Assembly: GCA_028693165.1 (NCBI GenBank)
Contig: JAQUVX010000012.1
Location: 40,355 to 104,354, forward strand
Direction of reading: 5' to 3'
DNA length: 64,000 bases
Source: Lachnospiraceae bacterium
GTDB lineage: Bacteria; Bacillota; Clostridia; Lachnospirales; Lachnospiraceae
Of this stretch, positions 1-64,000 are shown piece after piece. Numbering within the stretch: position 1 is the stretch's first letter; each line of letters opens with the position of its first letter. Made by a program: the position numbers and the translations under genes. A model generated the notes under the pieces. It did not search any database. It was not told the origin of the DNA and saw nothing but the letters and a program-made list of their open reading frames with translations.

Positions 1-153
1 CTGGTGGTGATCCGCTTCCGGCCAACAGGTATCTTGGGCTGGTATATGCACAGCAATGTGAAAAAAATGATTGACGAAAAGATTCTCAAAAAGCCTTCGT
101 CAGAGGTTTTGGAAGAGGTTGAAACACTGGAATACCAGAGAGAGGAGGCATAG
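1..153 (+). CDS. branched-chain amino acid ABC transporter permease (LivM-like), C-terminal end only
   Basis: The window opens inside an open frame that ends with TAG at 151-153. The visible 50 residues begin with a hydrophobic stretch running into FRPTGILG, the motif that closes the last membrane segment of LivM/LivH-type permeases, followed by a charged cytoplasmic tail. Two ATPase genes of the same transporter class start 2 bases later, so the operon context supports the call. The beginning of the gene and most membrane segments lie outside the window, so LivM versus LivH rests on gene order and the FRPTGILG tail. Confidence 0.75.
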   Translation: MVVIRFRPTGILGWYMHSNVKKMIDEKILKKPSSEVLEEVETLEYQREEA

Positions 154-155
154 CC

Positions 156-905
156 ATGGCAGAAGTTCCGATGCTTGAGGTACAGAATATTACAAAGCGT
201 TTTAAAGGTCTGACGGCTGTCAAAAATGTCTCGTTCTCCATCAAACAGGGGGGAATCACCGGCATGATCGGGCCAAACGGCGCGGGCAAGTCGACCACCT
301 TCAATATGATCTGCGGCTACTATCCGCCCACGGAGGGCAAGATTTTCTACAAGGGCGAGGATATCACGGAAAAGAAGGCATTCGAGTATACCAACATGAA
401 GATTGCCCGGACCTTCCAGATCATGAAACCATTGAAAAATTTAAGTGTCCTTGACAATGTCATCGCATCTTCCTATTTCGGTCATGCCGGAGCGAAAAAT
501 GCGAAAGAGGCGCGGGAACGGGCGATGGATGTACTGCAGTTTACCGGCCTGTTTGAGAAACGCCACGTGCTGTCCAAGGACATGGGCACCCCGGACCAGA
601 AGCGTCTGGAGATGGCGCGGGCACTGGCGACGAAACCGGAAATGCTGTTTCTCGATGAGAACATGGCGGGCTTAAATCCGGCAGAGACGGAGGAAGCCAT
701 CCACCTGATCCGCAAGATCAATGAATCCGGTGTGACCATCCTTCTGATCGAGCACATTATGCAGGCGGTGGTGAGTCTGTGTGAGGAGGTTATCGTGCTC
801 CACCACGGAGAGAAGATCGCCGAGGGTACGCCGGAACAGGTGATGAATGACCCTTATGTTATGGAAGTATATCTGGGGATGAAGAAGGAGGACGCACATG
901 CTTAA
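156..905 (+). CDS. livG: branched-chain amino acid-type ABC transporter ATP-binding protein (LivG-like)
   Basis: This ATPase should power import by the Liv-type permease encoded just upstream, on the cytoplasmic face. The 249 residues show Walker A (GPNGAGKST, about residues 39-47), a LivG-like Q-loop region (ARTFQ) and the LivG-type ending EGTPEQV...VYLG. The ABC signature is unusual: where LivG normally has LSYG before the Gln, this protein has MGTPDQKRLEMARAL. Walker B ends FLDEN rather than LDEP, and the catalytic Glu is kept. ATG at 156 follows GAGAGGAGG. The last 8 bases overlap the next ATPase gene, so the two are translationally coupled. Confidence 0.9.
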   Translation: MAEVPMLEVQNITKRFKGLTAVKNVSFSIKQGGITGMIGPNGAGKSTTFNMICGYYPPTEGKIFYKGEDITEKKAFEYTNMKIARTFQIMKPLKNLSVLDNVIASSYFGHAGAKNAKEARERAMDVLQFTGLFEKRHVLSKDMGTPDQKRLEMARALATKPEMLFLDENMAGLNPAETEEAIHLIRKINESGVTILLIEHIMQAVVSLCEEVIVLHHGEKIAEGTPEQVMNDPYVMEVYLGMKKEDAHA

Positions 906-1605
906 AGTCGAAGGATTGAATGCAGGGTATGGCTCCGTCAACATCCTGTGGGATATCGGATTTACGCTGAATGACGGGGAGATCGTTGCGATTCTGGGCT
1001 CCAATGGCGCGGGAAAGACCACCATGGTGCGTGCGATTACCGGTATGTTAAAGCCCGCTTCCGGATCGGTTCTGTTTAACGGCGAGGAGATGGCGAAGAA
1101 GAATTCCCGCATGATTTTAAACAGCGGCATCGTTCAGGTTCCGGAGGGGCGGCAGTTGTTTACGGATATGACAGTTCTGGAAAATCTGCAGATGGGGGCC
1201 TTTAACAAGGAGACCAAAGCGCATTTTCAGGAGAATTTAAAGAAGTCCTACCAGTGGTTTCCGAAGCTGGAGGAGCGGTCGAAGCAGGCCGCGGGGACAT
1301 TGTCCGGCGGAGAACAGCAGATGGTGGCGGTGGCGCGTGCGCTGATCGGCGAGCCGAAGCTGCTGATTCTGGATGAGCCGTCGCTGGGTCTGGCACCGAA
1401 TATCGTGGATGATATCTTAAACGTGGCTTCCACGCTGGCAAAAAATGACGGGATCTCGGTTCTTTTGGTTGAGCAGGATATCACGAAGGCGCTGGCCTCC
1501 GCGGATCGTGGGTACGTCATTGAGAACGGCCGCATTGCGCTGGAGGGTACGGCCGCGGAGTTACAGACCAATGAACACGTCAAGAAAGCATATCTTGGCA
1601 TCTAA
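898..1605 (+). CDS. livF: branched-chain amino acid-type ABC transporter ATP-binding protein (LivF-like)
   Basis: This is the second ATPase subunit of the Liv-type importer, expected to pair with LivG. The 235 residues have a normal set of motifs: Walker A GSNGAGKTT near residue 35, the LivF-type VPEGRQLFTDMTVLENL, the full signature LSGGEQQM, Walker B LLILDEPSLGLAP and a switch His region (LLVEQD). Length matches the family. The start at 898 lies inside the 3' end of livG behind AAGGAGGACGC. Because this partner has a canonical signature and LivG does not, the two ATP sites of the heterodimer may be unequal. This is inferred from sequence only. Confidence 0.93.
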   Translation: MLKVEGLNAGYGSVNILWDIGFTLNDGEIVAILGSNGAGKTTMVRAITGMLKPASGSVLFNGEEMAKKNSRMILNSGIVQVPEGRQLFTDMTVLENLQMGAFNKETKAHFQENLKKSYQWFPKLEERSKQAAGTLSGGEQQMVAVARALIGEPKLLILDEPSLGLAPNIVDDILNVASTLAKNDGISVLLVEQDITKALASADRGYVIENGRIALEGTAAELQTNEHVKKAYLGI

Positions 1606-1627
1606 GGATTCTATTACATTTCAATGC

Positions 1628-1686
1628 ATTTCAACACCGTCAGCAGTTCGGTGTGAAATAGAGAGATTTCCGGGAACACCGGAAAT
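1628..1686 (+). promoter_or_regulatory. two consecutive intergenic hairpins between livF and the substrate-binder gene
   Basis: The first stem pairs bases 1628-1639 with 1649-1659 (ATTTCAACACCG against CGGTGTGAAAT). The second is a perfect 8-bp stem, ATTTCCGG at 1666-1673 and CCGGAAAT at 1679-1686, with a 5-base loop. Neither is followed by a T-run. They probably act as mRNA processing or stabilising hairpins that set the binder apart from the ATPase genes, a common arrangement in importer operons, rather than as terminators. Confidence 0.6.
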
Positions 1687-1706
1687 ACTTAAAAAGGAGG
1701 AACAAT

Positions 1707-3086
1707 ATGAAATTGAAAAAAATCACTTCTATTCTGTGTGTTGCGGCGATGGCGATCTCCATGCTGTCGGGATGTTCGGGCGGTGCGAGTACCGCAGCTA
1801 CGACTGCAGCAGCAACCGCAGCGGCAACCGAGGCAGCAAAAGAGTCTGCAGCAGAGGCAGTAACGCAGGCGGCAGAGGCCGCAGCGAAAGCAGAGCCGGG
1901 TGCAGCCCTGACCGGTGAGCCGATCAAGATCGGAACCATCTATGCAATGTCCGGCGGTGCAGCAGCAATCGGCACCAACATCCTGCGCGGTATTGATTTC
2001 GCAGTAGCAGAAATCAACGCAGCAGGCGGTATTGACGGACGTCCGCTGGAAGTTGTACGCGGCGACCATGCCGGAGATGCCGCAACAGGCAGATCTGAGG
2101 CAGAGCGTCTGATTTCACAGGAAAAAGTTGACGTTATGATGGGCTGCCATATGTCCGTTGTAACCGAAGTTGTCGCACAGGTATGCCAGCAGAATGGCGT
2201 TCCGATGATCACCGCAATCTCCACACTGGACAGACTGTCCAACGAAGAGCATAAGGATATGGACTATTTCTTCCGTCTGTGCCCGCTGAACTCCGTATAT
2301 GTAGAGAATATGCTGATGTATCTGAAGGATTCCGCAGAGCAGACCGGCGAGGAGATCAAGACCGTAGCGATCTTCACCGACAAGGCAGCCATCGGTCAGG
2401 AATTGATCCGCTGCGTAGATCTGTTCAAGGATAAATATGGAATCGAGCTGGTTGCAACCGTTGACTACACCAGCAATGCAACCGATTTAAGCGCACAGGT
2501 TCTGGCACTGAAGCAGGCTGATCCGGATGCCATTCTCTGTGACTCCTACATCGGCGATGCAACTCTGTTCATTCAGACTCTGAAGGATCAGAACTACAGC
2601 CCGAAGATGATCGTTGCAAAAGCAAACGGCTTTACCGATCCGTCCTTCATCACCAACCTTGGCGCAATCTGCAACGGCGTTGCTTCTGTTGTAGAGTTCA
2701 ACCCGGATCTGGTAAATGGTGTTGAGATCAATAAAGAGTTCAAGGCTGAGTTCGGCGTTGACATGAATGGTCACTCCGCAGAGTCCTACACCGTAGTATG
2801 GCTGTTCAAGACTGCAATCGAGGCAGCCGGAAGCACCGACGGCGAGGCTGTGAAGAAGGCTCTGACCGAGCTGGATGTCAAGGGCGAGTTCCCTGGCGGC
2901 CGCAAGATTATCCTGCCGTATGACGAGATCAAGTTTGAGAACTACGATCTGGCCGGCGAGCAGCATTACAGAGACAACACTTCTGCATCGGTAGCAATCG
3001 CACAGATTCAGGATGGAAAATGGAACACCGTATGGCCATTCAGCTTCACCGAGACCAAGATTGCCTACCCGGCTCCATTGCAGTAA
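1707..3086 (+). CDS. branched-chain amino acid-type ABC transporter substrate-binding lipoprotein
   Basis: The product captures the ligand outside the membrane and hands it to the Liv-type permease. It is 459 residues long with a lipoprotein signal (KK, hydrophobic core, lipobox LSGC near residue 23), then an Ala/Thr/Glu-rich linker to about residue 67, then a periplasmic-binding-protein fold type I domain of the LivJ/Peripla_BP_6 kind starting at GEPIKIGTIYAMSG. The ATG at 1707 follows AAAAAGGAGG. It is the last gene of the operon and is followed by a terminator at 3143. A paralogue with nearly the same domain lies at 4143. The ligand cannot be read from sequence, and an amino acid is only the family expectation. 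Confidence 0.92.
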   Translation: MKLKKITSILCVAAMAISMLSGCSGGASTAATTAAATAAATEAAKESAAEAVTQAAEAAAKAEPGAALTGEPIKIGTIYAMSGGAAAIGTNILRGIDFAVAEINAAGGIDGRPLEVVRGDHAGDAATGRSEAERLISQEKVDVMMGCHMSVVTEVVAQVCQQNGVPMITAISTLDRLSNEEHKDMDYFFRLCPLNSVYVENMLMYLKDSAEQTGEEIKTVAIFTDKAAIGQELIRCVDLFKDKYGIELVATVDYTSNATDLSAQVLALKQADPDAILCDSYIGDATLFIQTLKDQNYSPKMIVAKANGFTDPSFITNLGAICNGVASVVEFNPDLVNGVEINKEFKAEFGVDMNGHSAESYTVVWLFKTAIEAAGSTDGEAVKKALTELDVKGEFPGGRKIILPYDEIKFENYDLAGEQHYRDNTSASVAIAQIQDGKWNTVWPFSFTETKIAYPAPLQ

Positions 3087-3142
3087 AGAGAAGCTTGTAT
3101 TTGTTTTGGGGGTATAGAGGAAGATTAACTGCTGAGAGAGTT

Positions 3143-3167
3143 GGCCTGCCGCGGGTTGTGGCAGGCC
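3143..3167 (+). terminator. rho-independent terminator of the Liv-type operon
   Basis: Perfect 8-bp stem GGCCTGCC (3143-3150) and GGCAGGCC (3160-3167) with a 9-base loop, followed by a T-rich stretch (GATTTTCTG then TTTTTT at about 3181). It sits 56 bases after the binder stop codon. Confidence 0.75.
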
Positions 3168-3297
3168 GATTTTCTGCGTGTTTTTTGGCGGGGGGGGATG
3201 CTCTGGCGGGGGTTTTTGGCGGGGGTCTGGCGGGGATTTTGGATAACTGCTGGCCAATAATTTGAAAATTTGTCCAGAGATCGATGCTTGATGTTGC

Positions 3298-3620
3298 GAT
3301 CATCTTGGATTATCTTGGATCATCGTGGATCATCCTGACGTTTGGACAATTGCTGGTCGACAACTTAACAATTGTCCAAACATTGATGCGTTTCCAGTGA
3401 CAACCTTGGCGTTTGGATAATTATCAAATCAAAATAGCTGTAATTGTCCAAGTATTGCGGAATTCGCGGGCAGGAATACATATCAAGACCGTAAAATTGT
3501 CCAAAACCTTGTATTTCCGATATTATGAGTGCTCACATTGGGTAACCGCGCATAGCCGGACGGTAGAATTGTCCAAAATAGTTGTGGCGGAACCCATTCT
3601 TGAACTCAGACATTGTGTTT
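3298..3620 (+). repeat. TTGTCCAA repeat element, copy 1 (with four 10-bp tandem units)
   Basis: No convincing gene lies between 3087 and 4142. Copy 1 begins with four 10-bp units (GATCATCTTG, GATTATCTTG, GATCATCGTG, GATCATCCTG; 3298-3337), then a perfect 12-bp inverted repeat TTTGGACAATTG (3341-3352) and CAATTGTCCAAA (3369-3380). Three more AATTGTCCAA boxes follow near 3442, 3494 and 3567. Copy 2 lies exactly 405 bases downstream for about 250 bases without an insertion or deletion. A third copy is at 32664. An open frame from TTG 3413 runs through the core and is partly conserved in copy 3, so a decayed small gene cannot be excluded. Confidence 0.8.
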
Positions 3621-3700
3621 GGACATTGTGCTCGGATATGGTATTCAGATATAGTATTCAGGATGCAAAAGCTATCTCCAAGCATCAAGGCTTTTCCTGT

Positions 3701-4024
3701 GATCATCTTTGATAATCCTGATGTTTGAGGAATATCTGGTCAACATCTGGCTAACTTTTGGTCAATAACTTGAAAATTGTCCAAACGTCGATGCCTTATC
3801 GGTGACAACCTTGGCGTTTGGATAATTATCAAATGAAACTGGCCGTAATTGTCCAAGAATTGCTGGATTCGTGGGCAGAAATACATATCAAGACCGTAAA
3901 ATTGTCCAAAACCTCGTATTTTTGATATTATGAGTGCGTACATTGGGTAACCGCGCATAGCCAGACGGTAGAATTGTCCAAAACATTTGTGGCAGAACCC
4001 ATTCTTAAACACAGACATTGCGTT
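3701..4024 (+). repeat. TTGTCCAA repeat element, copy 2
   Basis: Direct repeat of copy 1: bases 3774-4024 match 3369-3620 at a constant offset of 405. It starts with only two of the 10-bp units (GATCATCTTT, GATAATCCTG; 3701-3720), so unit number differs between copies. AATTGTCCAA boxes recur near 3776, 3847, 3899 and 3972. The reading frame open in copies 1 and 3 meets a TGA near 3920 here. The element ends about 40 bases before the promoter of the second binder gene. Confidence 0.8.
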
Positions 4025-4062
4025 CAGGATGAAAAAGGTGTAGATTTCCCGGGTGCTTTTCC

Positions 4063-4070
4063 TGTATAAT
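4063..4070 (+). promoter_or_regulatory. extended -10 promoter candidate for the second binder gene
   Basis: TGTATAAT (TATAAT at 4065-4070 with the TG of an extended -10) lies 73 bases before the ATG at 4143. No good -35 is visible 17 bases upstream, where the sequence is AGATTT, so an extended -10 or activator-dependent promoter is likely. Confidence 0.5.
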
Positions 4071-4142
4071 CATAGGTAGTACCATAGGTGGGGAACGTGA
4101 GAGAATTTGGGGTGTTACAGCGAGTCGGGAGGTGGGGATGAT

Positions 4143-5603
4143 ATGAGAAATGTTAGAAGAAGGAAATGGATCACGGCGGCAGTGTTTGGCAGTGCGGTGG
4201 TGATTTGCTTGACATTGGTGGCGTGCAGTGCCGGCGGTGCGGGGAAAGAAGTGTCCGGGGCGACAGGAGCGGGCTCAGCCGGAACCAGATTACCAGCAAC
4301 CATAACGCCAAGAACCGGATCACTCAAAGAAAAAAATCCGCAGTCGGACAATGCAGAAGCGCCACCAGTGCCACAAGCACCCGGAGTGCCACAAGCACCC
4401 GAAGCACCACAAGTGCCACAAACGCCACTGGCGCTCACGGGGGAGCCAATCCGCATCGGTGCCATCTACGCGCTCAGCGGAAACAATGCTGCGATCGGCA
4501 CCAATATTCTGCGGGGCATTGATTTTGCGGCGGAGGATATCAACCAGGCGGGTGGGGTCGGCGGGCGGCCGATTGAGATCATCCGCGGCGATACTCAGGG
4601 GGATGCGGAGGTGGCCCGTGCAGAGGCAAAGCGCCTGATCACGCATGAGAAGGTGCAGGCCATCGTGGGCTGTCACCAGAGCACCTTGACGGAGATTGTT
4701 TCCAATGTGTGCGAGGAGTATAAGATCCCGATGATTACGGCCATTTCTACGGTCGACAGCATTTCCACCCATAACAATGATTATTTCTTTCGCCTGTGTC
4801 CCATGAATTCGCTGTATCTGGAGGATATGTTCCTGTACATGAAAGAGCAGAAGGAGCAGACAGGGAAGGCAGTCCGGACCATTGCCGTTTTTGCCGACAA
4901 CAGTATGATCGGGCAGGAGGCGATCCGCTGTGCGCGGATCTATGCGCCGCGCTATGGAATGGAGATCGTGAAGGAAATTCAGTATCGACAGGGCGTGGCG
5001 GATCTGACGAAAGAGATTTTGGAACTGAAGGAAGCGGATGCAGACGTGGTTCTGGCTGAGAGCTATGTCGCGGATGCCAGCCTGCTGATGAAGACCATGA
5101 AGGAACAGAATTATCAGCCGCCGATGCTGATCGCCAAGGCAAACGGTTTTGCCGACCCCAGCTTTATTCCCGCGACGAAGGGGATGTCGGAAGGCGTCAC
5201 TTCGGTTGTTGAGTGGAACCCGGATATGACGAAGGGACAGGAGGTCAACAGGCGGTTCAAGGAGATTTTTGGTGTTGACATGAATGGACATTCGGCGGAG
5301 GCCTACACCGCGATCTGGACATTTAAGACGGCGTTTGAGCAGGCCAGGACGGATGACGGCGAGGCGGTGAAGGATGCACTGGCGGCGATCGACATTCGGG
5401 ACGCATTCCCGGGCGGGCCGGAGATCATCCTTCCCTATGGCCGCATCAAGTTTGAGGACTATGAATTTGACGGAGTCCGGCACTATAACAACAATATTTA
5501 CGCATCGGTAGCCATCGCTCAGATCCAGGATGGCGAATATAGAACGGTGTGGCCGTTTGAATATTCGAATCAGAAGATTGTATATCCGGGCGGGAAGCCT
5601 TGA
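4143..5603 (+). CDS. second branched-chain amino acid-type substrate-binding lipoprotein (paralogue)
   Basis: A 486-residue binding lipoprotein, clearly paralogous to the one at 1707: both share GEPI(K/R)IG(T/A)IYA(M/L)SG, ILRGIDFA, the FPGG(R/P)(K/E)IILPY stretch and the ending VWPF. I chose ATG 4143 over an upstream TTG because GGGAGGTGGGG precedes it at good spacing and the protein then starts MRNVRRRKW, a proper lipoprotein signal with lipobox LVAC. A Pro/Gln-rich linker of short repeats (PQAPGVPQAPEAPQVPQ) spans roughly residues 75-97. It has its own promoter and no transport genes beside it, so it may feed the upstream Liv-type permease with a different ligand or serve as a sensor. Confidence 0.9.
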   Translation: MRNVRRRKWITAAVFGSAVVICLTLVACSAGGAGKEVSGATGAGSAGTRLPATITPRTGSLKEKNPQSDNAEAPPVPQAPGVPQAPEAPQVPQTPLALTGEPIRIGAIYALSGNNAAIGTNILRGIDFAAEDINQAGGVGGRPIEIIRGDTQGDAEVARAEAKRLITHEKVQAIVGCHQSTLTEIVSNVCEEYKIPMITAISTVDSISTHNNDYFFRLCPMNSLYLEDMFLYMKEQKEQTGKAVRTIAVFADNSMIGQEAIRCARIYAPRYGMEIVKEIQYRQGVADLTKEILELKEADADVVLAESYVADASLLMKTMKEQNYQPPMLIAKANGFADPSFIPATKGMSEGVTSVVEWNPDMTKGQEVNRRFKEIFGVDMNGHSAEAYTAIWTFKTAFEQARTDDGEAVKDALAAIDIRDAFPGGPEIILPYGRIKFEDYEFDGVRHYNNNIYASVAIAQIQDGEYRTVWPFEYSNQKIVYPGGKP

Positions 5604-5661
5604 CAAAGCCGCACGGCAGAAACCTGGAATCTGCGGTCGGTTGTAAGCCGCACGAACAAAT

Positions 5662-7008
5662 TTACAGCAGCGCCATCTGCTTCCGATAACAATACCGCAG
5701 GTACGCAATCTCCGCCACCGCTGTGATGCTCCAGGAAAAGATGTAGAGCAGATACAGGGACAGGATCGTGCCAAAGTAGGCGAATATGGTGTACACCCAG
5801 ACCACGCGGAAGACGCAGGAGCCGAGGATCACGATGACGGTTGGAACCAGGCTTTTGCCGAGGCCGCGGGAGGCGGCGATGGAGCAGTCCATGAAGGCGG
5901 AAAAGGCGTAGGAAAGGCCCATGACTACAAGGCGGTTCCGGCCCGCTTCGACCACGGCCGGATCGCCGGTAAAGAGCGATAAAAACGGACGGCCGAAGAG
6001 CACCAGCGTCAGTCCTAGCACCGCGCCGAAGCCGAAGGAGTAGGCGAGGCTGACCAGATAGCTCTTTAAGACGCGGTCCTTTTTGCCGGCGCCGAAGTTC
6101 TGCCCCATGAAGCTGGAGCAGGCGGTATAAAATGCGGCCATGACATCGTAGACGAGGGCATCTGCGTTGGCTGCGGCGGCATTGCCTGCCACGACGGTGG
6201 CATCGAAGGTATTGACGCCCATCTGGATAAACAGGTTTGCTGTCTGGAAGATCGCGTTCTGGATTCCTGCGGGGATTCCGACGGCGAGAATCCGGGCAGC
6301 TTTATCTTTGGTCAGATGCAGGGCGGAGAACCGCAGCGCATAGAGCGAGTCGCTCCGAAACAGGAAATTCAGGATCAGACCGGCGGACAGGTACTGGGAG
6401 ATGATGCTTGCCATCGCGACACCTGCCACACCGAGGCCGCAGACAATCACAAAGATCAAGTTCAGCACGATGTTAAGAATACCGGCGGTCAGCAGGTAGT
6501 ACAGCGGCCGCTTGGTATCGCCGACGGCGCTTAAGACACCGTTGCCGAAATTGTAGATGGCAAGTGCCGGCATTCCCATAAAATAAATCCGCAGGTACAG
6601 GGAAGCGCCGCCGATCAGCTCCGACTTGGTGTGCAGAAATTCCAGCAGTGAGCGGGTCAGAAGCTGCCCAGCGGCCAGGGAGATCAGCCCGACTAAGACA
6701 CAGAGAATGAGGGAGGAGTGAACCATCTCACGAACCTCCCTTTCTTTTTTTGCTCCGAAATACTGAGCAGTCAGGACATTGACACCATTTCCCATACCGA
6801 TCTGAATGCCGGTAAACAACACAATCAGTGTCGTGGTGGAGCCCACCGCGCCCAGAGCGGCAGCACCGGAAAACCGTCCGACGACGGCGATGTCGGTCAT
6901 ATTAAACAAAACCTGCAGCAGGTTTGAAATCATCAGCGGAATGCTGAAAAACAAAATTTGTGTGCCAAGAGAACCGGTGGTCAGGTCCTTTGAATGCTGT
7001 CTGATCAT
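5662..7008 (-). CDS. MATE family multidrug/drug-sodium antiporter
   Basis: A 448-residue integral membrane protein of the MATE (MatE) family, which expels cationic drugs or metabolites using a sodium or proton gradient. It has about 12 hydrophobic segments and the family arrangement of two homologous halves (PLMISNLLQVLFNMTDIAVVG early in the first half; IPAGIQNAIFQTANLFIQ in the second). It starts MIRQHSKDLTTGSLG behind AAAGGAAG on the minus strand. It is convergent with the binder gene and divergent from the PTS operon. Substrate is not predictable. Confidence 0.92.
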   Translation of the reverse strand: MIRQHSKDLTTGSLGTQILFFSIPLMISNLLQVLFNMTDIAVVGRFSGAAALGAVGSTTTLIVLFTGIQIGMGNGVNVLTAQYFGAKKEREVREMVHSSLILCVLVGLISLAAGQLLTRSLLEFLHTKSELIGGASLYLRIYFMGMPALAIYNFGNGVLSAVGDTKRPLYYLLTAGILNIVLNLIFVIVCGLGVAGVAMASIISQYLSAGLILNFLFRSDSLYALRFSALHLTKDKAARILAVGIPAGIQNAIFQTANLFIQMGVNTFDATVVAGNAAAANADALVYDVMAAFYTACSSFMGQNFGAGKKDRVLKSYLVSLAYSFGFGAVLGLTLVLFGRPFLSLFTGDPAVVEAGRNRLVVMGLSYAFSAFMDCSIAASRGLGKSLVPTVIVILGSCVFRVVWVYTIFAYFGTILSLYLLYIFSWSITAVAEIAYLRYCYRKQMALL

Positions 7009-7169
7009 GGGAAACTTCCTTTTCTTAAGTATAATTTAAATCTTTGCCTATCACAGTATAGTACGGAAAAAGATTCTTAGCAAGCGGAGAATAAAAGCAG
7101 GTCAGAGAAAGCTCTGTACAGGCATAAAATGAAATATAGTTACATAAAATAAAATATTTAAAATATATA

Positions 7170-7217
7170 TTGTAATTTCATTACATTAGTGATAAGATAC
7201 ATATATAAGCGCTTGTG
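7170..7217 (+). promoter_or_regulatory. PTS/MurQ operon promoter with overlapping palindrome and cre-like site
   Basis: A -35 TTGTAA (7170-7175) and -10 TAAGAT (7193-7198) are 17 bases apart. A perfect palindrome TGTAAT-TTC-ATTACA (7171-7185) overlaps the -35 and is a plausible operator for the RpiR-type regulator encoded in the operon. Just downstream, TATAAGCGCTTGTG (7204-7217) resembles a CcpA catabolite-response element. The two sites together would give substrate induction and glucose repression. This is inferred from sequence similarity only. Confidence 0.5.
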
Positions 7218-7301
7218 TCAAGAGATTATATACAAAATGCCCGCAGGAACGGTACCCCTGGGGACAAAACCATGTGAGAATGAGAGAGAAGGAGGCAAAT
7301 T

Positions 7302-8108
7302 ATGCAAGAAGTTTCTATGCTGATTGTCGTGTTACTGATCCTGTATACCATCATTGCCGTGATCGATCAGATTTCGATTCAATGTGGCCTTTATACGCCA
7401 TTATTTGCGGCGGTAATTACAGGAGCATTATTGGGGGATTTACAGACGGGGCTTGTGATTGGTGCAACCTTGCAGCTGATGACACTGGGGGTTGCCACCT
7501 ATGGAGGAGCGACGGTTCCTGATTACTTATCCGGTGCGATTATGGGAACCACCTATGCGATCATTTCCGGGCAGGGTGCGGAATATGGAATTGCACTCGC
7601 GATCCCGATCGGACTTTTGCTGACCCAGATGGATATCCTCGGAAGAATGAGCAACTCCTTCTTCCAGCACTACGCGGACCGTTGTGCGGAGCGCGGCGAT
7701 TATAAGGGCGTGGAGCGGGCAAATCTGCTTGGTATTCTGCCGTGGACGCTGTCCCGCGTGATTCCGGTTGCGCTGGGCCTGTGCTTTGGCGAAGCAGTTG
7801 TTACCAGCGTGAATGCGATTATCCCGGCATGGTTCATGACCGGTTTAAAGACTGCCGGTGCGATTCTTCCTGCCATGGGTATGGCGATCCTGATGCGTTA
7901 TCTTCCGATTAAGAAATATTATGCGTACTTTATTATTGGATTTGTCCTGATTGCATACGGCGGGGCGTCCTTCACGGTTATGGCGGCGGCGCTGGTCGGT
8001 TTTGCACTGGCGGCAATGCACCTTGCAAGATCCAAAGAGCGCGTGGCTGTGCAGGCTGACGGAAGTGCTGCAGCACATGACGATGAGGAGGTAGAGATTG
8101 ATGGCTAA
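7302..8108 (+). CDS. mannose-family PTS permease subunit IIC
   Basis: A 268-residue membrane subunit of a mannose/fructose/sorbose-family phosphotransferase system, forming the sugar channel with IID. It is rich in membrane helices and carries the family stretch GALLGDLQTGLVIGATLQLMTLG followed by GGATVPDYLSGAIMGT. The C-terminus is a short acidic cytoplasmic tail. ATG 7302 follows GGAGGC. Its last 8 bases overlap the IID gene. It is the first gene of a run that continues with IID, IIA, IIB, an RpiR regulator and MurQ. Confidence 0.93.
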   Translation: MQEVSMLIVVLLILYTIIAVIDQISIQCGLYTPLFAAVITGALLGDLQTGLVIGATLQLMTLGVATYGGATVPDYLSGAIMGTTYAIISGQGAEYGIALAIPIGLLLTQMDILGRMSNSFFQHYADRCAERGDYKGVERANLLGILPWTLSRVIPVALGLCFGEAVVTSVNAIIPAWFMTGLKTAGAILPAMGMAILMRYLPIKKYYAYFIIGFVLIAYGGASFTVMAAALVGFALAAMHLARSKERVAVQADGSAAAHDDEEVEIDG

Positions 8109-8940
8109 TGTAAATCAGACAGAACCTGGGAAATTGACGAAAAGCGATATACGAAACGTGTACATCCGCAATCTGTTTACCATACAGTTTGGATGGAATT
8201 ACGAGAAGATGCAGGGTCTTGGATACGCATATGTGATCATGCCGGTGCTGAAAAGACTGTATGCGCATGATCCGGAAAAGATGAAACGCGCATTGAAGAT
8301 GCAGCTTGGATATTTCAATACGACACCGGCCATGTCACATCTGATCGTGGGTGCGGATATGGCTTTGGAGGAGGAGCTTGGCATTGAGGCAGAGGAAGCG
8401 ATTACCGGCTTAAAGACCGGCTTGATGGGGCCGTTTGCCGGAGTGGGTGACACCCTGTTTATCGCAATCTACCGCGCGGTGGTATTTTCAATCGCGGCGT
8501 ACATCGCACTGCAGGGCAACCCGATCGGACTGATTGTGCCGCCGCTGGCCTGTGTGGCTGTGCTGTGGCTGCGCTACAAGTTCACCACCATCGGCTATCA
8601 GTCCGGGCGAAAGCTGGCAACCGGTTTTGCGGATACGATCGCTCCGATTACGGAAGCGGCCAGTATTCTGGGACTTACCGTGGTTGGCGCGCTGATTCCT
8701 TCGGTTATCAAATACCGCACGGATTTGCAGTTCAGCATGGGAGAGGTTACCTTTTTGGTGCAGGATATGCTGGATAAGATCCTGCCGTGCCTGCTGCCGC
8801 TTGGCATCGTGATGTTCTCCTACTGGCTGTTGGGAAAGAAAAAGGTGGATTCTACCAAGCTGATTTTCATCCTGATTGCACTTGGAATGGTACTTGGAAA
8901 TCTACAGAATATGCTGACCTTCGTGGCGGGAATGTTCTAA
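8101..8940 (+). CDS. mannose-family PTS permease subunit IID
   Basis: A 279-residue IID subunit, the second membrane component of mannose-family PTS permeases. The N-terminus (LTKSDIRNVYIRNLFTIQFGWNYE) and the GLMGPFAGVGDT motif are hallmarks of the family; C-terminal membrane helices end in GMVLGNLQNMLTF. I take ATG 8101 rather than TTG 8098 because GAGGAGGTAG sits at good spacing. It overlaps the IIC stop, implying coupled translation and equal subunit supply. Confidence 0.93.
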   Translation: MANVNQTEPGKLTKSDIRNVYIRNLFTIQFGWNYEKMQGLGYAYVIMPVLKRLYAHDPEKMKRALKMQLGYFNTTPAMSHLIVGADMALEEELGIEAEEAITGLKTGLMGPFAGVGDTLFIAIYRAVVFSIAAYIALQGNPIGLIVPPLACVAVLWLRYKFTTIGYQSGRKLATGFADTIAPITEAASILGLTVVGALIPSVIKYRTDLQFSMGEVTFLVQDMLDKILPCLLPLGIVMFSYWLLGKKKVDSTKLIFILIALGMVLGNLQNMLTFVAGMF

Positions 8941-8979
8941 AAGACTCTGAAACAGATGCATATGGAAGGAACGTATGGT

Positions 8980-9417
8980 ATGATTGGAATGATAGTAACG
9001 GGACATGGAAGTTTTGCAACCGGGCTGACCAGCGGCTTAAAGCTGCTGGCCGGGGAACCCGCGTTTTATGAGGCCGTGGATTTTGAGCCGGAGGATTCCA
9101 TCGACTGTCTGACCGGGAAACTGACGGGCGCAGTCAATCGGCTGGCGGACTGTGAGGCGGTCGTCGTCTTTGCGGATCTGACCGGAGGATCGCCGTTTAA
9201 TGTGGCGTCGCGGATCAAGCTTGCGGGCACAGACAGACCCCTTGAGGTGGCGGGAGGCGCGAATCTCCCGGTGGTGTTGCAGGCATATCTTTCCAGAGAA
9301 GCGGTTCAGGATGTAGTGGAGCTGACGGAGAGTGCGCTGGAGGCAGGACGGGCCCAGTTGGTGCGGTTTGACCCGGCAGCCGAGGACGACGAGGACGACT
9401 GTGAGTGTGAGGAATAG
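8980..9417 (+). CDS. mannose-family PTS phosphocarrier subunit IIA
   Basis: A roughly 145-residue cytoplasmic IIA protein that takes phosphate from HPr on a histidine and passes it to IIB. Starting at ATG 8980 gives MIGMIVTGHGSFATG, the usual family N-terminus with the phospho-acceptor His at residue 9. An upstream in-frame ATG at 8956 would add 8 residues without family support, and GGAAGGA sits between the two. DLTGGSPFN is also a family motif. The C-terminal tail is strikingly acidic (EDDEDDCECEE). IIA and IIB are separate proteins here rather than fused as in ManX. Confidence 0.9.
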   Translation: MIGMIVTGHGSFATGLTSGLKLLAGEPAFYEAVDFEPEDSIDCLTGKLTGAVNRLADCEAVVVFADLTGGSPFNVASRIKLAGTDRPLEVAGGANLPVVLQAYLSREAVQDVVELTESALEAGRAQLVRFDPAAEDDEDDCECEE

Positions 9418-9464
9418 GGTAATTTGCAGCAGCGGAGAATGAGATTAGGAAAGAGGTGCGGATT

Positions 9465-9938
9465 ATGGCAATCGTACATGCGAGAGTAGATGAGAGGTTA
9501 ATCCACGGACAGGTGGCGATGGTTTGGACCAACACGGTAGGGGCATCCCGTATCGTTGTGGTCAATGATGAGGCAGTAAAAAGTGAGATGATCATTGCCG
9601 GACTGAAGATGGCAAAACCGGCCGGCGTAAAGCTGTCCATCCTTTCGGTAAAGCGGGCGGGAGAAAAGTTTGCGGCCGATGAATACAAGGACGACAAGGT
9701 ATTTTTGATCACCAAAAATATTGACGATATGACGGCTCTGATCCGCGCCGGTGTTCCGATCACGGCATTCAACGTGGGCAACGTGGCGAAGCGGGAAGGA
9801 AGCCGCCCCATAAAGAAGTCGGTAAATCTGACGGAGCAGGATATTGCGCAGATTACCGAGCTGGTGGAGAACGGGATTCGCGTGACGGCGCAGATGCTGC
9901 CCAACGAATCGGACCAGTCTGTTTTAACCATGCTTTAA
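9465..9938 (+). CDS. mannose-family PTS subunit IIB
   Basis: A 157-residue cytoplasmic IIB subunit that phosphorylates the incoming sugar. The family N-terminus is intact: HARVDERLIHGQV with the active-site His at residue 14, followed by VAMVWTNTVGASRIVVVND. ATG 9465 is preferred over GTG 9456 because AGGAAAGAGGTG is then at normal spacing. It completes a IIC-IID-IIA-IIB set, so the transporter should be functional. Confidence 0.93.
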   Translation: MAIVHARVDERLIHGQVAMVWTNTVGASRIVVVNDEAVKSEMIIAGLKMAKPAGVKLSILSVKRAGEKFAADEYKDDKVFLITKNIDDMTALIRAGVPITAFNVGNVAKREGSRPIKKSVNLTEQDIAQITELVENGIRVTAQMLPNESDQSVLTML

Positions 9939-9962
9939 GGAACCGGGAGGAGAGAGGAACGT

Positions 9963-10817
9963 ATGGAATCCGTGAAATTGAAAATCAGAGAACGCTATGA
10001 TCGGATGAGCCGGACAGAGAAACAGATCTCGGATTATGTGTTGTCGGGACTGAAAAACTGTCTGGGAATGACGGCGATGGACATCGCCGCGCAAAGTGGA
10101 GTATCCTCTGCCTCGGTGATTCGTTATGTCCAAAGACTTGGTTTTGACGGGCTGGAGGGATTCAAGCTGGCCCTTGCCGCGGAAGGCGGACAGGAGACAG
10201 AAGAGGATCTGGTGGATCCGATTATCTCGAAAGAGGACAATCTGGACACCATGTGTCACAAGCTGGAGGTATTGTTTGGAGCGTCCTTGCAGGACTTCTT
10301 TTATCAGCTCGACAAGGAGGCACTTGAACAGGCTATTCAGAAGATCAAGGGCGCGCGGCAGATCTACCTTATGGGAATCGGCGCATCTATGATGCCGGCG
10401 TATGATCTGTTCCATAAATTGCGCCGCGCGGGATTTTCTGCGAATTTCTATCAGGATCTCAACATGATGGTGGAGTTTTTCAATTACATCGATGAGCGGG
10501 ATGTGATCATCGCGTTTTCTTACAGCGGGCAGTCCCAGGAGCTTTTGTATGCCTGTAACATAGCGAAGCAGCAGAAGGCGGAAGTGGTGGCGGTCACGCG
10601 CAGACGGGATTCCGCGCTGCAGGATCTGGCTGATATCTGCCTGTTTGTGCCGGATCGGGAGGCAGTGATGCGAATTGGTGCATTTACGTCTCTGCATACC
10701 TCCCTGATGATGGGAGACCTGTTGTATATGGGGGCAATTCAGGAAAATCTCGAACAGATCGAGGCGGAGCTGATCAAGACCAGGAAGCTGGTATCAGGGC
10801 TGAAAACAAAGAAATAG
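9963..10817 (+). CDS. RpiR/MurR-family transcriptional regulator (HTH plus SIS domain)
   Basis: A 284-residue regulator. Residues 1-75 form the RpiR-type helix-turn-helix (SRTEKQISDYVL, then MDIAAQSGVSSASVIRYVQRLGF). Residues of about 120-250 form a SIS domain that binds phosphosugars (IYLMGIGASMMPAYD, VIIAFSYSGQSQELL). Members of this family next to murQ sense N-acetylmuramate 6-phosphate or related sugar phosphates. Its position between the PTS and murQ suggests that it controls the operon through the palindrome at 7171. Start ATG 9963 follows GGGAGGAGAGAGG. Confidence 0.92.
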   Translation: MESVKLKIRERYDRMSRTEKQISDYVLSGLKNCLGMTAMDIAAQSGVSSASVIRYVQRLGFDGLEGFKLALAAEGGQETEEDLVDPIISKEDNLDTMCHKLEVLFGASLQDFFYQLDKEALEQAIQKIKGARQIYLMGIGASMMPAYDLFHKLRRAGFSANFYQDLNMMVEFFNYIDERDVIIAFSYSGQSQELLYACNIAKQQKAEVVAVTRRRDSALQDLADICLFVPDREAVMRIGAFTSLHTSLMMGDLLYMGAIQENLEQIEAELIKTRKLVSGLKTKK

Positions 10818-10833
10818 TGGAGAGGAGTTTGTG

Positions 10834-11739
10834 ATGGTAAATATAGATGGGCTGACCACGGAGACGGTCAATGAAGCGACAAGACGGATCGATGAAGAGG
10901 ATGCTCTTGGAATCGTGACCTTGATCAATCAGGAAGACAAAAAGGTCGCGGAGGCGGTCGAGAAGGAATTGCCCCGGATCGCGAAGGCGGTGGATGCCAT
11001 CGCAGCGCGCTTTGAGGCGGGCGGAAGGATCATTTACTGTGGAGCAGGTTCCTCCGGGCGAATCGGAGCATTGGATGCGGCGGAGCTGACACCGACCTAC
11101 GGTGTGCCGATGGAGCGGGCGTTTGGTATCCTGGCAGGCGGCCAGAGTGCCATGTTCGTCGCATCGGAGGGGGCGGAGGACTCCAAAGAGCTGGCTGTGC
11201 AGGATTTGAAAGCGGTGGATTTAAAGCCGGAGGATTGTGTCATCAGCCTTGCGGCAAGCGGGCGGACACCCTACGCGATCTCTGCGGTGGAATACGGAAA
11301 ACAGGTGGGGGCACTGACGATCGCGGTCACCTGCAACGGTGCCAGCGAGATGGCCGGACTTGCGGATATCTCGATTGCGCCGGTGGTCGGAGCGGAAGCG
11401 ATCAGCGGCTCGACCAGAATGAAGGCTGGAACGGCACAGAAGATGGTGCTCAACATGCTTTCTACCGGAGTGATGGTTCGGCTGGGCAAGGTGTATCAGA
11501 ATTATATGGTGCATATGCAGCCAACCAATGAGAAGCTGGTGGTGCGCGCGATCCATATGATTTCGGCGATCACGGGGGCGGATTCGGAGAAAGCCCAGGC
11601 GGTACTGGAGCAGGCGGACAGGCAGGTTGCCGTGGCGGTTGTGATGCTGGAGGCAGACTGCGGGAAGGCTGAGGCGGTCAAGGCGCTGGAGGAAGCCTCC
11701 GGGCGTGTGCGAAAGGCGATTGCAATCGCAGAGAAATAA
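10834..11739 (+). CDS. murQ: N-acetylmuramic acid 6-phosphate etherase
   Basis: This enzyme cleaves the lactyl ether of MurNAc 6-phosphate to give GlcNAc 6-phosphate and D-lactate, linking muramate recycling to amino-sugar catabolism. The 301 residues match the family length and contain its SIS-fold motifs: GAGSSGRIGALDAAELTPTYG, the catalytic-region SEGAEDS and the GSTRMKAGTAQKMVLNMLST signature. ATG 10834 with GGAGAGGAG upstream is preferred to GTG 10831. Placement after a PTS and RpiR regulator indicates that the incoming PTS sugar phosphate is its substrate or is converted to it. Confidence 0.95.
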   Translation: MVNIDGLTTETVNEATRRIDEEDALGIVTLINQEDKKVAEAVEKELPRIAKAVDAIAARFEAGGRIIYCGAGSSGRIGALDAAELTPTYGVPMERAFGILAGGQSAMFVASEGAEDSKELAVQDLKAVDLKPEDCVISLAASGRTPYAISAVEYGKQVGALTIAVTCNGASEMAGLADISIAPVVGAEAISGSTRMKAGTAQKMVLNMLSTGVMVRLGKVYQNYMVHMQPTNEKLVVRAIHMISAITGADSEKAQAVLEQADRQVAVAVVMLEADCGKAEAVKALEEASGRVRKAIAIAEK

Positions 11740-11745
11740 TTGCGG

Positions 11746-11787
11746 GGGAAAGCGGTTGCGGGAAAGCAGTTGTGGGAAAGCAGTTGT
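11746..11787 (+). repeat. 14-bp tandem repeat, three units
   Basis: GGGAAAGCGGTTGC followed by two identical GGGAAAGCAGTTGT units fills the gap between murQ and the hydrolase gene, ending 3 bases before its ribosome binding site. It could alter translation or simply be slippage. An upstream in-frame start would translate it, but the strong AGGAGG lies after it. Confidence 0.75.
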
Positions 11788-11805
11788 GGCAGGAGGCGGA
11801 GACAT

Positions 11806-12801
11806 ATGGCGGACTGGGAGAAAGAGGATTCGATTCAGAAGCTTGTGGAGAAGATGGTCGCCGATGGCGTAGTCTGCGGCGCAAGTCTGGGACGGATCGA
11901 GGGCAAGAAAGAACGGTGCTGCTGCTATGGAGAGCAGGGCGTGGTAAGTCCGTACGCCGGGCGTCCGGTGAGACCCGATCTCCACTACGATCTGGCGTCA
12001 CTCAGCAAGGTCGTCGGTACCACGACCAGGATCTTGCAGCTGATTGATCAGAATCGGCTGGGATTTGATACCCGGATTGCAGATCTCCTTCCCTGCTTCC
12101 ATTATTCGGAGATTCAGGTGGAACATCTGCTGCTTCATGACAGCGGACTTCCGGCGGAGATTCGGGATAAGGAAGGCTGGAACCGGGAACACATCCTGGA
12201 TGATCTTTATGCGACGGCCCCGGAGTGTGAGCCGGGGAAGAAACGGATCTATTCGGATGTGGGATTCATTTTGCTTGGAAAGGTGGTTGAGACGCTGGAT
12301 CACATGACCCTGGAAGAAAGCTACAGGCGGTACGTGTTTGAACCGCTGGGGATGCAGGACACTTCGTTTCTGTCGGGGGAGGACAAGCTGCGCTATGTGC
12401 CGACGGAATGCACGAAGGAGCGCGGCTGCATCTGCGGAACCGTCCATGACAGGAAAGCATTTCTTTTGGGGCCCTGCGGAAGTGCAGGGCTGTTCTCAAC
12501 ATTGGGGGATGTCCTGCGGTTTGTGCGGGCTTACCTGGAACGGGATGCGCGCCTGTTTGGAGCGGCCATGTTTGAGCAGCTGCTTGCGCAGGAAACGTTT
12601 GGACGAACCTATGGCTGGAGCCGGGAGTATGGCCCCGGGACACTTTATCATACCGGATTTACGGGAACCTCGATCCTGATGGATCTGGAGCATGAGAGAG
12701 GACTGGTGCTGCTGACCAACCGGATTCATCCGAGTCGGGAAAATGACAGGTTCCTGCAACGGAGGAACGATTTGAATCAGGAATATCTGAAGCTTGTTTG
12801 A
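11806..12801 (+). CDS. beta-lactamase-fold serine hydrolase, possible AmiE-like muropeptide amidase
   Basis: A 331-residue serine hydrolase of the beta-lactamase/class C-like superfamily. The three catalytic motifs are visible: S65-L-S-K68, Y149-S-D151 and H282-T-G284. In Bacillus subtilis a related gene (amiE/ybbE) in the murQRP cluster encodes an N-acetylmuramyl-L-alanine amidase, so here removal of the peptide from muropeptides is a reasonable inference. Unlike AmiE it has no signal peptide when started at ATG 11806 (AGGAGG at 11791), so it should act in the cytoplasm. An esterase or other hydrolase role remains possible. It is the last gene of the PTS operon. Confidence 0.88.
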   Translation: MADWEKEDSIQKLVEKMVADGVVCGASLGRIEGKKERCCCYGEQGVVSPYAGRPVRPDLHYDLASLSKVVGTTTRILQLIDQNRLGFDTRIADLLPCFHYSEIQVEHLLLHDSGLPAEIRDKEGWNREHILDDLYATAPECEPGKKRIYSDVGFILLGKVVETLDHMTLEESYRRYVFEPLGMQDTSFLSGEDKLRYVPTECTKERGCICGTVHDRKAFLLGPCGSAGLFSTLGDVLRFVRAYLERDARLFGAAMFEQLLAQETFGRTYGWSREYGPGTLYHTGFTGTSILMDLEHERGLVLLTNRIHPSRENDRFLQRRNDLNQEYLKLV

Positions 12802-12805
12802 GAGG

Positions 12806-12833
12806 CTGCCATGCGATTGTGTGGCAGTTTTTT
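12806..12833 (+). terminator. terminator of the PTS/murQ operon
   Basis: Stem CTGCCA (12806-12811) with TGGCAG (12822-12827), followed at once by six T residues and a longer T-rich run. It lies 5 bases after the hydrolase stop. Confidence 0.8.
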
Positions 12834-12845
12834 CTTTCTTTTTTT

Positions 12846-12938
12846 GAAAAGCCATTCTTTTTTACACTGGTTTAGATTATAATAAGTATATTGACTGGTA
12901 TCAGTTGATTGCGAGAGGACGGAGAAAAAGGAATACAG
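12846..12938 (+). promoter_or_regulatory. duplicated promoter block A, copy 1 (upstream of HTH/HipA-like pair)
   Basis: About 90 bases that reappear, with roughly four in five bases alike, at 30156-30242 in front of the AAA-ATPase gene. Both copies start (A)AAAGCCATTCTTTTTT and contain TATAAT (here 12878-12883) with TTCTTT 17 bases upstream as a weak -35. Both continue through CTGG(T/C)ATCAG(T/A)TGATTG to GGACGGAG. The A/T tract before -35 may act as an UP element. The genes downstream of the two copies are unrelated. Confidence 0.7.
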
Positions 12939-12957
12939 TAGAGCGGAAAGCATTAGA

Positions 12958-13425
12958 ATGGTGATCAAAATGACAATCAATGAATTATTAAAAGAAAAGG
13001 GAATGTCCAGATACAGTCTGTCAAAGGCAAGCGGTATCCCATGGGCAACACTCTCAGATATTTGTTCCGGAAAGACAAGCTTGAAGCGGTGTAACGCGCA
13101 AACAATTCAAAAGCTGTCAGATGCCTTTGATATGACGATTGAGGGAGTTTTGAATTTGACGGCAGAACCATCTGAAAGTCAGACAAATGGCAAACCGCAG
13201 GATCGCTCCTATTTGGAGGCCAATCTTACTGGGCAGCTGCAAAAAGCAATCGATGACTATGTACAGGGGGAAAAAGACCAGGTTTCCTACATGGACTGCC
13301 TGTGGGGAGAGCTGTATGGTTCTATCAATGCCGATTTTTGGGCCGGTGTGATATCGGAAGAACAGGCAAACTATCTGAGAACAAAATACCTCTATGGAGA
13401 AGAACAGGGGGAAGAAAATGATTGA
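12958..13425 (+). CDS. XRE-family HTH protein, putative antitoxin/regulator of the HipA-like kinase
   Basis: A 155-residue protein with an N-terminal Cro/CI-type helix-turn-helix (LLKEKGMSRYSLSKASGIPWATLSDICSGK, about residues 8-38), a linker, and a C-terminal part rich in acidic and aromatic residues (MDCLWGELYGSINADFW) that I do not recognise as a named domain. It overlaps the start of the next gene, a HipA-like kinase, by 8 bases. HTH-HipA pairs often form toxin-antitoxin or kinase-regulator units in which the HTH protein binds DNA and its partner. ATG 12958 has only a weak ribosome binding site. Confidence 0.88.
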   Translation: MVIKMTINELLKEKGMSRYSLSKASGIPWATLSDICSGKTSLKRCNAQTIQKLSDAFDMTIEGVLNLTAEPSESQTNGKPQDRSYLEANLTGQLQKAIDDYVQGEKDQVSYMDCLWGELYGSINADFWAGVISEEQANYLRTKYLYGEEQGEEND

Positions 13426-14329
13426 TTTTACAAAATGTCCTGTGAATAAGTTTAAGGGCTACGGTGGTGCTAACGGCAATAAAATCAATATTGAATATAA
13501 CGGGACAAGTTATATGTTGAAGTTTCCCCCGGTACCTTCTAAAAACAAAGTGATGAGCTACACCAATAGCTGCATCAGCGAATATCTTGCCTGCCATATC
13601 TTTGAAAGTCTTGGATTTGCAGTGCAGGAAACGATCCTTGGCACTTATACCGACAAGCGTGGTAAAGAAAAAGTTGTGGTTGCCTGTAAGGATTTTACTG
13701 CTGACGGTAAGAAGCTTATGGAGTTCGCCCACCTCAAAAACACTTGTGTAGACAGCGAGCAAAATGGTTATGGCACGGAGCTGTCCTCCATTATGAAAGC
13801 GATAGACGAGCAATCGCTCGTGGAACCCCAAAAGCTCAAGGACTTCTTTTGGGATATGTTTGTGGCAGATGCCTTCCTTGGTAACTTCGACAGACACAAT
13901 GGTAACTGGGGAATTCTGATTGATGAACAAAACAGGTGTGCACACATTGCTCCTGTTTATGACTGTGGTTCTTGTCTCTATCCTCAACTGGATGAAGCTC
14001 AAATGCAGAAGGTGCTGGCTGATGACAGGGAAATAAACCAGCGTATTTATGTGTTCCCTACTTCGGCAATCATGGAGAATGGTAAAAAGATATCTTATTT
14101 CGATACCATTGCCTCGCTTAAAAATGAGGACTGCAACAAAGCTTTAAAGAGAATTGCAGAACGCATTGATCTGGATAAAATCAACTGCTTGATTGAAGAA
14201 ACACCTGCCATTAGAGCAGTGCAAAAGGATTTCTATAAAGTCATGATTGCCGAGAGAAAAGCAAAAATTCTTGACTACAGCATGGAGCTGCTCAATGGCG
14301 TCTGGGACGGCAAAGAAAAGACAGAATAA
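13418..14329 (+). CDS. HipA-like serine/threonine kinase-fold protein
   Basis: A 303-residue protein with HipA C-domain features: a nucleotide-binding Lys region (SYMLKFPP), the catalytic loop D158-R-H-N-G-N163 and the metal-binding D182-C-G. HipA toxins phosphorylate translation factors; the shorter single-gene CtkA-like forms also act as kinases. This one is close to the short form and lacks the separate N-terminal domain of E. coli HipA. ATG 13418 follows CAGGGGGAAGAAA and overlaps the HTH gene, so the two are co-translated. A toxin-antitoxin role is inferred from pairing, and the target is unknown. Confidence 0.85.
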   Translation: MIDFTKCPVNKFKGYGGANGNKINIEYNGTSYMLKFPPVPSKNKVMSYTNSCISEYLACHIFESLGFAVQETILGTYTDKRGKEKVVVACKDFTADGKKLMEFAHLKNTCVDSEQNGYGTELSSIMKAIDEQSLVEPQKLKDFFWDMFVADAFLGNFDRHNGNWGILIDEQNRCAHIAPVYDCGSCLYPQLDEAQMQKVLADDREINQRIYVFPTSAIMENGKKISYFDTIASLKNEDCNKALKRIAERIDLDKINCLIEETPAIRAVQKDFYKVMIAERKAKILDYSMELLNGVWDGKEKTE

Positions 14330-14336
14330 CAGATGA

Positions 14337-14376
14337 TGAGCCCATCAGGGAGAGACGAATCTTCCTGATGGGCTCA
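14337..14376. terminator. bidirectional terminator hairpin B, copy 1
   Basis: Perfect 13-bp inverted repeat TGAGCCCATCAGG (14337-14349) and CCTGATGGGCTCA (14364-14376) between two convergent genes. A close relative of this hairpin sits at 32461-32493. T-rich flanks are short. Confidence 0.8.
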
Positions 14377-14398
14377 TAGTTCATTTACAGGTGCTTTT

Positions 14399-16207
14399 TC
14401 ACACTCTCACATACACCGAAGACAGAAACACCAGCCCATCGCTCTCAAATCGGGCGTCGCCCTGTCCTTTTCGGGCCACGGCCTGAATCGAGGAGAGGCC
14501 GATTCCAAAATCCTCCCGCTTCCGGGAACGGAATTTGCCCTGCTCCTCGGTGACCTTCCCGTCAAAGCTGTTATCCATGGTGATGGTGAGCATGTCGTAT
14601 TGCAGGCTGCTGTTTAAGCGGATAAACTTGTGCCCCTCGGTCATGCGGGTGCAGGCCTCCACCGCATTTTCCAGCAGGTTTCCGAAGATGACACAAAGGC
14701 TGCTGTCGGTCATCTGTTCATTGTGCTCGGGGACGGTGAGGTTTATGGTGCAGTCAATTCCATTTTTTTCACATATAGAGGCGTAGCGGGAAACGATGGC
14801 ATTGACCGCAGGATTTTCGCAGTAGCTCTTTGGCGAGGACGGTACCTGCTCGATCAGGGAGCTGATGTAATCGTTTAATTTCTCGTTGTCGTGGTCGGCA
14901 AGTTCCTTCACTACGGTGAGCTGGTGGCGCAGATCATGGCGCTGCTGTCTCAGTTTTTCTGCATTTTCCACCATCAAAAGGCTGTGTTTTTTCTGTTCCT
15001 CGATCTGCATTTCCATGAGATTTACCTCAAAGGCAAGCTCCCGCTGCTGGTGCTCCAGCTTAATCACATCCCGGATATAGAGGCCGCCCGCAATCCCTGT
15101 AAACACGATGAAAAACAGGATTCCCATCTGGAACAGGGAGGCGAACATATAGGTGAATGCAAACTGATAATTAAAGACCTCAAGCAGTGAGGAAAGTGTC
15201 AATATCCCGATGGGAAGCACAAACCGCATCGCCCCGATTTCCTTATGGACGATACATTCATAAACCGTAAAGCCCGTCAGGATACAAAGCGTCAGCGGCA
15301 CCAGAATATGAAACAGATACATACTCTTTGAGAGCGGAACAAGCCCCAGTAATTGCAGCAGCAGTGCCCCGCTCGAAGCGATGGTCATGAAAATGGCAAG
15401 CCATTGGAGCAGCTTCTCGTGTGTAAAATGAATGGCTGTCATTGCAAAATAGAGCAGTGGGATCGCAAAGGTAAACAGGCCCATAAACGCCAGCAGATAC
15501 AGCAGGGTAGGGTTCTTAAACAAAACCCCGGAAAAGTTGCATTCGCCAAACGCCCACGCCCCGGTGGTAAGGGAGAACAGGCCCAGCCAGAAGAACAGGA
15601 TGCCCTTCTTTTCAAAAAGCAGCACAAAAAACGAGGTTAAGAGAAGAAGGATTCCAATAATCAACTGCATGGAGGAAAAGATAAAGGGCATTCCAAGCGT
15701 TTTGGTCCGGTTCCCGAACACGGATTTGATATCACCCAGGATCGGTGCGTGCACCGTCAGCACATCACGGGCTATGGGAGAGAGGAATTCCATCCGCAGC
15801 GTGACTTCTCCGCTGTGATTTCCAAGTGGAATCATATAGACCTCGGTGGCCGGGTCCACCATAAAAGAAGGGTAACTGTCCCAAACACCAAATTCGTGAA
15901 TCAGCGTATCATCCACATAGATTTTTGCCGACGAATAGACACTCTTCATGTAGATCACATCATGGGGCCTGGCGGTAATCCGGGCACGGATGGTAACCGG
16001 GGTGCGCGGTGCCAGATGCTTGAAGCTGTAGGGCAGCGTAATCGGTTTTTCTTCGCCGTTGATGCTTGCGGTTACATCAGTAATCGTGGTGACGCGGTCC
16101 AGCTTTGTGCTCTTTATGACAAACCCTTTGGCACCAATCAGCAGCAGACCAACCATCAAAACAAGGATGACTTGCGTGATCAGGGCGAGGGAAATTCGCT
16201 TTTTCAT
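14399..16207 (-). CDS. GHKL-type sensor histidine kinase with 7TM sensor region
   Basis: A 602-residue membrane kinase. After one N-terminal helix comes an extracellular part of about 160 residues, then a run of seven or so hydrophobic helices (about 175-385) resembling 7TMR-DISM sensors, then a coiled region. The kinase core is of the AgrC/ComD-like GHKL type: H-box RHDLRHQ with the likely phospho-His at 424, N-box NLLENAVEAC and a C-terminal FGIGLSS G-box. It overlaps the LytTR response regulator gene by 4 bases (ATGA). The ligand is unknown, as extracellular sugar or peptide would fit the architecture. Confidence 0.92.
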   Translation of the reverse strand: MKKRISLALITQVILVLMVGLLLIGAKGFVIKSTKLDRVTTITDVTASINGEEKPITLPYSFKHLAPRTPVTIRARITARPHDVIYMKSVYSSAKIYVDDTLIHEFGVWDSYPSFMVDPATEVYMIPLGNHSGEVTLRMEFLSPIARDVLTVHAPILGDIKSVFGNRTKTLGMPFIFSSMQLIIGILLLLTSFFVLLFEKKGILFFWLGLFSLTTGAWAFGECNFSGVLFKNPTLLYLLAFMGLFTFAIPLLYFAMTAIHFTHEKLLQWLAIFMTIASSGALLLQLLGLVPLSKSMYLFHILVPLTLCILTGFTVYECIVHKEIGAMRFVLPIGILTLSSLLEVFNYQFAFTYMFASLFQMGILFFIVFTGIAGGLYIRDVIKLEHQQRELAFEVNLMEMQIEEQKKHSLLMVENAEKLRQQRHDLRHQLTVVKELADHDNEKLNDYISSLIEQVPSSPKSYCENPAVNAIVSRYASICEKNGIDCTINLTVPEHNEQMTDSSLCVIFGNLLENAVEACTRMTEGHKFIRLNSSLQYDMLTITMDNSFDGKVTEEQGKFRSRKREDFGIGLSSIQAVARKGQGDARFESDGLVFLSSVYVRV

Positions 16208-16929
16208 TGTGAAATCCCCCTTGTTTTATGAAATAAAAAGTTTTCGAGGGCTTTTTTGGCTTTCCCCATGCTTTCCCTGCGAATCGGAATATTTTTGCCA
16301 TTTTGCATCACAAAGCATTTCAGCTCTGTATCAATATACCGGACAAAAGAAAGATTGACCGCAAAGCTTTTGTGGGAACTGAAAAAATCCTGTCTGGCAA
16401 GCTCCGGCAAAAGCGCGGACAGCTTTTCATAGATCAGAACCGTTTCCCTGTTCTTCAGATAAATATTCAGCTGATGGGTCTGCTGTTCCAGATAGAGAAT
16501 CTGGGAAAATGGAATTTTTTCCGTGCTTCCATTTCTTTGAATCATCAGGGAAGGTGCATTGCTTTTTTTGAGCAGCGCCAGTTCCAAAATATCTTCGATG
16601 TCCTTCTGCTTAAATGGCTTTTCTATGTATTTCAGTGCCGAAAGCCGGTAGCTCTCCAACGTGTGGTCGGTGCTGGTCGTAATAAAGGCAACGGGAACTT
16701 CCCCGTCGGTTTCTCTGATTTTCGCAATGGTCTCTACTCCTGTAATCCCACCCATATAAATATCCATCAGCAGCAAATCAAAGGCCTGCGGCTGATATGC
16801 CTCCAGCAATGCTTCCCCGCTTGTGAAAACGGTGCAGCTTGTCGGTATGCTGCATTTTGGTAAAAGCGCAAGAAGCTTTTCTTCCTCGCTGTGCGTATCC
16901 TCGCAGATTGCAATATTTAGTGTGTTCAT
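16204..16929 (-). CDS. LytTR-family response regulator
   Basis: A 241-residue response regulator: receiver domain with phospho-acceptor Asp56 (LLLMDIYMGG), then a LytTR DNA-binding domain from about residue 140 (IPFSQILYLEQQTHQLNIYL, SFVRYID). I moved the start to ATG 16929 because GGGAGGTG precedes it and the protein then begins MNTLNIAICED; the longer frame adds 12 unlikely residues. It is the first gene of a two-gene operon with the GHKL kinase. LytTR regulators usually bind paired direct repeats upstream of surface or secreted-product genes, so the nearby giant surface protein is a possible target. Confidence 0.92.
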   Translation of the reverse strand: MNTLNIAICEDTHSEEEKLLALLPKCSIPTSCTVFTSGEALLEAYQPQAFDLLLMDIYMGGITGVETIAKIRETDGEVPVAFITTSTDHTLESYRLSALKYIEKPFKQKDIEDILELALLKKSNAPSLMIQRNGSTEKIPFSQILYLEQQTHQLNIYLKNRETVLIYEKLSALLPELARQDFFSSHKSFAVNLSFVRYIDTELKCFVMQNGKNIPIRRESMGKAKKALENFLFHKTRGISQ

Positions 16930-16954
16930 TGTAGTCACCTCCCTGCAAGGATAG

Positions 16955-16984
16955 CATATAGGCACAAAAAAGTCAATTTGTCAA
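16955..16984 (-). promoter_or_regulatory. promoter candidate for the LytTR/GHKL operon
   Basis: Reading the minus strand, TTGACA (16979-16984) is followed after 17-18 bases by CTATAT/TATATG (16955-16961), about 26 bases before the response-regulator start codon. Confidence 0.55.
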
Positions 16985-17086
16985 GTACGAGTTATGACAC
17001 GCAATCCAGCATCTATGGTACTGGAAAAGAATTCACAAACAGGTAAAATAGTATTGACAAACAAAATAAGGAGGTGAGCCGGGTTC

Positions 17087-17317
17087 ATGATAAAAGAATA
17101 TTTTACCGCCTGTGAAGAAACATTTCCTGGGAGACAGGTAGAACTACGGCGGATTTCCCTTTCGCTGCGCAGAGCGGGCATTGTGACAATGGAGACTTTG
17201 TGCCGGATGCAAAGAGAGAATCCTGAAAATATAAAAGAGATACGAAATATCGGGGGGAAAAGTGCAGAGCTGATTGCGGTGATTTGCAGGCAGTATGAGG
17301 ATGACTCGGAACGATAA
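17087..17317 (+). CDS. small protein resembling the RNA polymerase alpha subunit C-terminal domain
   Basis: A 76-residue free-standing protein whose helices resemble the helix-hairpin-helix of RNA polymerase alpha-CTD: LRRAGIVTMETLCRM followed by IKEIRNIGGKSAELI, similar to the LKRAGI...L..IRNLGKKS pattern of alpha. The N-terminal alpha domain is absent. ATG 17087 follows AAGGAGGTGAG. It lies just upstream of the conserved leader and MalT-type regulator and could touch DNA or regulators as a decoy or adaptor, but no function is established here. Confidence 0.75.
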   Translation: MIKEYFTACEETFPGRQVELRRISLSLRRAGIVTMETLCRMQRENPENIKEIRNIGGKSAELIAVICRQYEDDSER

Positions 17318-17335
17318 TGCACGGTGAACGGGCAA

Positions 17336-17440
17336 TGAAAAAACCTCGTTTTTTGAGCAAAGACTATCCCTATGGGTAGGTTACAGACAGAAGAGCGCAT
17401 GATAGAATAAAAACGATTATAAAAAGTCGTTTTTCAAACC
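17336..17440 (+). promoter_or_regulatory. conserved leader element C, copy 1 (upstream of the MalT-type regulator)
   Basis: An element shared with 32043-32150. The common core is TTTTTGAGCAAAGACTA followed by a small hairpin (CTA-T-CCC at 17364-17370, loop TAT, GGGTAG at 17374-17379) and GGTTACA, then a second homologous box ATAAAAAGTC. In this copy AAAAACGA (17409-17416) and TCGTTTTT (17427-17434) form a second stem. Loop and bulge bases vary between copies while both stem arms are kept. It may be a structured 5' leader RNA or an operator for the regulator encoded downstream. It does not match a riboswitch class that I can name with confidence. Confidence 0.6.
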
Positions 17441-17472
17441 ATGTTAAAAATGGAAAAAAGGGGGACTCCTAC

Positions 17473-19842
17473 ATGGAGGAACGATTTATCAAGGTTCCCA
17501 TTTTGTTTCAAAAGTTGAAACAGGCAGAGGAAGAGCACTGCCTTCTCTATATCAAAGCATTGGGCGGTTATGGGAAAAGTACGGCGGTTCAGCATTATTT
17601 GCGCAGCAAATCACACCTGACCATAAGTGGTGCGGAAGGCTTCTTTGACACCATGCCGCCGCCGGAGACCATACGCCAGGGTGTGGTGGTCATTGATGAT
17701 ATTTCCTTTCTCAAGGAAAAAGAAAGCATCCGGTATCTTGGATCGCTGTTAGAGCGGTCGGATAAATGGTTCATTCTCATTGGCAGAAGTCCCCTTCCCA
17801 TGTGGTTACAGGCACAGATCGCTAACCGCAAAGTCCTGTTTGCAGTGGAAAGGGACTTGATGTGGGATGCGCAGCAGACAAGGAAGTTCCTTGCAGACTA
17901 TGAGGTGGAGGTTACACCGGAGGAAGCAGAGCAGATTGCCGCAGACACGGTGGGGCATGTAGTAACGTTAAAACTGCTGGCACAGCGTATGCGGGACGGA
18001 CTTCCCTATGGAGCAGAGGCGGCGGAGAAAACAAGGATTGATTTGTACCGCTATCTGGACCATGCTTTTTATGAGTCCTGGGATGAGGAATTAAAACAGG
18101 CGATGCTGCGGCTTGCCGGATTTGACAGCTTTACCCTTCCCATGGCGCAGATGATCACCGGGTGTGGGAATGCAAGCCTGCTGCTGGAAAAAGCCATGAC
18201 CCTCAGTGAGTTTTTGCAAAGTGACGGACAGGGTAATTATCGGATGCGTTCCATCCTTCGGGAATATCTGTTGTGGAAGCAGAGCAGCGAGCTGACCGGG
18301 GAGCAGTATAACAACCTTTATTATAATGCAGGACTTTACTTTGAACTCCAGGGGGACATCAAACAGGCATTGGCCTGTTATGACAAAAGTAAAAGTCAGG
18401 GAAAGATCGCCGAGCTTCTGATTAAGAATTCCATGAAGCACCCCGGCAACGGACATTACTATGAAACCAGAGCGTATTATCTGAACCTGCCGAAAGAACA
18501 GGTGGAGACATCCCCGATTCTGATGGCGGGCTTATCTATGCTCCACTCCCTGCTGATGCAGACCAGGGAGAGTGAACAGTGGTATGAAGCACTGAAAGCC
18601 TTTGAGCAGAAGCCGGGCCTCTCAAACAATCAGAAAAAAGAGGCGAGAAGCCGTCTTGCCTACTTAGATATTGCATTGCCCCACAGAGGAAGCGTGGGAC
18701 TTTCCAACATTCTGGAAAATGCAGCCATGCTGTGCAGGCAGCGGTCGGTGGTACTGACCGAGTTTTCCATCACCAGCAATATGCCGTCGGTGATGAATGG
18801 GGGAAAGGATTTCTGCGAATGGAGTAAAATCGACAGGGAGCTGGCCAAGACACTCAAAAAACCTGTCGAGCTGGTGCTTGGAAACTTCGGCGCCGGACTG
18901 GTCAATGTTGCCCTGGCAGAAAGTGCGTTTGAGAAGGGCAGCATGGATGCCTATGAAATCCTCTCTCTGTTAAACAGCGGCTACATCATAGCAGACACCA
19001 AAGGAACGGCAGAGATGTGCTTTGCCATCATCGGTGTTATGACCAGAATCCATATCAGCCGGAAACAGCCGCAGCGCGCCGCGTCCCTGCTCATGGATTT
19101 CAAGGAAAAGGTGATCCGGGAGGGACATCATCATCTGCTCCCCAATATCAATGCCTTATCCGTAGCCATCGGACTTTTTACGGGCAAGGTGGAGGCGGCC
19201 AGCCAGTGGATTGCGGACGAAGCACCCAATGAAAATGTAGAATTTTATATTCTGGAACGCTACCGCTATCTGGTCAAAATCAAGGCTTACCTTGCGCTTG
19301 GACGGTTGGAGGAAGCCGCGAGCCTGATTGAACGGCTGTCCTACTACTTTGAGCAGTACCAGAGAAATTACCAGCAGATCGAAAACGGACTGCTCCGTGC
19401 CATCGTCCAGTACCGGATGCACCTGGGAAACTGGAAACAGAGCCTGACCGAAGCACTGCAAAAAGCGGAAGGGTACCGGTTTGTTCCTGTGGCAGCAGAA
19501 TACGGTGTGGCACTTCACCCGCTTATGAAAGAAGCAGGAGACTTAGACCTTGCAAACGAGTATAGGCAAAGGCTGGAGCAGGCGGTCAGAGAGTATGCAC
19601 TTGGCTATCCCAAATATCTGGAGGCCACGCAGACACTGACACAGCCGCTGACCGACATGGAGGCGAAGCTCCTGCCCCTGCTGTGCAGTGGTGCATCATT
19701 AGAAGAAATCGCTGCCAGGTGCGGGATCACCTACAACACTGTCAAGTATCACAACCGTAACATTTACCGGAAACTAGGCGTAAAGAACCGGCAGCAGGTG
19801 CAGGTGGCGGCAAGACAGCTTGGACTGTATGGCGGTACATAA
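17473..19842 (+). CDS. MalT/LuxR-type STAND ATPase transcriptional regulator
   Basis: A 789-residue regulator of the MalT-like class: an N-terminal STAND NTPase with Walker A GGYGKST (residues 31-37) and Walker B VVVIDD, a middle region of helical repeats that usually senses an inducer, and a C-terminal LuxR-type helix-turn-helix (LTDMEAKLLPLLCSGASLEEIAARCGI.. NTVKYHNRNIYRKLGV). It sits 44 bases upstream of the giant surface-protein gene with no visible terminator between, so it probably controls and may be co-transcribed with it. ATG 17473 follows a GGGGGACTCC stretch, a modest ribosome binding site. Confidence 0.9.
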   Translation: MEERFIKVPILFQKLKQAEEEHCLLYIKALGGYGKSTAVQHYLRSKSHLTISGAEGFFDTMPPPETIRQGVVVIDDISFLKEKESIRYLGSLLERSDKWFILIGRSPLPMWLQAQIANRKVLFAVERDLMWDAQQTRKFLADYEVEVTPEEAEQIAADTVGHVVTLKLLAQRMRDGLPYGAEAAEKTRIDLYRYLDHAFYESWDEELKQAMLRLAGFDSFTLPMAQMITGCGNASLLLEKAMTLSEFLQSDGQGNYRMRSILREYLLWKQSSELTGEQYNNLYYNAGLYFELQGDIKQALACYDKSKSQGKIAELLIKNSMKHPGNGHYYETRAYYLNLPKEQVETSPILMAGLSMLHSLLMQTRESEQWYEALKAFEQKPGLSNNQKKEARSRLAYLDIALPHRGSVGLSNILENAAMLCRQRSVVLTEFSITSNMPSVMNGGKDFCEWSKIDRELAKTLKKPVELVLGNFGAGLVNVALAESAFEKGSMDAYEILSLLNSGYIIADTKGTAEMCFAIIGVMTRIHISRKQPQRAASLLMDFKEKVIREGHHHLLPNINALSVAIGLFTGKVEAASQWIADEAPNENVEFYILERYRYLVKIKAYLALGRLEEAASLIERLSYYFEQYQRNYQQIENGLLRAIVQYRMHLGNWKQSLTEALQKAEGYRFVPVAAEYGVALHPLMKEAGDLDLANEYRQRLEQAVREYALGYPKYLEATQTLTQPLTDMEAKLLPLLCSGASLEEIAARCGITYNTVKYHNRNIYRKLGVKNRQQVQVAARQLGLYGGT

Positions 19843-19886
19843 AGATAAATAGATCATAAAAATTTGATTCAGGAGGATTTAGAAGA

Positions 19887-22800
19887 ATGAAACGGAACTT
19901 AAAGCGACGATTATTGGCAGGGGTATTATCTGCCTGCATGATTTTTCAGACCGTCGGCATGGCACCGGTCTATGCTGCGGGGAATGTGAGAGATGGCGGT
20001 GTATCGATTGATACAGGCATCGTGTGTGAGAACCACACAGAGCATACGGCGGACTGTTATGTACAAATAGAAAACTGTATACATGACCATACCGATGCGT
20101 GCTACTCTGATGCAGACGATGAGGAAGCAACCGGAAGTGATGCAAAAAATCTCACGGAATGTGAACATATCTGTGACGAGGCAAGCGGCTGCATCACGAA
20201 GAAGCTGAACTGCACCCATAGCTGTGAGCTGTGTGCAGAGAATGGCGGAGCGGATGCCGGAGAAGATCTTGAGGAAGCCATAGAAGAAGATATTGAGCTT
20301 GCTACAGAAAGCAATGCAGATAAGATGCAGTCTGCCATAGAAGAGCTGATATCGAAGATTGATGCTCTGCCCGAGGCAGATGAAATCACGGATGAAAACC
20401 GGAAAACTGCAAAAGCAGACCTTGAGGAAGTGTTTGCAGAATACGATAAACTGTTTGAGGATGAGACAATAACCGACCTTGACGGACAGCTTGGAACAGA
20501 GCGTATGGAAAAGCTCACTGCACTGCGTGAGGTGCTGCTTGATATGGTGAACCTTGTGGAGGAAGAAGTCTACGCGGTTTATGACGGGAAGGACTTCTGG
20601 AAGGCAACAAAAGAAGATCCTACAGTGTCCACAGGTGACTATATAGGAACAGGCGACCAGAGCAGCATTGTATATTTGTATGCAGAAGCCACAAGCTCGT
20701 CTATGATGATGTTGGAAGAAAGTCTAAAAGAAGTAACCTTTGCGGATACGGTAACAGGGATTGCAGATTATGCGTTTTATGGCTGCAGCAATCTGGAAAA
20801 AGTCTACATGCCATCGAAGGCTTCTATTAGCAGATGGGCATTTTATGGCTGCAGCAAGCTTTCGGATATAGATTTGTCCAATGTAACAGAAGTGAGTCCA
20901 AACGCATTTGATAACTGTACCAGTCTTACAAGGGTAAGTCTGTCCAGTGCATCTAAAATCGATACCCAGGCGTTCCAAGGATGTACACAGATTCAGGAGG
21001 CAGACATTACAAATGCAACGAAAATTGGCAATTCTGCATTTCAGAACTGTACAGCCTTGAAAAAGGTAACTATGCCAAATGTAATTGAAATTGGTACTAT
21101 GGCCTTTCGGAACTGCAGCGCCCTTCAAAGTGCAGATTTACAAAATGCAACCACGATAGGGGAAGCTGCGTTTGAGAAATGTCGCAATCTGGCAAGCGTC
21201 GTTATGCCAAAAGTAACCCAAATCGGTACTGGTGCATTTCAGTATTGTGACAAACTGACAAATATTACGATGAGTGCAGAACTGCCGACCGTTGGCCGAT
21301 ATATTTTCCAGGGGGCTAATTCACCACGCGCCCTGACACTCTATGGCAATCCAAGGCTCTATGATGCGGTAATCGCTCAATTTGATGATGCAGATGGCAC
21401 AAAAGACAATATGTGGTACGGCTGTGAACTGCCGGCTTCATTTATCAACACGAATGCTGTCGATTCTACAGGCACACTTAAAGTAAAAGAAGGCAGCCTT
21501 ACCCCCGGATTGGGCGAAGATAACACAATCACATTCACTGCCGCATTTGAAAAAGCGAATGCGATGCGGATGGCACTTGTTACGAACCAGATTGTGCTGA
21601 TGGACGGCGAAACGCAGCTTGGGGAGCCGGTTATTGCCAAACAAGCTGACGATGGCAGATGGACTGCAGAGTTGACCGTGAACACCAGCGAATGGGCTGT
21701 TGGAGAGCACGATATCACTGCCAGGTTTGCAGGAAATAATGAGTTAAACGATAGTGAAACCAACTCAGTGGCAGTAACTGTAATCGAAAGCTATGCTGTT
21801 TATGAAAATGGAAAATTCTTTGCGGCAACAAAAGAGGAGCCTGAAGTAGCAACGGATACTGAAATTTTAGAAGAAAATAAAAAAACAATCAACTACCTTT
21901 ACAGCAATGTTGAAACTGTACCAAACAATTTGATGGCGGGGTGTGGGGGTCTAAAAACTGTCACTATGCCGAATGCAACTACAATTGCATATCGTGCGTT
22001 TTATGACTGTACCAGTCTGACTGGTGTAGAGCTGCCAAAGGCAACTGAAATTGGTGAAAATGCATTTGATGGCTGCAATGCTCTTACAAGTGTAGAAATA
22101 CCAAAGGTAATCACAATCAAGAGGCAGGCATTTATGCAGTGCGCTCTTCTTGAAACTGTAACAATGCCAAACGTAACCATAATCGAAGATAATGCGTTTT
22201 CTAACTGTCCAGTTCTGGAAACTGTAGAAATGCCAAACGTAATAGAGATCGGAGCCTACGCATTTTCTGCCTGTGAAAGGCTTGCAAACGTGTCGGCACC
22301 AAAGGTAACCACAATCAGTGATGGTGCATTTATGCAGTGTGGTTTAGCAAACATTACCCTTGGTGCGACGCCGCCAACAGTTGATACAAATGCTTTCCTA
22401 AGTTGCCCTGCATCTCGTAACCTGACTATTTTTGGCAACGACGCTTTCAGGGACGATGTTATCAATGCATACAAGGCTGTCGATGATGGTGTAACCGATG
22501 AACTGTGGTACGGCTGGACATTACCAGAGTCCCTTGTCGGCACAGGTGTGTCCGCTTCCGCAGGAACACTTACTGTAACAGATGGCAAAACTGACACAAT
22601 GTTTGGCGAGAACAACGAAATCATCTTCACTGCAACCTTTGCTAAAGCGCCTGCTTCTGCAACGGAAGGCCTGTTAAGGACTTTAGCAATCAATGAGGTT
22701 CAGTTTAAAGATGGCAATGAGCCTCTTGAAGCAGCAGTAGCAGCAACGGAAGATGGCAATGGCAACTGGGTGGCTAAACTTACTGTAAACACCAGTGCTT

Positions 22801-25800
22801 GGGCTGTGGATACACATAACATCACAGCCGAGTTTACGGGAAACCACGATCTGAATGGTGCAGTCACCACCCAGGTGGCAGTAACGGTAAGCGAAACCTA
22901 CGCCGTGTATAACGGAACAGGTTTCTATTATGCAGACAGCGAAGAACATACAAAGCCAACAGAAAAAGTAGTCACAGATAAAAACATAATCCAGAATCTT
23001 TATATTGATGTTGAAGCTGTACCGGATGTATTAATGTGGAACTGTGCAAACCTAAAAATAGTTACCTGTTCGGATAAGGTAACCCAAATCGACGACGGTG
23101 CATTTTCTGCTTGTTCGGTCCTTACAAAGGCAGAAATGACAGCGGTAACCAAAATCGGCAATGATGCATTTTCTAGCTGTGCAGCTCTTGCAACTGTGGA
23201 TTTGTCAGAGGTAACCTCAATCGGCGACAGAGCATTTATGTATTGTTCGGTTCTTACAAAGGCAGAAATGCCAGAGGTAACCCAAATCGACAATAATGCA
23301 TTTGACAGTTGTACAGCTCTTACAACTGTAACAATGCCAAAGGTAAGCGCAATTGGTGAGAGTGCATTTTCTAACTGTACAGCTCTTACAACTATAACAA
23401 TGCCAAAGGTAACCAAAATTGGTACGGGGGCATTTTATAACTGTGTAAAGCTTAATAGCATAACACTAGGTGCAACACCTCCAACAGTTGGTGAAGATGC
23501 TTTCCGAGGTTGCTCTAACACTCGTAACCTGACGATTTTGGGTAACACTGCCTTTGCCGCAGATGTGCTTAATGCATATAAGGCTGTCGATGACGGTGTA
23601 ACAGATGAGCTGTGGTACGGTTGGACATTGCCAACCGCCATTGACGGCACAAATGTGCCTAACGCAACAGGAACACTGGCTGCAACAGCAGGTAACACCA
23701 CAGCAACTTACAGTCAGGCCAACACAATCACATTCACGGCAAGCTTTCAAAAGGCTGGCGAAAGCAGACTTAGAACGGCTGTTCAAAACCAGATCACACT
23801 GATGAACGGCAGTTCTGTAGTAGAAAGCAAAGCTGCAACGCTGACCGAAGGCGTATACTCCGCAGAATTTACTGTGGATACAAGCGAACTTGATGCAGGA
23901 ACTTATCACTATACCGCCACATTTGACGGCAACGGCAGCCTGAAGGAATCTGAGAGTAATGTGGTGATTGTTACCGTTACCCAGTCCGCCACAGACTTTG
24001 AGGATGGTGTGAAAGCAGATCGATCCGAATATACCTACGGCGATACCATTACCATAACTGCAAAACCACAGGCAACGGGTACAGCAGTTAACGCAAGATT
24101 TTTCACAGCACCGGGAGCCAATCAGATGGCATTGTTTGTGGGTGGTAAGCAGATTAGTGAAGCTGTGACCGCAGACGCAGATGGTGTCTATACCATGACA
24201 TATGACACCAAGGGCAAACACCTTACTATCGGCCCGAATAGCATTACTGCGAACTATGTGGGCAATACCAATATGGCAGATGTAAGCGATGATGTACTCG
24301 TAATGCTGAATAGAAAGCCGATCATGTCCGCAGAGGTCGACACAACGGATGCTGCCGCAAGCAAAGAATATGACGGCACAGACAGCTTTACCGGTGTTGC
24401 ATTGACACTGGATACGAGCAGCATTTTCAGTGGAGATACCGTTACAGCAGTCGCAGCCGGAACATCGGCAGGCACAGATGTTGGCACGAGTCATAGCTTC
24501 ACCGCCACCAGCGTAACCCTGGATGGTACAGACGCTATTTATTACAGTCTTGAGAGTACGGCTGTCAGCGGCACTGTGGCCATTACCGAAGCAACCCCTG
24601 CCGTTACGGTAACGGCAGTGAAGCAAAAATCGCTTCTTAGAAGCATCATTGGCGATCATGACGACATCATTGTTCTAACAGCAACCGTCACAGGTGTACC
24701 AGGCGGCACAACACCAGCCGGAACTGTTACCTTCAAAAACGGCGAAACTACGATTGAAAGTAATGCAGCGATGTCAAAGGGTGTTGCAAGCTGTGAATGG
24801 AAAAACCCGGCAGCGGATGTTAATTACACCATCACCGCAGAATTTACAGCGGCGGAAAATACCAATTATAAGAATGCCACAGGAACTTCCGAGGCGTTTG
24901 ACATTAGTAAGGCAGAGCAGAAGGCACTAAATATTACGGTACCGGCTGCGGTGACTTATGGGGATGCAGACTTTACCCTGGGCACCACAGGCGGCAGCGG
25001 TACCGGCGCAGTGACTTATGAAGTGACAGAAGGAACGGTTGTCTCGGTTACCAAAGACGGCAAAGTGGCTGTCCTGGCAGCAGGCGAAGCTACCATCACC
25101 GCGACGAAAGCAGGCGATCCCAACTATAACGCTAAGACGGGTACTGTAAACATTACCGTGAAGGCTGCAGCTCCGGTTCTTACATGGGGTGAGGCAGCGC
25201 AGACAGTAACCTATACAGGTAAACCGGCAGTGATTAAAGCGCCAACTGCAGCCGGAGTAACCGGTGGTACAATACCGAATGGGACAATCAGTTACACCTA
25301 TGAGAAGAAGAGCCTGAGCTCACTTTTCACAGCACCGGAAAACGGTCTGCCTGTAGATGCAGGAATCTATACCGTGACGGCGCATATTGCGGCAGAGGGC
25401 AACTACACTGCTGCAGACAGCAGTACCATGGAGCTGACCATTATCAAATCAACACCGGAGCTTTCCATAGGCGCAGACTATTTAGGCAAACCATATGACG
25501 GCAAAGCCATAGACCCGCCAACGGCTGCCCAGATGACAATCACAGGTACCGCGTATGCAGAGGTAACCTTTGCTTATAGCCAAAATGCCGATATGAGCAG
25601 TCCTCTTACCACCGCACCAGCGGATGCAGGTACTTACTATGTGCAGGCAGGTGTTAAGGAAGGTGCTAACACCAACGCGGCAGTCTCTGCACCAAAGGAA
25701 TTTACTATTGACAGAATTAACCCCGTTATCGAGGTTGCGACGGACAAAACCAGCCAGTTAGGTGGTAAGGATGTTCAGGTAACGGTGAAAATTACCAACC

Positions 25801-28800
25801 CGGACGGCGCGGCTACCGGCTTCCCGGAAGCGGGCGAGATTGCTATTGCACCGACGAATGCAGCCTTAAAATCAGGTACTGCAATCACAGGCGCAAATGG
25901 AACCTATACGGCAACCTATACGCTGGCAGCTTACAGCAGCGGCGCAAAGGCACATTTTACAGCAACGGTACCAAAAGCAACCACAAACTATAATGCAGAT
26001 ACCACAGGTACAAGTTCAGGTGATGTTACAATTCTTGACCAATACGTACCGACCGTTACCATCGAAGCGGATGAGACATCCGTAATCTATGGTGAATCCG
26101 TGACTCTGACGGCAGCCGTTGGCAAGGACGGCAAGACCAGCGACCTGGCGGGAACCGTTCAGTTTAAAGAGGGCGGCACAGCCATCGGCGAACCGGTTGC
26201 CATTGACAGTGCCGGTGCAGCAGCCATAACGGTTGATAAAGCAACTCTTACTTATAATAATGGCACAGAACACAGCTTTACAGCAGAGTTTACCCCTGCA
26301 GCCGGCAGTGACTATAAGTCGAATGCCTCGTCTGCCTGTGAAGTAAAAGTTACAAAAGCTGCCATGACAGGCGAAGCTGCAATTACAGGTATTGCCAAAT
26401 ATGGCCAGACACTGACCGCAGATACCTCTACATTAAAGGGTATCGATGGTGAAGAGTTAGGCACATTCACCTATCAGTGGAAGAGAGCCGGCAGTGATAT
26501 TGCAGGCGAAACAAAGAGCACTTACGTGGTTGCAGAAGCAGATTTGGGCAAGGCAGTTACCGTGGAAGTCACACCGGTAAATGGAAACTACAGTGCTAAG
26601 ACAAGTGGGGCAGTCACACCGGCAAAGGCAGATTCGACCATTGCCTTTACGGACACAAGTCTTGATAAGACCTATGACGGTTCACCAATCACAGACCCTG
26701 TTAAAACGACGAATTATACTACGACAGGAAGCACAGGGAATGTGACCTTTGAGTGGTATAGTGGAGCGACAAAGCTTGCTTCTGCACCGGAGAATGTGGG
26801 TACTTATACCGTAAAGGCAATCCTTAAGGCAGATAATAAGTACGAAGGAGCGTCTACAGGAACCAATAAGGAATTTAAGATTACAGCAAAGACGATTGAG
26901 CCAGACATCGAAGCAATCGACGAGCAGACCTATACCGGCAAACAGTTGACACCGGAGGTTACGGTAAAGATAAAGGATAGCACGACCACCCTTGTGTCCG
27001 GCTCAGATTACACCGTCGCATACGGCGATAATGTCAATGCAGGAACCAATGCCGGTAACGTGACAGTTACCCTGATCGGTAACTACAGCGGCGAGAAAGA
27101 GGCTAAATTTACAATTAAGAAAGCACCACTGACCATCACCGGCGGTACCGTCACCGGCAGAGCATGGGATGGCACCAGGACAGCTGTAGTAACCGCAATC
27201 ACATTTGATGGTCTGAAGAATGATGAAACATTAACCATGACCGCAGATTACACCGTGACAGGTGCCCAGTTTGCAAATGCCAATGTGGGAACCGGAAAGG
27301 AAGTGTCCGGAACGGTTACGCTGGTATCAGATGGAGCAACAGCGAAGAATTACAGTCTGGCACAGGGCGCACTTGTGAATGTAAAGGGTGATATCACAAG
27401 AGCATCCAGCCCGGCAGCACCAACCGACGGAAGTGTGGATGATACGAATAACACCTTCGGCTTTACTGTGAATCCGAACTTTACGGATATTACAGCTTAT
27501 GAATACAGCCTGGACAGTGGGAAAAACTGGACGAAAGTTACAGTCAAACCGATTCCACTGGGTAATGTCAATATCCCGGCAGGACAGTTACAGGTACGGA
27601 TTGCAGCGACAGATAACCACGCAGCAGGAGAAGTGCTTTCTAATGACAAAGCATTTACCGCAGTCTTAGAAGGTGATGTTGCCATCGCAGGTACTGCTGT
27701 TTACGGCGGTACACTGAATGCCACCGTATCCGGTGCACAGGCTGGGGCAGATCTTCATTATAAGTGGATGGCCGGAGACAAGAAGGTCGGCACTGACAGC
27801 ACGGCTTATGCAATCGGAAAAGAAGCAGTGGGCCAGACGGTCAAAGTTGTCGTAACAGCTTTCGCAGACTATACAGGAGCACTGACTTCTGCATCAACTG
27901 CTAAAGTGGCACAGAAGGAAATTGCGCCAATTGCTCATGCAGAAGACAAAGAGTACGATGGAAATACCACTGCGGAGGTTTCATTTACATTTGCAGAGGG
28001 AGAGATTTTAAACAAGGACGAGGTTGCTGTCATAGCTACCGGTACCTTTGCCGATAAGAAGATGGGAACCGGAAAGACCGTCGCTCTGTCTGGCGTTGCA
28101 CTGACAGGTGCAGATAAGGACTATTATACCATGGCGGCGGCTCCGGCGAATCCGACCGCAGCGATTACAGCAAAGGTGTTAACAGTTACCGACGGAACTC
28201 TGGTTATTACCAAGACTTATGATGGAACCGGGAAATTTGCAGCAGAGAACGCTACAGGAAGTCTGGCTCTGACGAATCCGGTACAGGCAGCGGGAGAAGA
28301 TATCAAAGCTGTCATTACCGGGTATGGAAGCGCGGCAGATGGAAATGTGGGTAAGGACAAAGCGATTACCCTGACCATTGGTTTAAGCGGCGTGGATAAA
28401 GAAAATTATAAGCTGGACAGCACAAGCTATCCATTTAATGCAGGCATTACTGCAAAGGAGATTACGCCAATCATCGAAGCAATCGCCGACCAGACCTACA
28501 GCGGAAGTCAGCTGAAGCCGGAGGTTACGGTAAAGGATGGCACAACAACCCTTGTGCTTGGAACAGATTACACAGTCACATATGGTGAAAATATCAACGC
28601 AGGCGAGAATGCCGGAAGCGTAACGGTTACCTTAAAGGGCAACTATACAGGAAGCGGTGAAGTGAACTTTACAATCACCTCCATCGATCAGGCGCCTCTG
28701 GTGATCACGCAGGTGTCTGAGAAAACCTATGGAGACAAGGCGTTTACACTGGAGACAACAGGCGGAGACGGAACCGGGGCTGTGACCTACAGCGTACCGG

Positions 28801-30047
28801 AGGACAGTAAGGTCTTGGCAATTGACGGAGACCAGGCAGCGATCATCGGCAGTGGAACCGTTACTGTAACCGCAGTCAAGGCAGGGGATGGAAATTACAA
28901 CGCTGCAACTGCAACTCTTGAGATCACCGTTGCGAAGAAAGCAGCGACGGTTACCGCAGAGGATGTCTCGATGACAGCTGGAGAGGCAAAACCGGCCTAC
29001 AGCTATAAGGCAGACGGATTTGTAAACGGAGAGACCATAACCGGCGTTACCTTTGATGACAGCGCAGTGAATATTACGACAGCAGGAGTTTACAAGGTGA
29101 TGCCGCAGGGAGGAACCGTAACCGGTAATGGAGCAGACAATTACGAGCTTACCTATCTGCCGGGATCTGTCACGGTTCAGGTGAAAACCGATGCTCTGGA
29201 TGCGGCTGTCACAGCGGCATCGGAGGCGAAGAAAGACATCATCGTTTCTGACAAGGAGGCTTCTTCGATATCCAGAGGAACGAAGTTTGTAACGACTGGG
29301 GAAATGGCTCTTCTGGATGCAGCAATCCAGAAGGCGGAGGAAGTAAAGGCATCAGCGATCTCTTCCGAGGTTATCAATCAGGCTATTGCAGAGCTGAATG
29401 ATGCTGTGACTGCATTTAAGGCGGCCATTAAGACTGGAACCAAGAGCAGTTCAGGCGGCGGAAGCGGCTCAGGCGGCGGAAGCAGCTCTAGTGGCGGAAG
29501 CAGCTTAGGTACTGGTACCAGCGTATCTGCAGGAAGCAGTGGTACGGTAAGTACCGATGAAAAGAAAGGACAGATCAATTCTGCCACAGGTATCATCACC
29601 GGGGCTACGATCACCGGAGCGGCAGGCACCGGAGCAGCAAGCGGCAGCGCAGGGGATGGCTACAGCCACTGGGTACAGGAAAAAAAGGGCTGGAAGCTGC
29701 AATATGCGGACAGTACCTATGCCGCAGGAACCATGGTTACCGCAGCGAGTGGAGCAGCGACAGAGCAGCTTGCATGGGAACAGATCAACGGTGCGTGGTA
29801 TGCTTTTGGAGCAGACGGTTATACAAAATCCGGAATGCTGTTTGATACAGCATTGAACGGCTGGTTCTATATCGATATCAATAGTGGTATGAAGACCGGC
29901 TGGCAGTTCGTAGACGGAACATGGCGCTATTTCAATCCGCTTTCGGATGGAACGAAAGGAAAGATGGCAGCCAATACGAAAACACCGGATGGCTACAACG
30001 TAGGCCAGGATGGCATTTGGGATGGCCGGGAAGCAGATAAGAGCTGA
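19887..30047 (+). CDS. giant secreted multidomain surface protein (BspA-type LRR, Ig/MBG modules, wall-binding repeats)
   Basis: A 3386-residue wall-associated protein, probably an adhesin. Order: signal peptide (1-32, ending VYAAG); Cys/His-rich segment (about 47-118); helical acidic segment to 225; three copies of a module in which a YAVY(D/E/N) lead-in is followed by BspA-type leucine-rich repeats of about 23 residues (LRR blocks near 280-505, 670-875 and 1040-1245) and an Ig-like part; then YDG/MBG-type modules with KTYDG or QTYTGKQLTPEV motifs from about 1475 to 3090; a FIVAR-like helical stretch (about 3100-3185); a Gly/Ser linker; and choline-binding-like repeats (GAWYAFGADGYTKSG, GWFYI, GTWRYFNP) to the end. 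No LPXTG motif is present, so anchoring is by the repeats. Start follows AGGAGG. Confidence 0.93.
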   Translation: MKRNLKRRLLAGVLSACMIFQTVGMAPVYAAGNVRDGGVSIDTGIVCENHTEHTADCYVQIENCIHDHTDACYSDADDEEATGSDAKNLTECEHICDEASGCITKKLNCTHSCELCAENGGADAGEDLEEAIEEDIELATESNADKMQSAIEELISKIDALPEADEITDENRKTAKADLEEVFAEYDKLFEDETITDLDGQLGTERMEKLTALREVLLDMVNLVEEEVYAVYDGKDFWKATKEDPTVSTGDYIGTGDQSSIVYLYAEATSSSMMMLEESLKEVTFADTVTGIADYAFYGCSNLEKVYMPSKASISRWAFYGCSKLSDIDLSNVTEVSPNAFDNCTSLTRVSLSSASKIDTQAFQGCTQIQEADITNATKIGNSAFQNCTALKKVTMPNVIEIGTMAFRNCSALQSADLQNATTIGEAAFEKCRNLASVVMPKVTQIGTGAFQYCDKLTNITMSAELPTVGRYIFQGANSPRALTLYGNPRLYDAVIAQFDDADGTKDNMWYGCELPASFINTNAVDSTGTLKVKEGSLTPGLGEDNTITFTAAFEKANAMRMALVTNQIVLMDGETQLGEPVIAKQADDGRWTAELTVNTSEWAVGEHDITARFAGNNELNDSETNSVAVTVIESYAVYENGKFFAATKEEPEVATDTEILEENKKTINYLYSNVETVPNNLMAGCGGLKTVTMPNATTIAYRAFYDCTSLTGVELPKATEIGENAFDGCNALTSVEIPKVITIKRQAFMQCALLETVTMPNVTIIEDNAFSNCPVLETVEMPNVIEIGAYAFSACERLANVSAPKVTTISDGAFMQCGLANITLGATPPTVDTNAFLSCPASRNLTIFGNDAFRDDVINAYKAVDDGVTDELWYGWTLPESLVGTGVSASAGTLTVTDGKTDTMFGENNEIIFTATFAKAPASATEGLLRTLAINEVQFKDGNEPLEAAVAATEDGNGNWVAKLTVNTSAWAVDTHNITAEFTGNHDLNGAVTTQVAVTVSETYAVYNGTGFYYADSEEHTKPTEKVVTDKNIIQNLYIDVEAVPDVLMWNCANLKIVTCSDKVTQIDDGAFSACSVLTKAEMTAVTKIGNDAFSSCAALATVDLSEVTSIGDRAFMYCSVLTKAEMPEVTQIDNNAFDSCTALTTVTMPKVSAIGESAFSNCTALTTITMPKVTKIGTGAFYNCVKLNSITLGATPPTVGEDAFRGCSNTRNLTILGNTAFAADVLNAYKAVDDGVTDELWYGWTLPTAIDGTNVPNATGTLAATAGNTTATYSQANTITFTASFQKAGESRLRTAVQNQITLMNGSSVVESKAATLTEGVYSAEFTVDTSELDAGTYHYTATFDGNGSLKESESNVVIVTVTQSATDFEDGVKADRSEYTYGDTITITAKPQATGTAVNARFFTAPGANQMALFVGGKQISEAVTADADGVYTMTYDTKGKHLTIGPNSITANYVGNTNMADVSDDVLVMLNRKPIMSAEVDTTDAAASKEYDGTDSFTGVALTLDTSSIFSGDTVTAVAAGTSAGTDVGTSHSFTATSVTLDGTDAIYYSLESTAVSGTVAITEATPAVTVTAVKQKSLLRSIIGDHDDIIVLTATVTGVPGGTTPAGTVTFKNGETTIESNAAMSKGVASCEWKNPAADVNYTITAEFTAAENTNYKNATGTSEAFDISKAEQKALNITVPAAVTYGDADFTLGTTGGSGTGAVTYEVTEGTVVSVTKDGKVAVLAAGEATITATKAGDPNYNAKTGTVNITVKAAAPVLTWGEAAQTVTYTGKPAVIKAPTAAGVTGGTIPNGTISYTYEKKSLSSLFTAPENGLPVDAGIYTVTAHIAAEGNYTAADSSTMELTIIKSTPELSIGADYLGKPYDGKAIDPPTAAQMTITGTAYAEVTFAYSQNADMSSPLTTAPADAGTYYVQAGVKEGANTNAAVSAPKEFTIDRINPVIEVATDKTSQLGGKDVQVTVKITNPDGAATGFPEAGEIAIAPTNAALKSGTAITGANGTYTATYTLAAYSSGAKAHFTATVPKATTNYNADTTGTSSGDVTILDQYVPTVTIEADETSVIYGESVTLTAAVGKDGKTSDLAGTVQFKEGGTAIGEPVAIDSAGAAAITVDKATLTYNNGTEHSFTAEFTPAAGSDYKSNASSACEVKVTKAAMTGEAAITGIAKYGQTLTADTSTLKGIDGEELGTFTYQWKRAGSDIAGETKSTYVVAEADLGKAVTVEVTPVNGNYSAKTSGAVTPAKADSTIAFTDTSLDKTYDGSPITDPVKTTNYTTTGSTGNVTFEWYSGATKLASAPENVGTYTVKAILKADNKYEGASTGTNKEFKITAKTIEPDIEAIDEQTYTGKQLTPEVTVKIKDSTTTLVSGSDYTVAYGDNVNAGTNAGNVTVTLIGNYSGEKEAKFTIKKAPLTITGGTVTGRAWDGTRTAVVTAITFDGLKNDETLTMTADYTVTGAQFANANVGTGKEVSGTVTLVSDGATAKNYSLAQGALVNVKGDITRASSPAAPTDGSVDDTNNTFGFTVNPNFTDITAYEYSLDSGKNWTKVTVKPIPLGNVNIPAGQLQVRIAATDNHAAGEVLSNDKAFTAVLEGDVAIAGTAVYGGTLNATVSGAQAGADLHYKWMAGDKKVGTDSTAYAIGKEAVGQTVKVVVTAFADYTGALTSASTAKVAQKEIAPIAHAEDKEYDGNTTAEVSFTFAEGEILNKDEVAVIATGTFADKKMGTGKTVALSGVALTGADKDYYTMAAAPANPTAAITAKVLTVTDGTLVITKTYDGTGKFAAENATGSLALTNPVQAAGEDIKAVITGYGSAADGNVGKDKAITLTIGLSGVDKENYKLDSTSYPFNAGITAKEITPIIEAIADQTYSGSQLKPEVTVKDGTTTLVLGTDYTVTYGENINAGENAGSVTVTLKGNYTGSGEVNFTITSIDQAPLVITQVSEKTYGDKAFTLETTGGDGTGAVTYSVPEDSKVLAIDGDQAAIIGSGTVTVTAVKAGDGNYNAATATLEITVAKKAATVTAEDVSMTAGEAKPAYSYKADGFVNGETITGVTFDDSAVNITTAGVYKVMPQGGTVTGNGADNYELTYLPGSVTVQVKTDALDAAVTAASEAKKDIIVSDKEASSISRGTKFVTTGEMALLDAAIQKAEEVKASAISSEVINQAIAELNDAVTAFKAAIKTGTKSSSGGGSGSGGGSSSSGGSSLGTGTSVSAGSSGTVSTDEKKGQINSATGIITGATITGAAGTGAASGSAGDGYSHWVQEKKGWKLQYADSTYAAGTMVTAASGAATEQLAWEQINGAWYAFGADGYTKSGMLFDTALNGWFYIDINSGMKTGWQFVDGTWRYFNPLSDGTKGKMAANTKTPDGYNVGQDGIWDGREADKS
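20572..23990 (+). repeat. three large in-gene repeat modules (LRR plus Ig-like)
   Basis: Module starts are marked by YAVYDGKDFW (about 20572), YAVYENGKFF (about 21795) and YAVYNGTGFY (about 22903). Each runs about 370-410 residues and ends in an Ig-like segment. Modules 2 and 3 share long blocks such as NAYKAVDDGVTDELWYGWTLP. Inside each, LRR units of about 69 bp recur (AFxxC...L..V.MP.VT.IG). Unit number differs between modules, so recombination may change the length. Confidence 0.8.
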
Positions 30048-30091
30048 TAAGAACAGATAAGAATTAACAGATAGCAGGTAATAAGAAACAA

Positions 30092-30133
30092 TGCGGCGGG
30101 CCACTGAAGAGGAGAGATTCTTTAGGGGCCCGT
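30092..30133 (+). terminator. terminator candidate after the surface-protein gene
   Basis: CGGCGGGCC pairs with GGCCCGTCG (one G-T pair) around a loop that can itself close AAGA/TCTT. The following TATTTACTTGG is only weakly T-rich, so efficiency is uncertain. Confidence 0.5.
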
Positions 30134-30155
30134 CGTATTTACTTGGTGATTGTTT

Positions 30156-30242
30156 TAAAAAGCCATTCTTTTTTCTCAGGTTTAGGTTATAATGAATACA
30201 TTAGCTGGCATCAGATGATTGTAAGGGGACGGAGGAATGCAG
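30156..30242 (+). promoter_or_regulatory. duplicated promoter block A, copy 2 (upstream of the AAA-ATPase gene)
   Basis: Homologous to 12846-12938. TATAAT lies at 30188-30193 with TTCTTT 16 bases upstream, and the tail GGACGGAGGAATGCAG leads directly into the start codon at 30244, its GGAGG serving as ribosome binding site. Confidence 0.7.
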
Positions 30243-30243
30243 G

Positions 30244-31935
30244 ATGACCTATAAACCATTACCGATCGGGGTAGATGATTTTAAAGATTTGATAACAAAG
30301 GACTATTATTATGTAGATAAAACCTGGATGATCAAAGAGCTGCTGGATAGGAAAGAAAAGGTGAACTTGTTTACCAGACCCAGTCTGTTTGGAAAGACGC
30401 TGAACCTAAGTATGCTCCGCTATTTCTTTGAGATACCGGAAGATGGCAAGACGAATCGGACTCTTTTTGAGGACCTGAGGATTCTGGATGCCGGAGAACG
30501 GTACACTTCGGAACAGGAACAGTATCCGGTGATCAATCTGACGCTTAAGTCAGGGAAGCAGGGAAGCTTTGAGCTGGCATACGGCTGCCTGAAGGAGGCA
30601 ATCGCATATGAGTACAGCCGCCATCAGTATCTGCTGGATACGTTTAAGACCAAAGAAGAACGGGACAAATTCTATGCTCTGATGACAAGACAAGCGCCTG
30701 TGCAGGATTATCTGACATCACTTCTCTTTTTGTCCAAATGCCTGAAGGAATATCATGGGAAACAGGTGATTATCCTGATTGATGAATACGACATACCATT
30801 AGAGAATGCATACTATACCGGATTTTATGATGAGATGATGGACTTTATCCGTTCGTTGTTCGAATCTGCGTTAAAGACCAATCCGTACCTGGAGTTTTCT
30901 ATTATAACCGGGTGTTTGCGCATTAGTAAGGAATCTATCTTTACGGGACTGAATAATTTAGAGATGATTTCGATTCTTAATGAGCACTACGGGGAACATT
31001 TCGGATTTGTAGAAAGGGAAGTACAGGAGATGCTTCGCTTCTATGGTCGGGAAGAGTCTATGGGGGTGGTTAAAAAGTGGTATGACGGCTACCGCTTTGG
31101 AAATGCAGAGGTTTATAATCCGTGGAGTGTGATCAATTATGTGAAGGCATTGTACACGAATCCGCAGGCATTTCCGGGAGCCCACTGGTCGAATACCAGT
31201 TCCAACCGAATTGTCAAGGATTTGATACAAAGAGCAGATTTTTCCGTAAAAGGAGAGATCGAGACACTGATTGCAGGAGAAACCATAGAAAAACAGGTGC
31301 ATGAAGAAATCACGTATGCGGATATCTATGATTCAGAGGATAATCTCTGGAATTTCCTGTTCTTTACCGGGTATTTAAAGGCGGTAGACAAGCGGATGAT
31401 AGAAGAAAATCAATACGTGACCATGACGATTCCCAATGCAGAGGTGCGCAGTATTTACCGGAACACCATTGTTAACTGGTTCCGTGACGAGATCAAAACC
31501 CGTGACCTATCGGTGATGTACCAGGCCCTGATGGCAGGAGACGGAGAAATGTTTCAGAAGGAATTAAGCGTGCTTTTGATGAATTCCATCAGCTACATGG
31601 ACAGCAGGGAAGCATTTTACCATGGCTTCTTACTGGGTGTACTTGGAAATATGCGGGAGTATCTGGTCAAATCCAACCAGCAGGCCGGTCTTGGGCGATA
31701 CGATATCTGTGTCCGCAGCTTAAATGTAGAGATGGCTCCGGTGGTGCTGGAGCTTAAAGTTTCCCCAACTTTTAAGGGAATGGAAGCCAGCTGCGACGAA
31801 GCAATCAAACAGATACATGACAAGCATTATGATGACTGGCTGCCGGAGGAAGGGTATACGGAGGTGTTAAACGTCGGTGTTGCATTCTTTAAGAAGCAGT
31901 GCCGGGTGAAGGTGGAACGGATAGCATTAGAATAG
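30244..31935 (+). CDS. AAA-ATPase-like protein with C-terminal PD-(D/E)XK nuclease-like domain
   Basis: A 563-residue protein of the common gut-bacterial family that joins an AAA-ATPase-like domain to a PD-(D/E)XK nuclease-like domain. It has the family N-terminus (PLPIGVDDFKDLI...YYYVDKT), a Walker A of the form RPSLFG-K51-T (usually RPRRFGKT), Walker B VIILIDEYD, WYDGYRFG in the middle, and C-terminal catalytic residues D487 and E503-L-K505. The biological role of the family is unsettled; a mobile-element or defence link has been suggested by distribution. It shares promoter block A with the HTH/HipA-like pair 17 kb away. Confidence 0.88.
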   Translation: MTYKPLPIGVDDFKDLITKDYYYVDKTWMIKELLDRKEKVNLFTRPSLFGKTLNLSMLRYFFEIPEDGKTNRTLFEDLRILDAGERYTSEQEQYPVINLTLKSGKQGSFELAYGCLKEAIAYEYSRHQYLLDTFKTKEERDKFYALMTRQAPVQDYLTSLLFLSKCLKEYHGKQVIILIDEYDIPLENAYYTGFYDEMMDFIRSLFESALKTNPYLEFSIITGCLRISKESIFTGLNNLEMISILNEHYGEHFGFVEREVQEMLRFYGREESMGVVKKWYDGYRFGNAEVYNPWSVINYVKALYTNPQAFPGAHWSNTSSNRIVKDLIQRADFSVKGEIETLIAGETIEKQVHEEITYADIYDSEDNLWNFLFFTGYLKAVDKRMIEENQYVTMTIPNAEVRSIYRNTIVNWFRDEIKTRDLSVMYQALMAGDGEMFQKELSVLLMNSISYMDSREAFYHGFLLGVLGNMREYLVKSNQQAGLGRYDICVRSLNVEMAPVVLELKVSPTFKGMEASCDEAIKQIHDKHYDDWLPEEGYTEVLNVGVAFFKKQCRVKVERIALE

Positions 31936-32042
31936 AACTTATTACCAAAATCCCAATCAGTGGAGAGGCAAAATTATTGCTGCTTTTCCGATGATTGGGG
32001 TTTCTTATATCAAATAAGAAATTCGATAACCTGATATCAATA

Positions 32043-32150
32043 AAGGAAAAGACCCGCGTTTTTGAGCAAAGACTAGCCCTGGGGGTAGGTTACAAACCAG
32101 AAACTTTATAATAAAATAATAAAAAGTCATCTTCCAAATTATTGTAAAAA
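32043..32150 (+). promoter_or_regulatory. conserved leader element C, copy 2 (upstream of the 88-residue gene)
   Basis: Second copy of the element at 17336. Core TTTTTGAGCAAAGACTA, hairpin CTA-G-CCC (32073-32079), loop TGG, GGGTAG (32083-32088), then GGTTACA and ATAAAAAGTC. Downstream, CATCTTC and GAAGATG form a second stem at a place comparable to the second stem of copy 1 but with different sequence. It ends about 35 bases before the gene at 32185. Confidence 0.6.
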
Positions 32151-32184
32151 CGAAGATGAGATTCGCAAAGGGAGGATTATAAAG

Positions 32185-32451
32185 ATGAGATGGAAGGAAG
32201 ACGTAATACTGGAGAAAGAGAATCCATTGCGCTTACGCTGGGGTGACAAGGTTCTTTCGATTGCAGAACGTGATGTCTATCTCGTAAAAGCCGTGGAAAA
32301 GGGCATTTGTAACGATGAGGATTTAGTCAGACTGGTTGCCAAAGAGGAGGGCATTGATGAAACAGCTGTTGCCTTTGGGTTGGCGCAGTTTCTGCTTGAT
32401 TACAGCGATTTTATCGAGGAGGATACCTCGCATTACATCATTACCAGGTAA
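32185..32451 (+). CDS. hypothetical 88-residue protein
   Basis: A small acidic protein with a well-placed ribosome binding site (GGGAGGATTATAAAG before ATG) and a strong terminator right after it, so it is likely real. I do not recognise the family. The predicted pattern is a short N-terminal strand region (NPLRLRWGDKVLSI) followed by helices and a C-terminal segment; the DLVRLVAKEEGIDETAVAFGLAQFLLD part vaguely resembles PqqD-like winged-helix proteins, but the similarity is weak. It shares leader element C with the MalT-type regulator gene, suggesting joint control with the surface protein. Confidence 0.7.
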   Translation: MRWKEDVILEKENPLRLRWGDKVLSIAERDVYLVKAVEKGICNDEDLVRLVAKEEGIDETAVAFGLAQFLLDYSDFIEEDTSHYIITR

Positions 32452-32460
32452 CTGATTGTG

Positions 32461-32493
32461 AGCCTGTCAGGGAGTTGCTTTCCCTGATGGGCT
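32461..32493 (+). terminator. terminator hairpin B, copy 2
   Basis: A 13-bp stem (AGCCTGTCAGGGA with TCCCTGATGGGCT, two G-T pairs) with a 7-base loop, then TTATTTTATT. The arm CCTGATGGGCT is shared with the hairpin at 14337-14376. Confidence 0.8.
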
Positions 32494-32502
32494 TATTTTA
32501 TT

Positions 32503-32610
32503 AGTTGCTGTGGATAGTTTTGCTGTGATTAGTATGCTTTGGATAGCTTGCTGTGGGGAGTTTGTTGTGGACGGTATGCTGTGGACATTTACTTTGGACA
32601 ATTTTATTGT
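32503..32610 (+). repeat. degenerate 14-16 bp tandem repeats (TGCTGTGGA units)
   Basis: About seven imperfect units of the form TGCTGTGGATAGTT fill the stretch after the terminator, ending in CTTTGGACAATTTT, which leads into repeat element copy 3. No gene is visible from 32494 to 33168. Confidence 0.65.
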
Positions 32611-32663
32611 GTGGACATGGACAGCTGCCCAATGCACGCAGGTATAAATATGAGAATTCTAGC

Positions 32664-32831
32664 GATTGGGTAACTATCAAATGAAACTGGCCGCAATTGT
32701 CCAAGAATTGCTGGATTTGTGGGCAGGGATCTTCAATTTCAAGCAAGAATTGTCCAAACCCTCCCACTTTCAACCTTTTGAGTGGGTATGTTGGATCACT
32801 GTGCATATCCAGAGGGTAAAATTGTCCAAAA
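32664..32831 (+). repeat. TTGTCCAA repeat element, copy 3
   Basis: A 168-bp diverged relative of 3411-3578. Spacing is exactly kept: 121 bases to GAGTG and a further 47 to the last AATTGTCCAAAA. An open frame from TTG 32666 encodes xNYQMKLAxIVQELLD...LSK, similar to the frame in copy 1. The three boxes AATTGTCCAA lie near 32696, 32744 and 32820. Confidence 0.75.
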
Positions 32832-33002
32832 CCGCAAAAGTTTCCATGAAAGAAGGTTCATACAGGTACGGATGAGCCCAGCCTGTTGGCAGCATGATCA
32901 AGATGACCGCTGCAAAGAGAATCGCCATGTGAGCAACAGCATCAAATTCGTCGCAGAACTGGCAAGATTAAGAAAGTTGTCAGTTTCAAACGCAGAAAGT
33001 TA

Positions 33003-33121
33003 TGATATAATGAGCGTTAGTGAGCCACGAGCAAGCTCGCTTGCTCATGGCGAGCGGCGAATGACGATCATGATAGCTGCGAAGCAGCGTCAAGCGCTGA
33101 AAGCGCGAATCGTGATATAAT
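33003..33121 (+). repeat. hairpin-rich 101-bp block flanked by perfect 9-bp direct repeats
   Basis: TGATATAAT occurs at 33003-33011 and again at 33113-33121. Between them are a long hairpin (GCC..GAGCAAG-CTCG-CTTGCTC..GGC, 33024-33051) and two GAA-loop hairpins (GCTGC-GAA-GCAGC at 33076-33088; GCGCT-GAA-AGCGC at 33094-33106) enclosed by ATCATGAT (33067-33074) and ATCGTGAT (33109-33116). Both direct repeats contain TATAAT, so the block carries a -10 at each end. The second lies 47 bases before the carboxypeptidase start. It could be a small mobile element, a structured leader RNA, or both. Confidence 0.7.
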
Positions 33122-33168
33122 CAAAAAAGCAAATATGGAATGAAAAACATACATATAGGAGATCATGC

Positions 33169-34866
33169 ATGAAAAACTGGAAGAGAATTCTGGCCCTGGG
33201 TCTTGGAATGACCCTGACCTTTGGACAGGCAGCATACGCGGAGGTTACAGTACCGCCGCTTACCATCGCAAATGAAAGTCAGGTGACACAGGAGACGACC
33301 GCTCCGGCGGCTTCCGGCACAGGCACGGCGGATGGGCCGACAACGGCGCCAACAACAGGTGGAAATACGACATCGGCCCCGACGACAGGAGGCAATGCGA
33401 CATCAGCCCCGTCAACTGGCGGGAATGCAGTATCGGGTCCGACGACAGCCCCAACGGCAGCTCCAACGACGGGCACTGGTCCTTCGACCTCCACGGCCAA
33501 TACGGGTAATACAGCCAATGCTGGAACCACCGCGAATCCCGGCACCACAACCGGCACTACAACCGGCACCACAACCGGCACTACAACCGATACCACCACC
33601 GGCACCCAGGCAGCGATCCAGGAACCGATCGTTGTGGCGGACGGAGCTGTTTTGATGGATGCGGCTACGGGACAGGTATTGTATGGCAAAAATCAGGACA
33701 AGCAGTTCTATCCGGCCAGCATCACGAAGGTGATGACGGCGCTGGTGGTACTGGAGCACTGCAACCTGAGCGATACGGTAACCTTTTCTTCCACGGCGAC
33801 GACCAATCTGGAATCGGGAGCAGTTTCCCTCGGCATTTCGGAGGGCGACCAGCTGACGGTGGAGCAGGCATTGTATGGTCTGCTGCTGAAATCAGCCAAT
33901 GAAATCGGAAACGGACTGGCAGAGCACGTGGGCGGAAGCATCAGCGGCTTTGCGGAGATGATGAACGCGAAGGCGAAGGCACTGGGCTGCAAGAATACTC
34001 ATTTTGCGAACCCTCATGGTCTGAATGATTCTACTCACAAGACGACACCGTACGATATGGCGCTGATCCTGAGCGCGGCCCTGCAGAATGCTACCTTCCG
34101 AAAGATTGATACGACAACTTCCTATCAATTTCCGGCTGTCAAAAAGGCGGCGGCCCGCACGATCACCATGGGACATAAGATGATGTATCCGACGGATTCC
34201 CGCTATTATGAGGGCATTATCGGTGGAAAGACCGGATATACTTCCCTGGCAGGCAATACGCTGGTAACCGGTGTGGAACGAAACGGCGTGCGTCTGGTGG
34301 CAGTGGTAATGAAAGCGAAGGGAACGCAGTATACTGATACTAAGGCCATGCTTGATTATGGCTTTGCAAATTATAAGGCACTGACTGGAAATAGCGGCAG
34401 CACGGCGGCAAATGGAACAGGAACGACGACCGGAAACGCTGCGGCCGGATCCTCCACAGGAGAGGTCGGCCCGTCTGCCGGAACGACAACTGGCGGCACA
34501 GTCGGCACCACAACCAGCGGCACAACCGGCGGCACAACAGCCACCACAACATCCGGCTGGAAGCAGGATGCACAGGGATGGTATTACCTGAAGGCGGACG
34601 GCAGCCGTGCGGCCAGCGAGTGGCAGACGGTCGGCGGCAAAGAATACTGGTTTGATGCGAATGCATACATGGCGACGGGATGGAGGCATTTTGCCAATGG
34701 AGACTGGTATTACTTCTCATTGGATGATGGACATATGATGTCAGGCACCTGGGTCACAGACAGCGGAGACTGGTATTATCTGGGAAGCAGCGGGGTTCTG
34801 CTGACGAATACGACGACACCGGACGGCTATCCGGTTGACGAGAATGGAATCCTGATCAAGCAGTAA
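33169..34866 (+). CDS. D-alanyl-D-alanine carboxypeptidase (S11 family) with wall-binding repeats
   Basis: A 565-residue secreted penicillin-binding protein of the DacA type that trims the terminal D-Ala from peptidoglycan stem peptides. Signal peptide to about residue 25 (QAAYAE), then a low-complexity Thr/Gly/Pro linker (about 45-150) built of tandem repeats, then the catalytic domain with S184-I-T-K187, S242-A-N244 and K354-T-G356. After a second Thr/Gly linker come choline-binding-like repeats (GWYYLKADGS, WFDANAYMATGW, DWYYFSLDDG). The ending TTPDGYPVDENG is also found, slightly changed, in the giant surface protein. ATG 33169 has only a weak GGAGAT site. Confidence 0.93.
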   Translation: MKNWKRILALGLGMTLTFGQAAYAEVTVPPLTIANESQVTQETTAPAASGTGTADGPTTAPTTGGNTTSAPTTGGNATSAPSTGGNAVSGPTTAPTAAPTTGTGPSTSTANTGNTANAGTTANPGTTTGTTTGTTTGTTTDTTTGTQAAIQEPIVVADGAVLMDAATGQVLYGKNQDKQFYPASITKVMTALVVLEHCNLSDTVTFSSTATTNLESGAVSLGISEGDQLTVEQALYGLLLKSANEIGNGLAEHVGGSISGFAEMMNAKAKALGCKNTHFANPHGLNDSTHKTTPYDMALILSAALQNATFRKIDTTTSYQFPAVKKAAARTITMGHKMMYPTDSRYYEGIIGGKTGYTSLAGNTLVTGVERNGVRLVAVVMKAKGTQYTDTKAMLDYGFANYKALTGNSGSTAANGTGTTTGNAAAGSSTGEVGPSAGTTTGGTVGTTTSGTTGGTTATTTSGWKQDAQGWYYLKADGSRAASEWQTVGGKEYWFDANAYMATGWRHFANGDWYYFSLDDGHMMSGTWVTDSGDWYYLGSSGVLLTNTTTPDGYPVDENGILIKQ

Positions 34867-34877
34867 AGGCGGATGCG

Positions 34878-35618
34878 ATGAAGGAACGTTTGTATACCAT
34901 GGAACTGACGGATGCGGTTCGGGCAGGGGATGAATGCATGTTTTGCTGGCTGAACCGGAAGCTGGAGCAGGAGAATCTGGAATTTGTTCTGGGCTCCTCC
35001 TATATGGAGAGCGATATTCGGGAGAAAACCAGTGAAAAGGGTTTTTGCAGACACCACGTCAAGCTGATGTATGATTACGGAAACAGCCTTGGGAATGCCT
35101 GGATTATGAAATCCTGGCTGGAACAGAAGAACCGCGAGCTGAAAGCACAGAGCGCGCAGAACAGCGCAGAGAAGAAAAGCGCCGGAAAGCCAGGCTGGTT
35201 TTCCAAACTTAGAAACGGCAGTTCCGGTGCGGGAAATGGTTTTGGCGGCAACGGTATACAGGAAAGCTGCTATATCTGTGAGCGGATGCAGACGGTATCG
35301 GATCGAATGCTTGACACCTTTGTACATATGCTGCGCACGGACGCGGCGTTTGAAGAGCAGCTCATGCAGACAAAGGGTTTTTGCTTTCCGCATTATCAGG
35401 CGATTCTTGCGGTGTGCGAGTCGAAGCTGAAACCAGAGGAGCAAAGCAGGTGGATTCCCCGGCTGAATACACTGATGCAGGAGAATCTGGATCGGGTGCA
35501 GGCGGATATTAACTGGCTGATTGAAAAATATGATTACCGCAATCAGGATGCGGACTGGAGGCAGTCGAAGGACGCGCTGCCGCGCACGATGCAGAAGCTG
35601 ACTGGCAGAATGGTATAA
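34878..35618 (+). CDS. Cys-rich cytoplasmic protein (DUF6062-like)
   Basis: A 246-residue protein without signal or membrane segment. Two paired Cys motifs are laid out in duplicate: CMFC...GFCRHH in the first half and CYIC...GFCFPH in the second, suggesting two metal or iron-sulfur sites, or a duplicated zinc-binding fold. A Lys/Ala/Gly-rich spacer separates the halves. It resembles clostridial proteins of the DUF6062 type; that name is from memory and uncertain. It lies 11 bases after the carboxypeptidase gene and before rubrerythrin, which would fit a redox role, but function is unknown. Confidence 0.82.
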   Translation: MKERLYTMELTDAVRAGDECMFCWLNRKLEQENLEFVLGSSYMESDIREKTSEKGFCRHHVKLMYDYGNSLGNAWIMKSWLEQKNRELKAQSAQNSAEKKSAGKPGWFSKLRNGSSGAGNGFGGNGIQESCYICERMQTVSDRMLDTFVHMLRTDAAFEEQLMQTKGFCFPHYQAILAVCESKLKPEEQSRWIPRLNTLMQENLDRVQADINWLIEKYDYRNQDADWRQSKDALPRTMQKLTGRMV

Positions 35619-35619
35619 T
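35614..35619 (+). promoter_or_regulatory. -10 candidate for rubrerythrin
   Basis: TATAAT at 35614-35619 overlaps the stop codon of the preceding gene, 52 bases before the rubrerythrin start. No clear -35 is seen. Confidence 0.4.
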
Positions 35620-35671
35620 CTGCATGGCTCAGGAGACACTAATGGAAACCAATTTAAAGGAGGTTTTCAGG

Positions 35672-36262
35672 ATGGATTCGAAGAGCAGCGAGACAGCAAA
35701 GAATCTGATGCGTGCATTTGCGGGAGAGAGTCAGGCGAGGAACCGCTATACCTTTGCGGCAGGGAAAGCGAAGGCAGAGGGGCTTCCGGTCATTGAAGCG
35801 GCATTTTTGTTTACGGCCGGGCAGGAAAAGGAACACGGGGAGATTTTTTATAATCACCTGAAGGATTTGTGCGGCCAGACGATTTTCATCGATGGCGGTT
35901 ATCCGGTGGACCAGTATGAGAAAAGTGTCGATCTGCTGAAAGCGGCGCGGCACAACGAATACGAAGAGTATCAGGATGTGTACCGGAATTTCGGGAATAT
36001 CGCAAAAGAAGAAGGATTCAGTCAGATTGCCAATTCCTTTTTCATGATTGCGGAAATTGAGCGGACCCATGGGGACCGGTTTCAGTTGTTTGCAGATTAT
36101 CTGGATAAGAATCAGTTGTTTGTGTCTGAGGTGGAGACTGGCTGGATGTGCTTAAACTGCGGTCATGTGCACAAGGGAACCCAGGCACCGCAGAAGTGTC
36201 CGGTGTGTCAGCACGAGCAGGGCTATTTTATCCGGATGGAGCTGGCACCCTACGTGCAATAG
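35672..36262 (+). CDS. rubrerythrin
   Basis: A 196-residue non-heme iron peroxidase that removes hydrogen peroxide in anaerobes using electrons from rubredoxin-type donors. The N-terminal ferritin-like four-helix domain carries the di-iron ligand segments (GESQARNRYTFAA, GQEKEHGEIFYNH, FFMIAEIERTHGDRF) and the C-terminal rubredoxin-like domain has two CxxC pairs (CLNCGHVHKG, CPVCQHEQGYF). I chose ATG 35672 because AAAGGAGG lies 8 bases upstream; two upstream in-frame ATGs lack such a site. Confidence 0.95.
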   Translation: MDSKSSETAKNLMRAFAGESQARNRYTFAAGKAKAEGLPVIEAAFLFTAGQEKEHGEIFYNHLKDLCGQTIFIDGGYPVDQYEKSVDLLKAARHNEYEEYQDVYRNFGNIAKEEGFSQIANSFFMIAEIERTHGDRFQLFADYLDKNQLFVSEVETGWMCLNCGHVHKGTQAPQKCPVCQHEQGYFIRMELAPYVQ

Positions 36263-36285
36263 CAGAGAAGGAGAATGGACGAAAG

Positions 36286-36945
36286 ATGAATCGAGAAGTG
36301 AGAGCTGTAATTTTTGACCAGGATGGACTGATGTTTGATACAGAGCGGTTGTCTCAGGAAGCCTGGCTGATCACGGCACAGCAGGTGGGCATCAAAATGG
36401 AGGACTCTATTTTCGCCAATATCCGCGGCATGAATCATCGGGACTGTGTGGCCTTTTTGAATACCTGGTTTGAAGGAAAAGTGGACTGCGAAGCACTGCG
36501 CACACAGAAGCAGGCGTGCATCGAGCGGCTGCTGGAGGAGCGCGGAGTGCCGGTAAAGCCGGGACTGAAGCATTTGCTGGAATACTTGAAGGAGCATGGG
36601 ATCAAGACGGCGCTTGCGACGGGAAGCAACAAAAGCTATACAGAGCGAAATCTGGAAGCGGTTGGAATTGTGGAATATTTTCAGTATATCGTGACCGGAG
36701 ATATGGTCAGCCATGCGAAGCCGGACCCGGAGATTTTCCAGAGGGCGGCAGAGGGACTGGGGGAAGCTCCGGAGTTCTGCATGGTGCTGGAGGACAGCCA
36801 AAATGGCCTGGAGGCCGGGATTCGCGGCGGATTTATCACGGTCATGGTTCCCGATCTGTCTCAGCCGGATGAGGTGCTGCGCAGCCGGGTCGATTGGGTG
36901 TGTGAGTCTCTGGAGGAAGTGAAGGATTTGGTGGCAAAGCGGTGA
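36286..36945 (+). CDS. HAD-superfamily hydrolase (beta-phosphoglucomutase-like)
   Basis: A 219-residue cytoplasmic phosphatase or phosphomutase. HAD motif I is FDQDGLMFDTE (nucleophile Asp followed by acid Asp two residues later), motif II is TGSN, and motif III/IV is KPDPEIF...VLEDSQNGLEAG. The cap domain lies between motifs I and II, as in beta-phosphoglucomutase and related sugar-phosphate phosphatases. AGAAGGAGA precedes ATG 36286. Substrate cannot be deduced. Confidence 0.9.
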   Translation: MNREVRAVIFDQDGLMFDTERLSQEAWLITAQQVGIKMEDSIFANIRGMNHRDCVAFLNTWFEGKVDCEALRTQKQACIERLLEERGVPVKPGLKHLLEYLKEHGIKTALATGSNKSYTERNLEAVGIVEYFQYIVTGDMVSHAKPDPEIFQRAAEGLGEAPEFCMVLEDSQNGLEAGIRGGFITVMVPDLSQPDEVLRSRVDWVCESLEEVKDLVAKR

Positions 36946-36995
36946 GAATACCGGACGGCCATAAGGTTATTTAAGGGTAAAGGTGGAGTGAATTC

Positions 36996-37886
36996 GTGAA
37001 TTCTGGATGGAAATGGATGGCTGCATTGCTTGCGGCAGGAGCTTTTGGAACGGCAGGCGGTCTGCTGCGCTCCCGGTATGAACGGGATCATTTCGTGGTG
37101 GAGGAGACCGAGATTGTCTCTCCGAAGATAAAAAGAGAGTGGAAGCTGGTTTTTCTCACCGATATGCATGACAAAGAATTCGGTGACGGCAATCGGCGGT
37201 TTTTGGATGCACTGGCAAAGCTTTCGCCGGATGCGGTGCTGATCGGCGGAGATATGATGATCGCCAAGCCGGGAAAGGCGCGGCTTGCGGCTACGAGACG
37301 GCTGCTGGACGGAGTCTGTCATCTGGAAGGGCATCCGCCGGTATTCTATGCGGACGGCAATCACGAACAGAGGATGAGACGGGAGCGGGAGCAGTATGGA
37401 ACGGTCTATCAGGAGTTTGTCCGGCTGTTAAAGGAGTATCAGGTCAGTTATCTGGCGGACTGCACGGGGATGCTGGGGGAAGATATCGCGGTCAGCGGTC
37501 TTCAAATCGAGCAGAACTATTACAAAAATTTCATACCGGAGCAGATGGAGGAGGACTATATAAAGCAGCATCTCGGGGCGGCGGATTCGGAGCGCTTTCA
37601 GATTCTGCTGGCACATTCTCCACTGTTTCTGGAGGCCTACGCCGCGTGGGGAGCGGACCTGACGCTGGCGGGACATTTTCATGGCGGTACGATCCGGATT
37701 CCCGGGCTGGGCGGCGTGATGACACCACAGTTTCAGTTTTTTCTGCCTTACTGTGCCGGAACCTTTGAGCGGGATGGACGCCGGATGATCGTCGGCCGGG
37801 GACTGGGTACCCATTCCATCAATCTTCGCGTCGGAAACAAACCACAAGTAGTAGTAGTGCGGCTGAAACCGCAGACTATATTTTGA
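36996..37886 (+). CDS. membrane-anchored metallophosphoesterase (YkuE/YaeI-like)
   Basis: A 296-residue calcineurin-like phosphoesterase. One N-terminal hydrophobic segment (WMAALLAAGAFGTAGGLL) should tether it to the membrane. The metal-binding motifs are all present: LTDMHD, GGDMM, DGNHEQ, LLAHSP and AGHFHGG. Similar proteins act on UDP-diacylglucosamine-like lipids or other phosphoesters, but the substrate here is unknown. GTG 36996 is taken as start because GGTGGAG precedes it; ATG 37017 would cut into the anchor. A terminator follows immediately. Confidence 0.88.
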   Translation: MNSGWKWMAALLAAGAFGTAGGLLRSRYERDHFVVEETEIVSPKIKREWKLVFLTDMHDKEFGDGNRRFLDALAKLSPDAVLIGGDMMIAKPGKARLAATRRLLDGVCHLEGHPPVFYADGNHEQRMRREREQYGTVYQEFVRLLKEYQVSYLADCTGMLGEDIAVSGLQIEQNYYKNFIPEQMEEDYIKQHLGAADSERFQILLAHSPLFLEAYAAWGADLTLAGHFHGGTIRIPGLGGVMTPQFQFFLPYCAGTFERDGRRMIVGRGLGTHSINLRVGNKPQVVVVRLKPQTIF

Positions 37887-37896
37887 GAGAAGAAAG

Positions 37897-37930
37897 CCCT
37901 TGTTCCTTATTTACAGAACAGGGGTTTTTT
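37897..37930 (+). terminator. terminator after the metallophosphoesterase gene
   Basis: CCCTTGTTC (37897-37905) pairs with GAACAGGGG (37916-37924), one G-T pair, followed by six T residues. Confidence 0.85.
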
Positions 37931-37938
37931 GTTATACT
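37910..37938 (+). promoter_or_regulatory. scpA operon promoter, nested in the upstream terminator
   Basis: TTTACA (37910-37915) and TATACT (37933-37938) with a 17-base spacer. The -35 lies in the loop of the terminator hairpin, so the same bases end one transcript and start the next. Confidence 0.65.
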
Positions 37939-38005
37939 GGTAAATACGTGAGAATCCGGGCTGATCCCGGAGAGGACGATTTTGTAGGAAGCAGGCAGGA
38001 ATGTC

Positions 38006-38803
38006 ATGACGATTTCATATAAGCTGGAAAAGTTTGAAGGTCCGTTGGATCTGTTGCTGCATTTGATTGAAAAGAATAAGGTCGATATTTATGATATCCC
38101 GATCGTGGAGATCACGCAGCAGTATCTGGATTATGTAAAGCAGATGGATAAAGAGGACTTAAACATCGTCAGCGACTTTCTGGTCATGGCGGCGACGCTT
38201 CTGGACATCAAGTCCCGGATGCTGCTTCCGGCGGAGGTCGACGAGGAGGGCGAGGAGGAAGACCCGCGCGCCGAGTTGGTTGCCCGCCTGCTGGAATATA
38301 AGCGCTACAAGATGATGGCCCAGGAACTTCAGGAACTGGAGGAAAACGCCCAGGGACTTCTGTTCAAACGTCCGACCGTGCCGAAGGAGGTAGCGAAATA
38401 CGAACCGCCGGTTGACCTTGATAATTTACTGGATGGACTGACACTGGCAAGGCTACAGCGGATCTTTGAGTCGGTTATGAAACGGCAGAAGGATAAAGTG
38501 GATCCCATCCGAAGCAGTTTCGGAACGATCCGCAGAGAGCCGGTCAGTCTGGAACAGCGCATTCTGGACGTGATGGGCTATGCCAGGAAGCACCGGAATT
38601 TCAGCTTCCGGCAGATGCTGGAGCAGCAGAAGGACAAGCTTGAGGTGGTGGTGACCTTTCTGGCGATTCTGGAACTGATGAAGATCGGAAAGATCCAACT
38701 GACACAGGAGAATACCTTTGATGATATGTTGATTGAGACGCTGGAGGCAGAGGGCGAGGAGACGGAGCTTGAGCTGGAAGGTCTCGATGATTTGGAAGGA
38801 TAG
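38006..38803 (+). CDS. scpA: segregation and condensation protein A
   Basis: The kleisin subunit of the bacterial SMC condensin, bridging SMC heads and binding ScpB. The 265 residues begin with the typical FEGPLDLLLHLIEKNKVDIYDIPI and the ITQQYLDYV stretch that binds the SMC neck, and end in a winged-helix C-terminal domain (VVTFLAILELMKIGKI). It is the first gene of an operon with scpB, dut, a TPR gene and hflX. ATG 38006 follows GGAAGCAGGCAGG. Confidence 0.96.
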   Translation: MTISYKLEKFEGPLDLLLHLIEKNKVDIYDIPIVEITQQYLDYVKQMDKEDLNIVSDFLVMAATLLDIKSRMLLPAEVDEEGEEEDPRAELVARLLEYKRYKMMAQELQELEENAQGLLFKRPTVPKEVAKYEPPVDLDNLLDGLTLARLQRIFESVMKRQKDKVDPIRSSFGTIRREPVSLEQRILDVMGYARKHRNFSFRQMLEQQKDKLEVVVTFLAILELMKIGKIQLTQENTFDDMLIETLEAEGEETELELEGLDDLEG

Positions 38804-38808
38804 GGAGT

Positions 38809-39675
38809 ATGGGAAACTTGTTTGACGAGGATGAGGAAGAGTTCGATCTGGCAGCGATCGAGGCGCGGCATGCGGAGCTGGAGGCAGAGGAGATGCTGGA
38901 TGAGCTGGGGCAGATGCGGATTCCGGGAACGGAGACCGTCCCTGCGGGAGCGTACCCGGCCAGTGACTGGGAGGCGATTGTGGAGGCGGTATTGTTTACC
39001 ATGGGAAATTCCGTGGAGCTGCGGCAGCTGGCGATCGCCATTGACCAGAGCGAGAAGGTGGCAAAGCGCGTGGTAGAGCGTGTGAAGGCACGGTATGAGC
39101 GGGAGAACCGGGGAATGCAGATCATCGAGCTGGATACGGCATATCAGATGAGCACCCGGGCACAGTATTATGAGAATCTGATCCGCGTTGCCTCGGCTCC
39201 GAAGAAGCATATTCTGACCGATGTGGTGCTGGAGACCCTTTCCATCATCGCCTACAAGCAGCCGGTGACGAAGGTGGAGATCAGCAAGATCCGCGGCGTG
39301 TCATCGGATCATGCGGTCAACCGTCTGGTGGAGTATGGACTGGTCTACGAGGCCGGCCGCATGGATGCACCGGGACGCCCGGCGCTGTTTGCGACGACGG
39401 AGGAGTTTCTTCGTCGGTTCGGTGTGGGCAATATGACGGATCTGCCGACCATGAACCCGGAGCAGGAGGAGGAGATTTTGCAGGAGGTACAGGAAGAACT
39501 GCAAATGAAACTGAATGACCAGGGCCAGATCGCGGAGGAAGACGCGCCGCAGGAGACAGAAGAAGCGCAGGACGCAGAAGCACAGGACGCAGAAGAAGAC
39601 ATACCGCACAACACAGAATCACCGCACAATAATATAGAAGAACCGGAAGGAAATAAAGAAGATGCCGAAGATTAA
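38809..39675 (+). CDS. scpB: segregation and condensation protein B
   Basis: The tandem winged-helix partner of ScpA. The family core is clear ([65 protein letters not shown]). The protein is longer than usual (288 residues) because of an acidic N-terminal extension (EDEEEFDL) and a low-complexity acidic tail of repeated AQDAE units after residue 225. The last 14 bases overlap dut. The tail is likely disordered. Confidence 0.95.
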
Positions 39676-40096
39676 AATCAAATATTTTAGCAAAGAGATT
39701 GAGAAACTGACTTACATTGATGGGAAATCCGACTGGATCGACCTGCGGGCAGCGTCGGAGGTGGTCATGCAGGCGGGCGAGTTTAAGCTCATTCCCCTCG
39801 GCGTGGCGATGGAGCTGCCGGAGGGCTATGAGGCACATGTGGTGCCGAGAAGCAGCACATACAAGAATTTTGGCATCATTCAGACCAATCACATGGGTGT
39901 GATCGATGAGAGCTACTGCGGGGATAATGACCAGTGGTTTTTCCCGGCGTATGCGCTTCGCGATACGAAGATCAGCGTGGGCGACCGGATCTGTCAGTTC
40001 CGCATCATGGAGCATCAGCCGGCGATCGAGTTTGATGAGGTAGAAAGTCTTGGACATGAAGACCGGGGCGGGCATGGAAGCACCGGCAGAAAGTAG
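39662..40096 (+). CDS. dut: dUTP diphosphatase
   Basis: A 144-residue homotrimeric dUTPase that hydrolyses dUTP to dUMP, keeping uracil out of DNA. Conserved motifs are visible in order: DLRAA (motif 1), PRSST (motif 2), [10 protein letters not shown] (motif 3), [10 protein letters not shown] (motif 4) and the C-terminal RGGHGSTG (motif 5). It begins within scpB and its own 3' end overlaps the TPR gene, indicating tight translational coupling. Confidence 0.95.
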
Positions 40097-40859
40097 TGGA
40101 AGCGTGGACGGATACGGATACGAACGAAGAACCAATGCGGCACGTCAGCCGCAGACATTAGATGGGCCGCGCCGCCGTGCGATCGCAGCCCGCAGACGCA
40201 AAAGACGCAGACAGCGCAGACTGATTCTGTGCGGCTTTTTCCTTTTGCTTGCACTTTTCATCGTGGGCGGTATTTTCGGCGTGAACCATTACCGGAATAC
40301 CAGGGCAAAGCAGGCGCTGATCGAGCAGGGCATCACGGCGATCGAACAGGAATCCTATGAGGCAGCGATCGATTATCTGGATCAGGCGGTGGGAAAAGCA
40401 GGCAGAAGGATCGGAAAACTGGAAACGGATGCATTACTTTACCGTGCCGAGGCAGAATATCAGCAGGGGGATTATGCGGCGGCGCTGCACAGCTATGGGC
40501 TGCTGCTGAAGCAGGATTCTAAGAATGTGCTGTATCAGAAGGGCGCGGCGCTCTGTTTGATGGAGACCGGCGATTATGCGGCGGCGCTGGAGTATCAGGT
40601 GGCAAACGGCCAGGTTTACAACCGGATGGCCAGGGACCAGATTCAGGCGGGCCAGTATGATGAGGCGCTGGCCTCGATCGAGCAGGGGAGAACCTTCGAG
40701 GATGAGACCGCGGCGCGGGATCTGGATTACAATGAGGCAGTGATCTGGGAATACAAGGGCGACTTTGCAAAGGCATTGCAGCTTTTTGAGACGTACGTGG
40801 ACAAATACGGCGCGGATGAGAATGTTTCGCGCGAGATCACATTTTTAAAGACCAGATAG
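40056..40859 (+). CDS. membrane-anchored TPR-repeat protein
   Basis: About 267 residues: a basic cytoplasmic N-terminus ([17 protein letters not shown]), one membrane helix ([20 protein letters not shown]), then tetratricopeptide repeats outside the membrane ([41 protein letters not shown]). TPRs mediate protein contacts; no enzymatic motif is seen. The start is uncertain: ATG 40056, TTG 40050 and ATG 40074 are all possible, each inside dut. The large out-of-frame overlap with dut (41 bases) is unusual but keeps both frames open. Confidence 0.8.
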
Positions 40860-40866
40860 GAGTAGC

Positions 40867-42120
40867 ATGGCAGATTTGATTGATGTAAAGGAAGTGGAGG
40901 AGCGGGTCGTCCTGATTGCGGTGAGCGTAAACGATGAGGACGATACGGTGGCTTCTCTGGATGAACTGGAGGAGCTGGTTAAGACGGCAGGCGCTGTAAC
41001 GGTGGATAAGATGATCCAGAACCGGGAGCGCATTCATCCGGGAACCTACCTTGGAAAAGGTAAGATCGACGAGGTGAGGGCGCGGGTCTGGGAGCTGAAT
41101 GCCACCGGTGTCGTCTGCGACGACGAGCTGTCTCCGGCGCAGCTGCGCAACCTGGAGGATGCGCTGGACACGAAGGTCATGGATCGGACCATGGTGATTC
41201 TGGATATTTTTGCGGCCAGAGCGACGACGAGTGAGGGCAAGATCCAGGTAGAACTGGCGCAGCTGAAATACCGGTCGGCACGTCTGGTGGGACTGCGCAG
41301 TTCCCTGTCCCGTCTGGGCGGCGGCATCGGTACGCGCGGACCGGGCGAGAAGAAACTGGAGATGGACCGCCGTCTGATTCATGAGCGCATCGGCCAGTTA
41401 AAGGCAGAGTTAGATGAAGTGAAACGTCACCGGGAGGTGATCCGCAGGCAGCGGGAGCGCGCACATACGCCGGTGGCGGCCATCGTGGGCTACACCAACG
41501 CAGGCAAGTCAACGCTGTTAAACCATCTGACGGACGCGGGGATCCTGGCGGAGGATAAATTGTTCGCGACGCTGGATCCGACCACCCGCAATCTGGAACT
41601 GGAGAGCGGTCAGCAGATCTTTCTGACGGATACGGTCGGATTTATCCGCAAGCTGCCGCATCATCTGATTGAAGCCTTCAAGAGTACCCTGGAGGAAGCG
41701 AAATACAGCGATATCATCCTGCATGTGGTGGACTGCTCGAATCCCAATATGGATATGCAGATGCATGTGGTCTATGAGACGCTGCGGGAGCTAGAGGTGG
41801 GCGACAAGATCATCGTCACGGTCTTCAATAAGATTGACCGGAAAACCGACGGAGAATACCCGCGGGATATGCAGGCGGACTATCAGGTTCAGATTTCGGC
41901 GAAGACCGGCGAGGGATTAGGAGAGCTTATAGATACGCTGGAATTAATTCTGAGAAGTCAGAAAGTATATCTGGAACGCGTCTTTTCTTACCAGGAAGCG
42001 GGAAAGATTCAGACGATTCGCAAATATGGAGAGCTGCTTTCGGAGGAATATCAGGAGGACGGAATCGCTGTAAAAGCGTATATTCCGGCCGAATTGTTCG
42101 GCGGTCTGATAAAGGAATAG
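40867..42120 (+). CDS. hflX: ribosome-associated GTPase HflX
   Basis: A 417-residue GTPase that binds the 50S subunit and rescues or splits stalled ribosomes under stress. It has the N-terminal HflX domain (GTYLGKGKIDEVR), the glycine-rich linker GGGIGTRGPGEKKLEMDRR, then a GTPase domain with G1 GYTNAGKST, G3 DTVGF and G4 NKID, and a short C-terminal domain. ATG 40867 follows TAGGAG. It is the last gene of the scpA operon. Confidence 0.95.
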   Translation: MADLIDVKEVEERVVLIAVSVNDEDDTVASLDELEELVKTAGAVTVDKMIQNRERIHPGTYLGKGKIDEVRARVWELNATGVVCDDELSPAQLRNLEDALDTKVMDRTMVILDIFAARATTSEGKIQVELAQLKYRSARLVGLRSSLSRLGGGIGTRGPGEKKLEMDRRLIHERIGQLKAELDEVKRHREVIRRQRERAHTPVAAIVGYTNAGKSTLLNHLTDAGILAEDKLFATLDPTTRNLELESGQQIFLTDTVGFIRKLPHHLIEAFKSTLEEAKYSDIILHVVDCSNPNMDMQMHVVYETLRELEVGDKIIVTVFNKIDRKTDGEYPRDMQADYQVQISAKTGEGLGELIDTLELILRSQKVYLERVFSYQEAGKIQTIRKYGELLSEEYQEDGIAVKAYIPAELFGGLIKE

Positions 42121-42151
42121 CATACTTTGATTTATTAGAAAATGTGATAAG

Positions 42152-42204
42152 ACACAATATCTGGTTTTGCACGAAAATGCGAGGAACTAGATATTGTGTT
42201 TTTT
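42152..42204 (+). promoter_or_regulatory. paired NrdR-like boxes that also form the hflX terminator hairpin
   Basis: ACACAATATCT (42152-42162) and AGATATTGTGT (42189-42199) are a perfect 11-bp inverted repeat followed by T residues, so the RNA could terminate hflX transcription. As DNA, each arm resembles half of the NrdR box (ACACwAwATATwGTGT), and the two 16-base boxes (42152-42167, 42185-42200) are centred 33 bases apart, about three helical turns, as in known NrdR operators. The second box overlaps the -35 of the nrdD promoter. Confidence 0.6.
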
Positions 42205-42222
42205 GATTTTATCTGCTATACT
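42194..42222 (+). promoter_or_regulatory. nrdD promoter candidate
   Basis: TTGTGT (42194-42199), 17 bases, then TGC-TATACT (-10 at 42217-42222, with an extended TGN). It ends 61 bases before the nrdD ATG. Confidence 0.6.
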
Positions 42223-42283
42223 GATTTACATAGCGCAATGAGCGGGAAGCTCGGTTGGGGGTACGGAAGGAGAAGAGTTTGTT

Positions 42284-44665
42284 ATGATTAATGTAGTAAA
42301 AAGGGATGGGGAGATTGCGGAGTTTAGTCTGAGCAAGATTACCGATGCAATCAAAAAAGCATTTCGGGCAACCGGAAAGGATTACAACAATGAGATTCTG
42401 GAGCTGTTGTCACTGCGTGTCACGGCAGATTTCCAGGGGAAGATGAACGACGGAAGTATTTCCGTAGAGCAGATTCAGGACAGCGTAGAGCATGTGCTGG
42501 AGCAGTCAGGCTATACGGATGTGGCGAAAGCCTATATTTTGTACCGCAAACAGCGCGAGAAAATTCGCAACATGAAGACGACCATTCTGGATTACAAGGA
42601 TGTGGTCAACAGCTACGTGAAGGTAGAGGACTGGCGCGTGAAGGAGAACTCCACGGTCACCTATTCGGTCGGCGGCCTGATCTTAAGCAACTCCGGCGCG
42701 GTGACGGCCAACTACTGGCTGTCCGAGATCTACGACCATGAGATCGCGGAGGCACATCGCAATGCGGATATCCATATTCATGATTTGTCCATGCTGACCG
42801 GCTACTGTGCAGGCTGGTCCTTGAAGCAGCTTCTGGTGGAAGGTCTGGGCGGCATTCCGGGCAAGATCACCTCGGCTCCGGCGAAGCACCTCTCGGTTCT
42901 GTGCAACCAGATGGTCAACTTCCTGGGCATCATGCAGAATGAGTGGGCGGGCGCGCAGGCGTTCTCCTCGTTTGACACCTACCTGGCACCGTTTGTCAAG
43001 GCGGACAATCTGGATTACCAGGAAGTGAAGAAATGCATCGAATCCTTTATCTACGGTGTCAACACACCGAGCCGCTGGGGCACCCAGGCACCGTTCTCCA
43101 ACATTACGCTGGACTGGACCGTACCGAACGATATGGCGGAGCTTCCGGCGATCGTGGGCGGCAAGGAGATGGATTTCAAGTATAAAGACTGCAAGGCGGA
43201 GATGGACATGGTCAACCGTGCCTTCATCGAGACCATGGTGGAGGGCGATGCCAATGGCCGCGGCTTCCAGTATCCGATCCCGACCTATTCGATCACCAGA
43301 GATTTTGACTGGTCCGATACGGAGAACAACCGGCTGCTGTTTGAGATGACCTCCAAGTACGGCACACCGTATTTCTCCAACTACATCAACAGTGACATGG
43401 AGCCAAGTGACGTGCGCAGTATGTGCTGCCGTCTGAGACTGGATCTGCGGGAGCTGCGCAAGAAGACCGGCGGATTCTTCGGTTCCGGCGAGAGCACCGG
43501 TTCCGTGGGTGTCGTGACCATCAATATGCCGCGAATCGCATATCTGGCAAAGGATGAAGAGGAATTCTATGAGAGACTGAATCACATGATGGATCTTTCG
43601 GCCCGCTCCTTAAAGGTGAAGCGCGAGGTGATCACCAAGCTGCTGAAGGGTGGTCTGTATCCGTACACGAAGCGGTATCTGGGCACCTTTGAGAATCATT
43701 TTTCCACCATCGGTCTGATCGGCATGAATGAAGTGGGACTGAATGCGAAGTGGATTCAGAAGGACATGACAGATGCACAGACGCAGCAGTTTACCAAGGA
43801 CGTGCTCAATCACATGCGCGAGCGTCTGGTGAAGTATCAGGAGGAGTACGGCGATCTGTACAACCTGGAGGCGACTCCGGCAGAGTCCACCACATACCGT
43901 CTGGCAAAGCACGATGTGAAAAAGTATCCGGGCATCCGCACCGCAGGCTGCAAGGGCGATACGCCGTATTACACCAACAGCTCGCATCTTCCGGTGGATT
44001 ACACCGCGGATATCTTTGAGGCGCTGGACATCCAGGATGATCTTCAGACCCTCTATACATCGGGAACCGTATTCCATGCGTTCCTGGGCGAGAAGCTTCC
44101 GGACTGGCATGCGGCTGCGAAGCTGGTGAAGACGATCGCGGACAATTACCGGCTGCCGTATTATACGCTGTCCCCGACCTACTCGATCTGCAAGGATCAC
44201 GGCTATCTGATCGGCGAGCACAAGACCTGCCCGATCTGCGGACAGGAGGCGGAGGTTTACAGCCGCATCACCGGCTATTACCGCCCAGTCAAGAACTGGA
44301 ACGAGGGCAAGACCCAGGAATATAAGAACCGCACCAACTACGACGTGGCACATTCCGTGATCCGCAAGAACCCGGAGGCGACAAAGCAGCTGGCAGAGGC
44401 TGTGACCGGACAGAATGCCGATGCAGAAGTGGCACAGGACACGTCCGCGACCTATCTCTTCACCACCAAGACCTGCCCGAACTGCCGGATGGCGAAGGAA
44501 TTCTTGAAGGACATGGAGTATCAGGTCATCGACGCGGAGGAGAACCAGGATATGTCGGAGAAATTCGGCATCATGCAGGCTCCGACCCTGGTTGTGGTAA
44601 AAGATGGAACTGTCGAGAAATTTGTGAATGCATCGAATATTCGGAAGTATACGGAGATGAAGTAA
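42284..44665 (+). CDS. nrdD: anaerobic ribonucleoside-triphosphate reductase with fused C-terminal redoxin domain
   Basis: Class III ribonucleotide reductase, a glycyl-radical enzyme making dNTPs without oxygen. Residues 1-95 are an ATP-cone (VVKRDGEIAEFSLSKITDAI) for allosteric control. The catalytic core contains RSMCCRLRLD and TGSVGVVTINMPR; the glycyl-radical loop is RITG664YYRP, preceded by a likely zinc site (ICKDHGY...C649-P-I-C652). After it comes an extra domain of about 75 residues (720-793) with C731-P-N-C734, a thioredoxin/glutaredoxin-like fold ending in PTLVVVKDG. This suggests that the enzyme takes electrons from its own redoxin rather than from formate. The activase gene nrdG is not next to it or anywhere in the window. 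RBS AAGGAGAAG. Confidence 0.95.
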   Translation: MINVVKRDGEIAEFSLSKITDAIKKAFRATGKDYNNEILELLSLRVTADFQGKMNDGSISVEQIQDSVEHVLEQSGYTDVAKAYILYRKQREKIRNMKTTILDYKDVVNSYVKVEDWRVKENSTVTYSVGGLILSNSGAVTANYWLSEIYDHEIAEAHRNADIHIHDLSMLTGYCAGWSLKQLLVEGLGGIPGKITSAPAKHLSVLCNQMVNFLGIMQNEWAGAQAFSSFDTYLAPFVKADNLDYQEVKKCIESFIYGVNTPSRWGTQAPFSNITLDWTVPNDMAELPAIVGGKEMDFKYKDCKAEMDMVNRAFIETMVEGDANGRGFQYPIPTYSITRDFDWSDTENNRLLFEMTSKYGTPYFSNYINSDMEPSDVRSMCCRLRLDLRELRKKTGGFFGSGESTGSVGVVTINMPRIAYLAKDEEEFYERLNHMMDLSARSLKVKREVITKLLKGGLYPYTKRYLGTFENHFSTIGLIGMNEVGLNAKWIQKDMTDAQTQQFTKDVLNHMRERLVKYQEEYGDLYNLEATPAESTTYRLAKHDVKKYPGIRTAGCKGDTPYYTNSSHLPVDYTADIFEALDIQDDLQTLYTSGTVFHAFLGEKLPDWHAAAKLVKTIADNYRLPYYTLSPTYSICKDHGYLIGEHKTCPICGQEAEVYSRITGYYRPVKNWNEGKTQEYKNRTNYDVAHSVIRKNPEATKQLAEAVTGQNADAEVAQDTSATYLFTTKTCPNCRMAKEFLKDMEYQVIDAEENQDMSEKFGIMQAPTLVVVKDGTVEKFVNASNIRKYTEMK

Positions 44666-44668
44666 TAC

Positions 44669-46399
44669 ATGAACAACAAATTTCAAAAACAGTTAGAAAA
44701 GACAGCATACCGGAACATTGCAGCACTTGTTCTGGTGTGCTGCCTTATTTTCTCCGCGGCGGTGTTTGGACTGAGCCGATTGAACGACAGGTGGGGCCAG
44801 GAACGGCATCTGGATTTCCTGCGCTCCGTCTTTTCCAATATTTACGAGAATACAAACTGGTTTCTGCTGGATCAGAAGAACCAGCAGCTGTTTCTGGACT
44901 GCGTGGACGGAAAGGCGAAGGTTTCTGATGTGCAGTATGCAGTCAGCAAGCACAATGTCAGTGCGCCGGTCAGTCTGGATGTGATCCTGTCGGACGCGGA
45001 CGGAAGAAGTGTGTACAGCAGTTTTTCCGGGACGAAGGATACCATGCACCGGGAAACGTTCAACCGGATTGTCGGGGAGAATGCGGTTGCACAGCAGAAG
45101 AAGGTGTATAATGCCGTTTATTATTTCCTGGGGCCGCCGTCGGAGTATGTGTTTGCGGTGCCGCTTTACCGGGAGAACGGTGCGCTCGGAGGCTTTATTA
45201 CGGCTTACTTGGACGGCAATGACTGGAGCCGTCTGTTCTCCGGGTATCAGTATGACAGCATCATCACCAGCGGCAGCGGTGACGTGATCTTCTTTACCAA
45301 CAGTGCGTTTTTACAGGGCGCATCGTTGAACAAATTCACGGAGGAGCGGGAGCGCCATGTGATTTCCATCGATAAGACGGCGTATCTGACCGGGGCGAGA
45401 ACCATGGCGAAAGAAAATGCGGTTCTGTATTCCTTTATCTATCAGCCGGACAATGGCCGGTATCTGGCGTCGGGAATCGCGGCGATTCTGATCCTGGGTC
45501 TGGTCTGGTATGTGATGTTTCGCAGAATGTCTCACGCGATGGCGGAGAAGACGGCACATTCAGTGGGCGAGCTGGTGGATGAGATCCGCGTGATCCGCCA
45601 TGGCGACAATCAGCACGAGATTCAGATCCATACAGGGGATGAGTTTGAGGAGATCGCAAGCCAGATCAACCGGATGGTCAAGAGCATCAATGAGCTGAAT
45701 GGCCACAACACAGAGCTGATCCGAATCAACAGCGCCATGGAGATCCGCAATCTGCAGGCGCAGATCAACCCGCATTTTATCTACAATACCCTGGACAATA
45801 TCCGTTATCTGATCGCTTCGGAACCGCTGCGGGCCTCTGCGATGATCGAGAAATTCACGCGGATTCTGCGCTACAGCATCAACAACACGAAGCAGAATGT
45901 GCAGCTTGAGGAGGATCTTCGCTACATTCAGGATTATCTTTACATTCAAGGGACGCGCTTCGGCGACCGTTTCCTCTGCTCCATGGAGATTGAGGAGGAC
46001 TGCAAACGCTATATGGTTCCCAAGCTGCTGCTTCAGCCATTTTTGGAGAACAGCATCAAGTATGGCTTTAAGAAAAAGATGGAGATCGAGGTGTGGATTC
46101 GGGGCTGGACGGAGCGGGATTATCTCTACCTCTCCGTGGAGGACAACGGATTCGGGGTGCCACGGGCCATGCTTGAGACCCTGCGGGCCATGGTAAACTC
46201 TGCGGAACGGCACACGGAACACAATGGGCTCCAGAATGTCGCGAGGCGGCTGACACTGGAATACGGCGAGGAGAGCTGTATCTTCATCGACAGTGCAGAG
46301 GGAGAGTATTTTAAAGTGACGGCGAAGCTAAAGTGCAGGGACGTGGCAGAGATGTGGGCGTTGGACAACCGGGAGGAGGAACGGACGTGTACAAGGTAA
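44669..46399 (+). CDS. YesM-type sensor histidine kinase
   Basis: A 576-residue membrane kinase of the class found beside AraC-type response regulators. Membrane helices at about 19-37 and 270-290 flank an extracellular sensor domain of about 230 residues; a HAMP-like region follows (VDEIRVIRHGDNQHEI). The His_kinase motif is LQAQINPHFIYNTLDNIR with phospho-His369, and the ATPase part has LLLQPFLENSIKYGF and DNGFGVP. It starts 3 bases after nrdD but has only a weak ribosome binding site; its partner regulator overlaps its 3' end. It likely senses the ligand imported by the ABC system downstream. Confidence 0.92.
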   Translation: MNNKFQKQLEKTAYRNIAALVLVCCLIFSAAVFGLSRLNDRWGQERHLDFLRSVFSNIYENTNWFLLDQKNQQLFLDCVDGKAKVSDVQYAVSKHNVSAPVSLDVILSDADGRSVYSSFSGTKDTMHRETFNRIVGENAVAQQKKVYNAVYYFLGPPSEYVFAVPLYRENGALGGFITAYLDGNDWSRLFSGYQYDSIITSGSGDVIFFTNSAFLQGASLNKFTEERERHVISIDKTAYLTGARTMAKENAVLYSFIYQPDNGRYLASGIAAILILGLVWYVMFRRMSHAMAEKTAHSVGELVDEIRVIRHGDNQHEIQIHTGDEFEEIASQINRMVKSINELNGHNTELIRINSAMEIRNLQAQINPHFIYNTLDNIRYLIASEPLRASAMIEKFTRILRYSINNTKQNVQLEEDLRYIQDYLYIQGTRFGDRFLCSMEIEEDCKRYMVPKLLLQPFLENSIKYGFKKKMEIEVWIRGWTERDYLYLSVEDNGFGVPRAMLETLRAMVNSAERHTEHNGLQNVARRLTLEYGEESCIFIDSAEGEYFKVTAKLKCRDVAEMWALDNREEERTCTR

Positions 46400-47154
46400 T
46401 TGTGGTGGAAGACGAGGACATCATCCGGCGGGGAATCTGCCTGTCGGTTCCCTGGGAGGAAGCGGGATGCCATGTGATCGGGGAGGCGCGCAACGGGGAA
46501 GAGGGCGAGGCGCTGATCCGGAAGGAGAAGCCGGACATCGTGATCACGGATATCAATATGCCGGTCATGGATGGATTGCAGATGATCGCCGAAACAAAAT
46601 GTGAATTTGATTATGTCGCCATCATTCTGACGGGGTACTCGGATTTTGAATATGCAAGGGAGGCCATCAAAAACGGCGTGTCGGACTATGTGATGAAGCC
46701 GCTTGACATGGAGGAGATGAAGGAAGCGCTGGGGCGGGCGGTTCTGGAGGCGGACAAAATCCGGATTCTGCGCAGGCAGAGCGAGCAGACGGCGGAGCTT
46801 CAGAAGCTGACGCTGCTTGACGGGCAGGAGCGTCAGGGAAAAGACGACCCGGTGGTCACGGAGATCCTGGACTTTGTGGAACAGGAGTATGCGAGGAAGG
46901 TCACTCTGGCGGATCTGGTGGAAAGGCTGCATTATTCGGAGCGGTATTTAAACCAGAAGTTTCAGAAGGCCATGAACACGACCATCATCGAGTATCTGAA
47001 CCGCTACCGGATCCAGAAGGCACTGACCCTTCTGCGGGAGACGGACACGCCGCTGTCTGATATCGGCTGGCAGTGCGGTGTCGGCGATTACAAATATTTC
47101 AACCATGTATTTCGAAAATATGTGGGATGTTCCCCAAAAGAATACAGAGGATAA
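46387..47154 (+). CDS. YesN-type response regulator (receiver plus AraC-type HTH)
   Basis: A 255-residue regulator: receiver domain with Asp55 (IVITDINMPVMDG) and a C-terminal AraC-type DNA-binding domain (VTLADLVERLHYSERYLNQKFQKA... IGWQCGVGDYKYFNHVFRKYVGCSPKEYR). GTG 46387 is the likely start, preceded by GGGAGGAGGAAC, and lies 13 bases inside the kinase gene. The expected targets are the promoter at 47231 and the transporter genes behind it, whose weak -35 suits an activator. Confidence 0.92.
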   Translation: MYKVIVVEDEDIIRRGICLSVPWEEAGCHVIGEARNGEEGEALIRKEKPDIVITDINMPVMDGLQMIAETKCEFDYVAIILTGYSDFEYAREAIKNGVSDYVMKPLDMEEMKEALGRAVLEADKIRILRRQSEQTAELQKLTLLDGQERQGKDDPVVTEILDFVEQEYARKVTLADLVERLHYSERYLNQKFQKAMNTTIIEYLNRYRIQKALTLLRETDTPLSDIGWQCGVGDYKYFNHVFRKYVGCSPKEYRG

Positions 47155-47158
47155 CCAT

Positions 47159-47192
47159 AAAAAGGAAAAATAGTTCGCTATTTTTCCTTTTT
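47159..47192 (+). terminator. terminator after the two-component genes
   Basis: Perfect 15-bp stem AAAAAGGAAAAATAG (47159-47173) with CTATTTTTCCTTTTT (47178-47192) around a UUCG tetraloop, with T residues in the distal arm. Confidence 0.85.
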
Positions 47193-47230
47193 GTTCCAGA
47201 AAATCGGTATTTTGCACAAAACAAAACGTT

Positions 47231-47236
47231 TATAAT
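47231..47236 (+). promoter_or_regulatory. -10 of the ABC importer promoter
   Basis: TATAAT at 47231-47236, 74 bases before the binder start codon. The best upstream hexamer at proper distance (GGTATT) is poor, which points to activation by the neighbouring AraC-type regulator. Confidence 0.5.
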
Positions 47237-47309
47237 GCAATTATCAGGTAATAAATACGCAGTGCATCTGAGAACAGAAGGGTGCTGCGGACAAAAAGGA
47301 GGATGTATC

Positions 47310-48425
47310 ATGAGAAACATGAAAAAAGTTGGAGCAGTTATGATGTCCATGGTCATGGTGGGGAGTCTGACGGCCTGCGGCGGATCCAAGAGCGCAGAAC
47401 CGGCAGCCACAGCAGCACCGGCTGAGACCACAGCGGCAGCCAGTGAGGCAGCAGGCAGTGAAGCAGCAACCGAAGCAGCAAAGCAGGGCGGCGGTGAGCT
47501 GGTTGTGTATTCTCCGAACTCAGAGGGTCTCATCAATGCGACCATTCCGTTATTCGAAGAGAAATACGGCGTGAAGGTGGAGCTGATTCAGGCAGGCACC
47601 GGCGAGCTGGTTAAGAGAATTCAGTCCGAGAAGGAAGATCCGTATGCAGACGTACTGTTTGGCGGTTCCTGGTCTCTGATGTATGACAATGAAGATCTGT
47701 GGGAGCCATATGTATCCGCAAACGACGGCGAGCTGATCAATGCGTATAAGAATACCTGCGGATTCATTACCGGCAATGTTTTGGACGGCAGCGTGATTCT
47801 GGTCAATACCGACTTGATCGGTGATATCCCGGTAGAAGGTTATGCAGATCTTCTGAATCCGGAGCTGAAGGGCAAGATTGCAACGGCAGATCCGGCAAAC
47901 TCTTCTTCCGCATTTGCACATCTGACCAATATGCTGCTTGCAATGGGCGGCTACGAGGACGATAACGCATGGAAATATGTAGAAGATCTGTTCACAAATG
48001 TGGACGGCAAGATCAGCGAGGGTTCCGGCGCGGTTTACAAAGGCGTGGCAGACGGCGAGTATGTAGTGGGCCTGTCCTATGAGGATCCGTGTGCACAGCT
48101 GGTTCGTGACGGCGCACCGGTCAAGATCATATACCCGAAAGAAGGAACCGTATTCCTTCCGGCTTCTGCAACCATCATCAAAGGTGCGAAGAACATGGAT
48201 AATGCAAAATTGTTCATCGATTTCATCACAAGTGAAGAAGTACAGAATATCTGGGGAACCACTCTGACCAACCGTCCGGTACTGAAGGATGCACAGACCA
48301 GCGATTTCATGACTCCAATGTCTGACATCAAGGTAATCGAAGAGGATATCCCATATGTAAGCTCTCACAAACAGGATCTGGTAGACAAGTACATGGATAT
48401 CTTTACCAGCATTCAGAGCCGATAA
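47310..48425 (+). CDS. ABC transporter substrate-binding lipoprotein, iron/hexose-phosphate type
   Basis: A 371-residue extracellular binding lipoprotein (lipobox LTAC near residue 22, then an Ala/Glu-rich linker). The mature part is a type II periplasmic-binding fold of the FbpA/AfuA/PhnS-like group, beginning GELVVYSPNSEGLINATIPLFEEKYGVKVE and containing DVLFGGSWSLMY. Members bind ferric iron, hexose phosphates or aminoethylphosphonate. I see no cluster of Tyr that would mark a ferric-iron binder with certainty. ATG 47310 follows AAAAAGGAGG; the longer frame upstream would bury the signal peptide. Control by the YesM/YesN pair favours an organic ligand. Confidence 0.9.
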   Translation: MRNMKKVGAVMMSMVMVGSLTACGGSKSAEPAATAAPAETTAAASEAAGSEAATEAAKQGGGELVVYSPNSEGLINATIPLFEEKYGVKVELIQAGTGELVKRIQSEKEDPYADVLFGGSWSLMYDNEDLWEPYVSANDGELINAYKNTCGFITGNVLDGSVILVNTDLIGDIPVEGYADLLNPELKGKIATADPANSSSAFAHLTNMLLAMGGYEDDNAWKYVEDLFTNVDGKISEGSGAVYKGVADGEYVVGLSYEDPCAQLVRDGAPVKIIYPKEGTVFLPASATIIKGAKNMDNAKLFIDFITSEEVQNIWGTTLTNRPVLKDAQTSDFMTPMSDIKVIEEDIPYVSSHKQDLVDKYMDIFTSIQSR

Positions 48426-48465
48426 AATCATGCGAAGACATGAAATCAGAACATAGTCAAAGTAG

Positions 48466-48495
48466 ATCGGCAGCCTGCAAACGCGGACTGCCGAT
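48466..48495 (+). promoter_or_regulatory. intercistronic hairpin between binder and ATPase genes
   Basis: ATCGGCAG (48466-48473) and CTGCCGAT (48488-48495) form a perfect 8-bp stem with a 14-base loop and only a weak T/A-rich tail (TGTAAAAAAC). It should lower, not abolish, transcription into the ATPase and permease genes so that binder is made in excess. Confidence 0.6.
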
Positions 48496-48531
48496 TGTAA
48501 AAAACAAATCCGTTTTGACCTGGAGGATAAT

Positions 48532-49617
48532 ATGAGTAAGATCGTGATTAGAGACGCAGTAAAAAAATACGGAGACAACACCGTGATTCCGGACTTGAGC
48601 GCGGAAATTAAGGACGGGGAACTGTTTACCCTTTTAGGTCCCTCCGGATGTGGAAAGACCACACTTCTCCGTATGATTGCAGGATTTAACTCCATTGAAG
48701 GTGGAGATTTCTATTTTAATGAGACAAGAATCAATGATATGGATCCGAGCAAGCGAAACATTGGCATGGTGTTCCAGAACTACGCCATCTTCCCAAACAT
48801 GAGTGTCCGGGATAATGTGGCGTTCGGTTTAAAGAACCGGAAGTTGGATAAGGATACCATCCAGAAGCGGACGGACGAATATCTGAATCTGATGCAGATT
48901 TCCCAGTTTTCAGAGCGTATGCCGAATCAGCTTTCCGGCGGTCAGCAGCAGCGTGTGGCCCTGGCCCGTGCTCTGGTCATCTCCCCGGATGTGCTTCTGA
49001 TGGATGAGCCGCTGTCCAATCTGGATGCGAAGCTTCGCCTGGAGATGCGGCGTGTCATCCGCCATACCCAGCAGAACGTCGGGATCACAACGGTCTACGT
49101 CACCCATGATCAGGAAGAAGCCATGGCGATCAGCGATACGATCGCCGTCATGAAGGATGGCGTGATTCAGCACATCGGCACGCCGAAGGATATCTACCAG
49201 AGACCGAAGAATGTCTTCGTTGCAACCTTTATCGGCCGCACCAACATGGTGCCGGCGCGGGTGGAGAACGGCAGCGTCGTCTTCGGAAACGGCTACCGGG
49301 TCGCGATTGGCGGACTGAAGAATGCGAAGGATCAGGAGGTTCAGTGTTCCATCCGTCCTGAGGAATTTATCATCAACGCCAACGGCAAAGAGGGCATACA
49401 CGGAACGGTGCGGGAGTACACCTATCTGGGACTGAACACACACTATTATGTGGAGACCGAGGACGGAACGTCGGTGGAGATCATCGAGGAGTCGTCGATC
49501 GAGGATGAGTTAAAGCCGGGCCAGCAGGTGGTTCTGGAAATCAAGGCGCAGAAGGTCAATGTGTTCACGAAGGATGGAAGCTGCAATCTGGTGAGGGGTG
49601 AGGCATATGAAGGATAA
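48532..49617 (+). CDS. ABC transporter ATP-binding protein (FbpC/PotA-like)
   Basis: A 361-residue ATPase of the type with a C-terminal regulatory TOBE domain. Motifs: Walker A GPSGCGKTT, Q-loop VFQNYAIFPNMSV, signature LSGGQQQR, Walker B VLLMDEPLSNLDAKLR, switch THDQEEAM. The C-terminal 120 residues (VFVATFIGRTNMVPARV...CSIRPEEF) match TOBE-containing ferric or phosphonate-type importers. GGAGGATAAT precedes ATG 48532. It overlaps the permease gene by 11 bases. Confidence 0.93.
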   Translation: MSKIVIRDAVKKYGDNTVIPDLSAEIKDGELFTLLGPSGCGKTTLLRMIAGFNSIEGGDFYFNETRINDMDPSKRNIGMVFQNYAIFPNMSVRDNVAFGLKNRKLDKDTIQKRTDEYLNLMQISQFSERMPNQLSGGQQQRVALARALVISPDVLLMDEPLSNLDAKLRLEMRRVIRHTQQNVGITTVYVTHDQEEAMAISDTIAVMKDGVIQHIGTPKDIYQRPKNVFVATFIGRTNMVPARVENGSVVFGNGYRVAIGGLKNAKDQEVQCSIRPEEFIINANGKEGIHGTVREYTYLGLNTHYYVETEDGTSVEIIEESSIEDELKPGQQVVLEIKAQKVNVFTKDGSCNLVRGEAYEG

Positions 49618-51262
49618 CAATAAATTCCGTCTGGATATCTGGGGATGCATCACACTTGGAATCATTGCGGCCTATTTACTGTTTATGATTTACCCCATGG
49701 CGCATCTGATCCAGCAGTCTGTCCTGGATCCAAAGACCGGACAGTTCAGCATGACAAATTTCCAGAAATTCTTTTCCAAGAGTTACTATTTTGATACGTT
49801 GTTCAACAGCTTTAAGGTATCCATCGTGGCGACGGTTCTGTCCATCTCTATCGGAACTCCGCTGGCCTACATCTTTTCGAGATATAAGATCTATGGCAAA
49901 CCGGTTTTGAGCATTCTGATTGTGGTCGCGTCCATGTCGGCCCCGTTCATCGGAGCTTACTCCTGGATCCTGCTTCTGGGCAGAAGCGGTGTGATCACCA
50001 CGTTTTTCAAAAAGTTCGGTATCCTGATCCCGGATATTTACGGGTTCTGGGGCATCGTGCTGGTCATGACGCTTCAGCTTTTCCCGCTGGTCTTTCTGTA
50101 TGCGCGGGGAGCGCTGAAAAACATCGACAATTCGCTGATTGAGGCGGCCAACAATCTGGGCTGCTCCGGCTTAAAGTGCTTTTTCAAGGTCGTGATTCCA
50201 CTGATCATGCCGACTCTTTTGGCGGCGGCGCTGCTGGTATTTATGAGATCCTTTGCAGATTTCGGTACTCCGATGCTGATCGGTGAAGGCTACCGTACCT
50301 TCCCGGTCGTGCTGTACAGTGAGTTCATCAATGAGGTGGGCGGAAATGACGGATTTGCTGCCGCCATCGCCGTGATCGCGATCATCGTAACCACGGTGGT
50401 ATTTCTGGCACAGAAATACGTTTCCAACAAGAATGCATTTTCCTTAAATGCGCTGCATCCCATGGAGGAGATGGAGGCGAAGAAGGGAGTCAAGGTCTTT
50501 GTGCACCTGTTCTCCTATCTGGTCATCGGCATTGCGATTCTGCCGCAGCTTTACGTGACCTATACCTCCTTTAAGAACACGGAGGGAAAGATCTTTAAGC
50601 CGGGCTACTCGTTCCAAAGCTATGCGTCCGCGTTTGGAAAGCTGGGGCGCAGTATCCAGAATACGTTGGTGATCCCGATTCTGGCGCTGGTGGTCATCGT
50701 GTTTCTGGCCGTGCTGATCGCCTACCTGGTAGTCCGCAGAAGAAATATGCTGACCGGTGCTGTGGATGTCATCTCCATGATTCCCTACATTGTGCCGGGC
50801 ACCGTACTTGGTATCGCACTTCTGACCGGCTTTAACAAGCGGCCGCTGCTGCTCAGCGGAACGATGCTGATCATGGTGGTGGCGCTGGTAATCCGGCGTC
50901 TTCCCTACACGATCCGTTCATCGGTGGCAATCTTGCAGCAGATTCCGATGAGTATCGAGGAGGCGGCGATTTCTCTGGGTGCCTCCAAGATGAAATCGTT
51001 CTTCCGGGTCACGGTTCCCATGATGACGGCCGGCATCGTATCCGGCGCGATCTTAAGCTGGGTTACGATGATCAGTGAGCTGTCTACGGCGATTATTCTG
51101 TACACCGGCAAGACCAAGACGCTGACGGTTGCGGTTTATACGGAGGTTATCCGCGGAAACTACGGCATCGCGGCGGCATTGTCCACGATTCTGACCGTGC
51201 TGACGGTGGCATCCCTGCTCTTGTTCAACCGCGTGAACGGCGGCAAGGATCTGAGCCTGTAA
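49607..51262 (+). CDS. ABC transporter permease, fused two-domain FbpB type
   Basis: A 551-residue permease with about 12 membrane helices and two BPD_transp_1 domains in one chain, each with its EAA loop (EAANNLGCSGLKCFFKVVIPLI in the first half; EAAISLGASKMKSFFRVTVPMM in the second). This double-domain design is typical of the FbpB/AfuB/PhnT-like group, so no second permease gene is needed. ATG 49607 (MKDNNKFRLD) is chosen over GTG 49598. The importer consists of this gene, the ATPase and the binder at 47310. Confidence 0.93.
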   Translation: MKDNNKFRLDIWGCITLGIIAAYLLFMIYPMAHLIQQSVLDPKTGQFSMTNFQKFFSKSYYFDTLFNSFKVSIVATVLSISIGTPLAYIFSRYKIYGKPVLSILIVVASMSAPFIGAYSWILLLGRSGVITTFFKKFGILIPDIYGFWGIVLVMTLQLFPLVFLYARGALKNIDNSLIEAANNLGCSGLKCFFKVVIPLIMPTLLAAALLVFMRSFADFGTPMLIGEGYRTFPVVLYSEFINEVGGNDGFAAAIAVIAIIVTTVVFLAQKYVSNKNAFSLNALHPMEEMEAKKGVKVFVHLFSYLVIGIAILPQLYVTYTSFKNTEGKIFKPGYSFQSYASAFGKLGRSIQNTLVIPILALVVIVFLAVLIAYLVVRRRNMLTGAVDVISMIPYIVPGTVLGIALLTGFNKRPLLLSGTMLIMVVALVIRRLPYTIRSSVAILQQIPMSIEEAAISLGASKMKSFFRVTVPMMTAGIVSGAILSWVTMISELSTAIILYTGKTKTLTVAVYTEVIRGNYGIAAALSTILTVLTVASLLLFNRVNGGKDLSL

Positions 51263-51298
51263 GAGATACGGAGATAAAATTTCACAGAGACAAAAAGC

Positions 51299-51337
51299 AA
51301 GGTGCAGATCAGGCGAAATATGCCGCGTCTGCACCTT
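51299..51337. terminator. bidirectional terminator between convergent genes
   Basis: Perfect 10-bp stem AAGGTGCAGA (51299-51308) and TCTGCACCTT (51328-51337). On the minus strand it is followed by GCTTTTTG, so it best serves the SpoIID-like gene, and it may also stop read-through from the permease gene. Confidence 0.7.
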
Positions 51338-51363
51338 ATCTGCACCCTGTCTAAATGGCGATT

Positions 51364-52638
51364 CTAGCCGTTCAGTTCCCCGATCCCCGACACGCCCACA
51401 TAGATGTGGGAAATCTTATACCAGGTGGCAAAATCGATCACGCCGGTCTGCGGCAGGCCAAAGATGGACTGGAATTCCCGGACGGCGTCTGCGGTGGCCG
51501 GGCCGTAGATGCCGTCCGGTGTCACCCGCGGAATCGCTGAGTAGACGGTGGCAATGGCGTCCAACTGCTCCTGTACCTGCTGCACCTTCTGCCCGGAGGA
51601 GCCGATGGTCAGGTCGTAGCCGGGCCAGGAGGCGGGGATGCCGGAAATCTCCTCGGCGGTGTTGATATACATGCTGTTTCCGTAATAATTGCGCAGGATC
51701 TCGATCGGGCTGTAGCCGCGCTCGCCAAGCTGGCAGGATCCCCACTGGGTCATCCAGCCGCGGTCTATGCACTGGACCTTCCGGCCATCGCAGTATTGGG
51801 TCAGGATCGGCTGCTTGACCTCGGGGCGGGAGAGGTAGTTGTCGAAGATCTCATCGACGATCACGGAGATGCTGTCGAAGATATTTCTGCCATAGATGAA
51901 TTTGTGGTCGAAGGCGGTGGAGGACGTGATCGTGAAGTCGTATCCGCGGTTCCGGTAATGCTCCGTGTAAACCCGGTTGAGGGTAAAGCTCATGATGGCG
52001 AGGACATTGGCTGTGATGGAGGACTGGGGCCAGGTGGCATAAATCTCGCTGGAGGCCACGTTCTTGATGTAGTCCCGGTAGGGAACATAGTAATTGGGGG
52101 CGGAGGCATCGGTCGGGACGCCGTCGTGGACGACAATGGTCTGGGGGACGACCACACGGCTTAAGACGATTTCTCCGCTTTCTCCGACCGGCTGGATCTC
52201 GGCCTCGGCGATCTTGGGCGGATAATCTCCATATAAGGTATGTTCCGGGATGACGATCGGGTTGACTTCCGGTGCGGGATCGTCCTCCGGCTCCAGCCGC
52301 ACCGGCTGGATGGCCGTGGTGTCCGGCAGAATTTCCGTGCCGTCGATGAAGGCAGGTTTAAAGCCCGGAGCGCTGATTTGCAGATTGTATTCCGCGTAAG
52401 GCTGTACGCTTCCGGGTTCTAAGCTGTATTCCAGTGCCGGGGTGGCCAGGGTGATGTCTTCGGTCTGTCCGGATCGGTTGGTGGTGGCTTCCTCAAGTGT
52501 CTGTGTGGGGGTGCGTGTGGCGGAGATTGTGATTTTGGCGTCCCGAATCGGGAAATTATTCTCAATATTGACCACGTTGATCTGCAGAAAACCCTTCGAG
52601 GGGAATTCTGTAGCAAGAGCCTGCATATTTTTTTTCAT
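51364..52638 (-). CDS. SpoIID-like protein with carboxypeptidase-regulatory-like and peptidoglycan-binding domains
   Basis: A 424-residue protein of three parts: an N-terminal beta-sandwich of the carboxypeptidase-regulatory type (FLQINVVNIENNFPIRDAKITIS), a middle SpoIID/LytB-like segment (VPYRDYIKNVASSEIYATWPQSSITANVLA, about residues 185-300) and a C-terminal PG_binding_1 domain (IGSSGQKVQQVQEQLDAI... PDGIYGPATADAVREFQ). SpoIID cleaves spore-envelope peptidoglycan, and similar proteins act in cortex or wall remodelling. No signal peptide is visible at the start MKKNMQALATEF, which is odd for a wall-acting protein. The start follows AAGAGG on the minus strand, so it may act in the mother cell or be exported otherwise. 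Confidence 0.82.
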   Translation of the reverse strand: MKKNMQALATEFPSKGFLQINVVNIENNFPIRDAKITISATRTPTQTLEEATTNRSGQTEDITLATPALEYSLEPGSVQPYAEYNLQISAPGFKPAFIDGTEILPDTTAIQPVRLEPEDDPAPEVNPIVIPEHTLYGDYPPKIAEAEIQPVGESGEIVLSRVVVPQTIVVHDGVPTDASAPNYYVPYRDYIKNVASSEIYATWPQSSITANVLAIMSFTLNRVYTEHYRNRGYDFTITSSTAFDHKFIYGRNIFDSISVIVDEIFDNYLSRPEVKQPILTQYCDGRKVQCIDRGWMTQWGSCQLGERGYSPIEILRNYYGNSMYINTAEEISGIPASWPGYDLTIGSSGQKVQQVQEQLDAIATVYSAIPRVTPDGIYGPATADAVREFQSIFGLPQTGVIDFATWYKISHIYVGVSGIGELNG

Positions 52639-52704
52639 AAAAGTCCTCTTTTTTCGTGCTTATTATTAATATATCTGATATACTAAAAGATGTGAAAAAA
52701 CTGC

Positions 52705-52733
52705 TTGAAAAAACCAGAGAAATCATGTATAAT
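52705..52733 (+). promoter_or_regulatory. carAB promoter
   Basis: TTGAAA (52705-52710), a 17-base spacer, and TG-TATAAT (-10 at 52728-52733, extended). The leader to the carA ATG is about 75 bases; no PyrR-binding loop or attenuator is evident. Confidence 0.75.
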
Positions 52734-52811
52734 CTTATCAATTTGGGCTTAGATACGAAAAAGCCTGATGAACCCCGCAATTACAAATCAGAAAGGATAG
52801 GTACCCCATAT

Positions 52812-53903
52812 ATGAAAGCATTTCTCATACTGGAAGACGGCACTGTATTCGAAGGTACGAGTATCGGATCCACCAAGGAAATTATCAGCGAAATTGTATT
52901 CAATACCTCAATGACCGGTTATCTGGAAGTTCTTACCGACCCGTCTTATGCAGGACAGGCCGTGGTAATGACATATCCGCTTATCGGCAACTACGGTATT
53001 TGTTATGAAGATATGGAATCAGAAAGACCATGGCCGGACGGCTTTATTGTCCGTGAATTATCCCGAATCCCCAGCAACTTCCGCAGCGAGGATACCATTC
53101 AGCATTTCTTAGAGAAACATGATATTCCAGGTATCAGTGGTATCGATACGAGAGCCCTTACGAAAATTTTGAGAGAAAAAGGAACCATGAATGGTATGAT
53201 TACCACGAAGGTTTATGCAGATTACGCAGAACCGGTCAGCCGCATGCATTCCTACAGTGTCAAAGGTGTGGTAAAAGCGACCTCCTGCAAAGAGAAGCAC
53301 ACGATCCGGGCGGCAGAAGCATTTGCAGCGCCGATCAAAAAAGTGGCACTTCTGGATCTGGGCGCAAAGAGCAACATCGCGAACTCTCTGGCGGCGCGCG
53401 GCTGTGAAGTGACGGTTTACCCCTGCGACACTCCTGCTTCGGAGATTCTGGCATCCAACCCGGATGGCATCATGCTGTCCAACGGCCCTGGAGATCCGAA
53501 AGAGAACGTGGAGATCATCGCTGAGATCAAAAAGCTGTATGACTCCGAAACTCCGATCTTTGCGATCTGCCTGGGACATCAGCTGATGGCACTGGCAACC
53601 GGAGCCGATACCTTCAAGTTAAAATACGGACACCGCGGCGGCAATCATCCGGTGAAGGATCATGAGACCGGAAGAGTGTACATTTCTTCCCAGAACCATG
53701 GCTACGCAGTGAATCCGGAGAGTCTGGATGCGAAGATTGCAGAGCCGGCATTTACCAACGTGAACGACGGTACCAACGAGGGCCTTCGCTACATCGGCAA
53801 GAATATCTTTACCGTACAGTATCACCCGGAAGCATGTCCGGGACCGCAGGACTCCGCATACCTGTTTGACCGTTTTATCAAGATGATGGGAGGAAATGAA
53901 TAA
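52812..53903 (+). CDS. carA: carbamoyl-phosphate synthase small (glutaminase) subunit
   Basis: Hydrolyses glutamine and channels ammonia to CarB for carbamoyl phosphate, a precursor of arginine and pyrimidines. The 363 residues have the CarA N-terminal domain (MKAFLILEDGTVFEGTSIG) and a class I glutamine amidotransferase domain with catalytic Cys in FAICLGHQLMA and the His/Glu pair in QYHPEACPGP. ATG 52812 fits the family N-terminus and follows AAAGGATAGG; an upstream in-frame extension of 52 codons covers the promoter and is not coding. Confidence 0.96.
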   Translation: MKAFLILEDGTVFEGTSIGSTKEIISEIVFNTSMTGYLEVLTDPSYAGQAVVMTYPLIGNYGICYEDMESERPWPDGFIVRELSRIPSNFRSEDTIQHFLEKHDIPGISGIDTRALTKILREKGTMNGMITTKVYADYAEPVSRMHSYSVKGVVKATSCKEKHTIRAAEAFAAPIKKVALLDLGAKSNIANSLAARGCEVTVYPCDTPASEILASNPDGIMLSNGPGDPKENVEIIAEIKKLYDSETPIFAICLGHQLMALATGADTFKLKYGHRGGNHPVKDHETGRVYISSQNHGYAVNPESLDAKIAEPAFTNVNDGTNEGLRYIGKNIFTVQYHPEACPGPQDSAYLFDRFIKMMGGNE

Positions 53904-56900
53904 TGCCAAAGAATCCTCAGATTAAAAAAGTTCTGGTACTCGGCTCCGGCCCGATCATCATCGGCCAGGCAGCAGAGTTTGACTATGCAGGAACCCAGGC
54001 ATGCCGCTCTTTGAAAGAAGAAGGCATCGAGGTGGTTCTCTTAAACTCCAACCCGGCGACGATCATGACCGACAAGGACATCGCAGACCGGGTATACATC
54101 GAGCCGCTGACCCTGGAAGTGGTGGAGCAGCTCATTAAGAAAGAAAAGCCGGACAGCGTTCTTCCGACCCTGGGAGGCCAGGCCGGACTGAATCTGGCGA
54201 TGGAGCTGGAAGAGGCCGGATTTTTACAGGAAAACAACGTACGTCTGATCGGTACCACGGCGCTGACCATCAAAAAGGCAGAGGACCGCGAGATGTTCAA
54301 AGAGACCATGGAGAAGATCGGCGAGCCGGTTGCTCCTTCTGACATCGTGGAGAACGTGGAAGACGGTCTGCGCATCGCAGAAGAGATCGGCTATCCGATC
54401 GTACTGCGCCCGGCCTATACTCTGGGCGGAAGCGGCGGCGGTATTGCGCAGAATCCTGAGGAGTGCCGCGAGATTCTTGAGAACGGCCTTCGTCTTTCTC
54501 GTGTGGGACAGGTTCTGGTAGAGCGCTGCATCGCAGGATGGAAAGAAATCGAGTACGAGGTTATGCGTGACGGTGCCGGCAACGTGATCACCGTATGTAA
54601 TATGGAAAATATCGACCCGGTTGGCGTTCATACCGGAGACAGTATCGTCGTGGCTCCGTCCCAGACTCTGGGTGATAAAGAGTACCAGATGCTGCGTACT
54701 TCCGCACTGAACATCATCACGGAGCTTGGCATTACCGGCGGATGTAACGTACAGTACGCCCTCCATCCGACCAGCTTTGAATACTGCGTGATCGAGGTAA
54801 ACCCGCGTGTGAGCCGTTCTTCTGCACTGGCTTCCAAGGCGACCGGCTATCCGATCGCAAAGGTTGCGGCGAAGATCGCACTGGGCTACACCCTGGACGA
54901 GATCAAGAACGCGGTTACCAAAAAGACTTACGCAAGCTTCGAGCCGATGCTTGATTACTGTGTTGTCAAGATGCCGCGGCTTCCGTTTGATAAATTCATC
55001 AGCGCCAAGCGTTCTCTGGGGACCCAGATGAAGGCGACCGGCGAGGTGATGAGCATCTGCACCAACTTCGAGGGCGGCCTGATGAAGGCGATCCGTTCGC
55101 TGGAGCAGCACGTGGACTGTCTGCAGTCCTATGATTTCACCGATCTGGATGTGGATGGCTTAAGAAGGCAGCTGGCCGAGGTGGACGACCGCAGAATCTG
55201 GGTGATCGCGGAGGCACTGCGCAGAGGCATGTCCTACGATGAGATCCATGAGATCACGAAGATCGATCACTGGTTCATCGACAAGCTGTCGATTCTGGTT
55301 GAGATGGAGCAGGCACTCGCGAAGGGGCCGCTGACACCGGAGCTGTTAAAGGAAGCAAAGCGCATTGAGTTCCCGGACAATGTCATTTCCAGACTGACCG
55401 GCGTACCGCAGGATGAGATCAAGGCGATGCGCAAGGAAAATGAAATTACCGCAGCCTACAAGATGGTAGATACCTGCGCGGCAGAGTTCGCGGCAGAGAC
55501 ACCGTATTATTATTCCTGCTTTGACGGAAGCAACGAGGTGGAATACACCCACGACAAGAAGAAGGTTCTGGTTCTTGGTTCCGGCCCAATCCGAATTGGC
55601 CAGGGAATCGAATTTGACTTCTGTTCCGTGCACAGCACCTGGGCGTTCTCGAAGGAAGGCTACGAGACCATCATCGTGAACAACAACCCGGAGACCGTAA
55701 GTACGGATTTCGATATCGCTGACAAGCTGTATTTCGAGCCGCTGACACCGGAGGATGTGGAGAGCATCGTTGACATCGAGAAGCCGGACGGAGCCGTGGT
55801 GCAGTTTGGCGGACAGACCGCCATCAAGCTGACCGAGGCGCTGATGAAGATGGGCGTTCCGATCCTTGGAACCGCTGCGGAGGATGTGGATGCGGCAGAG
55901 GATCGTGAGCTGTTCGACGCGATTCTGGAGCAGTGCGATATTCCGAGACCGGCGGGTCACACCGTATTCACCATCGAGGAAGCAAAGGTTGCAGCCAACG
56001 AGCTGGGCTATCCGGTTCTGGTAAGACCTTCCTACGTGCTGGGCGGTCAGGGTATGCAGATCTGCATCAATGACCATGATGTGGAAGAATTCATCGGCAT
56101 CATCAACCAGATTGCACAGGATCACCCGATCCTGGTAGATAAATATATCGTCGGCAAGGAGATCGAGGTCGATGCGGTATGCGACGGCGAGGACATCCTG
56201 ATTCCGGGTATCATGGAGCATATCGAGCGCACCGGTGTTCATTCCGGCGACAGTATCTCCGTCTATCCGGCGAAGAGCATCACACCGACCGTCGAGGCGA
56301 AGCTGGTGGATTACACCGAGAAGCTGGCGCGCGCGCTGCACGTCAAGGGCATGATCAACATCCAGTTCATCGTGACCGGCGAGGATGTGTACATCATCGA
56401 GGTAAACCCGCGTTCGTCCAGAACCGTGCCATACATCAGCAAAGTGACCGGTATTCCGATCGTTCCGCTGGCAACCCGCGTGATCTGCGGTCATACCTTA
56501 AAGGAGCTGGGCTACAAGCCGGGCCTGCAAAAGAAGGCAGATTACATCGCCATCAAGATGCCGGTATTCTCCTTCGAGAAGATCCGCGGCGCAGATATCA
56601 GTCTTGGGCCGGAGATGAAGTCCACCGGTGAGTGTCTGGGTATCGCAAAGACGTTCAACGAGGCACTTTATAAGGCATTCCAGGGCGCAGGTCTGAAATT
56701 GCCGAAGCACAAGAATATGATCATCACCGTGCGCGAATCCGAGCATGAGAATGTGGTTGAGATCGCAAGACGTTTCCAGAACGTAGGCTACAAGATCTTC
56801 GCCACCAGAGGCACTGCAAAGGTATTGAACGACAACGGCGTGAAAGCCCTTACCGTGAGAAAGCTGGAGCAGGAATCTCCGAACATTCTGGATCTGATCC

Positions 56901-57106
56901 TGGGTCATGAGGTCGATCTGGTCATCGATATCCCGCAGCAGGGCGCAGAGCGCAGCCATGACGGCTTCGTGATCCGCCGCAATGCGATCGAGACCGGCGT
57001 ACATGTACTGACCAGCTTAGATACCGCAGGTGCTCTGGCAACCAGCCTTGAAAACCGCGCGCAGGAACTGACACTGATTGATATCGCTACGGTTGAGAAT
57101 TTATAA
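53903..57106 (+). CDS. carB: carbamoyl-phosphate synthase large subunit
   Basis: The 1067-residue synthetase subunit that makes carbamoyl phosphate from bicarbonate, ammonia and two ATP. It shows the expected tandem halves: LVLGSGPIIIGQAAEFDYAG in the first and LVLGSGPIRIGQGIEFDFCS in the second, each with an ATP-grasp domain (RPAYTLGGSGGG and RPSYVLGGQGM), then an MGS-like allosteric domain at the end. Length is normal. The ATG shares one base with the carA stop (TAATG). The ATPase gene at 57107 follows the stop with no gap. Confidence 0.97.
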   Translation: MPKNPQIKKVLVLGSGPIIIGQAAEFDYAGTQACRSLKEEGIEVVLLNSNPATIMTDKDIADRVYIEPLTLEVVEQLIKKEKPDSVLPTLGGQAGLNLAMELEEAGFLQENNVRLIGTTALTIKKAEDREMFKETMEKIGEPVAPSDIVENVEDGLRIAEEIGYPIVLRPAYTLGGSGGGIAQNPEECREILENGLRLSRVGQVLVERCIAGWKEIEYEVMRDGAGNVITVCNMENIDPVGVHTGDSIVVAPSQTLGDKEYQMLRTSALNIITELGITGGCNVQYALHPTSFEYCVIEVNPRVSRSSALASKATGYPIAKVAAKIALGYTLDEIKNAVTKKTYASFEPMLDYCVVKMPRLPFDKFISAKRSLGTQMKATGEVMSICTNFEGGLMKAIRSLEQHVDCLQSYDFTDLDVDGLRRQLAEVDDRRIWVIAEALRRGMSYDEIHEITKIDHWFIDKLSILVEMEQALAKGPLTPELLKEAKRIEFPDNVISRLTGVPQDEIKAMRKENEITAAYKMVDTCAAEFAAETPYYYSCFDGSNEVEYTHDKKKVLVLGSGPIRIGQGIEFDFCSVHSTWAFSKEGYETIIVNNNPETVSTDFDIADKLYFEPLTPEDVESIVDIEKPDGAVVQFGGQTAIKLTEALMKMGVPILGTAAEDVDAAEDRELFDAILEQCDIPRPAGHTVFTIEEAKVAANELGYPVLVRPSYVLGGQGMQICINDHDVEEFIGIINQIAQDHPILVDKYIVGKEIEVDAVCDGEDILIPGIMEHIERTGVHSGDSISVYPAKSITPTVEAKLVDYTEKLARALHVKGMINIQFIVTGEDVYIIEVNPRSSRTVPYISKVTGIPIVPLATRVICGHTLKELGYKPGLQKKADYIAIKMPVFSFEKIRGADISLGPEMKSTGECLGIAKTFNEALYKAFQGAGLKLPKHKNMIITVRESEHENVVEIARRFQNVGYKIFATRGTAKVLNDNGVKALTVRKLEQESPNILDLILGHEVDLVIDIPQQGAERSHDGFVIRRNAIETGVHVLTSLDTAGALATSLENRAQELTLIDIATVENL

Positions 57107-57802
57107 ATGATAAACGAAGCAAACCAGCCGCTGCTTCAGGCAGAGGGCATTCAAAAATCATATCACAGCAAACATGTCCTTTCGGGAGTGCAGCTGACCG
57201 CCGGGCGGGGAGCCTGTGTGGGAATTGTCGGAAGGAACGGATGTGGAAAAAGTACGCTGCTCGCCATTCTGGCCGGTGCAATCCGGGCAGATGGCGGAAG
57301 CGTGCGCTATCAGGGACAGCAGGCCATGAAGATGCCTGCTGTTTTTGCAAAGATGACAGCGTATGTACAGCAGGAAAATCCGCTGATGGAGGAGCTGACG
57401 GCCCGTGACAATCTGCTTTTGTGGCATCGCGGGAACCAGGCGGAGTTTCGGGAAAATCTGGAATCCGGCAGCGCAAAGCTTCTGGGAATTCCGGAGATGC
57501 TGCACGTCACCGTCAAAAAGATGTCCGGCGGCATGAAGAAGCGGCTCAGCATCGCCTGCGCCCTGACCAACCATGCGCCGGTGCTGATTCTGGACGAGCC
57601 GGGGGCTTCCCTGGATCTGGAATGCAAGGAAATCATCGGGACTTATATCAAAACATTCACAGCAGATGGGGGACTGGTCCTGATCACATCCCATGAACTG
57701 TCCGAGCTTGCACTGTGTACGGAACTGTACGTGCTAAAAGATGGCAGATTAGAATCGATCAAGAACGGGCTGTCCGGGAAAGAATTGATGGACTGCTTTT
57801 AA
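57107..57802 (+). CDS. ABC transporter ATP-binding protein (exporter type)
   Basis: A 231-residue ATPase with Walker A GRNGCGKST, Q-loop AYVQQENPLM, signature MSGGMKKR and Walker B VLILDEPGASLD, typical of ABC-2 exporter ATPases of the CcmA/NatA-like kind. It starts at the base after the carB stop and is followed 15 bases later by the zinc-ribbon gene and then two ABC-2-type permeases, so it probably energises that exporter. It has no ribosome binding site of its own apart from the end of carB, so expression may depend on read-through from carAB. Confidence 0.9.
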   Translation: MINEANQPLLQAEGIQKSYHSKHVLSGVQLTAGRGACVGIVGRNGCGKSTLLAILAGAIRADGGSVRYQGQQAMKMPAVFAKMTAYVQQENPLMEELTARDNLLLWHRGNQAEFRENLESGSAKLLGIPEMLHVTVKKMSGGMKKRLSIACALTNHAPVLILDEPGASLDLECKEIIGTYIKTFTADGGLVLITSHELSELALCTELYVLKDGRLESIKNGLSGKELMDCF

Positions 57803-57817
57803 ACAGAGGAGAAAAAA

Positions 57818-59764
57818 ATGAAATGTATAAATTGCGGAGCAGAGCTTCCGGAGAATGAGAAGGTTTGCAGCGAATGTGGAACCGAGATGCAGGCGGAAGC
57901 GGTGGAGCCGGTGGTTGAGGCTGGGGAAGTGGCTGAGGCAGAAGCGGAGGCAGAAGCGGAGGCAGAAGTGAAGGCGGAAGCGGTGGAGCCGGAGGCTGCG
58001 GGAGCGGCTGAGGTAGAAGTGGAAGCTGTGCCGGAGGGAGAAGCTACGGCGGAAGCGGAAGCTGTGCCGGAGGGAGAAGTTACGGCGGAAGCAGAAGTTA
58101 AGCCGGAGTCGGAATTCAAGCCGGCGCCGAAGGGCGGAAGCAAAAAGGTGATCGCGGCGATCGCAGCGGTCGCAGTAGTGGGCGCAGGTGCATTTGGCAT
58201 AAGTCAGGTGTTTGCAAAAGATCCAAAGCAGATCGTTTTTGATGCGATCGAGGGCGTGTATGCCAAGGGCCAGACCAACCCGATGGAGGAGTTGTTTGGC
58301 ATATCTCAGTTTGCTGAACATGCAAAAACCACCGACAACGAGATGGAATTCAGCCTGAAGCTTGACGACACCTCCATTCAGGAGGCAGGCGCCTATACCG
58401 GAAGCGGTATGAAATTCTCGGTTCAGAACGATGTGACGAATACACGATCGGCGGCAGATATGGCCTTGATCTACAACGATATGGATCTGGTAACCATCCA
58501 GAGTTACTATGGGGAAGACACCGTGATGATGGCGATCCCGGAGCTGACCAAGAGCGTATTCACGGTAAATTTTGGAGAAGGTCTGGGTGAGAGAATGGCC
58601 CAGTCGCCGACCCTGGGTCCGATTTTGGAAGAAGGCGGTGTGGATGCCGGGGAGCTTGCACAGTATGTTCAGGATACGATTGCTCAAAGAAAAGAAATGA
58701 AGAACAATGCCGGAGCATACGGACAGATCGATGTCGATGCACTGATGCAGCGCTATAAAGAAGGAACCAAAGCGCAGGAGAATTTCAAGGCGGCATGGAC
58801 GGTTAGCAAGGGCGAAAAGTCCACCTTCATGGTCGATGGAAAAGAAGTGAGCTGCAAGGGCTACGAGACTGTGATCAGCAAGGATTCCATGATGGAATTT
58901 TTGCGCACCTCATCGGACTTTTTCTTACAGGACGAGCAGTTGAAAACAGAATATTTAAAGCGTCTTGAAATGACTGCAAGGCTGAGCCGACTGGCAGGCG
59001 GAGACGTGGCCGGAACCCCTTCCGTGGAGGAGCTTCAAAAGCAGAGCTACGAAGAGCTTACCGGGAATGTAAACGAGATGCTGGACGAGCTTGACAAGAC
59101 GCTGGGCGATATCACCATGACCGTATATGTGGACAAAAAAGGCAATCTTGCCGCGCTGGACGGAACGACGACACTGACAGGCAGCACAGAGGGCTCTTCC
59201 ATGGAGGCGGCATTCCACGCAGAGATCCAGGGAGGTGTTTACAGAACGCAGAATGTGACTGCGGCGCTGACCTTTACAGACAAGGGCGCGGAAGCGACAG
59301 GGAATGACGTTACGACTTTTGATCTGACCAAACAGGGAACCTATGATGGCAAGAGACTGACAGCCGATTGGAATTTGGATATGAGCAATGCGGCAGATGG
59401 CAGCAGTGCGGGCTTTCTGTATACCGGTACTTACAATTCTGAGGATGGAAGCTATCATGTGCAAGCAGAAGTGGGAAGCGGCGGCGAGAAGCTGGGTGCG
59501 CTGTCACTGACCGGTGCCGTTGATCAGTTGGAAAAAGGAAAATCGATCCACGTGAACCTGGACGAAGTGAACGTTTCCTATCTGGGAGACGAGCAGTACG
59601 TCAAGCTTGGTGGAATCTATTCTTACCAGCCTTTGTCTGGCGAGGTTTCAGCGCCGCAGGGAACGCAGATGGATGCGCTGGCAGCCACCGAGGAGGACTG
59701 GCAGGGTGTCATGATGGAAGTGTTCATGAGTGCGTACGGCCTGCTGATGAAGCTTGGAGCATAA
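57818..59764 (+). CDS. membrane-anchored zinc-ribbon protein with acidic repeat linker and large extracytoplasmic domain
   Basis: A 648-residue protein I cannot assign to a named family. Residues 3-20 form a zinc ribbon (C3-x2-C6, C17-x2-C20). Residues 25-105 are a low-complexity Ala/Glu/Val linker with repeats; a 36-bp DNA unit encoding EAVPEGE(A/V)TAEA occurs twice near 58022. One membrane helix follows (VIAAIAAVAVVGAGAFGIS, about 110-128). The remaining 515 residues should be outside the cell, with recurrent beta-strand-like patterns. GAGGAG precedes ATG 57818. Lying between an ABC ATPase and two permeases, it may be an accessory or sensor part of that exporter. Confidence 0.85.
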   Translation: MKCINCGAELPENEKVCSECGTEMQAEAVEPVVEAGEVAEAEAEAEAEAEVKAEAVEPEAAGAAEVEVEAVPEGEATAEAEAVPEGEVTAEAEVKPESEFKPAPKGGSKKVIAAIAAVAVVGAGAFGISQVFAKDPKQIVFDAIEGVYAKGQTNPMEELFGISQFAEHAKTTDNEMEFSLKLDDTSIQEAGAYTGSGMKFSVQNDVTNTRSAADMALIYNDMDLVTIQSYYGEDTVMMAIPELTKSVFTVNFGEGLGERMAQSPTLGPILEEGGVDAGELAQYVQDTIAQRKEMKNNAGAYGQIDVDALMQRYKEGTKAQENFKAAWTVSKGEKSTFMVDGKEVSCKGYETVISKDSMMEFLRTSSDFFLQDEQLKTEYLKRLEMTARLSRLAGGDVAGTPSVEELQKQSYEELTGNVNEMLDELDKTLGDITMTVYVDKKGNLAALDGTTTLTGSTEGSSMEAAFHAEIQGGVYRTQNVTAALTFTDKGAEATGNDVTTFDLTKQGTYDGKRLTADWNLDMSNAADGSSAGFLYTGTYNSEDGSYHVQAEVGSGGEKLGALSLTGAVDQLEKGKSIHVNLDEVNVSYLGDEQYVKLGGIYSYQPLSGEVSAPQGTQMDALAATEEDWQGVMMEVFMSAYGLLMKLGA

Positions 59765-59809
59765 GACGTTGAAACGATGATTGCAACATACAGGAGATGA
59801 GGAACCAGA

Positions 59810-61084
59810 ATGAAGATGCATCTGACTTATATCGGATTAGAATTAAAAAGAGCATCCAAACAGCTTCCGAATCTGATTTTTGGGGCAGCCATGCTGGCAG
59901 TTTTGCTGGGCATGGTTGCCCTTTTGTGCGGCAGAATGCTGTATGGAGAGCGTGCGGCAGGTCGGATCGAGGTGGGTGTGGTGCTGCCGGAGGAGGATGC
60001 CCTCGCCAAAAAGGCAGTCGAGATGATCTCCTCCTTAAACAGTGTGGAGAGCACTTGTGATTTCCGTTATCTGAGCCAGGAGGAAGCAGAGGAAGGCCTG
60101 GAACATGGAGAACTCTATGCGCTGCTTGAGGTGCCGGAGGGGTTTGTCGAGGATATTATGGATGGAACCAACACGCCGGTCAAGGTGGTGTTTTCCAAAG
60201 GTGCAGGGATAGAGAGCCAGCTTTTTCGGGAGCTGACCGATGCCGGGGCAAGGACTCTGGGAGCCGCGCAGGCGGGAATCTATGCGGGGGACGACCTGTT
60301 AAAGAAACATGGTCTTGAGAGCAGAACAGCAGAATTGGAAGCGGATTTAAACCGGGCGTTTTTGGCTTACAGTCTGCCGCGGTCGGATTATTTCCGGGAT
60401 TACAAGGTCAGTGCCACCGGCGACGTGTCCACCATGGTATTTTATGGAATCAGCGCCTTTGTCCTGTATCTGCTGCTGACAGTAATTCCGGTATCCGGGT
60501 ATCTGGCACCGCAGAATGTGGCGATGCGAAGGCAACTGAACCGGGCGGGGATCGGAAGTGTGACGCGAACTGTATCCCGGATTTTGGGAACAGGGCTGCT
60601 CCTTTTGGCGGCCGCGGTGCTGGCAGCAGTGCTGGCGGCGGTTTTGGCGGCGATTCCGGCAGCGGTTCCGACGGCGATTCCGGCAGCGATTTCGGCAGCA
60701 GGTGCGAAACTGGTGGGAACGGCAGTGCTGTCTGGAGGGCCGGTTTGCATACTGATGCGGATCGCCGTTCTTGTCGGTGTGTGTCTGGGTGCGGCGGCCC
60801 TTGCCGTGTGCCTGTATCAGCTGGCGGGGAATCTGATGGGCGGTATTATGCTCCTGTTTCTGGTGGTGAGCGCGCAGCATTTCCTGGCAGGCGGATTTCT
60901 GCCGTCGGTATTTCTGCCAAAGGCGGTTCAGGAGCTGTCCGTCTGGATGCCTTCGGCGATTTTGATGGATGCTGTGAAATGTTTGATTACGGATTCGATG
61001 AGCGGGCTGGTGATTGGGAAATTAATCCTGTTAATCGGAGCGGGCATATGTCTGGCGGTGCTTGCGGAAGGGAGAGAGCGATGA
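59810..61084 (+). CDS. ABC-2-type transporter permease, first subunit
   Basis: A 424-residue permease: an N-terminal membrane helix (LIFGAAMLAVLLGMVALLCG), a long extracytoplasmic domain of about 160 residues, then about six membrane helices, the plan of ABC-2 (YhgE/NatB-like) exporters. One membrane region contains a run of four-residue repeats (AAVL, AAIP, AAVP, TAIP) encoded by about eight 12-bp units (60608-60703), which suggests replication-slippage expansion inside a helix. AGGAGATGAGG precedes ATG 59810. It overlaps the next gene by 4 bases. Confidence 0.85.
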   Translation: MKMHLTYIGLELKRASKQLPNLIFGAAMLAVLLGMVALLCGRMLYGERAAGRIEVGVVLPEEDALAKKAVEMISSLNSVESTCDFRYLSQEEAEEGLEHGELYALLEVPEGFVEDIMDGTNTPVKVVFSKGAGIESQLFRELTDAGARTLGAAQAGIYAGDDLLKKHGLESRTAELEADLNRAFLAYSLPRSDYFRDYKVSATGDVSTMVFYGISAFVLYLLLTVIPVSGYLAPQNVAMRRQLNRAGIGSVTRTVSRILGTGLLLLAAAVLAAVLAAVLAAIPAAVPTAIPAAISAAGAKLVGTAVLSGGPVCILMRIAVLVGVCLGAAALAVCLYQLAGNLMGGIMLLFLVVSAQHFLAGGFLPSVFLPKAVQELSVWMPSAILMDAVKCLITDSMSGLVIGKLILLIGAGICLAVLAEGRER

Positions 61085-62238
61085 ACAGAATTGTGATCTG
61101 GCTGGTTCTTTCCTGCAAGCGGTGGCTGAAAAGACCCGCGTTTGTGGCGATTTTACTCCTGCTTCCCCTGGCGGGGGTGTTTGTCCGGAAGGCGGAGGAG
61201 ACGAAGCAGACGGAGATTCGGATTGCGGTGTATGCGATGGACTCTGATGGGGGTTCGGAGGCCGCGAGGGCGGAAGCGGGAGTTGCGGGGGCGGAGTCGG
61301 AGTTGTTCTCTGGGCCGCTTGAGCAGAAGCTGGTGGAGGTTTTGACGGCTGACCGGGAGCAAAGCTCTGACAGCCTGTTTCGGTTTTACCGCTGCGCAAG
61401 CGAGGAGCAGGTAAAGGAGGATGTGGCGGCCCGGCGGGCCGAATGCGGCTATGTGGTGGAGGACGATCTTAGAAAACGCCTGAATGACCGGGATTTTAAG
61501 CGCTGCATCCGCGTGTATTCGGCACCCTCGACGGTGACTGCACCCTTATCCTCGGAGGTTGTTTTGTCCAGGCTGCTGGAGCTTTATGATCCGGAAGTGC
61601 TTCGGGATTATGTGCAGAAGGCGGAACTGTTCGACGGAATTTCCCTGCGTGAGAGTGAAAAACGCAGTCGGCTTGCAGAGGAAGCAGTCGAGTTGTATGA
61701 AACCTGGAAGGGAAATGGAAGTACCTTCCGTTTTGTGTATCAGTGGACGGACGGTGGAGGTGACCGGGCAGAGGAGTCACAGGTCAGGTTGTTTCCGGTG
61801 CGTGGTCTTGTGGCGGTGTATCTTCTCGTGACGGGGATGTACAGTGCGGCGGTGAATCTGGCCGATGAGCGGCGCGGCTTGTTTCTGGCGGTTTCCTATC
61901 GGTATCGCGTGTTCTGCCGCGGGATTTCGCTGGCGGCGCCGGTGCTTCTGGCGGCCTGCTCCGGCATGGCGATGCTGGTTCTGGCAAGAGCCGCCATATC
62001 ACCATGTCGGGAGCTGGTGGGGATGATCTGGTATGGAGCGGCCGTGGTGATCTTTTCGGGAGTTCTTCGGGTCGTCTGCCGGAAGGAGGCGGTGATTTGT
62101 GGTCTGATTCCGTTCTTTCTGGTGGGGAGTTTGCTGTTTTGCCCGGTGTTTTTGGATATGGGACGTTTTGTGCCGGAACTTTCTTTTGTGGAAAAGTTCT
62201 TTTTGCCGGGGTATTATTTGAGATGGTTCACTCCATAG
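61081..62238 (+). CDS. ABC-2-type transporter permease, second subunit
   Basis: A 385-residue permease-like protein with the same design as its neighbour: an N-terminal helix (PAFVAILLLLPLAGVFV), an extracytoplasmic domain to about residue 235, then several helices ending near the C-terminus. Sequence similarity to the first subunit is low. ATG 61081 overlaps the previous stop (ATGA). Together with the ATPase at 57107 the two would form a heterodimeric exporter. Substrate unknown. The last 25 bases overlap a convergent small gene. Confidence 0.82.
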   Translation: MNRIVIWLVLSCKRWLKRPAFVAILLLLPLAGVFVRKAEETKQTEIRIAVYAMDSDGGSEAARAEAGVAGAESELFSGPLEQKLVEVLTADREQSSDSLFRFYRCASEEQVKEDVAARRAECGYVVEDDLRKRLNDRDFKRCIRVYSAPSTVTAPLSSEVVLSRLLELYDPEVLRDYVQKAELFDGISLRESEKRSRLAEEAVELYETWKGNGSTFRFVYQWTDGGGDRAEESQVRLFPVRGLVAVYLLVTGMYSAAVNLADERRGLFLAVSYRYRVFCRGISLAAPVLLAACSGMAMLVLARAAISPCRELVGMIWYGAAVVIFSGVLRVVCRKEAVICGLIPFFLVGSLLFCPVFLDMGRFVPELSFVEKFFLPGYYLRWFTP

Positions 62239-62393
62239 CAGAGGGAAGTGTCAAAACTGTTTACCGAAAAGCGGTGCATACACGGATGTTTGCAGGCTTT
62301 TCGGTAATATGGCAGGCGGCGTTCATCCCTGATTCGTTGAAAATCGAGCAGATATTCCAGTGTCGTACTGGTTTTTGAAATTAAAATGAACAC
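62214..62393 (-). CDS. possible 59-residue protein with hairpin at its ribosome binding site
   Basis: A GTG-started frame preceded by AAGGAGG at 7-base spacing. The product (VFILISKTSTTLEYLLDF..., with RLPYYRKACKHP) is basic and unrecognised. The start is immediately adjacent to a hairpin in which GGCGGTATC pairs with GGTATCGCC (62394-62417) around TAAGGA, so the Shine-Dalgarno sequence lies partly in the loop, a possible translational control. It is convergent with the permease gene. Coding status is inferred from the ribosome binding site and open frame only. Confidence 0.4.
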   Translation of the reverse strand: MFILISKTSTTLEYLLDFQRIRDERRLPYYRKACKHPCMHRFSVNSFDTSLCYGVNHLK

Positions 62394-62504
62394 GGCGATA
62401 CCTCCTTAGATACCGCCGTTAGGCTATTGCTATTTTGTTTTGACACATGAAAACTCTGCCGACACAACAACGGTTTTTTGTTGTCCGTTGGGCGGTTATG
62501 TGTA

Positions 62505-62672
62505 TTAATAAATTTGATTTTCTAGATCATCTATGATTGTATCAATCTTTTCATTTACTTCTGATTCATTCATTTCATCTCCATTCTCATCATAGTTGTG
62601 AGAATAGATACACCCGCTTAATGAACAGGAAATGCAAATCAATAAGATTAGCGCTATCATTCTTTTTTTCAT
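62505..62672 (-). CDS. small lipoprotein, 55 residues
   Basis: A short gene with a clear lipoprotein signal: basic start MKKRM, hydrophobic core, lipobox LSGC with Cys21. The mature part of 35 residues is acidic (DENGDEMNESEVNEKIDTIIDDLEN) and probably helical. AAGGAG lies about 10 bases upstream and overlaps the stop codon of the HTH gene before it, so the two are translationally coupled. The family is not recognised. It may be a surface-exposed small regulator or immunity protein. Confidence 0.7.
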   Translation of the reverse strand: MKKRMIALILLICISCSLSGCIYSHNYDENGDEMNESEVNEKIDTIIDDLENQIY

Positions 62673-62686
62673 CTTAGCGTTTCTCC

Positions 62687-63043
62687 TTATGCGGCAAATA
62701 CAAATTTTCCCAACAAAAACAGTGCGAGAATAAACAAAACTGTAATTACTGCCGTTGCTCCAATAACAGCTATAACAGCAAACATTCTTTTGAAAGTGCG
62801 GCTCATTTCTTTTGCGGGAGGATTTGCAGCAGGGTTTACATTACAGTTTTTTCCAATTAAAATGTAATCTGTTGTCACTTCATATATTTCTGCGAGCTTT
62901 ATGATATTACCTATTTCTGGATTTCCCTGTCCGCTTTCCCATTTTGAAATAGCCTGTCGTGAAACGTCTAACTTACTTGCTATATCCTCCTGTGAATAAT
63001 GATTGGATTTACGAAGCTCTTGCAGCCGTTCGGCAATCCCCAT
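62687..63043 (-). CDS. XRE-family HTH protein with C-terminal membrane helix
   Basis: A 118-residue protein: Cro/CI-type helix-turn-helix in residues 1-65 (LQELRKSNHYSQEDIASKLDVSRQAISKWESGQGNPEIGNIIKLAEIY), a linker, and one hydrophobic helix near the C-terminus (FAVIAVIGATAVITVLFILALFLLG). Membrane-tethered XRE regulators are common in Clostridia and often act with a neighbouring membrane or secreted partner. AAAGGAGGTGG precedes ATG 63043. It heads a small operon with the 55-residue lipoprotein. Confidence 0.9.
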   Translation of the reverse strand: MGIAERLQELRKSNHYSQEDIASKLDVSRQAISKWESGQGNPEIGNIIKLAEIYEVTTDYILIGKNCNVNPAANPPAKEMSRTFKRMFAVIAVIGATAVITVLFILALFLLGKFVFAA

Positions 63044-63880
63044 TTTTCCACCTCCTTTATGCGTTTAGGATAACAGAACGCTTAGTTGCATACCACCAAA
63101 AACACTTTGATTTTTGTCAACGCTTCGTTGCTTTTTGAGTTTTTCTATTTAATTGCACTGCAAAACAGACTTTTTTCTTGACTGGAAATACCATAAACTG
63201 AACTGGACTTTAAGTCTTCGCCCGCTAATGTTCTATGGTGTCGTCAGTAACGAGAGCGATCACATTTGTAAGGCCGCAGTTTAGCGTTTTCGCATATTTT
63301 CACAGTTTTCACAGCTATTGATTTTTACATACAAAGCAGTATAACATCATAATTGATGAGACACAAGAAATCATTGCAAAATCAATCCTAAAACTGCGAT
63401 ATATACAATCCTTTTGTCAATATGTTTTATGCAACGATTTGGGGATCGGGTGGTTTGTGCGAAGGGGGATTTGCTGGGTGTGGCTGTTAGAGGTTATTGG
63501 CGCAAGTTACTGCAATGCCATGCAGGCGAGGATTCGGAAACGCGCTCTCGCTTGGATTTTGACGCAGGGGTACATAGACGCGCAAACGACGCGCGTCAGG
63601 TGCTGCGTCAAAAACAGTTTCCTTATTCCTCGTCTGTATGGCATCTCCTGAAGTTGGCAGGGGGGGATGGAGAGATTTGTAGGGCGGGAGCTGGAGTTCT
63701 GGTGAAGGGGATGTAGTGATAGGTGCTGCGTGAATTTTTAAATGGGATAGGCGTGTTTTAGCTTTTAGGGTACATTTTACGCTGTATATTGCGACCATTT
63801 TGGTAATTTCCGCAATTTCACATCGTCAATTACAAAATTTCATCTGTTTTTCGGTTAAATATCTTCCTTTAACTTTAAAG
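63044..63880. other. 837-bp stretch without a convincing gene
   Basis: AT-rich to about 63420, then a GC-richer block (about 63425-63720) with overlapping short frames in several phases, none having a ribosome binding site or recognisable motif. The block contains GACGCGC and GCGCGTC as an inverted pair (63577-63597). It may be a degraded gene or an intergenic repeat. AGGGTACA at 63767-63774 mirrors TGTACCCT at the IS end 107 bases on. Confidence 0.5.
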
Positions 63881-63900
63881 TGTACCCTTTGTCAAGGACA
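63881..63900. mobile_element. terminal end of an IS3-like insertion sequence
   Basis: TGTACCCTTTGTCAAGGACA starts with TG, as do IS3-family ends, and lies 12 bases beyond the stop codon of a partial transposase-like frame running in from the window edge. The other end is outside the window. Confidence 0.5.
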
Positions 63901-63912
63901 CAAACAATTTTT

Positions 63913-64000
63913 TTAATTACCCAAACTCCTAATCTCTGATAGCGGATCTATTCCGGTTGTAATGTACGAATAAAACTCATTCGGGGACAGCCTGTTGAGG
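63913..64000 (-). CDS. IS3-family transposase (OrfB/integrase type), C-terminal fragment
   Basis: Only about 29 residues fall in the window, ending in TAA. They read LNRLSPNEFYSYITTGIDPL..., where LxxLSPNEF resembles the closing motif of IS3-family DDE integrases (LNxLTPxE(Y/F)). The catalytic residues are outside the window. Whether the element is complete cannot be seen. Confidence 0.5.
   Translation of the reverse strand, partial: LNRLSPNEFYSYITTGIDPLSEIRSLGN

Follow-up and report, generated by a model that had tools for sequence, protein, structure and literature searches.

The closest described relatives of the element presented here are three binding sites of LuxR-type regulators: (i) the MalT operator of Actinoplanes; (ii) the MalT box of Escherichia coli; and (iii) the ComA box of Bacillus subtilis. 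In Actinoplanes sp. SE50/110, MalT activates through the motif TCATCC-5 nt-GGATGA, which overlaps the -35 region and whose end lies 34.4 ± 1.0 nt from the mapped start sites (PMC7567727). The MalT box of E. coli is quoted in the same paper as GGGGA(T/G)GAGG, with the core GGA(T/G)GA (PMC7567727), and E. coli MalT itself, a STAND protein, is reported to be activated by maltotriose, to oligomerise and then to bind promoter sites (PMC10427625). The ComA box reads TTGCGG-4 nt-CCGCAA (PMC4797271). In literature searches restricted to open-licence PubMed Central papers, no description of the operator discussed below was found for Clostridia.

The window, that is, the whole stretch of 64,000 nucleotides from a Lachnospiraceae bacterium analysed here, contains two copies of an element, at 17336 and 32043, where a sequence-only reading had placed them. 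That reading had described a CTA(N)CCC/GGGTAG hairpin with bulged arms, followed by a GGTTACA box and a second stem, as a candidate regulatory RNA or operator. An inverted repeat is indeed present in both copies, but the bulged arms are wrong: the symmetric unit in homologues is a gapless 6-4-6 dyad, CTAnCC-N4-GGnTAG. Likewise, GGTTACA is shared by both copies but is no free-standing box, as it contains a -35 (TTACAR), followed after 16 nt by a -10 which had been overlooked in both copies. The elements are the following:

17364-17379, plus strand: putative operator copy 1, dyad CTATCC-CTAT-GGGTAG, agreeing with the consensus CTAnCC-N4-GGnTAG at all 10 fixed letters
17381-17386, plus strand: predicted -35 of promoter 1, TTACAG (framed by the promoter scan as GTTACA at 17380, with a spacer of 17)
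17403-17408, plus strand: predicted -10 of promoter 1, TAGAAT, exactly 23 nt past the dyad and preceded by TGA (extended -10)
32073-32088, plus strand: putative operator copy 2, dyad CTAGCC-CTGG-GGGTAG, matching CTAnCC-N4-GGnTAG
32090-32095, plus strand: predicted -35 of promoter 2, TTACAA (framed by the promoter scan as GTTACA at 32089, with a spacer of 17)
32112-32117, plus strand: predicted -10 of promoter 2, TAAAAT, 23 nt past the dyad

Both copies present the same order: dyad, G, TTACAG or TTACAA, exactly 16 bases, and TAGAAT or TAAAAT. Judged by its letters, the block behind the dyad is in both cases a predicted promoter of the sigma-A type with a weak -35, and the usual spacing would place the start sites near 17414-17415 (copy 1) and 32123-32124 (copy 2). 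Since the predicted start lies about 35 nt downstream of the dyad, the hairpin would be outside the transcript. Between 17200 and 17500, promoter 1 is the sole promoter-like site (0.5 expected from shuffles); in the region of copy 2, promoter 2 is one of three promoter-like sites and the sole one on the plus strand. The second stem does differ between copies 1 and 2, as had been noted; its position is at the predicted start or beyond it, and an alignment of eight close copies shows no conservation of it. In copy 1 the -10 is directly followed by a 10-pair hairpin (17409-17434), where the transcript is predicted to begin, and this hairpin too is unconserved in the eight copies.

The two copies are no chance matches. 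With as many as 3 mismatches tolerated, the 25-base pattern GAGCAAAGACTAnCCCnnnGGGTAG is still matched at just two places in the window and nowhere in 100 shuffles, while GAGCAAAGACTA has 2 matches in the whole 3.6-Mb genome versus 1 for the reversed pattern. The full dyad-plus-promoter pattern occurs at 2 sites genome-wide with 0 mismatches; at 2 mismatches three more rows appear, two of which are mirror readings of these dyads. When the dyad alone is searched with 2 mismatches allowed, it is not enriched in the window (11 matches versus 15.6 expected), and only the two exact copies stand out.

The dyad of the window resembles the Actinoplanes operator in its inverted hexamers, in the GG-N-T of its right arm, in its position at the -35 and in the type of regulator, MalT-like and of the LuxR family; its end lies about 35-36 nt from the predicted start, as compared with about 34 nt reported for Actinoplanes. 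On the other hand, the Actinoplanes site has GGATGA half-sites, a spacer of 5 and belongs to another phylum, whereas here the half-site is GGnTAG, the spacer is 4 and the predicted regulon is one of surface and signalling genes. The E. coli box also pairs a MalT-type regulator with an overlap of the -35 region, but, in the form quoted in the Actinoplanes paper, it consists of repeats of the core hexamer and not of a compact dyad, and it activates the mal genes. As for the ComA box, the likeness is that a dimer with LuxR-type helix-turn-helix domains sits on a 6-4-6 inverted repeat ahead of where the polymerase binds, and the half-site differs. ComA is, furthermore, a response regulator that lacks the ATPase and TPR parts.

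In the window, a MalT/LuxR regulator is present and linked to the site, the site lies at the -35 at a fixed distance, and two inverted hexamers flank a 4-bp spacer. The MalT core hexamer GGA(T/G)GA is absent, the half-sites being GGGTAG (right) and GGATAG or GGCTAG (left, reverse strand). Because position, dyad form and regulator type agree and the core hexamer does not, the site was filed as a variant MalT-type operator and not as a member of that class. Dyads of the TCAnCC type, which resemble the MalT hexamer, were seen upstream of the distant homologues L042 and L053 and, more loosely, L056, although the looser dyad of L056 was not recovered in a second scan; GGATGA itself is present in L053. 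The regulators of L042, L053 and L056 have the recognition helix KTHV/KSQV instead of KYHN, and at L048, L049, L051 and L052, which share that helix type, no TCAnCC dyad was found; the idea that KTHV/KSQV regulators use TCAnCC dyads thus fits some of these loci and not others.

The genes around the two copies are the following:

17473-19842, plus strand: MalT-like LuxR-family regulator of 789 aa, downstream of copy 1, with Pfam GerE (725-777) and TPR_MalT (522-687)
19887-30047, plus strand: very large surface protein of 3386 aa, the next gene after the regulator, with BspA-type LRR, Ig-like, YDG and MBG domains
32185-32451, plus strand: 88-aa protein downstream of copy 2 and its predicted target
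32458-32496, plus strand: hairpin resembling a terminator, behind the 88-aa gene (1 found versus 0.3 expected in shuffles)

Both Pfam matches of the regulator are above cut-off, and its best NCBIfam match is MalT (NF003420), at 105.9 bits and far under the cut-off of 537. The gene of the 3386-aa protein, whose choline-binding-type matches are weak and below cut-off, begins 44 nt past the stop codon of the regulator, and the two genes probably form one operon; linking copy 1 to a regulator that adjoins a surface-protein gene was a good observation of the sequence-only reading. Copy 2 probably drives a one-gene unit, because a terminator-like hairpin follows the 88-aa gene. The 88-aa protein has no Pfam or NCBIfam match and its AlphaFold model, with two short strands followed by three helices, is of low confidence (mean pLDDT 59); a homologue that is 77% identical lies in locus L013 between the regulator and the next large ORF.

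Two further observations concern the DNA upstream of operator 1. A 76-aa ORF (17087-17317, plus strand), just upstream of the operator, shows a likeness to PF03118, the helix-hairpin-helix of the RNA polymerase alpha C-terminal domain (E 2.5e-4, 21.1 bits, under the cut-off of 23.8), and has a relative at the same place in L013 (9643-9891; 65% identical over 75 aligned residues); it is odd to find a stand-alone protein of this alpha-CTD-like kind beside an activator gene. A pair formed by a GHKL histidine kinase and a LytTR response regulator lies upstream of the operator region on the opposite strand (14399-16965, minus).

The conservation of the element was followed from the DNA and from the regulator. 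A search by DNA pattern in 397 genomes of the family found the motif in three besides the window's own, namely G375, G059 and G230 (twice), with promoter spacing as in the window. The copies of G375 and G059 and one of those of G230 precede homologues of the regulator (87%, 54% and 87% identity, respectively), and the second G230 copy lies directly upstream of a BspA-type LRR surface protein. The regulator protein was searched for in 84,980 species genomes, a search that was seeded by six short peptide patterns and so is not exhaustive, and 67 loci were obtained. Upstream DNA was taken from 64 of them, partial matches (L063, L064, L078) being left out; the pattern CTAnCC-N4-GGnTAG had been fixed before these loci were collected. 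An exact dyad occurs within 450 bp upstream of 15 of the 64 regulator genes, but in none of 320 coding windows and none of 1280 dinucleotide shuffles; after removal of L012 and L013 (the already known G375 and G230 loci), the count is 13 of 62. With at least 8 of the 10 letters required, the dyad is found at 24/64 regulator loci, versus 16/256 coding windows and 156/1280 mononucleotide shuffles. An earlier scoring of the upstream DNA had given 23/64 at 19 points or more versus 1/320 shuffles, its reverse-strand control being uninformative because the dyad reads alike on both strands; the conclusions are therefore based on the two counts given before it.

The distance to the promoter was measured in 28 dyads picked without any -10 criterion: the 24 regulator-upstream ones, both copies of the window, and L008 and L011 (these last two were found with a pattern that includes GGTTAC and, hence, their -35 is not independent). 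A -10, defined as a TA...T box with at least 4/6 matches, lies exactly 23 nt past the dyad in 20 of the 28 and 24 nt past it in 6, no other offset exceeding 6, and the distance from dyad to start codon ranges from 84 to 425. Since the first spacing is nearly fixed and the second varies, the element goes with the promoter rather than with the gene start.

Not all related regulators carry the element. In an alignment of 77 regulator rows (the window plus 76 of 79 loci, with five duplicate pairs; L020, L074 and L078 were dropped for a short first match), 42 scored without a dyad plus -10. Among these, L035 has a 10/10 dyad with a poor -10, several have near variants, and the rest have nothing recognisable; no helix-turn-helix residue cleanly splits the aligned regulators with a dyad from those lacking it. 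A weaker group (L014, L015, L018, L023, L072) has CTACCCTTTT, followed mostly by an imperfect right arm.

A profile was built from 38 distinct copies (39 before one duplicate went: 15 found by a pattern including the -10, 22 by the dyad alone and 2 from the window), leaving out L015 and L072, with their imperfect right arm, and L095 and L097, which were taken for chance matches, as well as copies that were included already under a different locus. The profile shows conservation of an A-rich stretch, CTA, CC, GG, TAG, TT and a -35-like block, then of G-N-TAnAAT. Elsewhere than in the window the -35 boxes are often poor (TTCCAT, TTTACT, TGGACT, TTTTCT), and a good -10 (TATAAT) with a preceding TG is present in several copies.

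These copies bear directly on whether the element is a structured regulatory RNA, such as a riboswitch-like leader with a conserved hairpin, a reading that now appears highly improbable. A short hairpin can be folded in both copies, and the whole of copy 1 folds better than its shuffles (z -2.49, 3/200 shuffles), its best fold having the 10-pair hairpin after the -10; the whole of copy 2, however, gains nothing over its shuffles (z -0.50), and the same holds for the short hairpins of the two copies (z -0.76 and -0.64). Dyad positions 4/13 are Watson-Crick in 17 of the 38 copies and U-G in 2, so that 19/38 would not pair as RNA. This complementarity is somewhat above chance (0.98% of shuffles reach 17/38), an excess which would follow from a preference of two identical protein subunits for one and the same letter on each side. 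Of the inner pairs proposed by the sequence-only reading, only 6/12 is general across the 38 copies: 5/13 forms in 13 (12 Watson-Crick, 1 G-U) and fails in 25, and 7/11 forms in 18 (5 Watson-Crick, 13 G-U) and fails in 20. A both-sided change at a conserved pair appears once in the 38 copies (6/11 = T-A in L040), and RNAalifold, run on eight close copies, predicted 7 pairs, none with a compensatory change. The arms are kept nearly letter for letter, unlike a typical RNA helix, and the promoter lies downstream of the hairpin at a nearly fixed spacing. A start site downstream of the element, together with a lack of covariation, had been named beforehand as the outcome that would speak against an RNA, and the in silico results agree with it: the start is predicted downstream, and no compensatory change was found in the eight close copies. 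Of the two options that had been offered, the evidence strongly favours the operator over the regulatory RNA.

The sequence-only reading could match the element to no known riboswitch, and Rfam gives 0 matches at the gathering score and, at E 10 or better, only four matches to unrelated families, all far under their cut-offs. The resemblance to the c-di-GMP-I riboswitch (RF01051) is presumably limited to the letters GCAAAG and GGTTAC, the first of which had been judged too short to count. That model finds nothing in the window, and its best match in the genome (16 bits, E 2.2; cut-off 35) is below cut-off and lies elsewhere. The predicted targets do include c-di-GMP enzymes, which may be a coincidence, and the element here, unlike that riboswitch, is predicted to be untranscribed. 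The riboswitch reading was rejected after Rfam, the c-di-GMP-I genome scan, RNAalifold and the single-strand folds, the only points in its favour being the fold of copy 1, the slight surplus of complementary letters at 4/13 and the single change at 6/11.

Beyond the regulator genes, the pattern dyad+N23+TAnAnT has 22 sites in 16 of the 397 family genomes, versus 5 matches for the reversed pattern. Eight of the 22 lie upstream of MalT-like regulator homologues. The other 14 can be grouped as follows: (i) one each before the 88-aa gene and the genes of a BspA-type LRR, a GLUG-motif, a beta-helix and a GGDEF-EAL protein, the GLUG and beta-helix proteins being secreted-looking by eye; (ii) one each before a single-domain response regulator, a LytTR response regulator and a BTAD regulator; (iii) two before membrane proteins with Reg_prop repeats; (iv) one before a putative glycosyltransferase gene, read by eye; and (v) three without a convincing target (L095, L097, L098). 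In addition, the 67 regulator loci (1.14 Mb) contain 4 further sites outside regulator promoters, versus 0 in the reversed-sequence control; a fifth such row, on the minus strand of L022, is the mirror of the regulator's own site. The genes behind these four encode a choline-binding-repeat protein (L020), a Reg_prop/HD-domain protein (L065) and Pfam-less proteins (L068, secreted-looking by eye, and L075). Operator-linked membrane proteins with Reg_prop propellers were observed at L065 (8539-12123), L086 (1-1401, minus strand) and L103 (1381-2841), the last two cut off by the locus end. In L065 the repeats are followed by HD/HD_5 (HD-GYP-like) domains, and L086 is the sole one of the three with an ECF-transporter match, below cut-off.

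Site and regulator tend to occur together. A regulator at E 1e-30 or better is encoded in 13 of the 16 site-bearing genomes versus 2 of 16 hand-picked siteless ones (Fisher p 0.00024), a co-occurrence that is partly circular because in 8 of the 13 a site precedes the regulator itself; among the genomes with sites only before other genes, 5/8 encode it (p 0.021 versus 2/16). The two regulator-bearing control genomes turn out to have a dyad upstream of the regulator (10/10 and 9/10 letters), which the pattern missed because one has a spacing of 24 and the other differs in one letter. Of the three site-bearing genomes without the regulator at that threshold (G065, G088, G109), G065 has its site before a plausible target, and the sites of G088 and G109, 258 and 736 nt from the next accepted ORF, look like chance matches. 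No dyad of at least 7/10 is present in the 600 bp upstream of the regulators of G173, G294 and G125, though sites precede other genes in those genomes; the regulator of G049 has only a 7/10 variant in that stretch, its site lying elsewhere before another gene, and a second regulator of G375 has nothing above 7/10 upstream. Within the genus, both motif (1/24 genomes) and regulator (1/13 of those searched) are found in the window's own genome only, and no motif match was found in viral contigs. That the regulator is present in 1 of the 13 genus members searched, and yet 87% identical in two genomes belonging to other genera, suggests that the locus was transferred horizontally, as is likewise assumed for the Actinoplanes region by its authors (PMC7567727).

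In our opinion, with a probability of roughly three in four, each copy is a DNA operator of the MalT-like LuxR-family activator, placed directly upstream of a weak sigma-A promoter. An autoactivating MalT-like switch is proposed because of the Actinoplanes MalT geometry, as far as reported, the LuxR-type 6-4-6 precedent of ComA and the domains of the regulator. According to this mechanism, the ATP-binding and probably oligomeric regulator would use two C-terminal GerE helix-turn-helix domains to read the GGnTAG half-sites on either side of the 4-bp centre. As the dyad ends 0-1 bp before the -35, its centre would fall near -43/-44, with the activator adjoining the sigma factor and recruiting RNA polymerase to a promoter whose -35 is often poor. 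At copy 1 the regulator would control its own gene and probably also the surface protein behind it; at copy 2 the 88-aa gene would join the same regulon. While the dyad, its promoter geometry, its conservation and its co-occurrence with the regulator were observed, we infer binding by this regulator, the inducer and the start sites, and it is the position of the dyad that argues for activation rather than repression.

It is unlikely that the MalT-like protein acts at the dyad as a repressor of its own gene, or switches between both roles. Steric exclusion by a dyad that abuts the -35 is conceivable, and the good -10 boxes with a TG before them would suit it; nevertheless, the operator lies just upstream of the -35 and not over the core promoter, many -35 boxes are as poor as TTCCAT or TTTTCT, and the MalT precedent of similar geometry is described as an activator (PMC7567727). 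That the dyad might be owned by another transcription factor sharing these genomes, with the MalT-like gene as a mere target, is quite improbable. The distribution of sites would fit such a factor, inasmuch as 14 of the 22 do not precede the regulator, 11 of them lying before other genes (including two response regulators and the BTAD regulator), and the regulator is missing in 3 of the 16 genomes and itself without a dyad in three more. Against it, of the 22 sites, which the DNA pattern by itself had found, 8 precede this one regulator family, half-site and position resemble the proven MalT operator (PMC7567727), and motif and regulator are alike patchy within the genus.

The best reading of the locus is, then, a putative autoregulated MalT-like regulon of surface and c-di-GMP genes, and in place of a vague candidate RNA there is now a proposed operator that can be tested, its partner, its position and the bases it needs being defined. 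On a wider scale, the chances are about even that CTAnCC-N4-GGnTAG marks a widespread, undescribed MalT-like STAND regulon in Clostridia, in which many regulators activate themselves together with a few targets that change from genome to genome, namely surface adhesins, c-di-GMP enzymes (GGDEF-EAL, HD-GYP-like) and sensor proteins. Judging by the predicted targets, which are adhesin-like proteins, c-di-GMP enzymes and two-component regulators, the switch may have a part in surface and biofilm behaviour. The dyad would provide a DNA signature with which the targets of a large, little-studied family of clostridial regulators may be read from genomes, and, if the wider regulon is real, a nucleotide-gated activator of the MalT kind would serve there as a master switch for surface remodelling, not for sugar use.
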